64,000 nt of DNA, taken from NCBI GenBank assembly GCA_023014365.1, contig JAEBUN010000039.1, forward strand, positions 1 to 64,000, in the 5' to 3' direction. Positions within the stretch are counted from its first letter, which is position 1; the number at the start of each line of letters is the position of its first letter. This document shows positions 1 to 64,000 of this stretch, piece by piece. The position numbers and the translations under genes were made by a program. The notes beneath the pieces were generated by a model. It had not been told where the DNA came from. It saw only the letters and a program-made list of their open reading frames with translations, and made no database searches. This stretch comes from Lepiota brunneoincarnata. Taxonomy: Eukaryota; Basidiomycota; Agaricomycetes; Agaricales; Agaricaceae.

Positions 1-116
1 CAAAATATCTATGAGCTGGAGGCTCCAAAATGAGGGTTCTAAAAGGTTGAATATGTGAAAGTCCTAGCCTGAGGGAGGGTCTAATTCCTACCTGTTCAAT
101 GAAAAGTGTATATAAG
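1..116. repeat. Direct repeat copy A (partner at 460-576)
   Basis: This stretch reappears at 460-576 with scattered substitutions. Shared landmarks are 'gagctggaggct', 'cctagcctgagggagggtct' and 'gtatataa'. It probably extends beyond the left edge of the window. It is AT-rich and CpG-poor, unlike the element that follows. No coding potential is recognised. It may be the flank of a transposon or a subtelomeric repeat. Confidence 0.75.
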
Positions 117-244
117 TGTCCATGACTTCCTTTTATGGAAATTGTGGACCTTGGAGATTGGTCATGGAGGGGTAGTTGGTTTGGCTACATAGGCAACCAG
201 GTAGCCATGCCTATTGAGTACAAGAATATATATATGAGGAGTAG

Positions 245-382
245 AATTGATGTTCCAAAAGTGCAGGATGCATGTCAATAATGGCCGCGGAATTGACATT
301 CCAAAAGTGCGGCATGTGTAAAGGGGCAGGAGGGGTGTAAATTATAATGGCCGCGGAGTTGGATTTCCAAGAGTGCGGCAAT
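245..382. repeat. Three-copy degenerate repeat with GGCCGCGG spacer
   Basis: Three imperfect copies of 'aattgatgttccaaaagtgc' begin at about 245, 291 and 357. The first two are each followed by 'aatggccgcgg'. The GC-rich octamer stands out in an otherwise AT-rich, CpG-poor stretch. It lies between the two long direct repeats. The function is unknown. Confidence 0.6.
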
Positions 383-459
383 ATATGGGAATATATTGTG
401 CTGAGGGATGGAATATAGGCCACAGACTAGAAAATGCTAGTGTGCAGTATATAATTTCA

Positions 460-576
460 AGCAATATCTACAAGCTGGAGGCTCTAAAATGAAGGTTCTA
501 AACACTTGAAATTTGGAAAATCCTAGCCTGAGGGAGGGTCTAACCTGTACCTCTTCAACAAAAAGGGTATATAATT
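460..576. repeat. Direct repeat copy B, joined to the Penelope-like ORF
   Basis: Second copy of the repeat seen at 1-116. Similarity stops at about 576 ('gtatataa'). After that the sequence becomes the GC-richer, CpG-rich reverse transcriptase element. The open reading frame of the element runs backwards into this repeat, so its first roughly 20 codons (513-576) come from repeat sequence. Confidence 0.7.
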
Positions 577-2978
577 CTTTTTACGAGGGGGAAAGGGAGG
601 ACGAGGTGCTAGCGGCCCTCGTTCCACAGGTAAGCCTGAAACCTTTCGCTTGGGACCGCCCAAGTACGTATCCCGATTGGCTACTGACGGTACCTCCTCA
701 ACACGCGTACAGATTTATTGTACTACGGACTCCTATTGTAGTTTTAGAGTCCATGCGCTACCGTAGTACAATACATATGATAAACTGTGATATACCGCGT
801 GAATTAAGCATGCATCTGAGTGCGGGAATGAAGTATATGCTCCCGACTGCGCAGAAGAACGAACTGATCACTTCTGCGTGGGACGATTTCGTCGATCGTC
901 TCCGTTGGTCGATGTGGTTCCGTGCCACAGAAGCCGAAGATGCTAAGGACGACTTCGATCCAGACTACTGGTGCCCGAAGCCTAACCGGGCCGAGATGCA
1001 CCAGCTAGATCGGGTATTCGAGTACGGCGTCTGGTGCGGTCGTAGGGTCATCGATAAGATGATTTCTGATATGCCGACAGACAAACACGAAGGGGACCGT
1101 TACAAGCACGCGCTTGCTCCCCCTGTGGCCAAACTCCGCGACTTCCTGACGTCCCACGAGCTCGTCGTCGTTGCCACCGATAAGAACCTTGGTTGTGCGG
1201 TTGCCCCGCGTGCCTGGATCGTTGAGAAATCACTCTCGTTATTGTCTAACCATACCGACTATGTATTAGTTAGCGCGCAGTCCGCGTATAATATACTTTA
1301 TAACAAAAACGAACATATTAAGAGAATCGCGAGGATCGCCGAAGACTACGGCATCCAATCGCAGCTTCCCCGCTTTCTGCGGAGTCAGCTATCGGTCGAG
1401 CCTTCGGCCATCCCCACGTTTTATGTCATTCCAAAAATACATAAGACACCGGTAGCTGCGCGCCCGATTTTACCGTGCCACTCCGTACCGCAAGGGCCTG
1501 CAGGGAAGTATGTCTCGAAAAGTCTTAAACCGATCGTTAGATCGGCGCCTTACGTTATACACGGATCGAAAGATCTGGCGTTAAAATTAAGCAAGTTGTC
1601 GCTTCCGCAGTTCCGGTTTGAGAACGGTATGCTTAAGCGTCTTTTCCTCGTTTCGGGTGACGTTGTCGCCTTCTATCCCCACGTGGACGTCCAAAAAGCA
1701 CACTCCTACGCTGAGGACTTTTACACGCGGTGGTTAGCGGAACAGGAACTCGAAGTCGCAGACACTGACTTCGACGCCGAGCATGCAGCAGCGAAAGTGC
1801 AGCTGTTTAGGGAATGCATGCGAGCAGCGGACGACAACTTACTGGTACAATTCCAGGGCAAATACTACCGTCAGGCTAGGGGTCTGGCAATGGGGGTCGC
1901 TTCAAGCCCCGATCTCGCCAACCTCTACGGTCTTCACTTCGAACTGGAGTGTGAGGCGTTGCGGTCGCCCGACGTGGCGTTCTATGGACGCTACATCGAC
2001 GATTGTTTGGCACTCGTATACGCGTATCACGAGGAGGATGCTTTACGGCTCCTCGCCGACAATCTTAAGTACGATAATTGTACCATTACGTGGTCATCAT
2101 CAAACCAATATATGGTTTTCTTAGACATGATGCTGTTTACGGCAAACGGTCGCCTCCATCATAAGGCGTACAGAAAACCGATGAACCACTTTGAGCGTAT
2201 ACCCTGGATCAGCTTTCACCCGCTTTACGTCAAGAAAGGGACGTTTTGCAGTGAGCTGTCGAGACTCGCCACGCTTTCTTCACGTTTTGACGATTACGTG
2301 ATGGCTTGTAGAGAAGCTTCGGATATCTACATAGCGCGTGGCTATCCTCCGATGTTAATAGCTGCATGGTTAAGAGATAACTACCGTGCGCGGTGGGATG
2401 CGAGGCTTAGGGAGTCTTCGCCGCCGGCGGCTGACGTGCTCGTCTTAAAGAGCGAATTTAACATCTCCTGGGACTTATTCAACGCTCACAAACTTGAGGA
2501 CAGTATAAAGACTGGCTGGGCGCAGGCTATGAACGTCTTCGCCCGTCTGGATGTCAGGGGCCGGAATAACGTGCCGTTACCCCTGGATCTGGTGAAACTA
2601 GGTATCCCGAAGTTAGCGTCTGAGCTGACTAAGGTCTTCACTAAGATCGATCGCGCCGAGGATGAGCCCGACTTGTCCGAGGTTGCGAAAGATTGGTGTG
2701 TCGACTCTGGTTGGCAAGGACCCTTCCTTCGCCTAGATAAGCTCGGTCTTTTTGGTCGCCGTTTGCTGGTTTCGAAGAAAAGAACCCGGCAAATAATGGA
2801 CCTCACGTCAATTTGGCGTGCTTCTGTCCTCGCGCGGCGCGACCGCCAGGCGTTAATTACCGACTTCTTTCGCGAAGAAGCTCGAGCTCCCGTGGCCTCT
2901 TCTTCCGCTCCGGCGGTAGAACACCATCGTGAGAAGACGCCTGATCCGTGGCTCGCGATCATAAACGTTGATAGATAA
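513..2978 (+). CDS. Penelope-like reverse transcriptase (Coprina/Athena type, no endonuclease), 5' end probably truncated
   Basis: The open frame of 821 codons begins at a TTG in the upstream repeat, so the true N-terminus is missing or uncertain. Seen in order: TDKNLG (about residue 228), VIPKIHKTP...ARPIL, the RT palm GDVVAFYPHV (about 382), RGLAMGVASSPDLANLYG, the active site YIDD (codons 1992-2003), FLDMMLF, and HKAYRKPMNHF with WISFHP. The DKNLG block and KxHK..RPI block are hallmarks of Penelope-like elements rather than LINE or LTR enzymes. No GIY-YIG endonuclease follows. The C-terminal 200 residues have no recognised domain. In this family the enzyme extends chromosome ends by priming on the telomeric 3' overhang. 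The frame is unbroken, so the catalytic core could be active. CpG content and codon use differ sharply from the flanking repeat. Confidence 0.88.
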   Translation: MENPSLREGLTCTSSTKRVYNSFYEGEREDEVLAALVPQVSLKPFAWDRPSTYPDWLLTVPPQHAYRFIVLRTPIVVLESMRYRSTIHMINCDIPRELSMHLSAGMKYMLPTAQKNELITSAWDDFVDRLRWSMWFRATEAEDAKDDFDPDYWCPKPNRAEMHQLDRVFEYGVWCGRRVIDKMISDMPTDKHEGDRYKHALAPPVAKLRDFLTSHELVVVATDKNLGCAVAPRAWIVEKSLSLLSNHTDYVLVSAQSAYNILYNKNEHIKRIARIAEDYGIQSQLPRFLRSQLSVEPSAIPTFYVIPKIHKTPVAARPILPCHSVPQGPAGKYVSKSLKPIVRSAPYVIHGSKDLALKLSKLSLPQFRFENGMLKRLFLVSGDVVAFYPHVDVQKAHSYAEDFYTRWLAEQELEVADTDFDAEHAAAKVQLFRECMRAADDNLLVQFQGKYYRQARGLAMGVASSPDLANLYGLHFELECEALRSPDVAFYGRYIDDCLALVYAYHEEDALRLLADNLKYDNCTITWSSSNQYMVFLDMMLFTANGRLHHKAYRKPMNHFERIPWISFHPLYVKKGTFCSELSRLATLSSRFDDYVMACREASDIYIARGYPPMLIAAWLRDNYRARWDARLRESSPPAADVLVLKSEFNISWDLFNAHKLEDSIKTGWAQAMNVFARLDVRGRNNVPLPLDLVKLGIPKLASELTKVFTKIDRAEDEPDLSEVAKDWCVDSGWQGPFLRLDKLGLFGRRLLVSKKRTRQIMDLTSIWRASVLARRDRQALITDFFREEARAPVASSSAPAVEHHREKTPDPWLAIINVDR

Positions 2979-3550
2979 GGCTTACGTGGTATACCATGCC
3001 AGCCGTAGTTGTCCGCACAACCTAGCTGCGGCGACTGGTACCAAGTCGGCGCCCAAAGGGGAAATCCCAGGGCGTTCGGGTACCGACCTCTGCGGGGTGA
3101 TTCCCGTATGTCGGCCGGCCCATATTTGCTGATCTTGTGTAACCTTCCTGGGACGCCGTCGTTAGAAGACTTCGGTGTTGCACGACCTGCGCTTCGATCG
3201 CAGCACGCGAAAACAGGTTTTTAAATAGGTGGCCTTTTATCGGTTTGGGTGAGATGGTGCGGCGTAACCCGGAACCATGTCTGGGGGGGCGGTTATGCCC
3301 CCTTCCTAAGTCTATTAACTAGTAGTGGTCGCGTATACGGATAACAACGTAAGTTCGATCCCTGGTGGCGGTTAACTCGCTATTCTGCCGGTTATATGCC
3401 GTGCGGATCGCTTTTGCGGTAAGTACTACCTTACCTTCCCGACAAGGACAGCATACTAATACCATGCGTCCCCCTAACCCGAACCTAACCGGACCTAACC
3501 GGCGGTTTCGGGCGGGGTGTCCTTTAGCAGCCCCGTGGGAAGGATAGCCA
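2979..3550 (+). other. 3' non-coding part of the Penelope-like element
   Basis: This stretch separates the RT stop codon from the first terminal repeat unit. It is GC-rich with no convincing ORF. At 3470-3505 it carries a run of degenerate telomere-like blocks (cctaaccc, acctaacc, acctaacc). A B-box-like string (aagttcgatccc) near 3350 does not fold into a tRNA. Confidence 0.5.
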
Positions 3551-3938
3551 CCTAAGGTAAGTACCCCGCCACCGGTTATTCATGTCGCCGGTGCCGGCTT
3601 TCACAAGCTTCCCACGCTTGGACCCCGTGCGAAAGTGCACCTTGCCACGTTGTCACGTGACGGCCCTACCCCGGCCCGGATTGTTCCGTCGTCGGGTAAC
3701 ATAGCCCGATGGCACGTGACCGGTCGCACGATCACGTGACTTTTCTCAGCGCCAATCTGCGCGCTAAGGTCAGTACGGTAGGTTTACGTAAGCCGATAGT
3801 AAGTTATATCTCTAAGTTTCACCGATTATTCGGGGGATTATATAACGCGATCCGCGGAACGTTATCGATCGATTACGTTCGCAATCGATGCCGCTATCGC
3901 GGCCATCGATTGGACGGCAGGTGTCTGACGGACATTGT

Positions 3939-4004
3939 GCGCCTGATGAGTCTTTTATAAGACGAAACGGGTGGGTAGTTGGAAACCCCAACGACCCGTT
4001 GCGC
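3939..4004 (+). ncRNA. Type I hammerhead ribozyme, copy 1
   Basis: Read directly: stem I GCGC (3939-3942) pairs with GCGC (4001-4004). The core CTGATGA is at 3943-3949. Stem II is GTCTT/AAGAC closed by TTAT (3950-3963), then GAAA (3964-3967). Stem III is CGGGT/ACCCG (3968-3972 with 3994-3998) with an inner GTTGG/CCAAC hairpin. Cleavage is expected after the U at 4000 (sequence GUU). Stems II and III are closed and stem I is open, so it is type I, the class known from Penelope-like elements. A small TGTC...GACA hairpin precedes stem I. Confidence 0.88.
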
Positions 4005-4039
4005 CCTCCGTCGCGACTCGTGTGTTATACGCCCCCTTT

Positions 4040-4057
4040 CCTAACCCCCTAAACCCC
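4040..4057 (+). repeat. Telomere-like CCCTAA junction between units 1 and 2
   Basis: The string CCTAACCCCCTAAACCCC separates two element units. Reverse-complement telomeric repeats at the 3' side of the sense strand are what telomere-primed reverse transcription would leave. Confidence 0.7.
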
Positions 4058-4556
4058 ATCTAAGGTATGTACACCGCCACCGGTAAATCATGTCACCGGT
4101 GCCGGGTTTCACAAGTTCTCACGCTTGGACCCCGTGCGAAAGTGCACCTTGTTACGTTGTCACGTGACGGCCCTACCCCGGCCCGGATTGTTCCGTCGTC
4201 GGGTAACATAGCCCGATGGCACGTGACCGGTCGCACGATCACGTGACTTTTCCCAGACGCAAGCGCGCGTCTAAGTCAGCGCGGTAAGTTTTGAAACTCG
4301 AAGTTAAGTTTTTAATCCTATTTTCACCTGTTATTAACGGGGGGATTATAAATACGTTCCGCGGATTTTGATCTATCGATCAAAATCGCAATCGATCGCT
4401 ATCGGCGACAATCGATTGGACGGCAGGTATCTGACGGATATCGTGCGCCTGATGAGTCTTTATAAGACGAAACGGGTGGGTAGTTGGAAACCCCAACAAC
4501 CCGTTGCGCCCCTCCGTCGCGACTCGTGTTTATACGCCCCCTTTCCTAACCCCTAA
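4058..4556 (+). repeat. Terminal unit 2 (variant B, full length)
   Basis: About 85-90% like unit 1 by eye over its first 200 bp, then more diverged. It keeps three CACGTG palindromes (4161, 4220, 4240), the ATCGAT-rich stretch, a hammerhead motif and a terminal CCTAACCCCTAA (4545-4556). Variant-specific differences from unit 1 include the shorter stem II loop and 'ggtatctgacggatatcg' ahead of the ribozyme. Confidence 0.8.
4445..4509 (+). ncRNA. Type I hammerhead ribozyme, copy 2
   Basis: Stem I GCGC 4445-4448 with 4506-4509; CTGATGA 4449-4455; stem II GTCTT/AAGAC with a three-base TAT loop; GAAA 4469-4472; stem III CGGGT/ACCCG. The predicted cleavage site follows UU at 4504-4505. All conserved core bases are present. 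Confidence 0.88.
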
Positions 4557-4808
4557 GTTATATTTCTAAGTTTCACCGATTATTTGGGGGATTATATAAC
4601 GCGATCCGCGGAACGTTATCGATGGATTACGTTCGCAATCGATGCCGCTATCGCGGCCATCGATTGGACGGCAGGTGTCTGACAGACATCGTGCGCCTGA
4701 TGAGTCTTTTATAAGACGAAACGGGTGGGTAGTTGGAAACCCCAATGACCCGTTGCGCCCTCCGTCGCGACTCGTGTGTTATACGCCCCCTTTCCTAACC
4801 CTAACCCT
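4555..4808 (+). repeat. Terminal unit 3 (variant A', 5'-truncated)
   Basis: Starts abruptly at a sequence matching position 3801 of unit 1 (offset 754) and runs colinearly through the ribozyme to a CCTAACCCTAACCCT tip (4794-4808). It lacks the CACGTG-containing 5' half. The substitutions it shares with unit 1 rather than unit 2 mark it as variant A. The 5' truncation is the usual signature of incomplete reverse transcription. Confidence 0.8.
4693..4758 (+). ncRNA. Type I hammerhead ribozyme, copy 3
   Basis: Stem I GCGC 4693-4696 with 4755-4758; CTGATGA 4697-4703; stem II GTCTTTTATAAGAC; GAAA; stem III closed by ACCCG; cleavage expected after U4754. It is intact in every core position and in all pairings. 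Confidence 0.86.
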
Positions 4809-4950
4809 CGGTGACAATCGATTGGACGGCAGGTATCTGACGGATATCGTGCGCCTGATGAGTCTTTATAAGACGAAACGGGTGGGTAGTTGGAAACCCC
4901 AACAACCCGTTGCACCCCACTGTTGCGACTTGTGTTATTACTCCCCTTCC
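4809..4950 (+). repeat. Terminal unit 4 (variant B', strongly 5'-truncated)
   Basis: Begins at a point matching about 4403 of unit 2 (offset 406) and covers only the ribozyme and tail, about 140 bp. Its end has decayed to ccccaacccaag instead of clean CCCTAA. By the insertion model it is the oldest and most chromosome-internal of the four units. Confidence 0.7.
4851..4915 (+). ncRNA. Type I hammerhead ribozyme, copy 4 (stem I damaged)
   Basis: The core CTGATGA, stem II, GAAA and stem III are all present. The 3' strand of stem I reads GCAC (4912-4915) against GCGC (4851-4854), which breaks the perfect four-base pairing. Activity is probably reduced or lost, in line with this being the oldest fragment. 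Confidence 0.75.
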
Positions 4951-5464
4951 CCAACCCAAGACCCTCCCTCCACATCCTTCTCTCCACACCCTGCAACCCA
5001 AGACCCTGGACTATGAACCTGAATCCAACCCTTGAGTCCCCCTGATAACCCTAGCATGGCCTTTTCTCTTGGTCTTTTCTTCCATTTCATGCTTGGTACA
5101 TATGAAAATCTTCATTCTCCTTCTCCTGTTCCATGCGCTCAGCTCTTAGATTAACTTATTTTCACTTTTCTTGTATCTTCTCCTTTTCTGCTGTTGTTTG
5201 TATATCAAGTACAACATGTGAGGGGACTCATTCTCCAGTAGTAAATATATGACCTTTCCTCTCGGCCTCTCTCTCTCTCTCACTCTCTCCCTCGCATCTC
5301 TCTCTCTCTTGTGCTACAGCCTGCAGCTGAGGTCCCGAAACAACTTGGGATGGGAACCCCCAACTGGTGGCTACCAACTCATCCCCAAGGTATGGGTTAT
5401 TTCAGAGTTGACTGTATATGATAGCATTGTGGAATCAGTGGCTGAGTAAACAAAAAGGCTGTCC
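4951..5464. other. Intergenic spacer with CT-rich microsatellite
   Basis: Spacer between the retroelement block and the BRCT gene stop codon. A pyrimidine-rich (CT)n stretch lies at about 5258-5310. Near 5345 there is a short inverted repeat around 'acccccaactggtggctac'. No gene is recognised. Confidence 0.5.
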
Positions 5465-8400
5465 TTAAGATCTATCTACCCGAAATGCTGAATTGTCCCA
5501 CTCCAATTCCTGCTTCAACACACCAGTCAAAAGGAGCTCATGTGTATAAATAGGGATGCCCTGCGCAGCAAGAGGTCTCCATATCGATATATCGGCGGCA
5601 CAGGAAATGACATGACGGTTTGGGGATAGGTTGATGATACGGGGCGTAGGTGACTGTTGTACAAGCTGCCGGCCCATAGTCAGACAAAGCTAATGAGTGA
5701 AGAGGTATATAACGCTACCTGACCACCATGTGCATTCACAACGTTCCTTAGGAGCTTGAAGTCCACTGGTGTTTTTGGTGTAACATAGAACGTATTCGGA
5801 GCAAGTAATTTTCCCTTATGTTCCTGTGCTCTGGTCAACGCTTCAGTCAGCCTAAAGTTGTACTTTGCTTCGGCAGGTTTGTCGCGGAGAACGAATTTGT
5901 CCTCGGCTAGAACATGCCATCAGTCAAGCCCATCAGGATGGAATAAAAAGCACTTACGCAATAATGCTTTTGCCACAGCCGACTTCGTCGCCCAGCCTAC
6001 CTCGAGAATAGACGGGGCAGTAGCGAGCGCACAGAGGAATTTTTCTGTTCGTACGAGATGGGGTGCTATCAGGTGTGTGCATTGTAAAGGCTTGATCGTC
6101 ATGGAAACACCAAGTTTCTCGAGTGCCTAGTCATTGATTAATCAAAACCGCAGGGGAGACATGATGAGGGGACTCGCCTTTATTACATGGTCCGACAAAT
6201 CTGCCTGTGTTGTCATCAGGTATATCTTCTCTCGTCTGCGGATGGAGTATGAGTTTGGGCCAAAACTGAGAACAGCAGAACTTACACGGGGAGAAGACCG
6301 TTGCTCGACTCCGTCTTGTCTTTCTCGGACACCCTCCGCGATCCCCCTTTTGTCCTTGGCGCTCTTGCCCAAAGGTGCGATACCTTTGTCACGTTGATTA
6401 TTGTCCTCTTCTTCCTTATCCTTTCCTTTCCCAATGGACAACCGCCTCTTCTTTTCCCCTCTCTCTTTTCCTTCTCCCACAAAATCCAAACCTCTCTTCC
6501 TCGTCCCTTCTGAAGTCGCTTGCACGCGCCCAGTCTCCTCCCAATCTCCGATCCCGATACCTCTCAAGCTCATCCCACCGGACTTTCTCGCTTTCTTCAT
6601 CTCCTCCTCGAACTTAGTTGCGTCCGGCATCATCTCCCTCAGCTTCGACTCAGCTTTCGCAGCTGCCCCCCTCTTGTTAGCCGCACGGCGGACCTCTGTG
6701 CCCGGGGGATGGGTAGTTGGGAGTGGTGACGATGATGAAGGTGATGCGGAGGGTTTGGCATGTTGGTCCTTGGATTTAGTTGCTGATTTAATAGGGGATC
6801 GAATGGGACTCGAGCGGAGATACGTGCGCATATGGCTCTTTTCGCCTGCTTCAACGTGAACGCTCTCGGATTTTTGTATTTTCCGGGGAGGCGATGGTTG
6901 GGGAGAGGAGGCTGACGCAGAATACTGGGGAGGATGCCCCCGATTCAGCTTCCAAAGAAGCAGGCTTGTGCTTGCGCAAGGTAGGACCTCTTCGTAGTGC
7001 TGATGGAGGGTCCACAACAACGGAGACCTTAGTAGACGGTGAATGGGCTGAGGATACAGTAGGTCGTCCGCAACGAGGTCCGTTCGCGGCGTCTCATAAG
7101 CCTTCTATCCGAATCGTTATCACTCGTCTCAGCTGGCTCGGCCTCCTCAGGCGATACACGCCCAGCTCTCTGCCCACTGCTCACCTTCATGCCCCGCTCA
7201 CGGGCCCCCCCGTCCCTTTCCGCCTTCATCGCCACAGTCGCCGCCACCTCATCCTCACTACTCGAAAAGAGCACCTTCCTCCTCGTTGAAGCACTCTTCG
7301 CCTTAACTCGTGTTCGTGCATCCCCTCGCTTCGTCTTCAACAAACCACCTTGCGTCGCCCCCCCTGCGTCTTTCACCACAGAAGCACGTTCTTTGTCTTC
7401 AATTGGTTCTTCCCCCTCCCCAAGTCTACCATCATCCTCTGTCTCCTGCGCTATGGCCCTCCCACTTGCCCGGCGGACAAGTCTTCGTGATGCGCCACTA
7501 CCACCAACCTCGGATTGATGCTCCCTTTGCTTGCCTTCCCTCGTCCCCAACAAACTGCCTGAACTGGATTCACCCGTGACTCGACGCACAAGTTTCTTCC
7601 TCACAGGCAACTCTCCATCGGCTTCTTCTCCTGTGCCATCTCCATCGATCCCCACGCCCTTTCTAGCTTTCGCCCCACTTCCCCCAACACCCTTTCCCTT
7701 TCCATCCACCTTTCCCTCATCCCACTCACTCTCCTCATCCCGCATACCGTCCTTCTCATTTCTGGCTTTCTTTGGTGTCCCGTCCTTTCGCCTCAAAGCA
7801 GACGAAGATTTATAAAAATCAGGCGTCCTCTCCAGCTCCCCATCGTCCGAGAGCTCGATTAGCTCGGGCTCTGGTTCCGGTTGCAGCTTCTTCTTCATCG
7901 AACTCGTGACAGTCGCTCGTTTCTGAATGACTTTGTTCTGTGGTGTAACGGGCCCCGGCTCCAACTTCCCATCATCAGCAAAGATCATATGAACAGGTGA
8001 GCGCCCCTTCCTCTTCCTCCCTGCATTCGGCTGCCTCGTCCTCATCCTCATCAACGATGACCCGTTGCCGCCGCTTTCGTCGGTGAATCTTGATTCGATT
8101 TGCCAGGTGTAGTCCGCTCCACGCGTTTTGTAGGCGACGACTGCGCGCCGTTGGAACCTCGTTTAGCGGGTGATACAGATTCAGAGATTTGTCTATCCAA
8201 CCTCGTCCTTTCCTCCGCGTCCGCGTCTGGCATACTGATCATATCGATATCATCATCGCCACGCGGACCAGGGACCTCGATCACTCCAGTACACACAACT
8301 CCGGGAAGTACCTCAACCCCATCGTCGGAATCCTCGCTCTCACTTCCCTCCTTTCCCTCTTCTTCGCCACACAACTCAACACCACGCACACCAACACCCC

Positions 8401-10108
8401 TCTCCCCGAGCAGCTTGCTGAAATCCACGCCGGGTGGAAAGATGATGTACTTCTCGAGGCCGACGGTCAAGTTTCGCCACTGGATAAAACAGTCTTCGAG
8501 CCATGTGTGGTTGACAATCGGAATGGACCATGCACGAGCTTTTTCGACTTTAACACCGTTTAGACTGCGCAGTTTGACAGTTGTTGGGCTGATTTCTGGA
8601 TAAAAGTGTGGCGTACTTACTATGCAGCGACGAGGACAGTGTTGCGACCTGACATGCTCGGGGTAAAGGATGCCCCCATGGCAGTTATCATCCGCTTGAT
8701 GTATTCGCGAGCTTCGCCTGTGTAATTTGTTACTGTGATCTCCTGTATAATGGTGAATACGAGGGGTGCAGGGTTGAGAACACGAAACATACGTGAGCGC
8801 TAAACCCTTCGATTGGTTTTCGGGGCACCGGGTAGTGTAACAGTTGGTCAACTGGTCGCGGCATGAGCCCAGTTGATTGGACGTGGTACATCCATGCGAG
8901 AGTTCCGATCGTCTTTCTGCTTCGGAAAGCCTACTCGAGGCATGAGACTACGGTACGCACGGGAACGCGTCCATGATAACGCACCGTTGCGTAGGCTTTC
9001 CCATTCCTCCACCGGGTGATCAATATATCACATTCTGCAACCGCCCTCGCCTCCTTCCTATCTCTCCGCTTCTCTTTCGCCTCACTCGAGCCTTCATCGT
9101 CATCTCCAGGGTACCTCAAGACCTCTCCACCAGCCCTCCGAACTCCGATTTCGACCGCCTCCCTCCTCGACCCATATAAGCTCAACGTCCAGCTGAGCAA
9201 TATCTTCTTGCCGCCCCACGCACCCCGCTTGAAGGGCATGAGATCCGCATCCTTTGGAATACGAACCTTGGAACCGGGAGACGCAGTGAACAGGCTCGCG
9301 GTAGCCATCATCGCTTTCTTGACTCTGCCATCCTTCCGCCGCCTTGTCACCACCGTCCTCCTTGTTTGATCCATTCGGCTCAACACCCGTAATTTGCTGG
9401 AGAAGGGGTGGGTCTGGCCAGAGGTAAGGCTCGAGGGTGAGGTTCCTGAGACCGAGTCGGACAGAGTCATCGAACCAATGGGGGAGGAGAATACGAATGC
9501 CAGTGAATTCGCGGTGTGCGAGGGCAGTTGCGTACTTGTGGGAGTTTGGGGAGATAGCAAAGAGGTGAGTGACATCGTTAGTGAGGCCTGTGCGCCACTG
9601 TCCACCGAGGGCAGTGATACCAGCAGAGAGGACCTCGAGGTCGTGCGTTGGGAGCTGATTGACGAAGAGTATGAGTTAATATGGATGATTAGGATATGAT
9701 AGGTGCATACTTCAGCGGCGCAGGCTACACAGCCTGAGAAGAGCATGGCCGGGTCAACGGAATGATATTGAGGCCTGGGAGATAATGAGACGGGCGCTGG
9801 GTGAGAAGAGAGACATACGGCTGCATCTTGCCGAGCACGAGTGAACGGTCTACCCACGAATCCTTGATCAAAGTGTTCAGTAGGTAGAGTACGAAGATGC
9901 CGGTTGTACTCACGCAGACCACTACTGTCCCTTCTGGTACGGCATTGCAGCCTTCGAAGTACTGTGAGTTGGAAATAACGTGGGTTGCATTGGTGATCGA
10001 GTCGGCTTTTATGGCTCCATTCTTGCTGAGTGCATATTCGAGCTGCTCCTGCCTTTGTGGTAGCAGAGACGACGCGAGGGAGTATCTAAGGCCTTGAAAG
10101 AGGCCCAT
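5465..10108 (-). CDS. Six-BRCT protein, Rtt107/Brc1-like DNA damage scaffold
   Basis: Multi-exon gene; start taken at ATG 10,108 (MGLFQGLRY). BRCT1 runs to about 9,800 (LFQGLRYS...THVISNS, then DSWVDRSLVLGK after an intron). BRCT2 (GITALGGQW...VTHLFAIS...ILLPHWFDDSV) is at 9,660-9,440. BRCT3 (WGGKKILLSW...AECDILITRW, IGTLAWMY) is at 9,230-8,870. BRCT4 (ITVTNYTGEAREYIKRM...IPIVNHTWLEDCF) is at 8,750-8,500. A long Ser/Lys/Glu-rich linker with charged repeats covers 8,400-6,150. C-terminal BRCT5 (CTHLIAPHLVRTEKFLCAL) and BRCT6 (HVISC..DISIWRPLAAQG) end at TAA 5465. The last intron is 5666-5718 (53 nt, CTGAC branch site) and joins GGQ to LVQQ. Four N-terminal plus two C-terminal BRCTs is the Rtt107/Brc1 arrangement. 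Members scaffold repair at stalled forks by binding gamma-H2A and Slx4/Smc5-6. It is the first host gene beside the telomeric element. Confidence 0.82.
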
Positions 10109-10187
10109 GGGTGCAATCACAAAGCACAATCACCAATGTTAACGTTCATGGGTGACACACCACGCGACACGCGATCACATGACTGAT

Positions 10188-11597
10188 CTACAGCAGCATA
10201 CACGCCAAAACCGAGGCTGCAGCACCAATAATCTTAGGTAAAATGCCCCCTGTGCCCGCCCGCACAGCCGCACGAGCGCTCTCCGCGGCCATGGCCTGCT
10301 TCTGTGCCTCCCACGCCCGATTATTCGCATCGATGAGCGCCTGCCACTCCCAACGTGCACGTTCCTCCTTCTCTTGACGAAGCTGGCGCTGCAACGCTTC
10401 CAGAGCTCTCTCTTGCTCTCTCGCCTGAGACTCGAACCGAGACGACCATTCGGTCTCATGGTCGCGACGCCATCGACTGTACCTCTCTCTATCTTCCAGA
10501 GTCTCTGCCTGCAGGCGCTCTCGAGATGTCCTCTCGTGTTCCAGACCCTCCGTCAGCAGCCAATCTCTCCCTCTCCCACCTCGCTATCTTCTCCTGCAGG
10601 TCTGCTCGCTCTACTGCTAGCTCTCGCATCAATCCCAAGTTCTTCTTCGACATCGCAGTTATCTCCATTTTGAGCTCCGCGACCTCCTGTCGATGCCGGG
10701 CAATGACCTGCTCCAGTTCCCCTCGGCGTACAGACCCTGCTGCAGTTTCCTCAACCCGCTTACCCTCTAGCCGGATCTCCTCTTGGATCTGAACGCTAGG
10801 CCGGCACCAGCGTGAGGATATGCCTGAGCACTGCATGGGCACTTTCTAGGCTGCGGTTGTGTCGCATAAAGCGCGCGCCGCCTCTGACAAGATCATTGAA
10901 AATTTTCGACTTGAGTTGCTCCTCGCGTTTCTCCCCCTCTTCTCTGGCTTTGTCCCAGAATGTTGTCAGGACAACCACATTCTTGAATGTTTTCTCACCA
11001 CAAAGATTCCGGAACATCCTCAGATTGCGACTCGATTGACCACCGAACCTCGGATCCGATACACGCTGCACGTATACGAGGCCGTTCAGCTTTCGTCCTT
11101 CGTCGTACCTTGTAGTTTAACGTCAATACGAGATAATCAATCGAGATTCGAGGATTCACTCACTCTTGAACTAAGAAATCAGCAATTTTCTTCAAGACCT
11201 CCGTATCAGTCATATGCTCCCGCGAATCGTCAAAGCCAGGCGTGTCGACTAATACCGTATTGCGGCCGCTGGCGTTATCGCGAAAGCGAACAAGTTGGAC
11301 ATGACTTGTCTCAGAGTCGAGACCATCCCCCGTCTTGACGCTCGTATCGCCTGTAAGAAGCCTGATAAACTGCAGGTGAACCAGGCTCAAGTTAGTCTTA
11401 ACGCAAACTTGCGAGTGAATATCCTCACCGACGATTTCCCCGATCCAGTGGAGCCCATCACCCTGATACGTTTGGGAGTGGATGAGGTACCGCCGCCAAA
11501 ATGGACGGATAAAAGCTGCTCACGCTATTACGACATCTTGCTGCTTTCCCCCTGTCTGGGCTGGGACAGAACCAGTGTTGTGGCGTTGTGCAGGCAT
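10188..11597 (-). pseudogene. P-loop GTPase (fungal AIG1-like G domain) with two frameshifts
   Basis: Start ATG at 11,597. Exon 1 ends ..DVVIA, exon 2 is VMGSTGSGKSS (Walker A), and an intron follows directly. Next come FIRLLTGDTS and VLVDTPGFDDS (G3), then YDEGRKLNGLVYVQRVSD and VVVLTTFWD, where W-D stands in place of NKxD. A coiled coil follows, and the C-terminus GGILPKIIGAAASVLACMLL looks like a tail anchor. The intron after GKSS matches the two copies at 50-54 kb. The frame breaks at about 10,800 (..ILTLVPA to VQIQEEIRLEG) and again at about 10,555 (..ARWERERL to EGLEHERTSRE). No intron can explain either break, so this is a recent pseudogene or the sequence has two single-base errors. 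Function in this fungal family is unknown. Confidence 0.7.
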
Positions 11598-12056
11598 CGT
11601 GCTGAATGCGGAGTAAGGTACCGGGGCTCTGCTCCAGTTTATAGCCTTAGAGCTTGGTTGGCCTCATGCAATCCACAACCTAACCACGCAGCCCCCATGA
11701 TGCGATAAAAATACCCCAAAACAGAAGTAGGCCGCTGTGGTCGACAATTTAGGGCACACCTTCCCAATCCCGTGTAAAGCAAACATCGAACATGGTTCCC
11801 GGACAACAAACTCGCTACGGCCCTCTTCCTCCTAACCAAGCCGGCCGAAATAATTAGCCTCAGGCTTAGCAGGACGCTGCGTTGGGCGTACAAAACTCTT
11901 CATCTGCTAAAGCTCTTCTTTTGTCATAAACCGTCGGTGAGCCACCACAACCCCTTCAGGTTGTGTTGCCTCTAATTACATTCGGAATATTGAAAGTTCA
12001 TAAGTCTCCAGACTATCGTACATACAGGAATCATGTCTTCAATAAATAATTTAGTG
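11598..12056. other. Intergenic spacer
   Basis: Short spacer between the GTPase start and the prolyl oligopeptidase stop. It includes the presumed GTPase promoter (minus strand). No gene, repeat or RNA is recognised. Confidence 0.4.
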
Positions 12057-15000
12057 TTAATTCAGCGAGCGCCTAGTCGCTCGCTCGCCGGCAAGTCCCA
12101 GGGACTGAGCGACAAAACCCCACTTATCGGCAGCATCTTTGATGCTGGAGACCAATCAATAACAGAGCGGCACAAAACGAAGCCCGAACTTACTGCCGAT
12201 CTGTTGACTTGCCATAGCCATGACCGAGCCAAGTCTTGTCTACACGGAAGAGTAGCGGGTTCGGGTTCTGAGGCAAACTATGTTGAAGCGTCGCGATAAA
12301 CTTGAGGGAATGCATTGGAACGACACGATCATCAGCTGTGGATGACCTTGAGTCAGGTGGTGGCTGATATCAGCTTCGTAGAACTGCCTACCAGCATTGA
12401 CCATGAGCAATGTGGCTGGCAAAGCCTTATCGGTGGGCACGTTATGTAAAGGTGATAGTGGATAGATATAGTCGAACTCTTCAGGAATACGAGGATCACC
12501 ATATTCGCTCGTCCATGCTTTCCCTGGTGAGGGTTAATGTTAATCCAATCAATATGGATATCACAAACCGCCTGTGAACATGTAGAACTGGGGTGCAGTA
12601 ATGAGGGTACTGAATTTAGCAGTTTGAAAGACGGCTGATTACCTTAAGAAGGTCCGCAACGCCACCTTCAGCAATGGCGGCGCCAAAGGTCCCTTCTGGT
12701 GCTCGAACTATAGAAGCGCAGACAACAAGGCCTATTAGAATCATGAGCTGTGCCCAAAAACAGAGACAAGAGCGGATGTCTGACCGCCATTGGATGCGCC
12801 ACTAATTGCTACCTTCCCCGGGGCAGCGTATTTGTTCTTCACAAGAAATTGCCTTCGAAATATCATCTCTATGAGTCTGTGATAAGGACTGGCGAACTGC
12901 GGACATACGCGGCGGAAATGAAGTCATCGAAACTGGTTCCCTATTAAAAAGGTGAGTGGCTGCACCAATAGTATGGATCTTCGTTTACAAACCTTATTTT
13001 CTCGTCTCCCACTCTTGTGCCATTCCTCGCCAAATTCGCCTCCGCCCCTGATGTTCGGAACGGCAAGAATGGCACCATACATCTGCAGGAACGTAAGGAG
13101 TATTGGACTAAAAAATGGGTCCGCCGATACGGCGAACCCCCCGTAACCTACGTGACGCTCGTCAGATATTGCCTTCGCACCCTTTGACCCCAACGGGAGA
13201 AAAGGGCCCACCGTATTGAATGGCTGCCGCCGTTCCATTGAATTCCGTTGATTTGTGGCGAACGATGAACATTGGAACCTTAATGCCGTCATGAGACTCG
13301 TACCAGACTTGCCTGGACTCGAAGTCATCCGGGTTCAATCCGTTGACCTTCGTCATCCGAAGGATGCTGAAACGTTGTGACTCTGGAGCCATAAAGTCGT
13401 AACGGGCAATGTTGCCAGGCGTGTTAAACCCGGCTAGTGTCACGAAGAAATGGGGTTGCTTCTCTCTGTTTGCTATCGTTGCGGCGCCGACAAAGTTTTC
13501 CGCCAGACGGTCTAGCTGTACACCTTCCTTGGAATAAAGGTAAATTTCATCTTTGGCCTGAGAGCGTCGTATCAGCGCCAAATAAAACAAACCAAAATCG
13601 AATTGCTAGTGAGATTACATTACGCTTGTAAATGACCACGAAGTATTCCTTGTTGACGCAATTAGCTTGGACGAGCTTCGCATCCTTCACTTCCGGAATA
13701 AGGTCACGAGTTTCTCCATCCCTCGACAGGTCGATAGTGACGAACTTATATTGGGGCGCGCCCAGGTTGGTCTTGACATATAGCAGTGACCCATGGTTCG
13801 TTATTCTGTACTATGAGTCGGAAAAAATTCATGGGGGGGGTGGGAAAGATATTCTTACATGCTGTAGTCACCAGCATATTCGTTGATGACCTTCTGCCAC
13901 TGGATCCCAGGCTTGATTCCGCCCTCACTAAGGTCCGCAACCCACACGAGATTTTGCTGGTAATATGAGAGTCACTTGGATGGCCTATGATAAAATTACA
14001 AAGCCATGCCTTCGAGGTATCCTTGTACTGATACAGGAAGAGATATTTTCCGTCTTCAGAAGTATTCGCATCAAATACCCACTCCCGGTTGTTTGTGTCT
14101 TGATGTACGATGATGTCTTCAGCTATACTGCTTGGTTAATTCCATTAAACTTAGGAGCTACGTCGTCCTTACATTGAGGTGTTCCAATCTTATGATAACA
14201 TACCATAGCATCTCTGTCAGCGACCCTCTCCACATGAGGATCGCGAGCAGGGTAGCGCTGCAGTATTCGCGTCAAGGCATTGATACGTTGGACGAAAGGG
14301 CAATAAGTCACACCTGGTAAAGAAAACCATTGGAGTCTTTCGTCCACGTTATGGATGAGAACTTGAACCATCTCACTTCATCTGGGAGTCTACCGTCTTC
14401 TCCTTTGGTTATCGTTTCCTGAGACAATGGAGAGCTTGTAGGGCGAACGTATATTGTCGCAAAATCACCTCCCTGTACCGGAAGGATCAAACAATGTGTG
14501 TATGTCGAAATATGATAACCCACCAAGTGAGATATTGCATAAGCAAAATACTTGCCACAGGGGGAGAATCGACAGGTGGTTATGACTGCACCACCGTCCA
14601 CAGCAAGCACGTTGGGCTATCGGGGGTCAAATCAGCGGGAAATTTCCGATTACCGGGGAATCCCCACATCAACAAACACGTCACCGATGTCATTGTCCTC
14701 TTTCGAGAAGTCAGGGAGCGCAGGTTCCTTGGAGCGATAAATGACTGGACGGTCCACACTTTGAGCCCCGTGTCCTCCTTACGTTATAGAGAAAGACAAG
14801 ACGCACCAGACTGTGCCTGTAGACCACTATTGTAAAACCAATACCAATGTCCGTCATCAAGTAGAGTGGGCGCAGAGAACTGCAACAGGAGATGATCGTA
14901 AGGACACCGATGAAACATAGGAGAATGCCGAGCAGTCACCTTTGCATAATTCAGACTTGCACGGAATTTGTCCTCGAGCTCGTGCCTATCCAGATTCTGG

Positions 15001-15188
15001 TCCATGTAGACTTGTGCGAAAGCGGCCTGAACCGTCGTCCAGCTGTCTACCTCCTTGGAACTCTCTTCGAGCCATTGATATGGGTCCGATATATGCACTT
15101 CGCCCTTCAACGCGCTATGATAAACGTCGACGTGGTCAGAACGACGGGTAGGGGGGTAGTTTCCGGGACTCCATGACGTAGGCGACAT
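12057..15188 (-). CDS. Prolyl oligopeptidase (peptidase family S9A)
   Basis: Begins [18 protein letters not shown] and continues DPYQWLEE, the usual start of S9A prolyl oligopeptidases. Beta-propeller segments ([37 protein letters not shown]) fill 14,600-13,300. The hydrolase domain has [14 protein letters not shown], the conserved [18 protein letters not shown] with the catalytic Ser at codon 12,792-12,794, DDRVVP with Asp at 12,328-12,333, and GHGYGK with His at 12,220-12,222. All three triad residues are intact. Short introns can be spliced in frame throughout, for example one joining QYG to YGGFAVSAD. The stop is TAA 12,057. Enzymes of this family cut after proline in small peptides. In a few mushrooms a paralogue (POPB) instead cleaves and macrocyclises ribosomal cyclic-peptide precursors, while POPA is the general form. 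Which type this is cannot be decided by eye. A P450 in the same orientation lies 1.1 kb upstream. Confidence 0.92.
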
Positions 15189-16299
15189 CGTTGTCCGAAA
15201 CCTAGGTTGGAAGTAAACTCGAAAATGTGCCGGTTTTGTGCAAGTAAGGGGGCTGACGCTTACCGTGTGTGAACCTGTAAGTTGGTTTTCCCTGGTTAAC
15301 TACGGCTGATCGTCCTACAGAGTAGGTGCAACAAGCGCAGCCTGCAGAACATCAGATCATCGATAATCGTCAGATAAGATCACTATGCACATGTCACAGT
15401 CCCATGGACTCACACGGCCGCTGAATGGAAGCTGCAACCTAAAACTAGGCTGGGTTGTGATTTTTCGTTGACCACAGGGGCGTGGGGTCCTTCTGCTGGA
15501 GCATGGGGAATTTGTCCCAGGCCTGGTAGATATGACCCATTGGACTGGTGCGTGATGTTCACATGATTCTGGCATAGGGATCAATGAAAGGTCGAGGAAC
15601 CCTGTCGATTAGAGTTGTTGTTATCAAGATTGGTGTGTGTGTGATAGTCCTGAAGCTTGAGACGCCACACAAACTAGTAGCATGTGATCATCGGAATCAC
15701 TTATCATTTCTGGCAACAGGTGACGAGCTCATGGATGAGCGCTAAGCCCTTGAACGGGGCACGCTAGTACCACCAACCATTCTACTTAGAAGCTGGCCAG
15801 TCAAGTCCATCCCGTGCAACACGGCGACCCCCTTAACACTGGTAGCATCTCTCCTTACGTCAAAGATATAGTTTTAAACTGACGACCCTGGCGCCGAGGG
15901 AGAACCCAGAGCTTGTTCGACACAGGACAGCAACCTCCCCCGCCAAGTAACTCAGGCAGACGGTCACCACCCGAGAGCTTAATTCTTCTCCATGTCCATC
16001 CCAAAGCGATTCCATGATGTAATATTCAGGGTTAGTCGATCCAACAAGCTCGCGCCAAAAATAATAGAGGGCCGGATCTCGGGGTGCACCTGAAATTTGG
16101 CTCTTCCAGAATAGGTGTCGTCGCATGATAATTGGGGCTATGAGGGTTCAAGTTACAGGTCTATCCTGGTCTATACCAGGTGAGTTTGTCCCGTTGCAGA
16201 ACTGTATGTACAGTACATCTTCTTCATTGTGACTACCACGGTGTGATTCCTTCTTGACCTATAGTATTACATCTCACTATGGTTAAACGCCTGACCAGT
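15189..16299. other. Intergenic region between POP and P450
   Basis: Contains the POP promoter side. One 88-codon frame on the minus strand (15,860-16,126) has no recognised family and may be chance. I looked here and on the far side of the P450 for a short cyclic-peptide precursor gene and saw none. Confidence 0.4.
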
Positions 16300-18423
16300 T
16301 TACATCTCGTGCGCATCGATAGCCGCATTTTCAATAAGAGTCTCAACACCTTGGTATCTCGGCTTGATAACGACTTTGAACGGTTTCGGACACCTACAAA
16401 GCGAACTGGTCAGTGAAATTTATCCACCTAGCACCGTAACAATGACTCACGTAGCCAAACCAGAAGTGGTTATTTCATGGGAGAGCTTGATTCGTTCACC
16501 GTTCTGGTCGAGTGGTGCTTCGATAGTGTATGATGCGAGCAGGCTGACAACAATCGAATACAACGCATCCAGACTGAAGTAGCGGCCGGGGCAGACCCTG
16601 CAAGCAACTAGTAAGTCAGGGTTGTGCTACCTGTTCACGGGGGTAACGCACCGACGTGCATAACCGAACGCATATGTGATCGGGTCCAGCACATCTGGAT
16701 TCAGCTGGCCATCTCGAATGAACCGATCTGGTATGAACTCGTATGGCTCCGGGTAGGTCTCTGGATCGTGAGAGACAGTCCTTGCATAAGGATATCAGGA
16801 TCCTAGGATAGTATAGGCTATGGGGAAGAATATGTGCACCATGTACACCCGATGACGATCGACCCTTTGGGAATGAAGTACCCCCGATAGATATCATCCT
16901 CGGAGACGGCATGAGGGGCAGCTGCCAGTTATGGTCATATCAGCTCTTGTCCGGGGGATGGAGGTTGAGAAGAGACTGACAAAGAGGTGCCACGTTGTGC
17001 CATCTTAGCAATTCTTTTACTATGGCATTGATATAAGGAAGGTTTGGCTGATCGCTGAAACTAGGCAGGCGGCCACGACCGACGATAGTATCAATTTCCA
17101 TATGGGCCTTTGCCTGCACTTCCGGGTAGGAAGCCATAGCGACGAGGAGTGTGTAGGTGGGGGATAACGTCTGTATTGCAGTAAAATGACTCAGAAATAT
17201 TGAAAACGGTGTCGAGCAGTTTTACCTACTGTGTCCACACCAGCTATTGGGGAGATATGATGAAAATAGAACCGGGCCAGTAGATTGAAAACGATGGGCT
17301 CACCAACATACGCAACACCTACGCAATTCTTAATCAGTGCCTCGACCTCCTCGTTGTCTATAGCTTCCGCTACGTCCCTGAGCATATGTACCAGGACACA
17401 TTCCTTGGCCTCATTACATGCCTACAAGTGATCATGAACTAGGTGGCCTTAATTGTTTCGAAACGCTCACCATCTTCTCCCTGACTACTTTATATGGACC
17501 CTCTCTCGTCGCTCGGATGTTCTTGTTCCAATTTTCCGCTTGAATCTTAAAACCAGCGCCGGGGAACCAGTGCGGCATGTATTTCAACCACGGGAACATG
17601 TCAACAAGGAACGAACCAAACATTGTGGCTGAGGAAAGACTGTTCATCGCTTCCGTCGCATTAGTGATATAGGGATCGTCGTCCCCCTGTACTTCAATCC
17701 CGTAGAGAGAGTCCATGAGGGAATTGATAAGCGAACTGAGGAAGGATGAAGTATGGGGTGGTTAGCAGGACTATAGATGATCTGATACTACGCACAATTG
17801 AAGATGAGCAGCATATCGTTCCGGTGCGCGAAGCAAACGCTGGAGAAGTAACCTCGACTGTTTCTCGTGAAACCTGTGATAACCACGAACTTTGGACTGG
17901 CCAAAGTACTGGTTGAAAAATCGTCGATGCCTTTTCCAATAATCCCCATATTGCATGAAAGTCATGTTCCAACTCCAGTCAAGTCTGCCCCGACAAGTCA
18001 AACCATGAGTGACTGCGAAGAACGCGAACAACTTACACCTCGTTCATCATACGGGTAATAACGCGGTTCGAATATTTCCCGGATCTCTTTTCCATCAACT
18101 CATCGACTACGTTGGCAGAACCAAGAATTACGACGCGTTGGCCCATCAGGTTTATAGAAACAATGTCCCCTGGTATGTGCAAGCCCAATCAGGATGTAGT
18201 GGATGACGATCAGATTATACCTACCGTACTGTTTGAACCACTGGTCGAACGTCAGCCACCATCCTTCTCGTGGCATGTCCAATATATTCCCAATGAGAGG
18301 GAGAGGTTTTGGACCCGGGGGACAGGGCAACTTTGGGGCTGACCATTGGCTCCAGCGATAGAGAAGCGGGATCAACGCAGTCAGAGCTGCGATGACACCA
18401 AGAGGAGTGGCTTCTGTTATCAT
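16300..18423 (-). CDS. Cytochrome P450 monooxygenase
   Basis: Starts MITEATPLGVIAALTALIPL, an N-terminal membrane anchor, followed by the proline-rich hinge PCPPGPKPLPLIGN. C-helix: YGDYWKRHRRFF. I-helix: SPIAGVDT joined to TLSPTYTLL across an intron (17,168-17,228 region). ExxR: VKELLRWHN. PERF-like: FIPDRF. Heme loop: AFGYARRVCPGRYF, split by an intron, with the ligand Cys at codon 16,591-16,593. A 60-nt intron splits the Trp in IVIGCTW/TVSHDPETYP. The C-terminus reads CPKPFKVVIKPRYQG and stops at TAA 16,300. All key residues are present; the second Gly of FGxGR is Ala. It is an ER-bound oxidase of the Agaricomycete secondary-metabolism/xenobiotic kind, substrate unknown. Its orientation and closeness to the POP gene raise the possibility of a shared pathway. 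Confidence 0.92.
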
Positions 18424-20600
18424 GGAGAGGTTAGGGCGAGGGAATAGAGGACATGGGCAGCTATAAAAATCCTCCGAAACTAGGGCTTGCCCTGTACGGA
18501 AAGTGAGGTGGCAAATATTTGTCCACCGATCCCGTTTGGTGACGGCCCAGAAGGTTGGATGCGATGTTTTCGTGAGCTTGCAGGGTCGCCAGATATTGCC
18601 CTAGACATGAGGCATGGAGAATCACCTGCTTCTCGTGTAGTTGAGCTCAGTGGCTGAAATGAACGCGCCCGGCGGTTGCCAGGGGACAGGCTGCCAGAGC
18701 ACCAATAGAATTGCTCAGTGGGCGTACAAATCAACACAAAGAGCATAGTGGTTTACCAAAGCGCTTGCAGAAAGGTGTTCTAAAGAACCCTTCTTAATGT
18801 TTATATTGTCGATGATTTCAAATACGAAGGCTACCCCGTCTTTTTTGCACTCTACGCATCGATGGGCATCACTCACAAGCACACTATCCCACCTCTGCAA
18901 CCCGCTCACCTAGGACACAATCCGCCGGTCCGTTCACGAGATACCCCGGCTTCCCCAAAACAATCACAGAATGCTTCGCGGGCGGTTGCAAACTCGTGCC
19001 CCTCAAGTTACGCTATGGCTTCATCTACCCTCAGTTGTCGAAGTAAGCACGTTCTGGCCACGTTGAGCCGCGTTTGCAGACCAGGTCCTCGCGCTCTGCC
19101 TTTCGTCATCTTCCGTCCGGCGAGTCCCAAGCCCAGCTTGGCGCTACGAAAGCAACCTTCACCATAAAAGAGAGAGTCTAGGCCATCTGAGGTCGAAGAC
19201 AAAGTTACGGGCTAGTCCATTTGGAACGTGCATAGATGTATTTGGAGACGCTGCGAAGAAGGATATCAAAACGGGTATGTCAGCGGGCCACAGCGGCTTG
19301 ACGGTTTTGGATCTCCACCAAGTCATGGAGCTACTATGACGAGTTCCGCCGGAGTTCATATGTTCCCCATATATTGCCCCATTCTGAGGTCTTCTGGCCG
19401 TACCATTTCCGCTATGCTGTAGCAGATGGTGTTCCCTAGATCTAGTTGTTCCATGAGTGGGCAGTACGCTGCTTTCAACCAGCATTTTGTCGACGCCATC
19501 GTTACCAACTTTCAAGATGATAAGACTGTTTTTCTTCCTTAAACCCTCCCTTGATATCCCTCCGAACTCCCTTCTCCGAGAACTTCCGCTGTCTCTCCGT
19601 TCGTCGGGGCCTTCACCCCTGATCTCCTGGGCACAACTTCGGTGATTTCTAAACAGCTTAGTTTGTTACATCTTTTTCACTGCCGACTTCTTGTGTTGAA
19701 GTACTGCGAAAGGAATCCGCACCCCGAAGGAGAGGAAGGGCGGTGGTACGGATTGATGAGTTCGGTAGGGTAAGGGCATGAGGGCCAACACGAGGCAGTT
19801 TAGAGTGGGAAAGAGCAATCGCCGACATATATACGCCCATCTCGCACGAAATTATTAGCTGTTGCCAACTCTAGAGTCAGCAGGTCACTATTGGTACCGC
19901 CCATGCTGGAACCATCCTTCACAAGGCAAGGAATAACGGATTGGCACACATCTATATCTCTCACTGGAAAGCCGGGCTCCGATATCGGAACAAGCTTCGA
20001 GTTTCGGTCTCGTTGCTTCGTTTGACCCCATCATTTACTTTTCCAACATTAATATAGATTAATATAGTCCAGATCAACACTGGGAATTGAACATCATAAC
20101 TTTGACCTCCCTAAAATGGTCCACAGATTCCTGTCAGGAGCTCCACACTCCAGATTCCGGTACCGGGCGTTCGTTTGATAGTAATCGATCAGTGGTACTG
20201 TGATAACGAGTGGTGGATTCATTACCGCTCTTTAATATCCTAGAGCCTAGAGCCTGGGATCATGAAGCTTGGTCACTTGGTGTGCCATGAGTCCTGCTGA
20301 ACTTAACTTTGGAAGAGCGCGAGCAGTGTGTGGATGTTGCTCTGCCCCCCGTGGGGGCATCTAACTTGGAGCAATTACACTAAAAGCAGTAAGTCTATTC
20401 TACCTTCGATCATAAAATTCTGATGAGCCTGAGTTTCGGCTAGTGCTATCATAACACGATGAAGAGGAAAGGATACCACATAGTCGAGATACAACTCGAG
20501 GCATTCGGGGTATTCTCAGAGAGGACTAGGCTGCGCTGATCCAGGTTTCCGATAGTAGTTTTCTCCCGAAGCCCCAGAGAAGACCTAGGACTTATATCTG
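18424..20600. other. Gene-poor region, nothing recognised
   Basis: Short frames only. A frame on the + strand at about 19,452-19,540 (MSGQYAAFNQHFVDAIVTNF then a stop) has protein-like composition, but I found no exon to join it to. The region contains the P450 promoter side. No repeats or RNA genes are seen. Confidence 0.35.
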
Positions 20601-23600
20601 TGCAGTATCTTATCGCCGGGGGTGACCTCTGTACTTGTAAAGTGGGGGAGGTGGCGTTCGGGCAGGCACACTCGAGGATACCAAGGGAGAGCGTTATTGG
20701 TGGAAGGGCTCGGGCCGAAGTTCAAAGATTCAGGCACCGCTGAGTGCTCTGGCGTAATGTTATGCGTTGTTCCCGGAACCGGCGTGCAGTATAGCCTACG
20801 TCATGCTTGTCCTTTAGAGCGGTATATTGCGATCTATCGACCATATTGAACGACTGGGGCGACACCTACCACTATGTCGATAGTACGATCATGCCATTGC
20901 TTAAAACAACGGCGACATGCATACCCTTCCCGCAGGAGCTTGCTCGGATGAAGCGACAAAGCACTCGACTCCAAGTTACGTTATTGGGTAAAATTGTGGT
21001 GACAGGTACTCTATTATATCAAATTCAGGGTTAAAGAAACTCATCAGCGCAGACAGTTGTGCATCTACATTCCTACCTATATATCTCTCACACGCCGCAC
21101 CCATTCTCCCAACAACTCTCTCACTCCAGACGGGCCCTCTCAAGGAAATTTTGTGACGGTGGCGGCAGGCAGGGGTAAGCGGAGTGCCGAGATCAAAGGT
21201 ATGGGCGACATAAGGCATGAACAACGTCCATCAGTTCACCAATAACCTCCACCTCATCCCAGTGCCAGATCTTGGAAGTGCGAGCTGGTGGGGCAAGCCC
21301 AGACATGGGCAAGTAGGGACAAACTCAATAAACAAATAGGTGTTGTTTCCCAGGGGTGACGCGTTGACGACTGAAAAGCGATCAGAGGAGCTTGGCCCCA
21401 GGGTAGCCGAAGAGATCCGAGGTGTACCTCCAGACGTATGTCTAAACGCATTCAACTGCCTTCTGCTTCCATTCCCGCCCCCTTGCACACCGGCATTAAC
21501 CTATCTTACCCGCTGTTCATCCTCGGATGATCGAAGGGCACCTGCGCCTGGCCGTGAAACATCTCTTCCGACTCCAAGGATATCGGCATCACCACGGCGC
21601 TGTCCTCACCATTACTCTCCTCCTCATCCCAGCTTGCCTCCCTCTTGATCCGAGCATACTTTTCTCCGCTGGACCCTCATCCCGATGATGATGGTAGAGA
21701 CTTCGACTGTCGTGTGCGCGTCGCTTGGGTTCCAAGCTGGACGTCAAGCGGACGGGGAAACTGACGGGTAGTGTCGATGTCAGATCCAGACTCGTAATGA
21801 GCAACGGTTTTACGTTCGTAACCTGCTGCTTCCTCTTCGCATCTCCTTTGCGATATACGGCGAGGGAGGACTGACAGTCGTCGCAGTGGGCGTTGGCGCT
21901 GTCCGGCGGAGGTGTATGTTACACGCATCGCAGATATATATGGTGTATAACGCGTTCCCGGTGGTAGTACTGCGGTAATACGTAGTGGATTGGCGTGATG
22001 GACGGTACATATTCAGAGGGACGACGAAAAGCGTGATCAATGACTTTGGTTCTGAATAAGTTCCACTGATAACTGGCCAATGATGCAGCCTCTGCCGTTG
22101 TTTCTGTCCGAGCGTGGCCGCCTTTTCTAGACATTTCTGGTTTAAAGGGGGAGCGCCAAGGCAATTTATCACACTGGCACCCATTATATTCTTGGGCAAA
22201 AGTGACGAAATATCATGTAAGCTTAGTTTACGAGAATAAATATCAAACTATATGTAGGGCAGCATATGGGAATAAGTTGCCAAAACCTCTGTAGGATGAG
22301 AAATCAGTTCCTGCACATTATTCTGGTCACGGAAAATCCGGAAGAACACAGTATCTTTTATACTGGAGCCTGTATATTTATATTCTTTGGGGTTGATACC
22401 GTGAATTTTCCAGCCTACGAGACAAGCCGAGAATGTAGAATCTATCGAAACCGACTACAGCGCTAAGTGTATGGAGCGTTCTGGGAATCGGCGCCTACAG
22501 GAAACAATATATCAGACGGTCGGTGGGCCACAGCTTATGCGGCAATAAAACCACCCCTTCTTATGTTGGTGAGTTTCCTGTGTTCCGGGTGGGCTTCACT
22601 TATACTAAACATAATCATCAAGCTTGCAAATCATCCATTTCTACCCTAATTGTTCTGGTAAATGGAATCGAAACTTCATCTTTGAGGATATGGACGATAA
22701 ATGATAACTTGTCAAGATTTTCACGACAAAAAGTGGTCATTCTATATACCGCATACATGACGGTCACCGCAGCCTCCGGGCATGCTCTGGACCGTCGACC
22801 GTGGTTAAACCACCCCCGGCAGTTCCGGTTACCTTGTGACATTCCTACTCGGAACTGAAGTCATTGTTCATGTTTATCGTATATTCATCTACTCCCGAGC
22901 GGGTGCTAAATGGATACGCGTTGCGGGAAACGCACCACCGCTACTCTCAAAAGCTATTGCGTTAGTTTGTGGCTATTTACATATCATCTCACGGTATCCA
23001 CGGCATCTCTGCCTGCTAACAGAAAGGGCCTGATCAAAGCCCGGCGTTCCGTGCAGAGCTTAACAAAGCCTCTAGAGTGATAACAGATAGGTTACTGGAA
23101 CGGAGATGATTTAAGCACAGGGGAGTATGAGACAATTTGAGACCATTGAAACTTGTCCTAGGCCGTGCCCGGCAAAAAGCATGGCAAAAAAGTATGTCCG
23201 ACAAAAAAAGCACAGAGCACTCCATTGCCTCTCTTCTGCTCTCGGTGACCTTGTCTCCGGATAACTGCGACGAACGATGAACGGCGTGATTTGAGCGCGG
23301 GAATATGAATTTGTGCGGGTCTATAAGCTTGTTGGCACATAGGGCGATCCCTTGCGCATGGATGTACGGAAGGAGTTGGAATTGTTGAGTGCTGTGGCAA
23401 TAGCTTATGTTACAAGCTATTGGGCAGTGCTGCCGCAGAGGCGACTCGGAGAGTCGGAAATACTTCTTGCAATCGATTAGTCTCAAGTGCCGCCTTCCAG
23501 GGGGCAGCTCCTTCCTTGACTCCTATGTGGCGAATAAAAGTACATACGTTTGTGCCAGTCTGTACGTACACGTCTATCCTGTAGGCTGTCAAGACCAACA

Positions 23601-23940
23601 TTCCATCACTTTTTATTTTGGAACAAAATGATTGCGTAACGAAAAATGTTTACGGAAGGTATAGTATTTACTTCAACTCAGGACTGGCTCCATGTACAGC
23701 GCATTAGAACCACACTGACTTCTGAGTGCGACCTGCGCCACTCAGAGGCGACGATTCTGATTGTCTCTCTGTTGTTTTTGACGTTCTTATTCGGACCCGA
23801 TGCTTTTATTCACGTTTTTCGTCGGTGGCAGAAGGTGGGAACGTACATCAGACCGCCCTAATCCTCTTCTAGTAGCACGTAACTTCTAGCTCGTTCGCGT
23901 TTAAATGGTCCGCCCGTTTTCAGCCGTCATTGTCAGAAGC
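20601..23940. other. Gene-poor region with possible decayed coding fragments
   Basis: Minus-strand frames between 21,231 and 22,200 have biased, protein-like composition (for example EASWDEEESNGEDSAVV and SVVNASPLGNNTYLFIEFVP) but are interrupted by stops and frame changes. A 150-codon minus frame at 23,034-23,486 has no recognisable family. They may be relics of an unrecognised gene or chance frames. Confidence 0.3.
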
Positions 23941-23949
23941 GGCCAGTAG

Positions 23950-23957
23950 TATAAAAG
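23950..23957 (+). promoter_or_regulatory. TATA box of the secreted-protein gene
   Basis: TATAAAAG lies 57 bases upstream of the ATG at 24,014, a usual spacing for a compact fungal promoter with a short leader. Confidence 0.55.
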
Positions 23958-24013
23958 CTGAAATGTAAACCTTGCCCTTTATTGATTACTCCCCAGCAAT
24001 CAACCACGTCGCC

Positions 24014-24795
24014 ATGCGGCTCTCTACTGTGTTTTCTACTACCATTGGTACCGTTCTACTTAGTGCTGTGTTAACCCGGGCGCAGGTAAGTCCCACCCAT
24101 AAGTCATCGGAGGACTCAACACAGCTGACTCTCATATGTTTATGCAGCAACGAATCCGGATCATGAACCAGGAGAGAATGGCTAGCACCCGGTCTCTGGG
24201 AAACCCGACGGCGGAAATTATCATGGAGCCAAAGGATAACATTCATGGGGACGCTATTGTACGTGGCTGGTTCTTGGGGTTCTTTGGTTCTTTAACGCGT
24301 TATTATCAACTTCTAGTGGGAGTTGTTCGCGGTTGAAGGCGAACCCAAACGATACACTCTCGCGAATATCCAAGGTTCTCGCGTCGCGTCAGCATTCGTC
24401 CAGGATTTTAAATCAGTGGGTGGCGGTCTCTCGCGTCAGGGAGAATACTTATCCCGGCGCTTCTAGCCAGTCAAGGTTTCAGTTGACAACAGAGATAAGA
24501 CAGTGTGGTCTGTTGAACCCTCGGCGGTGAATGGAGAATACATTGTGGGTCAAATTCAAGTTTGAGCCAGGGCGTTTAACGGCATCTAACACCTATCCCG
24601 CCCAGATCAAGCTCCCTTACGAGGATCTTTTGTGGACCAACCTCCCTGTGGACGATGATAGGGGTAACGTGGTAAGCTTCCATGGTCTTCGCGTCAAAAG
24701 ATGCTGATACACATTAATCACCGACGTAGATTTTCCTGCGACCAGCAAACGGCAGTCCTGGGCAAAGTTTTGCAGTGACACAGATTTTTGGGTGA
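24014..24795 (+). CDS. Secreted 168-residue protein, probable beta-trefoil (I66-like protease inhibitor)
   Basis: Six exons assemble in frame: 24014-24085, 24148-24258, 24317-24415, 24467-24559, 24606-24671, 24730-24795. Every exon length is a multiple of three, so all five introns are phase 0 (46-62 nt). Exon 1 encodes exactly a signal peptide (MRLSTVFSTTIGTVLLSAVL then TRAQ). The mature part holds PTAEIIMEP, WELFAVEGEPKRYTL, VDNRDKTVWSVEP and a C-terminal IFLRPANGSPGQSFAVTQIF. The repeating W..V/Y.L pattern and the C-terminal FLRPA..QSF motif resemble small basidiomycete beta-trefoil inhibitors of family I66. The fold call is an inference from pattern, not a firm match. The exon 4 junction relies on choosing GTGGGT as donor; otherwise there is a stop. 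No Cys in the mature chain is obvious. Confidence 0.62.
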
Positions 24796-25217
24796 TTTGC
24801 TGATGGAAGTCCTGCGCTCCTGTCGTATATAGTAATATTATGACTTGGGTGACAACAATGAAACTATCTTACTACTCTGTACCTCTGTTCTGTAATCTCT
24901 ACTCATAGTGTTTAATTACCTCCTCGCACAGTACCGCAAACAGGAGGTTGCATGATGGTCAACTACTAGATTACATGCCAGGCTACGGACGATCCGAGAT
25001 ATATCCAAGTTAGGGACATATCCTTATGTAGTATCACGAATCAATATCAGCATCTACGATGAGTAGGACAATCCCCTGCACATGATTGCTGCCCAGGTAG
25101 AAGCGTTAAGGACACATTCAGCGAGTGCTAGAGCTAGGGTGCCGTCAAGGGACCTATGGAGATAGAGGGCCAGCGAACGACGGAATATCCGATATCATTA
25201 TCTGATCCGTTCACAAG
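24796..25217. other. Spacer, nothing recognised
   Basis: Downstream of the secreted-protein gene, AT-leaning, with no convincing frame or repeat. Confidence 0.35.
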
Positions 25218-26854
25218 CTATATTCTTCTATCTACTAGGAAGGCAGGAGCCCTGATAAAATGCCAATACGTGATGATAGACTCATGTTTATGAAGCTCAC
25301 AGATAATGTCTCTGTGAGAATACCCAAGTTTGCTTCCAGCCCAAGTGTAGTCGGCGGAGCTCCAAGCACCTTGGGTAATTCGACTGAAATATTTGGACTT
25401 TCTCTGGCGGCTCTCGTTATCGGGACCGTCGGCGTCATCATCTTGACGGGTGTGAATGTTATTTGCATCAATGAGTGTCCAAATTCCAGCAGAAAAGATT
25501 GGACAGGGGTGTAAACGGGAATGTTGAGGGACGAGCAAGGGTCGTACTTGGTGTCGGAAAAAACTGTAGTCATCTTCACAACGAGAAATTGCACTCGACG
25601 CGGCGAACGCCTCGCCTGCTCCAGCGAGCTCTAGGCCATGTCGTCCTTCCGTTCGTAGATAAGCATATATTTTGGACTTACCATTAAGAGTTTGTTGGAA
25701 GTAGGTAGGAATCAGATGTGCGGCAATGAATGTTGACAATCCGGCTGACCACAATTACACCCATACAACGAAGCTTGCCTCCGTTCCAACCTACTATGCC
25801 TACGGGGCTGGGGAATATTAATCGTACATTGACATAAAGCGCTTACATGACCCGACGAATGATCATGACTATGCCCCTGGGTGACTCCTATTGCTGTCCA
25901 GACAACGGGGATCTGCATGATGCCGCCTTAGAAGTTAGCTTTCTCTCGACGGAGGAACACGTCACAAGGTTGGGATTCCGAATGCCATACTCAACAGACT
26001 CAGGACCCGAGGGTTCGTTTTGCGAGATTTTGATATTCTCGTATCGTCAGAGCGAACGCGACAGTGGCAGTGTCGGCAACGAGAAGGATAGTGGTCCCTA
26101 GACCACTGGAAAGGGTAGCTACAGCGAGTACAGTACGGGTCGGCCATCTTTTGGTAAGAGGGGCAATAAGGATTGCACTGATGCATTGAGCGGCGTGTTG
26201 CAAACTCCCTCCAGAACCGACTAGAGATGAGTGCGAAAGTCAATGTACTTGGTGATCAGGAGGTAAGGTAAGTCATCGACGAAAGCTTGAGTATGGGGAA
26301 GGCATGTGAGGCCTTAAAGCGATCAACGGCCAAGTGTTGATAGATCCATTGAAGAGCTCCACGTCGAACTTGTGGACTGCGAAGCCGGCGACGTACATGA
26401 TACTGGAATTATGTCCAGATTATATTAACAAAGAGAGAAAAAGGAGGTTGGACTGACATATTGTGCCATTCATTACGGGTGAAAACTAGGGGGGCGATTG
26501 AAGGAAGTAAATAGAATCGCTGAGTCGAGTACGGAGCCATCAACAACTGACGCTGTCGCAATTCATTGAGGACAATTGTCGTTGGGAGCTGAGCAACCCT
26601 TGTTGAGTTGTGTTGTGCGAGCTGGTCTCCTAAGAGGAGAAGAAGAGATGGTTTGAGTCGCAAGAACATGATGGCGTATATGCACCCGTTTGAGAAAAAC
26701 GCCCATTCCCTCGTCTGTTGCGTGCCAGGTCCTCGTTGAGAGTTGGAGCTGCAAAGGCTCGGGGTCCTAGTGTCCTGGTCTCTGGTCTTACGGAATAAAT
26801 TCCTGGCCCGCCACGCACCAGATCACTATTGCGGCGAGGTGAAGACGTGGTCAT
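25218..26854 (-). pseudogene. MFS-like membrane transporter, apparently decayed
   Basis: Minus-strand fragments in shifting frames look like pieces of one major-facilitator protein. There is a hydrophilic N-terminus from ATG 26,854 (MTTSSPRRNSD), then FFSNGCIYAIMFLRLKP. Next come YVAGFAVHKFDVELFNGSI and a transmembrane pair SLQHAAQCISAILIAPLTK / RTVLAVATLSSGLGTTILLV with the loop basic motif KRWPTR. Further on are FGIPTLGGIMQIPVVWTAIG and SAGLSTFIAAHLIPTYF. Stop codons and frame changes fall inside segments that should be helices, and I could not splice a continuous reading frame. It is either a pseudogene or a gene whose introns I misread. No substrate can be proposed. Confidence 0.4.
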
Positions 26855-27264
26855 GATTGCTGGAATGCTTTCGTAGACATTGATAATCACGCGCCACATC
26901 GTAATTGCAGGGGGATGAAGCTGTGTAGGTCCGGGTTCCTGGATGTTTAACTGTCTGGTACTGGTACTCGAATCTGTTTATGTTAGGCCATCCATGAGAT
27001 AAGAAACTCCCGAGGAGACTGTTGACGGATGTTTGATACTGGTTGCCTATTTCAGGGGTGTCAATCACGCGCGCTTAGCAAACAAGTTGATCTGACCACG
27101 CGTTTTAGAGTATTATATAAGAAATTAGTATTAGTGAACCCTGTGTGACAACATCGTGACCTTGTTTATGAGGCCCCTTACGACCACAACAACATCGTCT
27201 TCACTGTGCATGACAGCGAGCTCACGACTTTTTACGTAGATGAGCACTGCCAGACGTTTTTACC

Positions 27265-30200
27265 ATGTCTATCGTCTCCACCTCTTCGCACAACTCAGGT
27301 ATACGACGCGTCTTTTCTCTTTCGTGCGCCATTTCTAATCCTCCATGCAGCTCCTTCAGAAAATTGGGACGATGACTTTGATTTTCAGCACCAATCTGGC
27401 TCACCCAAGCGACGCAAGAATGCCCACGACAATTATCCTAACATGACTCGCATGTCCACGACTACCGAAGACTGGGATGCCGGCGACACCACATCCGCCA
27501 CCCCCTTCGCCAATTACGATCCCACACGACCAGCCGCCATCCTCATCGATAAACTCAGCATAGCCACGCCAAATCTCCAAGATTGGGTAGAAGGGGACCC
27601 TTGCACTCCACAGAAATCATCATTCCCTGCGGATATCGCCACCGAGAACTGGGATGATGACTTTCTCGACAAGAGAGACTCTCCTGCTCGCCCATCCACC
27701 AACACACCCTCTAAAAATAGCATCACTAAAAAGCTACGCGTAGGCGTACCTCTCTACCACCGCAAGATTTCTCACCATAGCGATGAGGAGGAGCACGAGA
27801 GTTGGGACGATGAGTTTGACTTCAACCAGTCTCCCGCTAAACCATCTACCCCAGGGAAACAGCCACGACCACCGCGACGACCCTCTCGCCACCTCAAGCA
27901 GGAAAAATCTTCATCTTCTCGTCATCAACATCACGACATCTCTGATGATGACGACGGTGATGCGGCGGACTTTGGACGAGCAAGTAACGAGGAGGATCGT
28001 ACTGTTACTGCTTGTTCTAAACGGGCTCCTCAGGTTCATTCGCCACCTCCTCCAGTCCCCGCCATCCCCTTCGCCCTCACCCCTCTTTTGGCGACAAACT
28101 CCACGGGCACCAATGCTCACCTAAACGCACCCTTCCCCCGTTCACCCACCACTTCTGTATTTTCCGTCCCTACGCCTTCCATTGCAGATACCACATCCCT
28201 CAGATCAACGGCGCCTCTTCGTCCATCACTCTCTCGCAATCCGGGGACCAACGCTCTCAAACACCTTCCCCCCAGCCCTCCCATTCACCGAGAACGCCGG
28301 CGGTTGCGCAAGAAGAGTCGCCCACAGCCTCAGGGCATGATCGAACTACTCGACATGAGCCCCGTGCATTTCCTGTCTGATACTGAGGCTGACCTCAGGA
28401 TTGAAGAGTGCGACGAGAGACGCACGCCATCACCTCCACCCGCCGCCGCCAACATCATCAGCGCTAGTGTCCCCCAAACTCCGTCACAATCACAGCCTGG
28501 TACTAGTGGTGCCTTGTTGAGCAGGATCGGGAGCGTTAGGCGTTGGACTACGCGAAGGAAGAGAGGGAGCACGACACCATCTGAGGTAGCAAAAGACGGG
28601 GACAAAGGTAAAGGTAGGTGGTTCGATTTCCCTGTCTTGGCTCTGATTTTTTTTGTTACTCGTTCTTGTTCCCTCACCCTGCATTATTGAAAATAAATAG
28701 GTCCCCGATATTAAAACTCCTCCTAAACTGTTTCTTGACTCTTGGGTTATCCGTCCTCCAACGTCCTCTAAACAGTTACTGACCCTCACTTAGACGCTGA
28801 TAACGTCGATGATCATCAAACTCCACGCCCACATCCTTCTCTCTCCTCCCTCCTCCTCTCCTCCCCAACTCCCGCTCCCCCACCTCCCCCTTCCTCAAGC
28901 TGGTTTTTCCGTTCCTCAAGCCCCAATCAAGGACGTGTTTCACTTGGCGGCAACAACGCTACCACCGCCCGTTCTTCATTTACCGGCAGTCGGTCGGGCA
29001 GCATGACAGATCTAAGCATGCGCGGCTCCATCTACGCCTCCTCATCCATCTATGGCGAGGACGAACATCCTGTCCAACGGACCCCCAACAAACTAGTCAA
29101 GCGCAAAAGCCTTGGTTTTGTGCAACTGAAAAAGGGTTTGAGGGCCAAGGGGCAGACTGAGAGTGGCAAGGCACAGGAAGGTAGTCAAGATCCGGAATCC
29201 TCGGATGTCCAGAAACCGAGCACAAGACGTCCGGTGTCGATGCAAGGCCATGGGTTGCCTTCGACCGTGCGACAGGCCGCAACGCAGAGACATGCATCAT
29301 ATGGGGTGCCCAAGGTGAAGAAGCCCGATGCAAGTACGGATGACCTGCACGAGAATAGAGTACAACCAGCATTAGGCGATTCGAGACTGAAGAGTCAGGC
29401 TCTCCCCAAGGGCGAGAGAAGGGGGGGGGAAGGCCTGAAGGGGAAAGATAAAGAAGCGGGAAGTAGAGGGTTTATGGGAAGTGTTAGGAGGTTAAGCTTG
29501 GCTGGGCGACATAAACGAACCAAGAGTGGGGCCTCGCTCGTCAATATGGAAGTGTTGACCAGAGTCCCCTCTGAATCATCCGCTGTGCCCAGTGCACCAC
29601 TGGAATCTGCTCGCGATTCGCCCCCTTCATTACCGCCATCACCTGCCCAACCTGTGGCGGATGCTGCGAACCCACAAGCACTGCTTGTATCCGTCCCCGC
29701 TCTCCTCCCACCAATCGAGCTTCAACCACCCTCACCTCCGCGCAACAAGACGGCTGCTATCAATTTCTCCAGCAATCCTCTGCAGGGTGGCGTTGACTCC
29801 ATGCTCTCACCCGCTTCTCCCAGCGCTTCAGCTCCGGCACTTGCGATGCCAGCCTCCTCAAAGTCTCCTAAATCTCCCGAATCAACACGCTCTCGCACCC
29901 CTCACACACCCAAATCTCCTGCATCACCTCAGTCCGCATCCCTTGGTCGGGCGACACCTGCCCTTGCGAGTGCAAGTACGATTACTGGCAGCGTTCAGAG
30001 GCGGAGCTCACTTAACGATTTAAAGAGTGACCTTAGAATACCTGCGAGAATCAGTCAAGCGCAGGTTGGCTTGAAGAGAGACCTGAGCATGGTCAGAGAT
30101 TTTGCTGTCTATATTGAGAGTACGTATCTTTTCATTTGAAACTGTCATGTGCCCTGATGTCTTGGTTCGTAGAACTCAAGGGACAACAAGAGGCATACCA

Positions 30201-32046
30201 TGGCCTTGTCACCCAGGTCCAACAGAAGCTTGATGCACAGGCACGGCTTCATGCACAACAACCTGCCGCGCGCGCTGTTTCTCCGAGCTTCTTTAACAAC
30301 CTTTCAAGACCTAAGACCAGAGCACGATCGAATACGAATCCTGGACATCATGCAAGCCAGGGATACAAGGAACTTGCGGCTGCATTCTATACCATCAACT
30401 CTAAATACCGTATCTCATGGGAGTGTGCCGAACTGCTCGTGGAGCTCGCAGACGGGTCGTCGGGCGCGAGTGGGTTCAGTCCCCCCTCGAGCGCATCGGC
30501 GCCTATGACACTAAACACGAAAGGAGAGAAACGGAATCGAGAACGCGCGATCACCTTGGCCGGGGACGAGTCAAAGCCACCAACTCCAACCCCTGGCGCT
30601 TCTAGCTCCCTTGTACACCCGAACTCAGTTTCTAGTATCGTGTCTCCACTTACCTCGCCTAATGCATGGAGGGCGTCTACGGGTCGACATGACCTCAGCC
30701 ACCGGCAGCTTACGCTGCTGCGGGAGATGTTGAATAATGCGGAAGCGATGCTTTTCACTGACGAGCCAGGGTTCCCGCTGCCGGAGGAAAGTGCGCCGTC
30801 CGAGCCTGAGTCCTCCGGAAACGTCAGAGTCAATAGGGACTGGAGGTGGGGAGATCCTATGAGCAGCACTGTCACACTTCCTCCGGGGGAGCAGAGTGGA
30901 GAGTCTCCAAAGAAGAAGAGGCGGACCAGTAGGCTAGGGATGGGGATGAGTGGGTTACGAGATATCTTGAGGGCTTTAAAGAAGAGTAATAATGATACGA
31001 AGGATCAAAACCCTCCACCTCTGCCCACTGTGCACAACCATGCCATGCTGTCGACTGCGTCACTCAGTACCGATACGTCGCTGGGTCGAAGGTCAGGTGG
31101 TAGCCCCCCAGACCTACCGCCGGCCCCGCGGAAGACGCGCCCGAAATCAAGCGCAGGGCCAGAACCAGTGGTGAAACCGGGAAAGGAGAGGGGACGGGCT
31201 TGGGAACCGAAGGAGCCTTCACCACCGCCTTACGGACGATCATCGTTGGCTGTGAAACCATCTACCCGTCGACCTTCTTTAGCGTCGATATTCCGGTTGG
31301 GGACCAGAAAGAATGCCCCCCCTTCGGCGTCCGTTACTGACTTGTCAATGCACAGTTGCGATAGGCATCCGAAGGAGGATTCGCGCCCTGCTACGAGCCT
31401 CGGATCAATACAAGGACAGAGCAGCAGTACGGGAGAGGAGGATTGGGATCGAATGGACTCGGCGTCGGACTTGGATGCTGCTGCCAGGGCTTTGGAGATG
31501 AATATGGGGATTGGAATTGACGGGGATGGAGGTGCCACTGTGCGTATGCGCAAAGGCAGGTCGCCGTATCTTCAGCACCAAGCGCCTTCATCCTCTGGAC
31601 AACTTGGACGGCCAACGACCCCGCGCAGGTCAGCCAGCGGCTCTCAGCTATTGCTCCGGTCAGAATCACCACCCAAGGCTGGGGTCAGGTCGAGTGCACA
31701 GCCAGTGACGCCGCGGGCAACGCGGTTATCTAACGTGGACGAAGGCACAGAGGGCTCCAAGTCAAGAGATAAACGGCCAGACAGGAGGAGATCAAGCTCA
31801 AGGGCATCGGGGAAGATTGTGAAATCAGGTTCCGTGCGATCCATGCCCCCGCAGCCAGTATTCTCGGATTTGAGGATTGCAATGACACCAGAAAATATCA
31901 AGCCACTATTAGAGAATGCGAAAGAGGTGCATACACGATTGGGGGATTGTATCACGGAGATTCAGCGGCTGCTGGAGAGTGATAGATCGGGGGAGAGGAG
32001 TGTTTCCGGCTCGAGTTATACTTCTGGACAATCTTGTGTTTCTTAA
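27265..32046 (+). CDS. Byr4/Bfa1-like septation-network regulator
   Basis: Four exons: 27265-27298, 27351-28613, 28794-30119, 30173-32046. The joins give MSIVSTSSHNSAPSENWDDD, GDKGKDADNVDDH and VYIEKLKGQQEAY. The N-terminal third repeats the ENWDDDFDF / ESWDDEFDF / TEDWDAGD motif. Spaced WDDDF blocks like these are characteristic of Byr4/Bfa1, which with Cdc16/Bub2 forms the two-part GAP that restrains the Spg1/Tem1 GTPase at spindle poles. The middle is Ser/Pro-rich and disordered. Near 30,170-30,250 is a coiled-coil-like segment (FAVYIEKLKGQQEAYHGLV). The extreme C-terminus (ENAKEVHTRLGDCITEIQRL) is helical. Length (about 1,500 codons) is large but usual for mushrooms. One intron (28,614-28,793, 180 nt) is unusually long for this window. 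The call rests on motif pattern. Confidence 0.7.
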
Positions 32047-32140
32047 TTATTTAATTTTATATTGTCTTTTGTTATGACGCATGATCACGTGAGTCTCCGC
32101 TTTATCATCTCGAGCGGATGCGACAAACGGCAGCGACACA

Positions 32141-34132
32141 ATGTCAACAACACTCCTCGACCTTCCGCCAGAAATCCTTACTCATATCGTTCTCTTTCTA
32201 CCCCCAAAATGGATTCTCGCATGCAAGCGGGTGAACCGCCTCCTTTATAACCTTATATCGGGTTCAGCCGAAGTACAGTACCATCTCTACCTTGCTCTTG
32301 CAGGCCTCCAGGACAACCCACACTGCCAGCTTCCCACGAGGCAGCGCCTGCAGCAACTTCGTGCTAGGGAAAGTCGCTGGGAGGAGCTCGAACTCAAGTT
32401 TGAAAAGACCATCGACGTCCCTTATGTAACCTCGGGGATATACGACTTGACTGCTGGCGTATACCTCTTGGGTAACGCCTCTAGACGAGCTCTGCATTAC
32501 ACATACCTTCCCAGTAAGCCCGGAGACGAGGTGGAGTGGAAGGAGCTCAAAACCGATCAAATCATCATTGACATGGGATTGTGCGTCCATGAACATGACC
32601 TCATTGCGGTCATCGCGACGTTCGTAATCTCACCATCTGATGGCGTCTACTGACGACTTATGTAGAGATCAGAATCCCCTCCATGTTGAAGTGCCTGGTG
32701 TTCAGGCTTCATACATGATTAGACTGCTCCTGAACCAAGCCTCGACAGGCAAACCTCACCCTCAGGCGGAACAGCCAAATATTGCTGTGATGACCACGCT
32801 CCGGCAGCGCCCGGCAGTCGGGATCGAAATCGTTGGAGACAATTTGGTGTTGGTTCTCGCGTATTATGAAAATCCTTTCAAGCCTGATGACCTAGTTTTC
32901 ATTTACGAGTGGAAGACGGGGAGGCTAAAGATGGTTCGTTTGGTATTGGTCCTCCTTGTAGCGTGCAGCTCATGGATTTTTCAAGAGACTACATGCGCCC
33001 TACCACTCGTACGCTGGCCTTCTGTTCTTGACTACAGATATCATCCTACTTCCCAATACGAATACCGGTACACTGGAGTATTGGAGCATTCCCAAAAACC
33101 AAGCCCAGCCCCCTCCTACCCAACCACTTCTGGTCCTTTCGCTCCCTAAACTCAATACTGGTAAAAGCTACCACCGCATATCGTGTCGCGCGGAACCCAA
33201 CCCTACCACCAGTCTTCGATATTCGTCAAAACCATTCCATTCAGATCCACACCATGCCATTGCAATATTCAGCATTAGTATTAGCTCTGGCAACCCTCCT
33301 CACCTACATTTAGAGCATCAATGGTATTGCGGCTTCGCTCTATTCATCCATCGCAGTTCTCTCCTTGCCTGCCTTGATAAGCATTCTCCAAGTGCTGGCG
33401 AGTCACAACCGGTGCTCTATGATGAATGGGGTCCACCGTCCTGTCGCTGGATTTCCACGGAAGCCTTCCCTACACGGTGGATCACAACGACTTGCGGACA
33501 GAGGTGTGCCATTATACCGGACATGGGAAGGGAGTCGGTCAAAGCACCAATTATCTTACTCAATTTCAATCTGATGGACGTGGAAAGAATCCTGGTTCAG
33601 GAGATGCAGGACAATAAGAGGGCAGCATCAAAAGCCGAGCAGAAATCGAAAGAGATTGGGCAACAAGCCTCAGGCACGATACAATACGAGGACGCCGAGT
33701 GGGAGGATGAGGAAAACAGAGCTGATGGGCAGGGCGACACTCCTATGGAGGATATAGGGGACCAAATAATGTGGAGCCATGAGGGCAGGAACGACGATGG
33801 GTCGGAAATGCAGTCGGGCTCGCCCCTCGAGACCAGAATCGAGGAGGTCGATGCTCCTCCAAGACCACGACGCCGCGTCAAGGCCATCACGCACCTGAGA
33901 GACAGCCTGGACAACGACCGGGGATGCTTTGAGAGTATTGTGTACTCAACTTTGCCGTACACAGCATGTTCGTCCCCAAGCACGTACAATTTCGATGGCG
34001 TATTGCTGGATGAGGAAAGGGTGTTGGGCTTACAGGTGAGTGACCCGTCTCTTGCATGCCTACCTCTCTCATCATGTGAAGACCAACGTGTTTGATCGCA
34101 TAACAACGGTGCACTTGTTACATCACGGGTAG
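32141..34132 (+). CDS. F-box protein
   Basis: Starts MSTTLLDLPPEILTHIVLFL, an N-terminal F-box with LPPEIL and the following VNRLLYNLI, expected to bind Skp1 in an SCF ubiquitin ligase. Introns join ..VIAT to DQNPLHVEV (about 32,615-32,660) and RLKM to RLHAPYHSYAGLLF (about 32,934-32,990). A last intron near 34,036-34,081 leads to TNVFDRITTVHLLHHG. The body is a repeat-poor beta-rich segment of the type common in Agaricomycete F-box proteins. It is followed by an acidic stretch (YEDAEWEDEENRAD) at about 33,680-33,720. The gap to the Byr4-like stop upstream is only 94 bp. The target is unknown. Confidence 0.75.
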
Positions 34133-35200
34133 CCCGTTAAAATAGACCATGTTTGTGTCTGGCTCATCGACATTTTCTGGTTCTTTGGATTTCTTCTGAC
34201 GAAATATCGCCTGTCTGCTGTCGTATCTGACCTTGTAACCAGTACCATAACAACACATTCATTTCTTTACTTCTATACTGATTATGCGCCGCCAAATAGA
34301 AGCGTGGTGACGGGCTGCGGAATGAGCCTAGATTACAGCTGCTTATTTGATAGTTAACGCTTAAACATCCACTGGCATTTGATAGAACTCCCCCTTGCTG
34401 GACAGAGTCAGGGACCAACATGGATTGAAGCTGGGGCTCGAAACCTTCGAGTGCAATGCCGACAAGTGCAAACGTCTCGGAAAAAGACCTAAGACATTGA
34501 CGAAGAAGAAAAATATTTAAGTAAATAATCTAGAAGACTCAGTAAGCCTACTAAAGCCCGGGAGACGGATGCACCAAGGGCATTACATATAGCCTGCTGG
34601 TCCTTTTCAGGGATCCACGAGCTCGGCCGTACCCAGGTTCTTACTGAAGGGAGTAGTGGGCAGGGCCGCTTACCCGCCAGCGATCGTTTATTTAACATCG
34701 TGAGAATGATTATACTAGCAACTGCCCCCGTGTATCCCCGTGTGTCCCATCATGGCCGGATCAGTCAGTCGGCGTCAAGTGACTAGAACGCGGTCTTCCT
34801 GAATTCTATCCACGAGGGGACGGGACGCCGCATTCTATTTTGACCGTTTGAGCGGATTGGCGTGCAATACAAATCTCCATAGTTGCTGAAGCTATTTATG
34901 GCGGCCCCTGTCTGTTCCGTTTCTGGCAAAACAAACCGCTATAAAATCTCCAGCTTTACTCGGAATCATGGGCCCGGGATAGAGTGTACAGTTTGTTGGG
35001 GTATGAGGGTCTCGCGGTTTGTTTGGGTCTGCAGGTAGGTGGCTACTGAACGCAACGCATATCTCCCCCAAACGGGGACAGAAGGCCAACCGGGGCTTTA
35101 TTATTTATTCATTTTTCAAGTTCCCGGAAAACTACCGTCATATCGTACCCCGGTATACCCCTGCAACCAGTACCATGACAGCACTTACACCCCCCTTCCC
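34133..35200. other. Intergenic region between convergent genes
   Basis: Holds the 3' ends of the F-box gene (+) and the amino-acid transporter (-). Several short frames but none with family features. No RNA or repeat is recognised. Confidence 0.4.
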
Positions 35201-37792
35201 CTATACCGGGGATGCACAACCAAATGAAGTGGCTGAACCAGCGGTATCGAATGCTTGTTTGATTGTCCTGCCGGTACCCCACATTCCTATATATCGTTAG
35301 CCATTAAACCAGGGAGGGGACGCATAAACAGGGGACATACCTAAGCATGCCATCGCAAGTCCACCTATCCCAATAACTACGTTAAATAGTTTGAAATACC
35401 ATCTTCCGCTAAACAAACCCTTGAAGCGTGACCTTGATCATCAGCAACCTCGACAAGTTAAATTCAATCACAGATACCCACCCGCTTCCATCGCGACAAC
35501 TCATACCAGCTGTCCACTCTCCCCGCGGCACCCCTCCCGGGTACATACGGTGCGTCAGCGGACATAGCGTCGGTGATAACGTCGTACCCGGCGCGCAGCA
35601 GGGGAGGGAAGGCGTACGTGAATTGCATGACCGCCATAGCACCGATGAGACCAATTATGGACTGGACCTGTGGAATGGCGGAGCCGATAATAAATGCTAA
35701 AAAAAAAAAGCATTCAGGCGTTGTTTCACCGGGGCTGTATTTAGAACATACCAATACCCCAGTAGCCGCAAACGATAACTAGTAAAGCATGAAATGTCAA
35801 GTTAAGGTTCTCTGCGATAGACGATAAATGGACGTACAAGACCAGATGATGCGTCCTTTAGGGGTCATGAGCTGGGGTCCCTTGAAATAGTCCTCCACGA
35901 AGCTTCGGTATATGACCTCTGCAGGATGCAGCCCGTCGTAAGGATATGAAGATCATTTCAAAGGAGTGCATACTTGACCCGATGTTTCCATACAGTCCAG
36001 TGGCTATTGTAGCGGAAAATAGTGACAATACATTTCCTGTCCAGAAGCATGAGCAGGGGGATAGGGATGGTAAGCTGAGGAGGAGACGAAGACATACCAA
36101 CCGTCTGCCATGAAAATTTGCTGACGCCCTGATATGCGAGTGGGAGCGTGAACTGCCCTTGGAAGGCCTACAAATCTCGGAGGTAGTATCGATAGAAGCT
36201 GATCACACGGGGAAAAAAGCCCACGTAGATAAAACACCCATACAGGACGTAAACGAAAAAGATGAATATCTGAGCGATAGTCTGGAGCCGATATGAGTAT
36301 ACCGGGCCCCAAGTAAGACTCTCATACGACACAGGGCGTACCAGTCCTTTCCAGAAATCCATGGGCCTTCGCATCTCCGCCATCTCCAAGTAAATATCAG
36401 TTTTTGTTCAGGAATAGCGAAATATTGGTTAATTACAATCTCGGGGAATATCATAGCCCCTCCGTATGCAAACACCTATGGAAGATCTGTTGGATGGGTG
36501 TGCGGATTTAGGGGGCATCGACTCACCATATTCATGATTCCCGTCACCTGAAGAAAGAGTGGTAAGGTAGCGGATGTGTTTGTTATCACGGGCCCGGGAT
36601 CCACGCCTAGCGACCTTTGTGCAGCTTCAAAATTGGGTGGGCTGTGAGCGACAAAGCCCATAGAAAGACAGATAATGGTGACGTTGATCCTTGTAATCTC
36701 AGTTAGTATAATATCGCTATATGTTATAATACCTGGACGATACCAGACTGCACTGTTTGCTATCCAACCGTAATTCTGTAAGAAAAAGGTCACACCCTGA
36801 AGTCGTTCATCGCTGAACATAACATACCCTCAACAAACGCACTTGTCCAATTACCATCCCTACCAATGTCCAGATGACGATGCAAACGGAGAAGCACAAC
36901 TAACATGTCCTGAGCACAACCAGGTCCATTCGCATAATTTGACACACATACACGCCTTTGTGTAACCTGAGAGAACGCTTGGCCATTTGAGAGGGTGTTA
37001 ACACCGACCTTCAAGTATAGAATATATGTTGTCGTATTGCGAGTATAAATTCAGGTGAACATACCAAAGCTATCAGCTGCAGATTCTGCAGGAGTGATGA
37101 TACTCGACGGGCCCACTTCCCATAGATACGTTCCATGATGTCGGAGTACGTTCGTAAGGGATACCTCGGGGAGTCAAGGCGGATGAAAAGCCGCCAGAGA
37201 ATAAGACCAGTGTACAGTGATACGACTGCCACTGGGTCACGGGCAAAGGTTAGACATGAAGATCCACGTGTGGCCAAGACGGGAAGGACGAACTGAAGAA
37301 ATACAATATAATTCCTATACAGATCATGTCGGACGCGCATTGACATAATAGAGTATGTTGGTACATACCAGGCACCCAACCCACCTGCGAGATCGCAAAT
37401 GGTGCATTGAAAGGACCCAAGATATCCGTCGTTATCAAATAGAATACAGATGCCCATGATGCAAGTCGCATCGACCTGGATGCGCTAGCGCGTTCCTCTT
37501 GTTCGGGTGTCATTGGCACCTCTGGGTGTCGATGCCTAGGGTCAATATTGACATTTTCTCCTTTGTGGTCCGATGTTCTGTAAAACCAGGCCTTTTTCTC
37601 TTCAACTTGGACAGATGGAGCCGAGGGGTCTATTGTGGGGGGGACGGATTCGGTATGTCGCTGGACTGCAGCATAATACAGGTAATCCTCGAATACCGTC
37701 TCTTGCATGAATATGCTAGAGTCCAGATCGGGTGATACGGTGTCGGGTGATGTGGATTTCTCGGATCCAGTTGTTTCTTTGGTTTCGAGCAT
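35201..37792 (-). CDS. AAAP-family amino-acid transporter (Aa_trans domain)
   Basis: Starts MLETKETTGSEKSTSPD (an upstream in-frame ATG at 37,924 is possible). A hydrophilic N-terminal tail of about 130 residues leads into the first helix, YLITTDILGPFNAPFAISQ. Further family features: GLGAWYVPTYSIM, PRYPLRTYSDIMERIYG, NVGVNTLSNGQAFSQV and FAYGGAMIFPE joined by an intron to AEMRRPMDFWKGL. Later segments are GSAIPQVQSIIGLIGAMAV and AFPPLLRAGYDV, then SRWKRSRFKGLFSGRWYF after another intron. The end is GIGGLAMACLGMWGTGRTI and GCASPV, with stop 35,201. Eleven-helix AAAP carriers of this kind sit in the plasma or vacuolar membrane and move neutral amino acids with protons. Many short introns; no disabling change seen. 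Confidence 0.8.
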
Positions 37793-39403
37793 GTTTACTT
37801 GACAGTGGGATGGATAGCTGGGGGAAGGTATGGACAATATCCGCTCATGGCTTGACCGCAGTCTTATCATCGTATTTTTAGCATGAGCGTTCTCAAGTCG
37901 GCCCTTCTGAGGGTCACAAGACATCTCCCTTTGGGCGATGTCACCGCGAAAGGAGTAGTGATCTCGACCGTCTTTCTACCCCAAAAAACACCGTTGACGG
38001 GTCCACGCTAACGCTAGGCCCGCAGCACCGTGGACTGTAACCATGGCCCCCGAATCACCAGCACTATGTTGTTGCTGTTTGCAATGTGAGGTCGGTGTCA
38101 GCATAGAACAGTCAGGTGAACTCGTTGTGTGTCCAGGTGGGGGGTGGCTCTCATGCACCTTCGGCAGGATGTGCGAGAGTTGTGAAGCTGTTGGTGCCGT
38201 TGTTGCCGACTTCACGAATCATTGATTTGGAATTGAATCGTGTTGGTGCCTCGAGTTTCAGTATTTTCAGTTCCAACCCAGTTGTCGGCACGACCTCGAC
38301 GAGCGATTTAAACGGTTCTTAGATAGTTCGAGCGTGTCGATTCGATCATGGGGAAAGTGCTCGGTGTCTTGTATAATCACGCCGCCGGGGCCATTCTGTG
38401 ACATACGACGTCTTTTTTTCGGCCTATATTGCACATCAGTCTAGAACTTATGCTATGATAAGTTTATACACAACCACCAGAAGTAACTTAGGGAGCACAT
38501 TACTTCGTTACCCTGGTTGCTTCTCGCGATTTTGTGGCGTTGATTTTCATTCTGCTGAGCACGTGAGCAGCCGCTAGGGGTGCTGAAACAAAGAGTCATG
38601 TCAACCCTTGCGGCAATGGCATTTGTGCCTCGTTATGTCAAGTGCCTAACTGTGTGCATCGAACGTCTGTCAAAAGGGTAAAATTTGATCAACCCACCGA
38701 GAAAGATTCGTTGGGAACACCATAGGTGGATGGTCTGCGGCAAGGTGGCCCAGGATGACGAGTGTTCGCACCAAGTCTCCAGGGCTTCATATAGCATTTC
38801 AGACCCTGAGAACCCGCTTAACTTTTGTATTAATTGTATAACCCCAGAAGGAGGCCGCTTAATCAACATTGGCATTCGGATCAATGATGTACACCCGTGG
38901 AAATCTGTCCATACGCATCGCACCGCATTTACGCGTTATGATAGCCGATATATCGGGAGACAACGTCCCTTAGCAGGGTAGGTGAAGGCCAGGTGGGCTT
39001 CGTGTGAAAGAATATGGTCGGTGCTGCTGCGCTGTGGGCATTTCCTAGTCTAAATTAATCGTGATAAGATATGCTTGCTGATACTAGCTTCAAAATGCCG
39101 TGACGGATAGGTTCGGACAGGATCAGCGATGGGGTGTACGCTGACCTCAAGCCCTTCGATCGGTTGTTCTTGGATGCTTGGCAGGTTATGAACCTGCTCC
39201 TTGAGTGCCCAGTATTCAGCGTAAGAAACCCAAAAAGGCTCTGCGGGACCTCTCCTCAAGGTTTCATGTCTTCTGTAATTATATGGTGAATGCAGGGATA
39301 GGTAAAACTGATTATGTGCGAATAAATGTCTGTTGCTTAGTTGTCCCTGCCAAGCTCAGTATAAGATGTTCCGCGAATGTTCCAGCAGAACTCACTTATC
39401 GCC
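37793..39403. other. Divergent promoter region, about 1.6 kb
   Basis: Upstream region shared by the transporter (-) and the GPI-anchored protein (+). Frames at 38,043-38,225 and 38,685-38,981 have no recognisable family. Nothing else is supported. Confidence 0.4.
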
Positions 39404-40103
39404 ATGTTCGCCTTCACTTTTGTCTCGACCGCATTGGCTTTTTCTGCCCCACTTACTCGAGGTATGAGTCTGCGTACGGTGGAGATCCAGAGGCTAACAT
39501 GTTCAACTTCTAGTTGTCGCCTGGCCAAGTGGGGATACCCTCAGCCTTTTCTCTCGCCAAGTGGTCGAGTCCTCGTGGATCCCTTCCGAATGCAACGACA
39601 GATGTTCCGTGGCTCTTGAAGTAGCAAATGGCGTAAGTTCTTCCCTTCGGGCGCTACTCAGGAGCTTACGATAAACCCAACAATGGCGCTAGCAATGTTC
39701 GACCACCGAGTGCATGTGCACCGGTCGCGTCAACAAGGGTCTGTCCGTCTGTCTTGGCTGCGTCTACCATCGGGTAAACCATGTTGACCCGGATGCTGGC
39801 CGTAGGGTGGTAAGGGCTTACAACGGTGGGCTTGCCTTATATTGCGGTTGTACCCACGATTTTAACTTTCCTTAAGGATACGTCGCGTCTTGTGGCGGAA
39901 ATGGCACATCTGTTGATAATCTGGGCTTTCCCATCGAGAATAGTGATAGTGATTCTGGTGATTCTGGCAGTTCTGGCGGCTCCTCTGGCTCCTCCGGCGG
40001 AGGTGGGACTGGCGGAAGCAGTGGAAATGCTGCCTCTAGTACCTGTGTCGCAGGGGTTGGACTTGTTGGTGTCGCAGCTGCAGGCCTTTTCTTGCTACTT
40101 TGA
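39404..40103 (+). CDS. Secreted, GPI-anchored Cys-rich protein
   Basis: Four exons assemble in frame: 39404-39461, 39514-39632, 39693-39825, 39877-40103. The signal peptide is MFAFTFVSTALAFSAPLT (an in-frame ATG at 39,377 would add nine residues). The Cys module reads SECNDRCSV, then QCSTTECMCTG, then SVCLGCVYHR, then VASCGG. This C...C...C.C...C..C spacing is seen in small Agaricomycete extracellular proteins. A Ser/Gly-rich linker (DSGSSGGSSGSSGGGG) and a hydrophobic tail VAGVGLVGVAAAGLFLLL follow, which together indicate GPI anchoring in the wall or membrane. The third intron is placed at GTGGGC because only that donor keeps the Ser/Gly frame open. The role is probably structural or surface-related; not a true CFEM by spacing. 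Confidence 0.7.
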
Positions 40104-40532
40104 CTTATGGGCTAGAAAGACATTTTCCAGGGACAATAGTTGGCTTTTTTTGTTTATGTTGAACAATGACTGCGATGATTCTGTATGACAACTTCAGATG
40201 ATACGATGTCACGATTGAATGTCAATACACGTTGTGCAACGTTGAAGTTCTTTTTATCATAATGAAACTGGCGGCTCGAGAAATAGCTACCTGGTTGAGA
40301 ATATTCAAAAGTACTGATTACACCCCTTGCGAGGCACAGATACAAGCGAAATGGCTGAAAATGCGAATGGTGGCCTTCAAACTCTGGCCGTCTTTTGGCG
40401 GGCCGAATTACTGAGTGCTGGGAAGCTTTATCCAGAAAAGGAATCGAACCCAGTTTCAGAGCGCACGTGACTGATTTGTTGGGCAATGGCGCTTCTTTTC
40501 ACGAAGGTGAAACTACTTGTAACCACTCCACC

Positions 40533-42226
40533 ATGCATCGCGTGTTAGCCATTCCAGAACTCCTTGATACTATCTTCAGGATGATGGACAATTCATCCAA
40601 CCTTAACAATGCCCTTGTTTGTAGGAAGTGGTCTGAATTTGCACTTGATGCTTTGTGGAGAACAGTCAACGATTTGCACCGGTTATTTAACTTGTTGGCA
40701 CCGCTAAGGAAAGCAAACTCGGGACAATATGTACGCCTTCCGCTGTTACACCGTAGAAGACTGAATGCAAAACCTTCGTTCAGGAATTTTCTCGTCTTCC
40801 AGAATCCAACGATTGGATCCAATTCGAGCGGTACGCGAAGCGTGTCCGGGAGCTTGCCTACAACGAGAACGACGCGCAAACTCATCTCAACCAGTCTGTG
40901 TTTGATGACATTGCCAGGACGAGGATTAGCTTGACGATACTGCCGAACATGCACACCCTCAATTGGAAGGCCTCCATACCCCTCTGCGTGATGTTTATGC
41001 ACTCAAACGTCAAACGGTTCATCATCTACCTCCCCGACATCATTAGAGCCTCATCCCCCCGACCCTTCTTTGACGACATCGCTGCTCGTATGCCCTCCAT
41101 CACACATCTAGACATCAGAACCAACATACCCATGAACGCCTTCGAAGACGAGGCGCTGCGACTTCTATCTGCTTTGTCAAAGCTGCAGAAAGTCGTCTTT
41201 CCGCGCTTTTTCTTTACTACACGCATAGCAGAATGTCTCTCGCGGCATTCCAAGCTGGGCTCAATCGAGTTTCAGTATCTAGATGAACAGGGTGTGGGTG
41301 AACCGCGGGATACAGCAGCATTCAGACCGGAGCTCGCAGAAGGTGCTTTCGCTTCGCTATGGGACCTTTCACTGGTTGCTACATACAAGGATGCCCAACG
41401 ATTTCTCACTATCTCGTTTGCACCTTCGAGCCTCACGATGTTATATATCGAGTCACCAAATCTCGAGTCTGCCGATGCAATGCAACAACTAATTACTGCT
41501 ATTTCCGAGAATTGTCAACTCCTAAAATTATTGGCCCTCATTTCTCCTCGTAAGGTGTCGAGTTCAAACCCAGTGCCCACGGATAGCATCCCAGGACAAA
41601 TAACCATGGAAACATTAAAGCCCCTCTTCTCCTGTTCGAATCTTACATCTTTGGATATCATCCACCGCTATCCTATGGACTTGCGCCAAGAGGACCTAGA
41701 AGTTCTCGCCCTTCGCTGGCCATCCCTCGAAACTCTTACGCTCAATAACGAGCCATCAGAATTTGATTCGTCGAACCTGACCGTTGAAGCACTCTTCCCA
41801 TTTGCGCGCCACTGCCCTTACCTCACCCACCTCGGCCTCTTCGTCGACGCCTCACCAGACCTCATACCCGCCTTCTCCCCGAACTCTCCATTTCCAATAT
41901 TCAAAAGCTTACAAAGACTCTCGATGGGTTTATCCGTTATCGCCGATCCTGTAGCTGTCGCGCTTTTTCTTAGTCAAATCCTACCGCTTGACTGCACAAT
42001 TGACAGTGGCGTCATCTGGGATGAATCATTCGAGGTTCGAGAAGGTACTGCGGGTACCATTGGCGCTAGATTCGACCTATGGAATGCTGCCAACGAGCTG
42101 GTTCCGGTCCTAGCAAGGGTGCGAATGGAGGAACGAGAGAGAACGAAGGAGATGAAGCGCGAATTAGACGATTTGCAGATCCGTACCCGGATTTTGATGG
42201 AGAAGTTTGGTAGTATTGTCGGTTGA
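40533..42226 (+). CDS. F-box/leucine-rich repeat protein
   Basis: Two exons, 40533-40730 and 40784-42226 (53-nt intron), give about 546 residues. It begins MHRVLAIPELLDTIFRMMD, an F-box starting with IPELLDTIF and continuing ALVCRKWSEFALDALWR. The rest is a series of leucine-rich segments such as MPSITHLDIRTNIP, LSKLQKVVFPRFF, SSLTMLYIESPNLES and WPSLETLTLNNEPSEF, ending in a charged helix (RMEEREREKxMKREL-like). This is the expanded Agaricomycete F-box family with an SCF adaptor front and an LRR substrate face. The substrate is unknown. Confidence 0.82.
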
Positions 42227-42946
42227 TCCGAGGCATGAGTACTCTTGTAGCTGCTGATTTATTGGTTACTTGAGTTGTTCTATATTTATTGTCTATACGG
42301 CTATTCTCTGTAAATGAGCATTGCAGTGTTGCTTTCGAAGAGTTTTCTATATTTCATGTCTCAGACGCCGCCAACGCCCACCAGTGGCCTGTGCCTAGCC
42401 CTGACCTTTGCCACGTCGTTGAAGGTATGTGTTCGCTTCCTGCGCTCTGCAGAGATACTTGCAAGGTCGCCATTGACAGTTACTCGGCGATGGGTTTGCA
42501 ATACTCGAGCGTCGCCAGTTGAGAATGTTACGCGAGACTGTAGAGCTTGAATTGACGGGCCTCGGTCTTGAAGTGGTAATGACGGGGCCAACCCCCGGAA
42601 AAGACACATTGCAAATCCAGGAACAGAAGCAAGTGGTGGCCCTGATTTGAATATGGTCAAACGATATTTGACATCGGCGGCTATCGCTTCGCGGCGATGT
42701 TCAGTGCACATCACCTACCAAGACATAGAATAAAGCTTTGTTATTCCGCCTATATATGTGGTATCAAGCGACACACACTGAGGTCATTAAGGACCAGAGT
42801 TCCCAAGAACTCTGGCAGCGGGCTCAATTTTACGAGTGCTAAGAGCACGCTCGGTTTACAGTATACAAACAGATGGCAATAAAAGGCTCTGTTTTTTTTT
42901 GCAGCAATCCAAGCCACCCACTTTTCTTAAGCCCATTACTTGAATC
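42227..42946. other. Intergenic region
   Basis: Downstream of the F-box/LRR gene and upstream of the CFEM gene. An AATAAAAGG string lies about 65 bp before the CFEM ATG and may act as its TATA element. Minus-strand frames at 42,361-42,714 overlap no recognised family. Confidence 0.4.
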
Positions 42947-43663
42947 ATGTTTGTTCCTCTCGTAGCTATTGCTTCCTTCTCTGCTGCCATCGTCCTTCTC
43001 AATGGACAGGCCGCAAACGCCGACTGGACAGCCAACTTGACACCTTGTGCATTGAGATGCGCAGTTGATGCTGCCAACGCCACTGGCTGCAAGCTGTACA
43101 TACATTAATCGATCCCCGGTTGATCCAGCACTAACCTCACGCTGTGTAGGTCCGATCTGCAATGCCTCTGCAGGTCCGGCACGTTTATCACCGACTTTAC
43201 CAAGTGTGTTCGGGCCAACTGCCCGACCCTGGAAGACGTTACCTTTGCCAACACGACTTTACCCCGACTCTGTGGTAAGACGGTTAACTCATCCGCCTGG
43301 AGAAACGCAGATTGACACTATAGATAGATCCGGCAAACTGGATCTGGCAGCTCCCGGAATGTGTCCGTGATTGTGCCTTGAGAGCCGCTCGTGCTGTGGG
43401 CTGTGATGTGTACGTTTCTTTCCCTGAACCATCACCGCTAAAAGGAAATGCTGACGGTCATCTTCCCATAGTACTGATAGGAAGTGTTTGTGCAACTCCA
43501 GGTTCCTGGAATTTTGGGCCAAGTGCGTCGGTGAGAGCTGTGGTGATGAGGGTCTTCAGGTTGTGCGAGAGTGGTACTCTCGTCTGTGTGATGGTGAGTA
43601 GTCCCGGACTGGGGGCGGCTCGGTATTAATTGTCTGAGCATAGGCACTGTAGCTACTCTCTAA
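42947..43663 (+). CDS. Secreted protein with two CFEM domains
   Basis: Five exons: 42947-43095, 43150-43274, 43328-43409, 43472-43593, 43644-43663, giving 165 residues. The signal peptide is MFVPLVAIASFSAAIVLLNG then QAANA. The first CFEM has PCALRCAVDAANATGC, LSDLQCLCRSGTF, FTKCVRANC and LPRLC. The second has LPECVRDCALRAARAVGC, VTDRKCLCNSR, WAKCVGESCG and YSRLC. Each carries the eight-Cys CFEM pattern including CLC. CFEM proteins of fungi bind heme/iron at the cell surface or act as effectors. Usual single-domain forms carry a Ser/Thr linker and GPI signal; here the protein ends seven residues after the last Cys with no anchor, so it is likely soluble. The intron positions are similar in the two halves (each interrupts just before the C-L-C segment), which supports an internal duplication. 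Confidence 0.85.
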
Positions 43664-43913
43664 ATGTTGCGCTCTATAGTTAACCTCATTTAAATAAAAA
43701 TTTGAGCTCTTGTATCTCTAAGTGCAATGGTCTAATTTCTGAGCATGGTTAATAATGTGCCCATATGTTGGTAACTCGCTCCTAACCGACAACGTGGGAA
43801 CATCAAGAGTGACGTTTGATTGAGGACAAAAATAACCTCGGTCCCCTATACGCCTTGTCCCCACTCCAGTTTGTTATCACTTCCGTCAGCACACTTGACG
43901 AGCACACCCAAGC

Positions 43914-46900
43914 ATGTCTGCCACAGAAGTGGGAAATAAACAACAGTCCAGATCGCTGGTGCCACCTCTCCTTGCCTGGCTGGTTCCTGCCCTCAAGAAC
44001 AAACGAACGATCAAGACCTGGATACGATGCTGCGTGGCACTGGCGGCGACCTTGGTTCTCATGGTAAACCATATGACGCTGAATAGTATGGGTCAAGCGG
44101 GTTTCTTCGCGACGTGAGCTCGTTGTGATTGACCCCTATATGTATACAATGACCAAGTCATGCAGGATCGTGGCTGTTATGCTACCGCCATCGCTTGCAT
44201 TATCGCTGTTCATCTTTGCGGCGTTCACGCTACTCCTAGGTGGGGTCAACTTATGGTCAGCTGAACAGTCTTTTGACGCGACGGTTCAGGCATGGTGTTC
44301 GGTTGGGCGTGGGGGAGCGCTGCTATGGCCGCAGCATTATCTGTCAGGGATCAAGCGCTGCTCGCACGGCAGCAACAAGAGGCTCAGTCAATGTACGCTT
44401 ATCCTGAGCTTATTCACGTTTGCTTCTCTGAGCTCGGTCTAAGGCTTCAGCAGGGGATACCTGTGCCAGTTCAGCAGCAGTTTTTTGTGTTTCACGGGAT
44501 ATTCCTCGATCCAAGGTCCGTGCTCTTATTACTCTTGTCAGGTATCCCTGACAAGGACTAGATCTTCAGCTGTATATGGTACCTTTTTCTTCATCGGGAC
44601 CTTTGCCCTTGGCGCCCTCCGAGCCCATATGCCCAGGCTTACTCTGTTCAGTATCTTCGGCTGCATTGTTCTGGATATTGTAAGTCACACATCCGCCTCA
44701 AGGCTGCATCTAATGCATACCCGGAACAGTTTTGCAGTTACGGACCTTGTAAGCTCGTTTCATGTTTCGACTTCGGATATCAACCAACTACCTATTATCA
44801 GTGTTTCCGAATGCTCAGTATACGATTCCGAAGCTTTTCCTGGTCCCCGCGGCCTATTATGTAGCGATTGCGATTGCTTCCACAGTGTTATTATTCCCAG
44901 AGTCTCTCAACCACGTTTGGCTGTGGGTTGCTTTCTCCCTGGAGAACGGAATATGCTCACCCTCAACATAGGAGTATTCTTACCAAGTCATGTCTCCAGG
45001 TTTGTGACCAATAAGTCCGCTTGTTAAGTTACTGTTCCTCAAATGAGCCAGCCCATACTGGATTTATTGTTGCTCCAGTCGCGAGCCCTCGATTCCCGCC
45101 CATCGGACCACGAATATTGGGCAGCTCTTAATACGGAGGGGAACGAGTATCGTAGGAAGCTAGTCGCCGGAACCGAATTACTTCTTGGCCAAATTGGGTT
45201 TGTCGACCTTGAGATTTCTGTGGGTTGTCTGGGACCTGGTGATCTAAAGAACATCAGCAAGGATCTGAAACCGCTTGCTTTTCGCACTGCGTACGTGGCA
45301 CCTGTTCTGGCCTTGTATACGAGCGCTTACTGTGTTATAGTGCTCTGCATGCATTCCAGACTTTCGTCTACAATCTTAACACGTCTGACGATCTAGAAGA
45401 GAAAACCGTCGATGAGCGGTTGGGAAAAAGTCGCAACCCGAAAGAGGCCATCCGGTATACAGCTCTGCGTCGCCAAATCCGCGAGAGAGAGAATCGTCAC
45501 GGACATGACCTCGACTCTCTAGTTCCGATTCTTCGAGATTCCTCAGCAGACTTAAGGAGAGCGTGTGAGAATGGCGTTCGAGGGGTCCAGCAATGGTTTG
45601 AAGGGTGTAACCATGGTCGTTGGTCAGCACTTTTCCGCAAATTAGACGCAAAACGAGTGGAAGAACGACAAGCACAGCTGATCAAGGTCAAGACTGATCT
45701 TCGGAGCGCCCTAGAAGAGTTTAGGAAATCAGGCCGCGTTCACATATTGAAGCCTTACGAACGCTTTTTCGATCCACAAACTGGCAAGTTGCTCGAGTCT
45801 ATCGCGAAGAACCCGCAAAGCCCGGACATGTTCGCTGCTCGCTCCCTATACGTATGTTTTGTCTTCGTCGATACCATTGATGCATTCGCGGAGCAACTGG
45901 AACGGCTGTTGAAGTTCCTAGTTGAGCTGGATAACAAGAGACCGAAGCCGCGGGTCTGGTTCCCGAGTGGCTTCGGGAAGTTAGGAAGGAGGCTGAAGGG
46001 CCACGCGCCTGTGATTGATTCCCCCGCACCGATCTCGATGGGATCTTCGACGGACCTCACGACCTTTACGACTCAGAGTTCGGATGATCCACAAAGCTCG
46101 TCGACCCCGTCGGATGAAACAGAGGAGTCCGATACCGAGGACGGCATCGAAGAGCCAAGGCCATTGCCCCGTATGTTCCTTTCCTACTATTCCTCCCTGT
46201 CATGACGTCGCTAAATTGTTGACACATAGGACGGAACCCTGACGCACTACCTCCTCGTACTGCTATGGGGAGGCTCTTCATCTTCCTAGGTTCGGCTCTG
46301 CGATGGTTCAAGTCCCCACAGGGTATATTTGCCCTTCGCCACGGAATCCTATCAGTAGCTTTCTGGGTCCCTTCCGTCTGCAGGAACAGTGCTTGGTTCT
46401 ATTATGATAATAAGGGCATCTGGGCATTGATTATGGCTCAGGTGAACGACACTCATAAAACGCATACAGATCAACACTAATTGGGATTTAGACAAGTTTG
46501 GCAATGTTCACCGGCGATCAGGTTTGGTTTACTTCGTCTCGCTGACAAATAGCATGTTCATGATCTATTGTTAGATTGCTGGATTCTTCATTCGCATTGC
46601 TGGAACTGTCCTTGGCTTACTTCGTGAGTATGGCCAGTACATTCTACGCTTGTTATTGAGATATATGTACATAGTCGGAATGGCAACCTGGTATATTGGT
46701 TCAGGACATGGGTTCGGAAATCCGTACGGCGTAGTTATTGCAACGGTGAGTGTATATCAATTACGGTAAATGGCTCTGAGTATGTATCTCCGGCGTCACA
46801 GACGATTCTTACCATGCCATGGTTATTGGGTCGCATAGCCGCTCCTCCAGAGCAAATGATGCTTTGGACAATGACTGGCGTGACAATTGTTTTTGGTGGG

Positions 46901-48545
46901 CTCCTGACATGGTGTTCCTTGTCGGTTTGCTCACACTCACATAGTCGTTGGATACGGCTGGATCAACTCTCATATTGACGTATTGTCAAACTCTGGAGTG
47001 GGCATTCACCTTGCATGGAAACGAGCGTCAGCTTTTTACGTGTCAAGCTCGTTACACTCGCTCATTGTCCTCCTCCAGGCTTCTTGTCATTGTGGGATTC
47101 ACGGGTAGCGTATGTTAGGGCCCATAATAGCCTCATTAAAGCATTGACCTCTGACCTCGGTTAGTTCATCGTCATGATGTTCCCCCATCCCACATCAGGT
47201 CGCACCCTTGTCCGTCGTACTCTATCCGCCACGATGAGTGAGATTGGGAACATTCTCTCGCGCGAGATTGAGGCGTTCTTGGCAGAAGAAGCCAAGGCTC
47301 GGAATGGACAGTACGAAAGCGTTGAATTTCCGACGGCCGATCAGAACGACTCGAACTTGAAGACATCACCGAAGCAACGGAGGGTAAAGAATATATCGAA
47401 GAGGATGCTGAATGCTGCCGTTTGTGTTCGGAAATGGGTTTTCTGGGTACATGCTAACTAGGATGATTAGGCGCGGCTACAGGCGCTAGAACCCTCCTTG
47501 AGAACTGCAAAGTTTGAACCCCAGTTACAGTGAGTCGAAGAGAGATGTTCGATTCTGTCCGCATTGGTTACTGTTTCGCTTCAGGGGGATATGGCCTCAG
47601 GAAAAATATGTTGCCTTGCACAAACTCGAGTAAGTGTTGCCGCCGAGAAAAAGCATTCCCTCAACATGTCTTCGGGGCCGTGTAGGACTCAATTGCTATC
47701 TTGCCTGGTGTTGCTCACGGCCGCGTTCACCGAGTTGGACACACGCTGGTGTAGTATCCTCGTTCATAAGGTAAACTTACCAATCGATACATCCTTCCAC
47801 TAAATGGCTGACCTATGGCTACAGACACCTTTCCTCAACCCGAACTTCGTGAGCTGGCCCCTTTCCCCCCTTTGTTCGTGATTCCCTCCAACTAGTGGCA
47901 GCTCTCGGACATATTTTCAAAAATTGCAATTGTGTCGAATGCGCTGAGCAGCGGCCAACCCTTGCCACCTGCTCTTCCAGCGCTCCGGGACCGGGTAGTT
48001 TATCACGAGAGGCGGATGTATGGACAATCGTTATTGGCACCTCTACCCCGCCGCAATTTTCCCTTGTCACCGAGCGGTGACATTGACGAAACTGGTGTGG
48101 AATCTCAGGATGATTTTAGCTTGCATGGGGGTCAACTGGATGGTTCGAGTGTTGGGTTTGAGGAACTTACATTGGATGTGTTGATGGTTTGCAATCGATT
48201 CAGTCGAGCAAGATAAATGGTACTGATTGGGTTTTATAGGACGATCAGTTACCTGCGCATTCAACAGGTCAGATTCCTTGTTTCTTATCAAAGGGGTGCT
48301 AACGATCGTCACACCTTCCACAGCTGTTGTTGCGCTTTCGAACACCATTCGTGTGAGTCCAGGTATATCATCTGCATATTGTATCATACTTCCCTGCACT
48401 TTGACAGCTCGTGGACAAAATTTCTGATATCGTTTGCGATTTGTGCGGTGAAATGACCTTTGAGGGATATTCGGTATTGCAACGTGACTATATCTTCCAG
48501 GAAGAGAAATTACTCGGCGCCGGAACTAAAGAAAAACTCAAGTAG
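43914..48545 (+). CDS. ArAE_2 family membrane protein (putative exporter, DUF2421 C-terminus)
   Basis: Starts MSATEVGNKQQSRSLVPPLL. N-terminal membrane domain: KTWIRCCVALAATLVLMVNH, SMGQAGFFA, VFGWAWGSAAMAAALSVRD, and YGTFFFIGTFALGALRAH after FHGIFLDPRS. A cytosolic central region of about 300 residues (45,060-46,160) contains LKPLAFRTAY and ends in an acidic stretch (DETEESDTEDG). The second membrane domain includes GIFALRHGILSVAFWVPSV, ALIMAQ, GTVLGLL, WYIGSGHGFGNPYGVVI, PWLLGRIAAPP and IVMMFPHPTSGRTLVRRTL. The DUF2421-like C-terminus runs to KLLGAGTKEKLK and TAG 48,543. Roughly 20 short introns. The family is related to aromatic-acid exporters and is nearly universal in mushrooms with many paralogues; substrate not known. 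I saw no disabling change, but I spliced the ends and key segments rather than every exon. Confidence 0.78.
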
Positions 48546-50530
48546 TATTGATACAGGAAATGTTGTTCTCGGAAAAAATGATATACAAAAGAACCTCTCT
48601 TTGCATTTTCGATACTTAATACATTTCCCATCTCCTACCCGCGTGCGTGCCTAGACACACTTCGAACCTGAGCTCAGGTATAATTTGCTTATAACTGCCA
48701 AACAACTCCGCCCATGCTCTTGCTACTACAACCCACTGAGTAGCCCTCATTTTTATGATTCTAATGATCCTACATACACCTTTACACCCCATCCATTGAT
48801 TTTACATAGAATATTTACTCTTTTCCCCTATATTCCTATATTTAATCCTCTTCCTATACTATAGAACCGGAACTTCCCTCCTTGTCTTTCCAAATGGCGT
48901 TGGAAACACCTGTTCGGTATGTAGAGCGCGGAAGCAAGGATGAACGTACATGATCATACCATAGTCTGCGTTGACATCGTCGAAACGCTTTGAGGTGCTG
49001 GCGCCCATTGGGTTTCGAGGACGGGTGGCCGTCTGGGATCGAGATATGATATTGTACCACCTGGAATTCCGCAGCAGCGTGGGCAGCAGGGGATGGATTG
49101 GGGCGTTGGGCGTGTCCTAATCAATGAATGGTCCCATTAAACCGACCTCATGTACTTGGTGAGGCATCAAGGGCCCTGCATAATCCACCGATTTCACTGT
49201 TTGCTCACCAATCTCAGATCAACCTTCGGAATACGAAAGGTGGCTTTCTGCTGCCTCATTGACAGGAGCATTTATACCCAAACTCGCCACCATCCTCAAG
49301 ATCACACCGCGCCTTCAGCCACAATCCGATCCCCCAGTCATTGCCAAAGGTCGTTGGTCTCGCGGACAAAGTAACTCACTCGCGGCCTGGAAACATCCAT
49401 ATAATCGACAAACTCACTCGAGCGTAGGTAGCAGCCAGATGAGGGCGCCAGAGGTCTGACTGGTTCATCATTTCAGATTCGAAGCCTCCCAGAATGCCAG
49501 AAAAATAAGCACAGAGAATAGCCCTCCCGCGGTTCCTTCGACCGCGACTGAATACCCCCGTCACGGAATACTGTGTGGTTTATTCCTGTTAATATTTCAT
49601 TCTGTTAACTATAAGACAGGGAAACCCCATTCAGGGGGGCCGAAGGTGGGAGCGGTCCAATTAGCCGACCCGTGCAAGCCCCAGCGGCAAAATGCAGTTC
49701 ACTCGAGATCTCAAGGGCGCGTACTCCCAGATCCAACGACAATATTTCTAGGCGCACCGAACGTAGCGGAAAGAGTGCCAGCAAGGAAGGTTTCACGACA
49801 AATCCCACCATAACAGGATACTCAGTCACTCGAACACCGTGGGGGACTTGTTTTTGTTAATTCTCTAAACTGCTAATTGAGAGAAAGGGACCCAAATAAT
49901 CCGGGGGAAATCAAGGGGGGCATATCCCATAACACGGGCCTAACCAACGAAAACTCCCCCCGACAGTTTCCTGCAGAAAAAGCGAGCCCATCCGAGGCCC
50001 CGACGATTCAGCCACGTGAAAACACTAGCCACACTTCCCGGGATATGGTACCCAAAGAAATGGACGCGAGCTATGACCGCCGTGTTGAGTTGACTGCTAC
50101 CCATGGACAACTAGCCACTCACCCATTGTGCGCAATGTATCCCTGTCACTATGCGCATCACTGACCGAGAATAAAGGTCGACACTGCCCGATACGCCCGA
50201 AGGCGCGGAGTTACCATCGGAATCCAGTCCACCGCCGACTAACAACCATTTTGAGACGATTGAGAAAGGTAATCCCCATGATTATCTATGAGTTACGAAG
50301 GCTTTATATAAAAATCTCAGATGATCAAGACACGGCTGATCGCAACTCCATTGTAGAACCGTACGTCGGGTATCCTGCTATTCAGCCAAGCTCACGTCGA
50401 ATCATTCAGGGCTCCCAAGTGGCCGACCTTCAACTTCAAGAAGGTACGCTGGCTGTGATGTGCACAAACCTTGACTAAGCCAACCTTTGCTAAGCTCTAC
50501 AAACGAGGACTGAGAGCACCTGAATCACAA
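48546..50530. other. Upstream arm of the duplicated block
   Basis: Non-coding or undetermined sequence ahead of the intact GTPase. On the minus strand at 48,860-49,060 a stretch conserved with 52,410-52,650 can be read as YG.I..VHPCF.ALHT, but in both copies it is flanked by stops. No protein family is recognised. Confidence 0.4.
49533..50356. repeat. Segment present only in duplication copy 1
   Basis: The flanks match copy 2 on both sides ('agccctccc' on the left, 'gtacgtcgggtatcctgc' on the right), while copy 2 joins them directly near 53,088. No terminal inverted repeats, poly-A or target-site duplication is obvious. It is either an insertion in copy 1 or a deletion in copy 2. Confidence 0.6.
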
Positions 50531-51663
50531 ATGACGCAGGAACCTTCCGTTTTGAAACGGAGGTGGAACAACCTTAGCCGGCGAGAAGCCAAAGACGTTA
50601 AGACGGAGGAGATCAAGGAGAGCGATATAGTCATTGCGTACGTTTGGGTCCTATCCTCAATGAAGGTCTAAGACTCACCATCTTTGCACAGGGTGATGGG
50701 TCCAACTGGGGCGGGAAAGAGCTCGGTGCGCATTCTTCCAACGGATATCGTCCGTGATCCTCATCGCTGGCTTCCAGTTCATCAGCACTGCCACCGGGTA
50801 CGACAGGGAAATTGGCCATGACTTGGCATCCTGTACTAGCGAGATCGGGATGGTGAGGGTGAAGGTTCCTGATGAAGATATCGACATTGTTCTGGTCGAC
50901 ACCCCCGGATTTGATGATACGCATCGATCTGATCTCGAAATTCTCAGACTCATTTCAGATTGGTTGAAAAACACGTGAGTGCCAATAACGCTACATGGTC
51001 CTCTGCACTGGTAACCTCGCTTGTCCTAGGTGCCAAAACAAAGTTCTCCTCAGCGGGATCCTTTATGTCCATCGGATTTGTGATAATCGAATGGCCGGCA
51101 CGCCATTGAAGAACTTGCGTATGTTCGAAAAGTTGTGTGGCCCCGAAGCATGCAACCATGTCATCCTGGTTACGACGATGTGGGACGAACTGGATGACCA
51201 GGAGATTGGGGATCATCGAGAATGCGAGCTGGCCACTATCTTCTGGAAGGAGATGATCAAGAGAGGGTCCAGGATAGCTCGCTACGAAAGGAGTTCGGAA
51301 TCAGCGTGGAGCATCCTCGGACAGTTTTTGGACGGCTCAGGACAGCAACAAGAAATGCGGCTTCAAAGAGATATGGTAACCCTGGGGAGGACGCTCCCCG
51401 GCACCTACGCCGGCCAAGAATTGTACAAGAAAATCGACGAAGTGGTTAAGAATCAGAACGAGTTGGTGCGCATACTCAGAAAGCAGATGATGAGGTCGGG
51501 GGCTGAGCCTGAGATCGTGGCTGCATTGAAAGAACAATGCTCACGACTGGAGCGTGAGCGCCAGGAGACTCTCGATGAACTGCGGGAATTGAAAGTACCC
51601 ATTGGAAAGAGGTTATTGAATACGCTCAACGAACAGACCCGGTATTTGATGGTGTTTTCTTGA
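50531..51663 (+). CDS. P-loop GTPase (fungal AIG1-like G domain), intact copy
   Basis: Exons 50531-50637, 50692-50725, 50778-50974, 51030-51663 join to 323 residues. Start MTQEPSVLKRRWNNLS is the first ATG in frame; the frame is open further upstream but without ATG. Seen: VMGPTGAGKSS (Walker A/G1, a tiny second exon), FISTATGYD, SCTSEIG, IVLVDTPGFDD (G3), and NKVLLSGILYVHRI. Then MAGTPLKNLRMFEKLCG, VILVTTMWDE in the G4 position, the family's ESAWSILGQFL, and a C-terminal coiled coil (CSRLERERQETLDELRELK). Unlike the 10-kb paralogue it ends without a hydrophobic tail. In mushrooms this family is large and uncharacterised; immunity-GTPase-like roles have been guessed only from similarity to AIG1/GIMAP proteins. 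Predicted cytosolic. Confidence 0.82.
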
Positions 51664-52170
51664 GTTGGAATCGTCATCCCATTCGTGTACTTGTATGATA
51701 AATGCTTTCCTGACTGCAATCATTCCGTTGCCGGTTGTCGTCCTGATTAGTGCTGGTCTCAATCTTCAATTGGCATCATTTCCGAGGACACGTAACTTGA
51801 AGCCCAAGCGCTCAGGCGTGGGTTATGCATGTCCATTCGATCATCGATGAGTTCCAGTGATCATCGGATGGGCGGGATAAAAGTGGCCTTGCAGCTGTGT
51901 GATTCCGGTCGATTGTCTATATCAGCGACAAGGCCAACTACTTGCTGCCATTTCACCGCTATTTTTGACGACACAGTCCTCGTGGTGGACACATTGTACT
52001 GGTGCAACGAATCTATATGCCTTGTGAACTTTTTTTTCTATAACCGATGCAACTGGCATCCTCCATCGCTCTTGTGCCCTCCGCCATCCCTTCCGTTTGA
52101 CCAACAATTCGGCAGAGATCATTAACATGATCAAAGGGGTCATAAAGATCCCGGTATCTATACGGGTTTT

Positions 52171-52429
52171 GCCCTTGTGGAGGGGCTCATCAGTGGGCTT
52201 AACCGTCGCCCTAACCTGCCTTGGCTCGTTTATATATAGAGAGATAAACAAAGGATATCTCATGTTCAAATATAGTAGTACACTAACAGTGACTATAGTG
52301 TAACCATGCTACACGTCTGCCATTACGCTAGCCCCGGTTCGCGTTGTTGTGTTGATGAATATATCCCCCTGGACGACGACTACAATCAATGGCGGACGAT
52401 GGTGTGCTCACGATGTTCTTTTCGACACC
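52171..52429. other. Spacer between the two duplication copies
   Basis: About 260 bp not shared with the duplicated unit. No gene recognised. Confidence 0.4.
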
Positions 52430-54890
52430 CGTCTTCCCAATGGTGCTGGAAACGCCTGGTTGGTATGTAGAGCCCAGAAGCAGGGATGAACGTGCGCGAT
52501 GATACCATAGTCTGGGCTGATATCGTCATAACGCTTTGAGGTGCTGGCGCCCATTGCATTTTGGAGAGGACAGGCAACCATCTGGGACAGAGATATGATA
52601 TTGTACCACCTGGAATTCTGCATGCGGCGTGGGCAGCCGGGAATAGATTGGGGCGTTGGGCATGTCCTAATCAATGGATGGTCCCGTTAAACCGACCTCA
52701 TGTACTTGGTGAGGCGCCAAAGACCTACATACTCCACCGATTTCACTGTTTCCCCACCAATCTCAGATCGATCTTCGGAATACAGAAGGTGGCTTTCTCC
52801 TGCCCCGTTGGCAGGATACTTTATACCCAAACTCCCCACCGTCCTCAGGATCGCACCGCGCTCCAAGTCACAATCTGACCCTCCCAGTCGTTGCAAAAGG
52901 TCGTTGGTCTCGCGGAGCAAGTATCATACTCGCGACCTGGCAACCTTGATATATCGACAAACTCACTGGAACGTAGGTAGCAGCAGGATGAGGACGCCAG
53001 AGGTCTGACCGGTCCGCCATTTCAGATCCGAAGCCTCCCAGAACGAATTCCGTTGCCAGAAAAATGAGCACAGATGATAACCCTCCTGCATACGTCGAAT
53101 ATCCTGCCATTTGGCCAAGCTCACATCCAATCATTCAGCGATTTCAAGTGGCAGAGGTTCGGCTTCAAGAAGGTGCGCCGACTGTGATGTACACAAATCT
53201 TGACTAAGCCAGCCTTTATTCAGTTCCACAAACGAGGACTGAAAGTAGTTGAGCCCCAGATAATGCAGGAGCCTTCCGTTTTGGAAAGGACGCGGAACAA
53301 CCTTAGCCAGCGAGAAGCCAAAGAGATTAGGACGGAGGAGATCAGGGAGAGCGATATAGTCATTGCGTACGTTTGGGTTCCACCCCCATTGAAGGTCCGG
53401 GACTCACCATCTTTGCACAGGGTGATGGGTCCAACTAGTACAGGAAAGAGCTCGGTGCGCATTCTCCCAACGGATATCATCCGGGATCCTCATCTGTGGC
53501 TCACAGTTCATCAACACTGCCATCGGGTTCGACAGGGGAATTGACCATTGCTTGAAATCCTGTACTAGCGAGATCCGGATGGTGAGGTTCCTGATGAAGA
53601 TATTAACATTGTTCTGGTCGACACCCCCGGATTTGATGATCCACATCATTCTGATGTCGAAATTCTCAGACTCATTTCAGATTGGCTGAAAACGACGTGA
53701 GTGCCAGTGACGCTCAGTCGCTCTCCACACTGGTTAACCTAGCCTGCCCTAGATACGAACACAAAGTTCGCCTCAGTGGGATCCTTTATCTCCATCGGAT
53801 TTCTGATAGTCGAATGGCCGGAACGTCCTTGAAGAACTTCTATATGTTCAATAAATCGTGTGGCCCCGAAGCATGCAACCATGTCATCTTTGTTACGACG
53901 ATGTGGGATGGACTGGATAACAAGGAGACTGGGGATCATCGAGAAACGGGCTGGCCATTACCTTATGGAAGGAGATGATTACCAAAGGGTCCAGGACAGC
54001 TCGCTACGAAGGGAGTTCGGAATCAGCGTGGAGCATCCTTGGACAGTTTTTGGATGGCTCAGGACAGCAACAAGAATTGCAGCTCCAAAGAGAAATGGAA
54101 ACCCTGAAGAAGATGCTCCCCAGCACCTACGCCGGCCAAGAACTGTACAAGAAAATCGACGAAGTAGTTAAGAAGCAGAACCAGTTGGTGCGCACACTCC
54201 GAAAGCAGATGAAGAGGTCGGGGGTCGAGCCTGAGATCGTGGCTGCGTTGAAGGAACAGTGCTCACGACTGGAGCGTGAGCGCCAGGAGACTCTCGATGA
54301 ACTGCGACAATTGAAAGTACCGATGGGCAAGAGGTTATTGAAACTGCTCAACGAACAGCCCCGGTATCTGACGGGTATCTGATGGTGTTTTCTTGAGTTG
54401 GAATCGTCGTCTCATTCATGTACTTGTACAACGACCGCTTCCCTGACTGCAATAATTCCGTTGCTGGCTGCCGTCCTGATTGGTGCTGGTCTCAATCTTC
54501 AATTGGCATCATTTCCGAGGATATGTAACTTGAAGCTCAAGCGCTCAAGCATGGGTTATGCATGTCCAGTCGATCATCAGTGAGTTCCAGTGATTATCGG
54601 ATGGGTGGGATAAAAATGGCCCTTACAGCTGTGTGTTTCCGGTTGATCGTCTGTATCAGCGACAAGGCCAACTACTTGCTGCCATGTCTCCGCTATTTTT
54701 GACGACACCTCGTGGTGGACGCACTGTAGTGGTGCAACGAATCTACATGCCTCGTGAACTTTTTGTTCTTTAACCAATGCAACTGGTATGCTCCATCGCT
54801 CTTGTGCCCTCAGCCTTCTCCTCTATTTGACCAACAATATCTGCCGAGATCATTAAGGTGATCAAAGGGGTCAGAAAGGCGGGGAGCAGG
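52430..54890 (+). repeat. Segmental duplication, copy 2
   Basis: Second copy of the block at 48,880-52,170, without the 0.8-kb segment. It ends near 'gatcaaaggggtcagaaaggc', after which the two copies diverge. Confidence 0.85.
53263..54382 (+). pseudogene. P-loop GTPase, frameshifted twin
   Basis: Same exon plan as the gene at 50,531: MQEPSVLERTRNNLS, then VMGPTSTGKSS and FINTAIGFDRG. At about 53,586 seven bases present in copy 1 (gtgaagg) are missing, which throws DTPGFDD out of frame. At about 53,946 one more base is lost ('gagaaacggg' against 'gagaatgcgag'). The two losses do not restore the frame. The coiled-coil end (PEIVAALKEQCSRLERERQE) is still readable in its own frame, so decay is recent or the tail is under residual constraint. 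Confidence 0.82.
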
Positions 54891-55280
54891 CTTCGCCCTT
54901 GTGGCCCGCCTTGGCTCGTGTAGAGACAGAATTAGGCTGCCTTACTGTGGGGGACTATGGATAATTGATCTATCAGACTGGTCAACAGTGCCAGGGCGCA
55001 TCCAGGGCCCCGTACAGGCAGGTAGGATAAGGGGGGTGTAGGGGCACCCCTGCTACTCAGACCCCTCGCGGCACAGCAGCTGATAAGATCTCGAGAGACC
55101 GCCGGCCCACTACGTGGATGCTTAGGCCGGAACTCTTACCTAAGCATCAGCCGGCCATCTCCGAAGATAGCAGAATCATCATATCGGATGGCCAATTTCA
55201 CATATGCACTCTTAGTTCATCGACCTCCTCCCAGGTCAGGGGAGTGTGAGGGAGGAAATTCGCCTGTGTGCAGAATTCGT
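54891..55280. other. GC-rich, hairpin-rich segment before the composition break
   Basis: Contains 'gggtgtaggggcaccc' near 55,036 and a perfect inverted repeat at 55,117-55,148 inside GCCGGCC boxes. No ORF. After about 55,280 the sequence changes to AT-rich, CpG-poor DNA. Confidence 0.5.
55117..55148. repeat. Perfect 10-bp inverted repeat
   Basis: GATGCTTAGG at 55,117-55,126 and CCTAAGCATC at 55,139-55,148 can pair perfectly around a 12-base loop. GCCGGCC palindromes lie on both sides (about 55,101 and 55,150). It could be a transcribed hairpin, a terminator-like structure or the edge of a mobile element. Confidence 0.6.
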
Positions 55281-57865
55281 CCCTGCATCATATTTTCATT
55301 TAGGTATTTAAGTAGCACATTTGTACTTAGATACACTTGAGACCTATGGGAATGCAAGAGGCCTGCACAGGGTGCCATAAATATCCCCATTTATTCAAAA
55401 TACACTGACGGATGGATGGGCCTCATGTGTTCAGTCACTTATACAACAAACAACAATAAATTTATTGTGTCTGTTTAGATATTTTGCAGAGTCTATATCT
55501 ACATGGCACATTATTTTAGACTATCTTAATTGTCTCTGTGGGCACCATTTATCTGCTCACTGAAATAGAAAATATAATTAAATAATTAGTATATGTATAT
55601 AGATCCATTTAGTTTAACAAAAGTGCCCAAACATATGGTGCCAGAAATGGACAATCAGCATGTCTTCCACAGTTGGCATGCATGATCCCCATGCATTCAG
55701 TCCAAGTAATTGAATTTGTGGGGGAATGTGTGGGAGCTATGCAGTGCTTTGTATTTTCAGAAGATATGAGACCCTTTTCTTGAGTGGCCCACAAGTGGGC
55801 ATGGGAGCGGGCCACTGGGATATATCCTTTTTGCAGTATTGCACACTGCTGAGAGAGAACCATGTTGACATACTCCCTGGTAGATGAAGTGACCCTCTGA
55901 TTTTGGTGACTATTTCCAAGAGGCTATCTGGCAACTGATGCAACAGGGCAGTTTGCTGGTTGAAGAAAATATCTGGTGGGTATGTCTTGGTAGATACACT
56001 AATCCTGATGGGCTGGAATAAGGTCTCACTTTCTAGCACTTAGGATGCCCAGGGTTATTAGAGGCTACTAGGGTCAGACTAGGGTTGAGAGCCCAACTAT
56101 GGCAGGGTTGGTGGGGTTGGTGGCAGAGTGTACTGGCACACCTCTGGCTTGATGAGGATGGGCCACATCAAGACAAGTGCATGAAGACTTGTCTTATCTC
56201 TCATAGCTTGAGTACTTGTATTAGCAGGCTTGTGTTAGGGGAATAAGGGGCCCAGAACCAAGTTGATAATCAAGTAAGGGGCTTCACTCCTCAACCTGTG
56301 CCTATATACTACAGACAGTGCTATAAATACTACAGAATGTCCTGGAACATCAGAGAACAACTATTTACAGCACAAGATCAAGTTCTGTCTAAGAATATCC
56401 ATCAGGCAACCTACATCAGAAGGGGAGTAAGAATAGATGAGTGGCAACCCATTACACCACTTAGATACACCAGGTGATCAGTATGCTAAGCCCACTAGGA
56501 TTGGGATCTGGCTACCCAGCTGTCCCCTTACAGCTTGGGTCATGGGTGTAAATTGATTTCATGGTAAATACATCATCTACAAATGTGATTACAAGATGGG
56601 TGAGACAAGTGACTGCTTGGTGAAGGTACTGGCAAATAAAATGCCAGAGTTGAGAGAATACATACAGTAGGCATCAAAACTCTTCCAATGTTTTTTTACT
56701 TTCAGTTATTCCTTGAATAGCTCTAGAGATACTAAAGCTAGGGACTTCATATTTCACAAATATATACTTCTATATCTTATCTACAGATTGGTATAGTTAT
56801 AATTACATAAAATTCCTTTTTGGGAATGTGGTGAATTAAATAATACTTTCAGTGCATTGGAAGGGTTTTGCAGCTCTCATCTATAATTACATGGTTTTAT
56901 TTAATGCAATCAAATAGATGCAAATAAAAATCACGTGACTATGTGGGATTATGTATATATACAGGTGCTTACTTCTCATGCCTAACTCAACTCCCCAACC
57001 TATCTTACCCTGCTGTTATAGTGATGCCAGTCTTTGTGCTTGAAAGCATGACTAGTGTTGAGTGTATCGTTCATTTCACCCAAGTCAACAATCACTCAAA
57101 GAGACTCTTTGCAAGCTCTCAAGGTATTCCTCACTAACTTAGAGATTAAGACTTATGAAAGAGGACAACTCAAGAGTGCAAGCAAGTAGGTAAATCTCCA
57201 CCGGATAACCAAGTAGAAACTTAAGAGTTTCTCTTGGTTGACTGGAGATCTTATATATTGTTCAGAGATACTATTAATACATGATCAAGGAAGTATGGGA
57301 GAAGTTCAAGAAGTGTGGAAGAAGTGTAAGAAGAGTGGGAGAAGTTAAGAAGCATGGAAGAAGTTAAAGAAGTTGGGATGAACTATGTTTAACTATTTTC
57401 AAGAATAAATATCTATACATAGTTATCTATTAATAGTTAAGAGTATGAGAAAAGACAATAAATTGAAAAAATATTATGTAATAGATCAAAGTGAAAATGG
57501 TTACATAATAAAGAAACAAAACAAAGTAGAAAAGAAAAAGATATTCATAATGCTTTAGTATATTACAACTAAAGACTTTTGGTGTAAGAAGTCCAAGGTA
57601 TAGGTCAAAGTAAGGATGTATCATAACATTATTCCCTTTGTACACTTGATGTCCTTATCAACTACTATCTGAACTATACCTCAAAATGTATTGTGAGGTT
57701 CTCCAATCATGTTGGATTTGGCATTGTCCCCAAAATTGATGTCAACAAATTCATGATCAAAATCCTTGTAGTCGCAGTCAAAATGCCTGTTCACTCTGAC
57801 TGACTGAGGGCTTGGCTCATAATTGGGAATGTGTCCTCAATAGTTACAATTGGCAGATGGACTAG
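55281..57865. other. AT-rich, CpG-poor non-coding block
   Basis: About 2.6 kb of low-CpG sequence with no frame longer than 100 codons of recognisable kind. It is probably old transposon sequence, by analogy with the decayed elements to its right. Confidence 0.45.
57290..57385. repeat. Degenerate purine-rich short tandem repeat
   Basis: Imperfect iterations of a 'gaagaagtgtgg'-like unit (agaagttcaagaagtgtgg, aagaagtgtaagaagagtgg, gagaagttaagaagcatgg, aagaagttaaagaagttggg). The period is about 18-21 bp. All-purine bias on the + strand. Confidence 0.6.
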
Positions 57866-58998
57866 TCAGGGGTTGACAGTTGGGGTGTAAACCTGCAAGA
57901 GACCAGGTATTGTGCTGCACTTGCTCAGATGGGGAGAGGGGCTGTTGAGGAAAAGTGGGTCTGGTGATGACTGCACTGGACTTGGTGACCTGTATAGGGT
58001 GGTATTGGACTCAGAAGTAGGAACCTTGTTAGAACTTGGTATCCCAGTTGTTTGTCCTTGAACCATCTTGATGTCTGCAATATCTCTTGCGGATAAGAAC
58101 CATCCAGGAGTTCCTCTATGAGGATTTTAGGCGCAAAACTTCTCATAGTGACCTGGAGCAGTGGCATTACAGTAGTGACACTTGTATTGTATGCACTGTG
58201 TCTTGAGATGACCCAGTCTACCACATAAAGAACATGGGTTGTGTCAGGCTTGATAAATCGTTGTTGATGTAGGGGTAGGTCTAACAGGTTGTTGATTAAC
58301 CTGTTGAGTTTGCATAGACTGTCACATTTCATCCACTTTATCCATTCTCATAGATTTGCAAAGTTGATAAGAAGGAGTGATGGGATGGATTGGGGCTTGT
58401 AAGAGGGTGTTGTGATAAGCCACTTCATGTATAATGAGAGATTGCATGCGCTCAGGTGAAGTGAGCATAACTGCTTCTGTGCCACTACAGATGTCTGTGG
58501 CTCTGACATCAAGTACTGTATTGAATTGTTGTTGAATGTCATTCAAGAAAGGGCCTCATGGCAAATGTGCCTCCACCACTGTGAACCCCTACCAGTCGTA
58601 ATTTACACAAAAAATGTGGGGGCTGTGTCATAATTCACATCGAATTATTAAAGAATTATGACCTTTATTCAGAAAAATGGTATTATCTGGTGTAATTATC
58701 AAAATGTCATTATTACATACTCTCCTAAAAACAGCACTATCTGGTGTAATTCTCACTTCTTGACTATTTCTGATGTAAATTACAACCTGTAGGAGTTCAC
58801 AGTGCACATCAGAATAGGCCTTGGCAGCCACATTGATGGCTTTGAAGTAAGTGTCTCTTGCAGATGATATTGTAGCAAATGTAGACCCCATTCTGTGTAA
58901 GTTGGTAATGAGTCTAGTACTGTGACTGTAAGTGGACAGAAAATTGGTGGAGGCTTGTTAAGATGTGAAGACTTGTCAAATGGTTTGTTTCTCTTCAT
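57866..58998 (-). pseudogene. Decayed zinc-knuckle protein, probably from a transposon
   Basis: Minus-strand coding traces: an N-terminal helix-rich part (STFATISSARDTYFKAINVA, AAKAYSDVHCELL), a middle part, and near 58,250-58,140 a double CCHC module, PCSLCGRLGHLKTQC then KCHYCNATAPGHYEKFC. Stop codons (TGA before HNPC, TAA after FCA) interrupt it; both can arise from CGA/CAA by C-to-T change. The C-terminal part (SSNKVPTSESNTTLYRSPSP) is low-complexity. The nucleocapsid-like double knuckle suggests a retroelement or transposon-associated protein, but I do not recognise the family. It lies just downstream (in minus sense) of the chromovirus. Confidence 0.5.
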
Positions 58999-59159
58999 CA
59001 GAAAGTAATTCCAAATTGCATGTGTTTGTGCCTTTTCATAGGGAAGGCTTTGTTGAAGTCAAGCCTTCATTATTTGAGGCAGATGTAGCAGTAGTGGTTG
59101 AAGTGGTGGCATTTCTGGGAGAAGTAGAGGGTGAGGGAGAAGGAGTAGGAAGAGAGTTT

Positions 59160-59627
59160 TCTTGGATGGTTGAAAGAGCTATTTGCTGAAGAAATATTGT
59201 TGAAGAACAGATTCCTTTATACTGTTTTTCAAATATGTTTGGTTTTATTGTTCTTAGAAATATTTTTGTCCATCAATCCATCAAAGATATTGTTTGATCA
59301 TGTGAGGGTTCATTTTTCTCTTCCAATCACAACACTATTCCCAAATCATCCTCATTTATCATGTTCTATACTTGCACACACACTATTCTTGCTATGTGTA
59401 TCCCGTTGGGTACACTCTTCTTTTGCATGTGTGGCTTAGCCACAATCATATATATGGACATGTGCTGAAGAAGGATTGCAAGGCAGGCACTGGAGTGGAG
59501 GATCATAGAGTTGGAAACTATGATTGGCTTCTCTCTCCAAGATGCATAGAAGAAGTAAGTCCTTTGTCTTATTGATCCTGTAGAAGTTTGCTGAACCTCA
59601 TGCTTCTCTAGGAATTTGTTTTTGTCA
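59160..59627. other. Sequence downstream of chromovirus pol, possible LTR remnant
   Basis: Lies where the 3' LTR of the minus-strand chromovirus should be. It has small inverted repeats such as TGTGGCTTAGCCACA and GTGTATCCCGTTGGGTACAC near 59,395-59,445. A matching 5' LTR would be outside the window, so this cannot be confirmed here. Confidence 0.35.
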
Positions 59628-59800
59628 TCAAAGATTATGATGCCTTTTATAGTTCTGAAGGATCCATTTTGTATTAGTTAGGTTATCCTTTGTTTCCCAA
59701 CTATCTTCTATCAGACCGTATCCTTTCCATCAAATTAGATAGGATAATTTAGGACCTGATCTGGTGTTCCTAGTTTTGTGATTAAGAATAGATTCAACCT
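59628..59800 (-). pseudogene. Chromodomain at the end of chromovirus pol
   Basis: Reads EEYEVESILNHKTRNTRSG, then PKLSYLI, a TGA, and WKGYGLIEDSWETKDNL followed by WILQNYKRHHNL and the natural stop at 59,628-59,630. It is a textbook chromodomain (EYEVE..., Y-L-x-x-W-K-G-Y, SWE) apart from the TGA, which most simply derives from CGA (Arg). In chromoviruses this domain steers integration to heterochromatin through methylated histone H3. Confidence 0.85.
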
Positions 59801-60830
59801 CATATTCTTCCTCATTTTGAATAAGTGTAGGCAAGGGTTCTTTTTGATGTTTGCCATACATATATGTCATTCTCAATGACTGGTGTGAGAAGTGAAGCAT
59901 GAAAACAATTATGGATCTTCCATTTGGTGGGAAGTATAAGTTCATATGTTGTAGGAGAAGTCCTGGCAATGATTTTAAAAGGACCTTCTCATTGTTGTGA
60001 TAGTTTTTGTGAGATGTAAGGAAGTGGAAGATTTTGGTTATCTAGCCATACTAGATCTCCTTCCTTGAATGGCTTCCAAGGTCAATTCTGTCTTGCTGCC
60101 ATTTTTAAATGCATCTGTTCATGTGCTTCCAATGCTGCTTCTCTGGCATTTTCTAAAAAGAGCGTTTTCTCTTTGATTGAAGGTATTTTTGATGATTCTT
60201 CCAATATAAATGTGGTAGGGTTGTATCCCATGATTAATTCATATGGAGAATGTTTGTGTCCTGAATGTGGTTTAGTGTTGTGAACAAATTCCATGATTGG
60301 AAGTGATCTTCACTATGTATTTGGATTCTTTGCAGTGTAGACTGCAAGATAAAATTGTATTTCCTGATTATATCTTTCTATTGTTCCATCTGTTTGTGGA
60401 TGATAAGCTGTCAACATAGCTGGTTTTATGTCTAACTTCTTGTATAATTCTTGCATTGATCTAGCTGCAAAACATGGGTCTCTGTTTGAGATGACCTTTT
60501 CAGGCATTCCATATTTAGAAAAGATCTTTTTGATCAAGATTTCAGCAATGTCATCAGCTGTGGTGGTTTTGAAAGTTGGCATGAGTACTATCCCCTTTGT
60601 AAGGCCATGGTCCACAATAGCCAAAATACAATCAAAACCATTGTCAGGGGGAAAATCAGTCATGAGGTCCATGCTGATTTGAGAAAAAGGGCAAGGGGAA
60701 GAGAGACTCAAAATGGGCTGTAAGGGAGGGTGAACTGGATGGCAGTTAATTTTAAATTGTTGGCATGTTACACAACCCTTAACATAGTTGTGTATGAAAG
60801 AATACATACCAGGCCAATAGAGGTATTGTG
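59800..60830 (-). pseudogene. Integrase of the chromovirus
   Basis: Zinc-finger end C.TCQQFK, then the core: SQISMDLMTDFPPDNGFD (first Asp), VISNRDPCF (second Asp) and HPQTDGTIERYNQE (Glu). The DDE triad is intact. Further on come HSPYELIMGYNPT and an SH3-like tail (ARTSPTTYELILPTKWKIHN, CFHASLLTP). Near 59,870 a 4-nt duplication (atgt) shifts the frame between this tail and the chromodomain. The frame also breaks at NPNT near 60,313. Confidence 0.85.
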
Positions 60831-61369
60831 CAATTCATTGGTAGGTGTCCTCAATCCTAGGATGACCAGTCATGACATGATCATGTGCCAAATGAAGGAT
60901 GTCCTTCTTGATGGCAAGATCAGGGGGAACTACAATCTTGAAACCAAAATGGTAAAAACCATCATTGTCCAAAATGAATTTGGGTGCGGGTTCGATGGGA
61001 AAGGGGGAAGAAGCAATGCGCTTCTTGATGTCAGAAGGGATGACATTGACCCATTTATCACCCAGAATTGCAACTAAGCCCTGATTATCAGGCTCAGAAG
61101 GCTCATGATTAGGACATCAGGACAAAGCATCTGCAGGCCCATTTTTAGTACCTGGAAGATGTTTTATCTTGTAATTAAATTCTGTCATATACAACATCCA
61201 ACAAGCTTGTCATTTGTTGAGGTTCTGGGGTTCCTTCCATTCCATCTTGTAAGATTCTCATGATCGGTCCAAATAAGGACAGGCTCAGGTGAACCATAAA
61301 GATAATGTTGCCATTCTTGTAAGGCTCAGATGATCGAAAGGAATTCCTGATCAGAACAATAATAATTTC

Positions 61370-61900
61370 ATTCTGCAGGATTAAGTGAACATGAATAGTA
61401 AGCAACTAGATGTTTATCTCTGTTTGTATTGCTCTGTAGGAGAACTGCTCCTGTGGCAAACACAGAAGTGTCACATTCCACTTCAAATGGTTTAGATTGA
61501 TCAACAACCTGTAAAACAGGTTTGTCTATAAAACACTGTTTGAGGGTATTGAAAGCATTGTCAGCATCTTTCATCCATTCGAATATAGTCATTTTTTGTA
61601 ATAGATTATTCAAAGGATGGCTGATTTTTGCATAATCTTTAATGAATTTCCTGGAGAAATTGCAAAATCCAATGAATTGTTGAATGTGTTTGACCTTCTG
61701 TGGTTGAGGCCAATCCTTGATTCCATCAAGTTTAATGGGATCCATCTCAAGAGAATTTTCTTTGATGATAACTCCAAGATATTCAAGTTGTTCTTGTTCA
61801 AAGAAACATTTTTCTGTTTTAAGGTAAAGATCATTGTTGTCCAGGATTTTTAAAGCTTTCATGGTTAGATAATCCAACTTATCTTTAGACTTAGCATGAA
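61370..61900 (-). pseudogene. RT connection and RNase H of the chromovirus
   Basis: Contains LYLKTEKCFFEQEQLEYLG, DWPQPQKVKHIQQFIGFCNF, then the RNase H start PFEVECDTSVFATGAVLLQ with its catalytic Asp. The order and spacing are those of Ty3/gypsy pol. The frame ends at NPAE near 61,370; the rest of RNase H is scrambled by further stops. Confidence 0.85.
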
Positions 61901-62560
61901 TCAAGATATATAGATGATTACTCCTCCTTTTTCCATAAGTTCTTCAAATAAATTGTCCATCATACTTTGGAATGTAGCTGGTGAATGGATCATTCTGAAG
62001 AACATAACCATTGGTTTGTAAAACCTGTGTGATGTTCTGAATGCTGCTTTCCAATGATCCCCATCTTTTATTTGGATATTATTATATCCCATTTGTATGT
62101 CAAGTTTTGTAAAGTATTTTGATCCTTTTAATTTGTCCATAATTCTTCCAATGCTTGGTATTGGATGTGCATTCTTAACCATATTATTGTTAAGATATCA
62201 ATAATCTTGACATGGTCATAGATCTCCTTCTTTCTTTCCCATGAAAAAGAAAGAAGATGCCATTGGTGATTGAGAATTTCGAATGTAACCTTTCCTAAGG
62301 TTTTCTTCTGTGAATTTCTTCAATCTGTCTTCTTCTTGTGGTGTCAATCTATATATTGGCATTTGTTTAGGTTTGAAATCAGGTATGAGTTTGATTTCAT
62401 GATCCCATGGTTGTGATGGCGGAAAGTTTCTGATTTCTTCTTGTCAAAAACTTTAAGAAATTTATGAAATTTTTCTGGAGCTGCTTTTACTGTATCTGAT
62501 TCTTGTTTTTGTGCTGATTCATTATGAAGTTGTTGTGCAGTGTTTCCTTTAATTGTATTG
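61900..62560 (-). pseudogene. Reverse transcriptase of the chromovirus, catalytic YxDD deleted
   Basis: MASSFFFMGKKEGDL, TGA, PCQDY, TGA, YLNNNMVKNAHPIPSI, then KGSKYFTKLDIQMGYNN (first catalytic Asp), IHSPATFQSMMDNLFEEL and GGVIIYI. The sequence then runs straight into CTTGATTCATGC, where family members have two Asp codons before ..ILIHAKS. A 7-nt loss removes the active-site Asp pair and shifts frame at about 61,905. The two TGA codons sit where Arg (CGA) is conserved. Confidence 0.87.
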
Positions 62561-63010
62561 ACATAAACATTGTCCACTGGTATAATTTCACATTTGAGTA
62601 CCAGGGACATTCTTGATGTTTCTTTGCACCATCTGAAATTTGTGTATGTCCAATCTATGTCAGGATTATACTCTTGTAACCAGTCTAGACCTAAGATCAT
62701 TTTATCTGATCCCAGTTTCATGATGTCTGGTTCTATCCACATTTTCTTCTTATTCAATGTTAGAAGTATTTTCATGGTATGTGTTAAGTCTCCTCCAGAA
62801 TTTCTTGTTCCATCTGCATTTCAAACTATTACTGGATTTGTCTTTTTGATGAGATTGAATTTCATTTGTTCAACAAATTCTTTGTCAATACAACAACCAC
62901 TTGCTCCTGAATCTATAAGAGCAAAGATTTGTTTTGACCTTTCATTCTTTGATTTTGTAACAAAGCATGGTACTTTGAGTAATGAATCAACTTATTGCTT
63001 TTGAAGTTGA
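62560..63010 (-). pseudogene. Aspartic protease region of the chromovirus
   Basis: FALIDSGASGCCIDKEFVEQ carries the retroviral-type catalytic triad D-S-G. Downstream KMILGLDWLQEYNPDIDW is the conserved flap-end block, followed by the linker to RT. Stops separate the blocks. Confidence 0.82.
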
Positions 63011-63059
63011 ATTAATTTCATGTATTCCTCATTATTATTCAAAATTTTCCATTCAAATT

Positions 63060-64000
63060 AAATTCATTGAGATAATCATTGTTGTCTGATTCTTCTTGTG
63101 GAATATTATTCATGAATTGCTGTCATCTGTTTTTTCTTCAATTTGATGAAGTTGTATTTCTGCTCCAATCATTTTGTGGAATTTTATTCCACTTGGCATT
63201 CCATTGTTCTCTGGCTTTGGTATTACCCTTGTAATTATTTCTGGCTTTCTCTGGACAATCTCTTGCATAATGTCCTGGTTTCTTGCAATAGAAACATTCT
63301 CTGTTTCGTAAATTCTGTTTTTGTTCTTCTGTGAAGACTGTGTTAATGAAACTCTGTAAGACGTTTGGATTGGTTCTTCCACTGTTTCTGTTTGTATAGC
63401 CTTTTTGGCCGTTTCTGGTGACTCTGTTAATGTATTCTTCATTGTCTTCTTTGTCTTCTTGACTAAGATTGTTATCTTCCTCTGACTGTTCACTATTAGT
63501 TTTGTCTTTGTCTTCTTCATCCATCACGATGTTGTTGACTCGTTTTCCAATTTTGTCAATCTCCATGTCCCATTCATTTCTTGTAGATTGAGGTAATGGA
63601 GAATCATAGATATTGGTATATCTTGGGTTGTATCATCCATTGTTCCTGTAGTTTCCTTTTCCTTTGCTTTGATTTTGGAAATTATTGTTTCAAGAGGTAT
63701 AATTTCTACCTATGACTCATCTTTGGTCTGTGATAACTTGATAGGCAAGTCTTGCTGCTGTTTTCCAGTCTTCAATTGTTTTAGGATTTTGTCTAATAGC
63801 TTCAAGTCTGATGTCTTAGCTGAGACCACTGAAGAAATATGCTTGTAACATGGTAGTGTCAGTTGTGAGCGATGCCTGCAATGTGAGTACTGAGAATCCA
63901 CTAATGTATTCCTTGATGTACCTTCCATTTTGTTTATAATATCAGAGCTGTTGTTCTGCTTCAAATTTCTGTTGCATGGGGGCAAAGGCTTGTTCAAGTG
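63060..64000 (-). pseudogene. Gag of the chromovirus, cut by the window edge
   Basis: The capsid-like part reads EQAFAPMQQKFEAEQQL, stop, YYKQNGRYIKEYISGF, LQASLTTDTTMLQAYFFSGL, stop, DIRLEAIRQNPKTIEDWKTA. The zinc knuckle CFYCKKPGHYARDCPEKA is at about 63,240-63,300, between acidic and basic low-complexity stretches. The stop after QQL is TGA where family members have Trp; the next is TAA, consistent with CAA. The N-terminus and 5' LTR are outside the window. Confidence 0.82.

Follow-up and report, generated by a model that had tools for sequence, protein, structure and literature searches.

A 382-kb contig of the Lepiota brunneoincarnata genome (55.6 Mb) begins, at its left end, with the window analysed here, a stretch of 64,000 nucleotides. 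The window contains a truncated reverse transcriptase (RT) copy, a non-Penelope repeat termed X that abuts it, and a ladder of four terminal units with the direct-repeat families D1–D3. All features lie on the forward strand:

1–573, +: repeat X, a non-Penelope repeat with the 3' end GGGTATATAAT, abutting the truncated RT copy (fixed-3'-end comparison)
574–2978, +: RT open reading frame (ORF), subfamily A1, 5'-truncated, starting at unit position 1253, with in-frame codons from 576
2979–3470, +: 3' untranslated region (aligned to full units)
3446–3471, +: conserved hairpin GGAC-GCAT / ATGC-GTCC directly ahead of the pLTR (alignment of sequence types)
3470–3502, +: telomere-like tract with which the pLTR begins (‘seed’), CCCCCTAACCCGAACCTAACCGGACCTAACCGG (5'-end clustering)
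3471–4044, +: unit 1, an A1 pLTR in complete form at the 3' end of the RT-bearing copy (repeat analysis, reference alignment)
3939–4004, +: unit 1 hammerhead motif with a type I layout and a cleavage site predicted after 4000 (motif, Rfam)
4040–4055, +: unit 1 telomeric tip and junction, CCTAACCCCCTAAACC (sequence)
4056–4549, +: unit 2, an A2 pLTR truncated to its final 494 nt, with a hammerhead at 4445–4509 (100% to A2 reference 4235–4728)
4554–4798, +: unit 3, an A1 pLTR truncated to its final 245 nt, with a hammerhead at 4693–4758 (98% to A1 reference)
4808–4957, +: unit 4, an A5-like pLTR truncated to its final ∼148 nt and the most diverged of the four, with a hammerhead at 4851–4915 and a decayed tip (95% to A5 reference)

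A first-pass annotation had described four units, each with a hammerhead motif and a CCCTAA-type tip, in the order full, full, truncated and more truncated. All four do carry the motif (CTGATGA...GAAA) and a tip resembling CCCTAA, with the qualification that the tip of unit 4 has decayed (CCCCAACCCAAGACCC) and that one stem I pair of its hammerhead, as read from the sequence, is mismatched (GCGC/GCAC). The order is right for units 1, 3 and 4 (574, 245 and ∼148 nt), whereas unit 2 is slightly truncated, with ∼81 nt missing (494 vs 574 nt). Reference alignment shows that the subfamilies alternate along the ladder (A1, A2, A1, A5-like), and because neighbouring units differ in this way, separate additions look likely, rather than one tandem duplication.

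The reverse transcriptase and the hammerhead motif

Contrary to what had been supposed, the RT copy in the window is not intact. The listed ORF (513–2978) comprises 821 codons, the first 21 of which are foreign, and reference alignment places the start of the element proper at 574, which corresponds to unit position 1253 (unit length 4,724 nt). The 5' side is cut by repeat X, and ∼400 N-terminal codons are missing together with the 5' pLTR. The RT motifs SGDVVAFYP, RGLAMG, YIDD and TDKNLG are present. The earlier reading of an RT lacking an endonuclease is borne out by a Pfam scan of the 1,200-aa ORF, which yields no GIY-YIG domain up to E = 1 and returns only a weak RVT_1 match and two sub-threshold matches. 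Compared with the C37 copy, the window RT has 27 synonymous and 3 non-synonymous changes; the ORF is under purifying selection. Telomerase (TERT) is the best structural match to the predicted RT fold (model residues 67–617), and by this model the RT is a relative of telomerase. Searches of the PDB with sequence profiles gave chance-level matches only. A first structure model, built from 7 sequences, was too poor (pLDDT 36) and was set aside, and a tpke11 Rfam match within the RT ORF was disregarded as chance level. The RT tree is made up of homologues from Agaricus, Leucoagaricus, Lentinula, Armillaria and further sources, none of them a named Penelope-like element (PLE). The host keeps telomerase, and the RNA-binding domain of its TERT is found elsewhere in the genome.

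The Rfam hammerhead core is detected in all four units with 23.5–25.3 bits, below the gathering score of 48.5 bits; E-values are 0.0085–0.027 with 1.1 kb searched, and a search of the whole window at E up to 1 recovers two of the four units (0.49 each). The motif is not a chance match, because copies exist elsewhere: the fetched array DNA contains 114 motifs in 13 variants, on a single strand only. Across these variants 96.8% of the stem pair cells are standard, six pairs have changed on both sides, and none of 500 shuffles scores as high. The catalytic core (CUGANGA, GAA, A15.1/U16.1 and NUH) is complete, as are the three stems, and all core positions are kept in subfamilies A, B and C. It is rather unlikely that the motif is a structural or protein-binding fold instead of a working ribozyme. 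In favour of such a fold, besides the sub-threshold Rfam scores, are the RNAfold energies, by which an alternative structure is more stable than the hammerhead in subfamilies A and B by ∼4–5 kcal/mol (3 in B; 6–11 in context), and the case of an Anolis element, whose ribozyme needs protein to cleave and can be mutated with no effect on insertion in vitro (PMC11167929). Retention of every catalytic core position in three subfamilies, with compensatory changes in the stems, argues against it. Clustering of 5' ends at the hammerhead cleavage site was considered and is unsupported, few ends lying near it.

Arrays at chromosome ends

A search for the same units at other chromosome ends had been suggested, and they do recur there: at least 56 RT matches are found genome-wide, sitting in arrays near contig ends. 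Copy numbers are lower bounds, the best 55 of 160, 40 of 198 and 40 of 134 candidates having been scored in three genome searches. A full copy runs pLTR, tip, leader, single ORF of ∼1,200 codons, 3' UTR, pLTR and tip. Many copies are recent, several of them identical in sequence.

All 16 array-bearing ends counted on contigs of known size (6 left, 10 right) have their copies pointing from the telomere towards the centromere; this count leaves out C31, C82, C92, C73 and C83. The orientation in C31, C82 and C92 agrees with the 16 counted ends; the C83 array has no clear end position and was parsed as a right end. Array DNA compared with the references gave 998 alignments, none longer than 100 bp on the opposite strand. 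The 3' ends of the blocks are fixed, with 111 of 118 exactly at the reference end (the tip) and six more within 3 nt. The near-universal tip, CCTAACCC, is usually followed by a telomeric stretch (up to ∼45 nt) and then by an older, 5'-truncated copy. The 5' ends are variable, with 85 distinct ones in the fetched arrays; this set was reduced from 94 by removing seven duplicate junctions, chosen by hand, and two X junctions, after short subfamily C patches of <90% identity and ends within 3 nt of a fetched-segment edge had been dropped. At seven contig ends telomeric arrays sit directly on truncated copies (terminal-cap loci L074–L079 were read by eye and stand outside the counts). Several junctions contain no telomeric repeats (the gap is <3 nt in 5 of 65 non-tract junctions), so the primer is not always a telomere.

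Chromosome-end location, 5' truncation and telomeric repeats at junctions, the features by which such PLEs are recognised, are all observed. The element is very probably an endonuclease-deficient Penelope-like retroelement resident at chromosome ends, of the type that attaches to telomeres in fungi. The fixed 3' tips, variable 5' ends and uniform orientation at all 16 ends agree with the first-pass proposal of repeated end addition. In such a mechanism the tip of the RNA (CCUAACCC) would anneal where a chromosome without a cap exposes its G-rich 3' end, and the telomerase-like RT would extend the chromosome end, usually stopping early. The new end would then be capped by telomerase or by a further copy, and repeated cycles would produce a ladder with the oldest unit closest to the centromere. 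Trimming of the RNA is the probable role of the hammerhead. For the four units seen here, unit 4 would have been added first, followed by unit 3, unit 2 and the RT copy, the 5' part of which would have been lost later, with repeat X now in its place. As far as the available text of PMC3846280 and PMC6431247 goes, this mechanism has published precedent.

Part of the array structure is the product of recombination rather than addition: C46 and C53 have four identical junctions in common, C20 contains an internal 6.76-kb repeat and C71 a repeated unit pair. These duplications, and the short homologies that CCTAACC stretches provide, could be extended to an account in which a small set of ancestral junctions was multiplied into the ladder by subtelomeric recombination (unequal exchange or break-induced copying via such stretches) and the RT was not the builder. 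This is very improbable for the arrays as a whole, since fixed 3' ends combined with variable 5' ends are not made by recombination alone: the 85 distinct 5' ends that survive removal of duplicates and X junctions are joined to a constant 3' end, and adjoining units often belong to different subfamilies.

For terminal addition by the RT, a hammerhead-cut RNA circle as the template is a weak hypothesis, because comparison of each copy's own 5' and 3' pLTRs gives mixed results and because the C46 copy at 251781, repeated at C53, reaches 428 nt past the pLTR start. Among 16 full copies the own pair is closest in six (A3 twice, 1 vs 4; A4 twice, 0 and 3 vs 6 and 5; and A1 and B, both 0, for which the comparison set holds no same-subfamily sister), six are ties and four are opposite (C22 705320 and C46 by 1; C47, 3 vs 1; C20 766239, 8 vs 1).

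Repeat X, which has no telomeric tip, ends identically on its 3' side at 12 of 12 inspected places, six in Penelope DNA and six in other DNA; genome-wide, 17 X-type ends are found when up to two mismatches are allowed. None of these 12 is farther than ∼74 kb from a contig end, and each has the telomere-to-centromere orientation of the Penelope copies, which speaks against an ordinary insertion. X is a possible second end-added repeat, outside the Penelope element.

The tract and hairpin at the pLTR start

The scatter of 5' ends has one marked exception. Eighteen of the 85 distinct ends fall within a ∼40-nt telomere-like tract at the pLTR start, where 0.7 would be expected (one of the 18, the C16 cap, is uncertain by ∼15 nt). 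Ten of them are at the outer edge of the tract and eight at inner motifs up to ∼30 nt further in, six of these eight being fused directly to the next tip via its CCTAA, without added repeats. Such a tract recurs across subfamilies with only ∼41% protein identity. In the hairpin, 82 of 99 pair cells are standard in a hand alignment of 11 sequence types, a value reached by none of 2000 shuffles.

A tentative reading, with somewhat less than even chances, is that a telomere seed is built into the element: every pLTR would open with a degenerate CCTAACC tract, immediately behind the conserved hairpin. Reverse transcription would halt at the hairpin, or later erosion would halt at the tract, leaving a TTAGGG-like 3' end for capping by telomerase or direct priming by the next element. 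Alternatively, the RNA itself could begin at the tract, through transcription start or processing, and ends would then cluster by run-off and not on a landing pad; the outer-edge ends fit this, as does the fact that the tract is where several solo units and 9 of the 13 full-length copies begin, but the inner ends, most of them joined through CCTAA, and a TATA-like motif ∼370 nt downstream of the tract make it doubtful. A built-in seed that receives the next copy is possibly new: the passages surveyed, in which Coprina is covered through citing papers, make no mention of a telomere-like tract and hairpin at the pLTR start used as a junction.

Significance and comparison with known systems

Penelope elements that attach to telomeres offer a close living parallel to the way in which telomerase could have arisen or been replaced. 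This genome offers readable junctions and a telomerase in the same fungus. The junction statistics make the mechanism testable, in that the tip is fixed, the 5' stops are scattered and a single telomere-like stop is preferred, and the junctions suggest how each copy may prepare the site on which its successor lands.

In 2007 Gladyshev and Arkhipova reportedly described Coprina and further endonuclease-deficient Penelope-like elements of fungi. By description, the present element resembles the Coprina type in its fungal host, its RT that lacks an endonuclease, its position at telomeres, its truncated 5' ends and the telomeric stretches found where copies join. Telomere-linked Penelope-like elements are also described for Agaricus bisporus in the accessible part of PMC7473861. 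The terminons, or Athena elements, of bdelloid rotifers, as portrayed in the available portions of PMC6431247 and PMC5537684, likewise have a reverse-complement telomeric stretch right behind the 3' hammerhead motif and form 5'-truncated head-to-tail arrays at telomeres; in contrast with these giant units, which carry accessory ORFs beside the RT, the present element has a single long ORF of ∼1,200 codons per unit of ∼4.6–4.8 kb.

The PAc element of Anolis (Penelope/Poseidon) shares the pLTR-ORF-pLTR layout and a hammerhead beside the pLTR-ORF junction, and its reverse transcription begins internally near that junction, comparable to the position of the CCCTAA tip here; unlike the present element, it has a GIY-YIG endonuclease and inserts into AT-rich internal DNA (PMC11167929). 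TERT, the closest structural match, also extends chromosome 3' ends, but uses a short template in a separate RNA, whereas the present RT appears to copy the RNA of the element itself. The element adds a new member to the known kind of telomere-attaching Penelope elements.

Terminal copies and repeat X in the window

The window covers the left end of a 382,363-base contig, C35, in an assembly of 55.6 Mb and 95 contigs. Alignment to reference copies resolves its first 5 kb into successive truncated copies of a Penelope-like element (PLE), preceded by a distinct repeat, X.

Terminal features of the window
1–573, +: repeat X, 3′ end GGGTATATAAT
574–4044: 5′-truncated copy, subfamily A1, position 1253 of the 4.72-kb repeat unit to its end; its pLTR (3471–4044) is unit 1
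4056–4549: unit 2, 3′ end of the terminal repeat (pLTR), subfamily A2
4554–4798: unit 3, pLTR 3′ end, subfamily A1
4808–4957: unit 4, pLTR 3′ end, A5-like

Short telomeric stretches set the pLTR ends apart. The first-pass annotation had described the reverse transcriptase (RT) as intact, which is incorrect because positions 1–573 belong to X: the element match begins at 574, and this A1 copy holds only the C-terminal 800 codons of the RT open reading frame (ORF), followed by the 3′ UTR and a full pLTR. Within 4951–5010, CAACCCAAGACCCT stands at the decayed tip (the CCCTAA-like pLTR 3′ end) of unit 4 and again ∼45 nt deeper in host DNA, which may be what is left of the oldest telomere junction. 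A short tandem array with periods of 20 and 39 nt lies at 57285–57373.

The 3′ end of X is identical at all 12 inspected places (the window, C42 and ten others), and its inner repeats are about 460 nt apart. Genome-wide there are 17 such ends with up to 2 mismatches, 13 of them exact, against 0 for a reversed control pattern. None of the 12 inspected copies is more than about 74 kb from a contig end, and each is oriented telomere-to-centromere (8 left, +; 4 right, −). Outside these 12, C32 3911 and C71 32626 agree in position and orientation, C83 1555 is oriented like the Penelope array of that contig, C79 1103643, which has 2 mismatches, lies some 530 kb away from the end, and one end is on C63, a contig whose length was not obtained. 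In the 2 kb flank of X in C42, no long ORF was found besides an RT fragment. Six of the 12 adjoin a truncated Penelope copy, meeting it at an AT. Given the shared orientation and proximity to ends of the inspected copies, X may be a second end-added repeat, one without a telomeric tip, or else a subtelomeric repeat spread by recombination.

Arrays at contig ends

A full copy reads pLTR, CCTAACCCTA(A), leader, ORF of ∼1,200 codons, 3′ UTR, pLTR and tip. Three groups are distinguished: A (A1–A5, 80–95% protein identity), B (54–56% to A) and C (about 41%). The tree joins A and B in a single clade (99/98) and places C apart from them with an Agaricus bisporus protein (100/99); by this grouping, at least two element lineages seem to be older than the divergence from Agaricus. 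Homologue searching gave 345 matches with E ≤ 0.001; among the best 120 are Agaricus, Leucoagaricus, Lentinula and Armillaria proteins. The subfamily C copy at about 30909–25939 of C83 (loci L070 with L057) has its own pLTR, a variant hammerhead and, at the pLTR start, its own telomere-like tract.

With the RT as query, the genome contigs hold at least 56 matches, a lower bound since the best 55 of 160 candidates were scored. The first-pass annotation had proposed a search for like units at other chromosome ends, and they are found there: arrays lie near 16 ends of contigs of known length (C31, C82, C92, C73 and C83 left out), with consistent orientation at 16 of 16. RT and pLTR matches are all on the + strand near six left ends (C14, C21, C35, C47, C68, C71) and all on the − strand near ten right ends (C16, C20, C22, C37, C42, C45, C46, C53, C62, C79); beyond this count, C31, C82 and C92 have matches near the contig start, also +. 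Exact (CCCTAA)3 occurs 86 times including overlaps (10 forward, 76 reverse), mostly on array-bearing contigs.

Array DNA (236 kb merged from 32 segments) was aligned to natural reference copies, with no opposite-strand alignment >100 bp among 998. The arrays are stacked blocks: among the 118 with a visible 3′ end, 111 end precisely on the reference tip, 6 come within 3 nt of it, and one, window unit 4, falls 10 nt short; 5′ ends vary from near full length down to about 50 nt. C46 (252–244 kb) and C53 (210–202 kb) have a series of identical junctions in common (L054, L067, L052, L053, L065), pointing either to allelic ends of a dikaryon or to recent exchange between the two chromosome ends. On C20, at 780 kb and 787 kb (L049, L050), one A1-to-B junction is present twice, 6.76 kb apart, and the 5′ ends of the two A1 copies differ.

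The pLTR start and telomeric junctions

The pLTR begins with a tract of CCTAACC motifs, roughly 40 nt long, which is the start of 9 of 13 full-length copies. Among 85 distinct 5′ ends (7 duplicate and 2 X junctions dropped), the tract holds 18, where 0.72 would be expected (binomial P about 4e-20). The excess persists within the pLTR only (18/43 against 3.0; P about 2e-10) and after merging ends that share family and position (14/80; P about 9e-15); on the same map, no 40-nt window outside the tract holds >5 ends. Of eight ends at inner motifs, six are joined to the next tip via that tip's CCTAA, without extra repeats. A hairpin immediately precedes the tract. In a handmade alignment of 11 sequence types its pairing is kept in 82 of 99 cells (0/2000 shuffles equal), and 3.75% of shuffles match the observed pairs altered on both sides; B lacks the outer stem and C one of the inner pairs. 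Because the rows are related, this is moderate evidence of conservation. Tract and hairpin might, as a tentative reading, leave a telomere-like end that is then capped or taken by the next copy. A literature search that did not cover key papers found no published description of the tract, and novelty is not claimed.

At 60 of 65 measured non-tract junctions, a gap of ≥3 nt separates the tip from the next older copy. Telomeric repeats, reaching about 45 nt, typically fill it; subfamily C sequence accounts for two gaps of about 1.6 kb, and a pLTR fragment forms part of one 54-nt gap. Telomeric arrays sit on truncated copies at seven contig ends (C16, C20, C37, C45, C53, C62, C79), at C16 and C62 on the tract itself, and a telomerase RNA-binding domain is encoded in the genome. 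Telomerase and the element therefore appear to alternate at chromosome ends.

Hammerhead motif, proposed mechanism and known elements

Hammerhead motifs have reportedly been described in Penelope elements by Cervera and de la Pena in 2014. The motif here has stem I GCGC/GCGC, stem II GUCUU..AAGAC, stem III ACGGG..CCCGU and core CUGA(U/C)GA and GAA, with cleavage predicted after the last U of CCCGUU; we read the stem closure as a type I layout. Pattern searching of array DNA gave 114 copies in 13 variants, all sense-strand; a mismatch keeps window unit 4 out. Stem pairs are 96.8% standard, with 6 altered on both sides (0/500 shuffles as high). RNAfold favours a competing fold over the hammerhead by about 4–5 kcal/mol (A), 3 (B and C) and 4–11 in context. 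In an Anolis element, ribozyme cleavage requires protein, and in vitro insertion does not depend on the ribozyme (PMC11167929).

In the proposed mechanism, the element's tip RNA would anneal to the exposed G-rich 3′ end and be copied into the chromosome end. Its basis is the fixed 3′ tip, shared orientation, variable 5′ ends and inter-copy telomeric repeats; the predicted RT fold is telomerase-like. Comparison of own 5′ with own 3′ pLTR in 16 full copies gave the own pair as closest in 6 and as tied in 6; in the other 4 it was not the closest. Circular RNA as template is a weak hypothesis.

The element very probably belongs with the telomere-attaching, endonuclease-deficient PLEs, of which Coprina is a fungal example; Terminons were reportedly described by Arkhipova in 2017. 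The mechanism proposed above is the one published for endonuclease-deficient Penelope elements, with priming at exposed chromosome termini followed by telomeric repeats onto the truncated 5′ end (PMC3846280) and a hammerhead adjoining the telomeric tip (PMC6431247). In Agaricus bisporus, such elements are reported from two chromosome ends without telomere repeats (PMC7473861).
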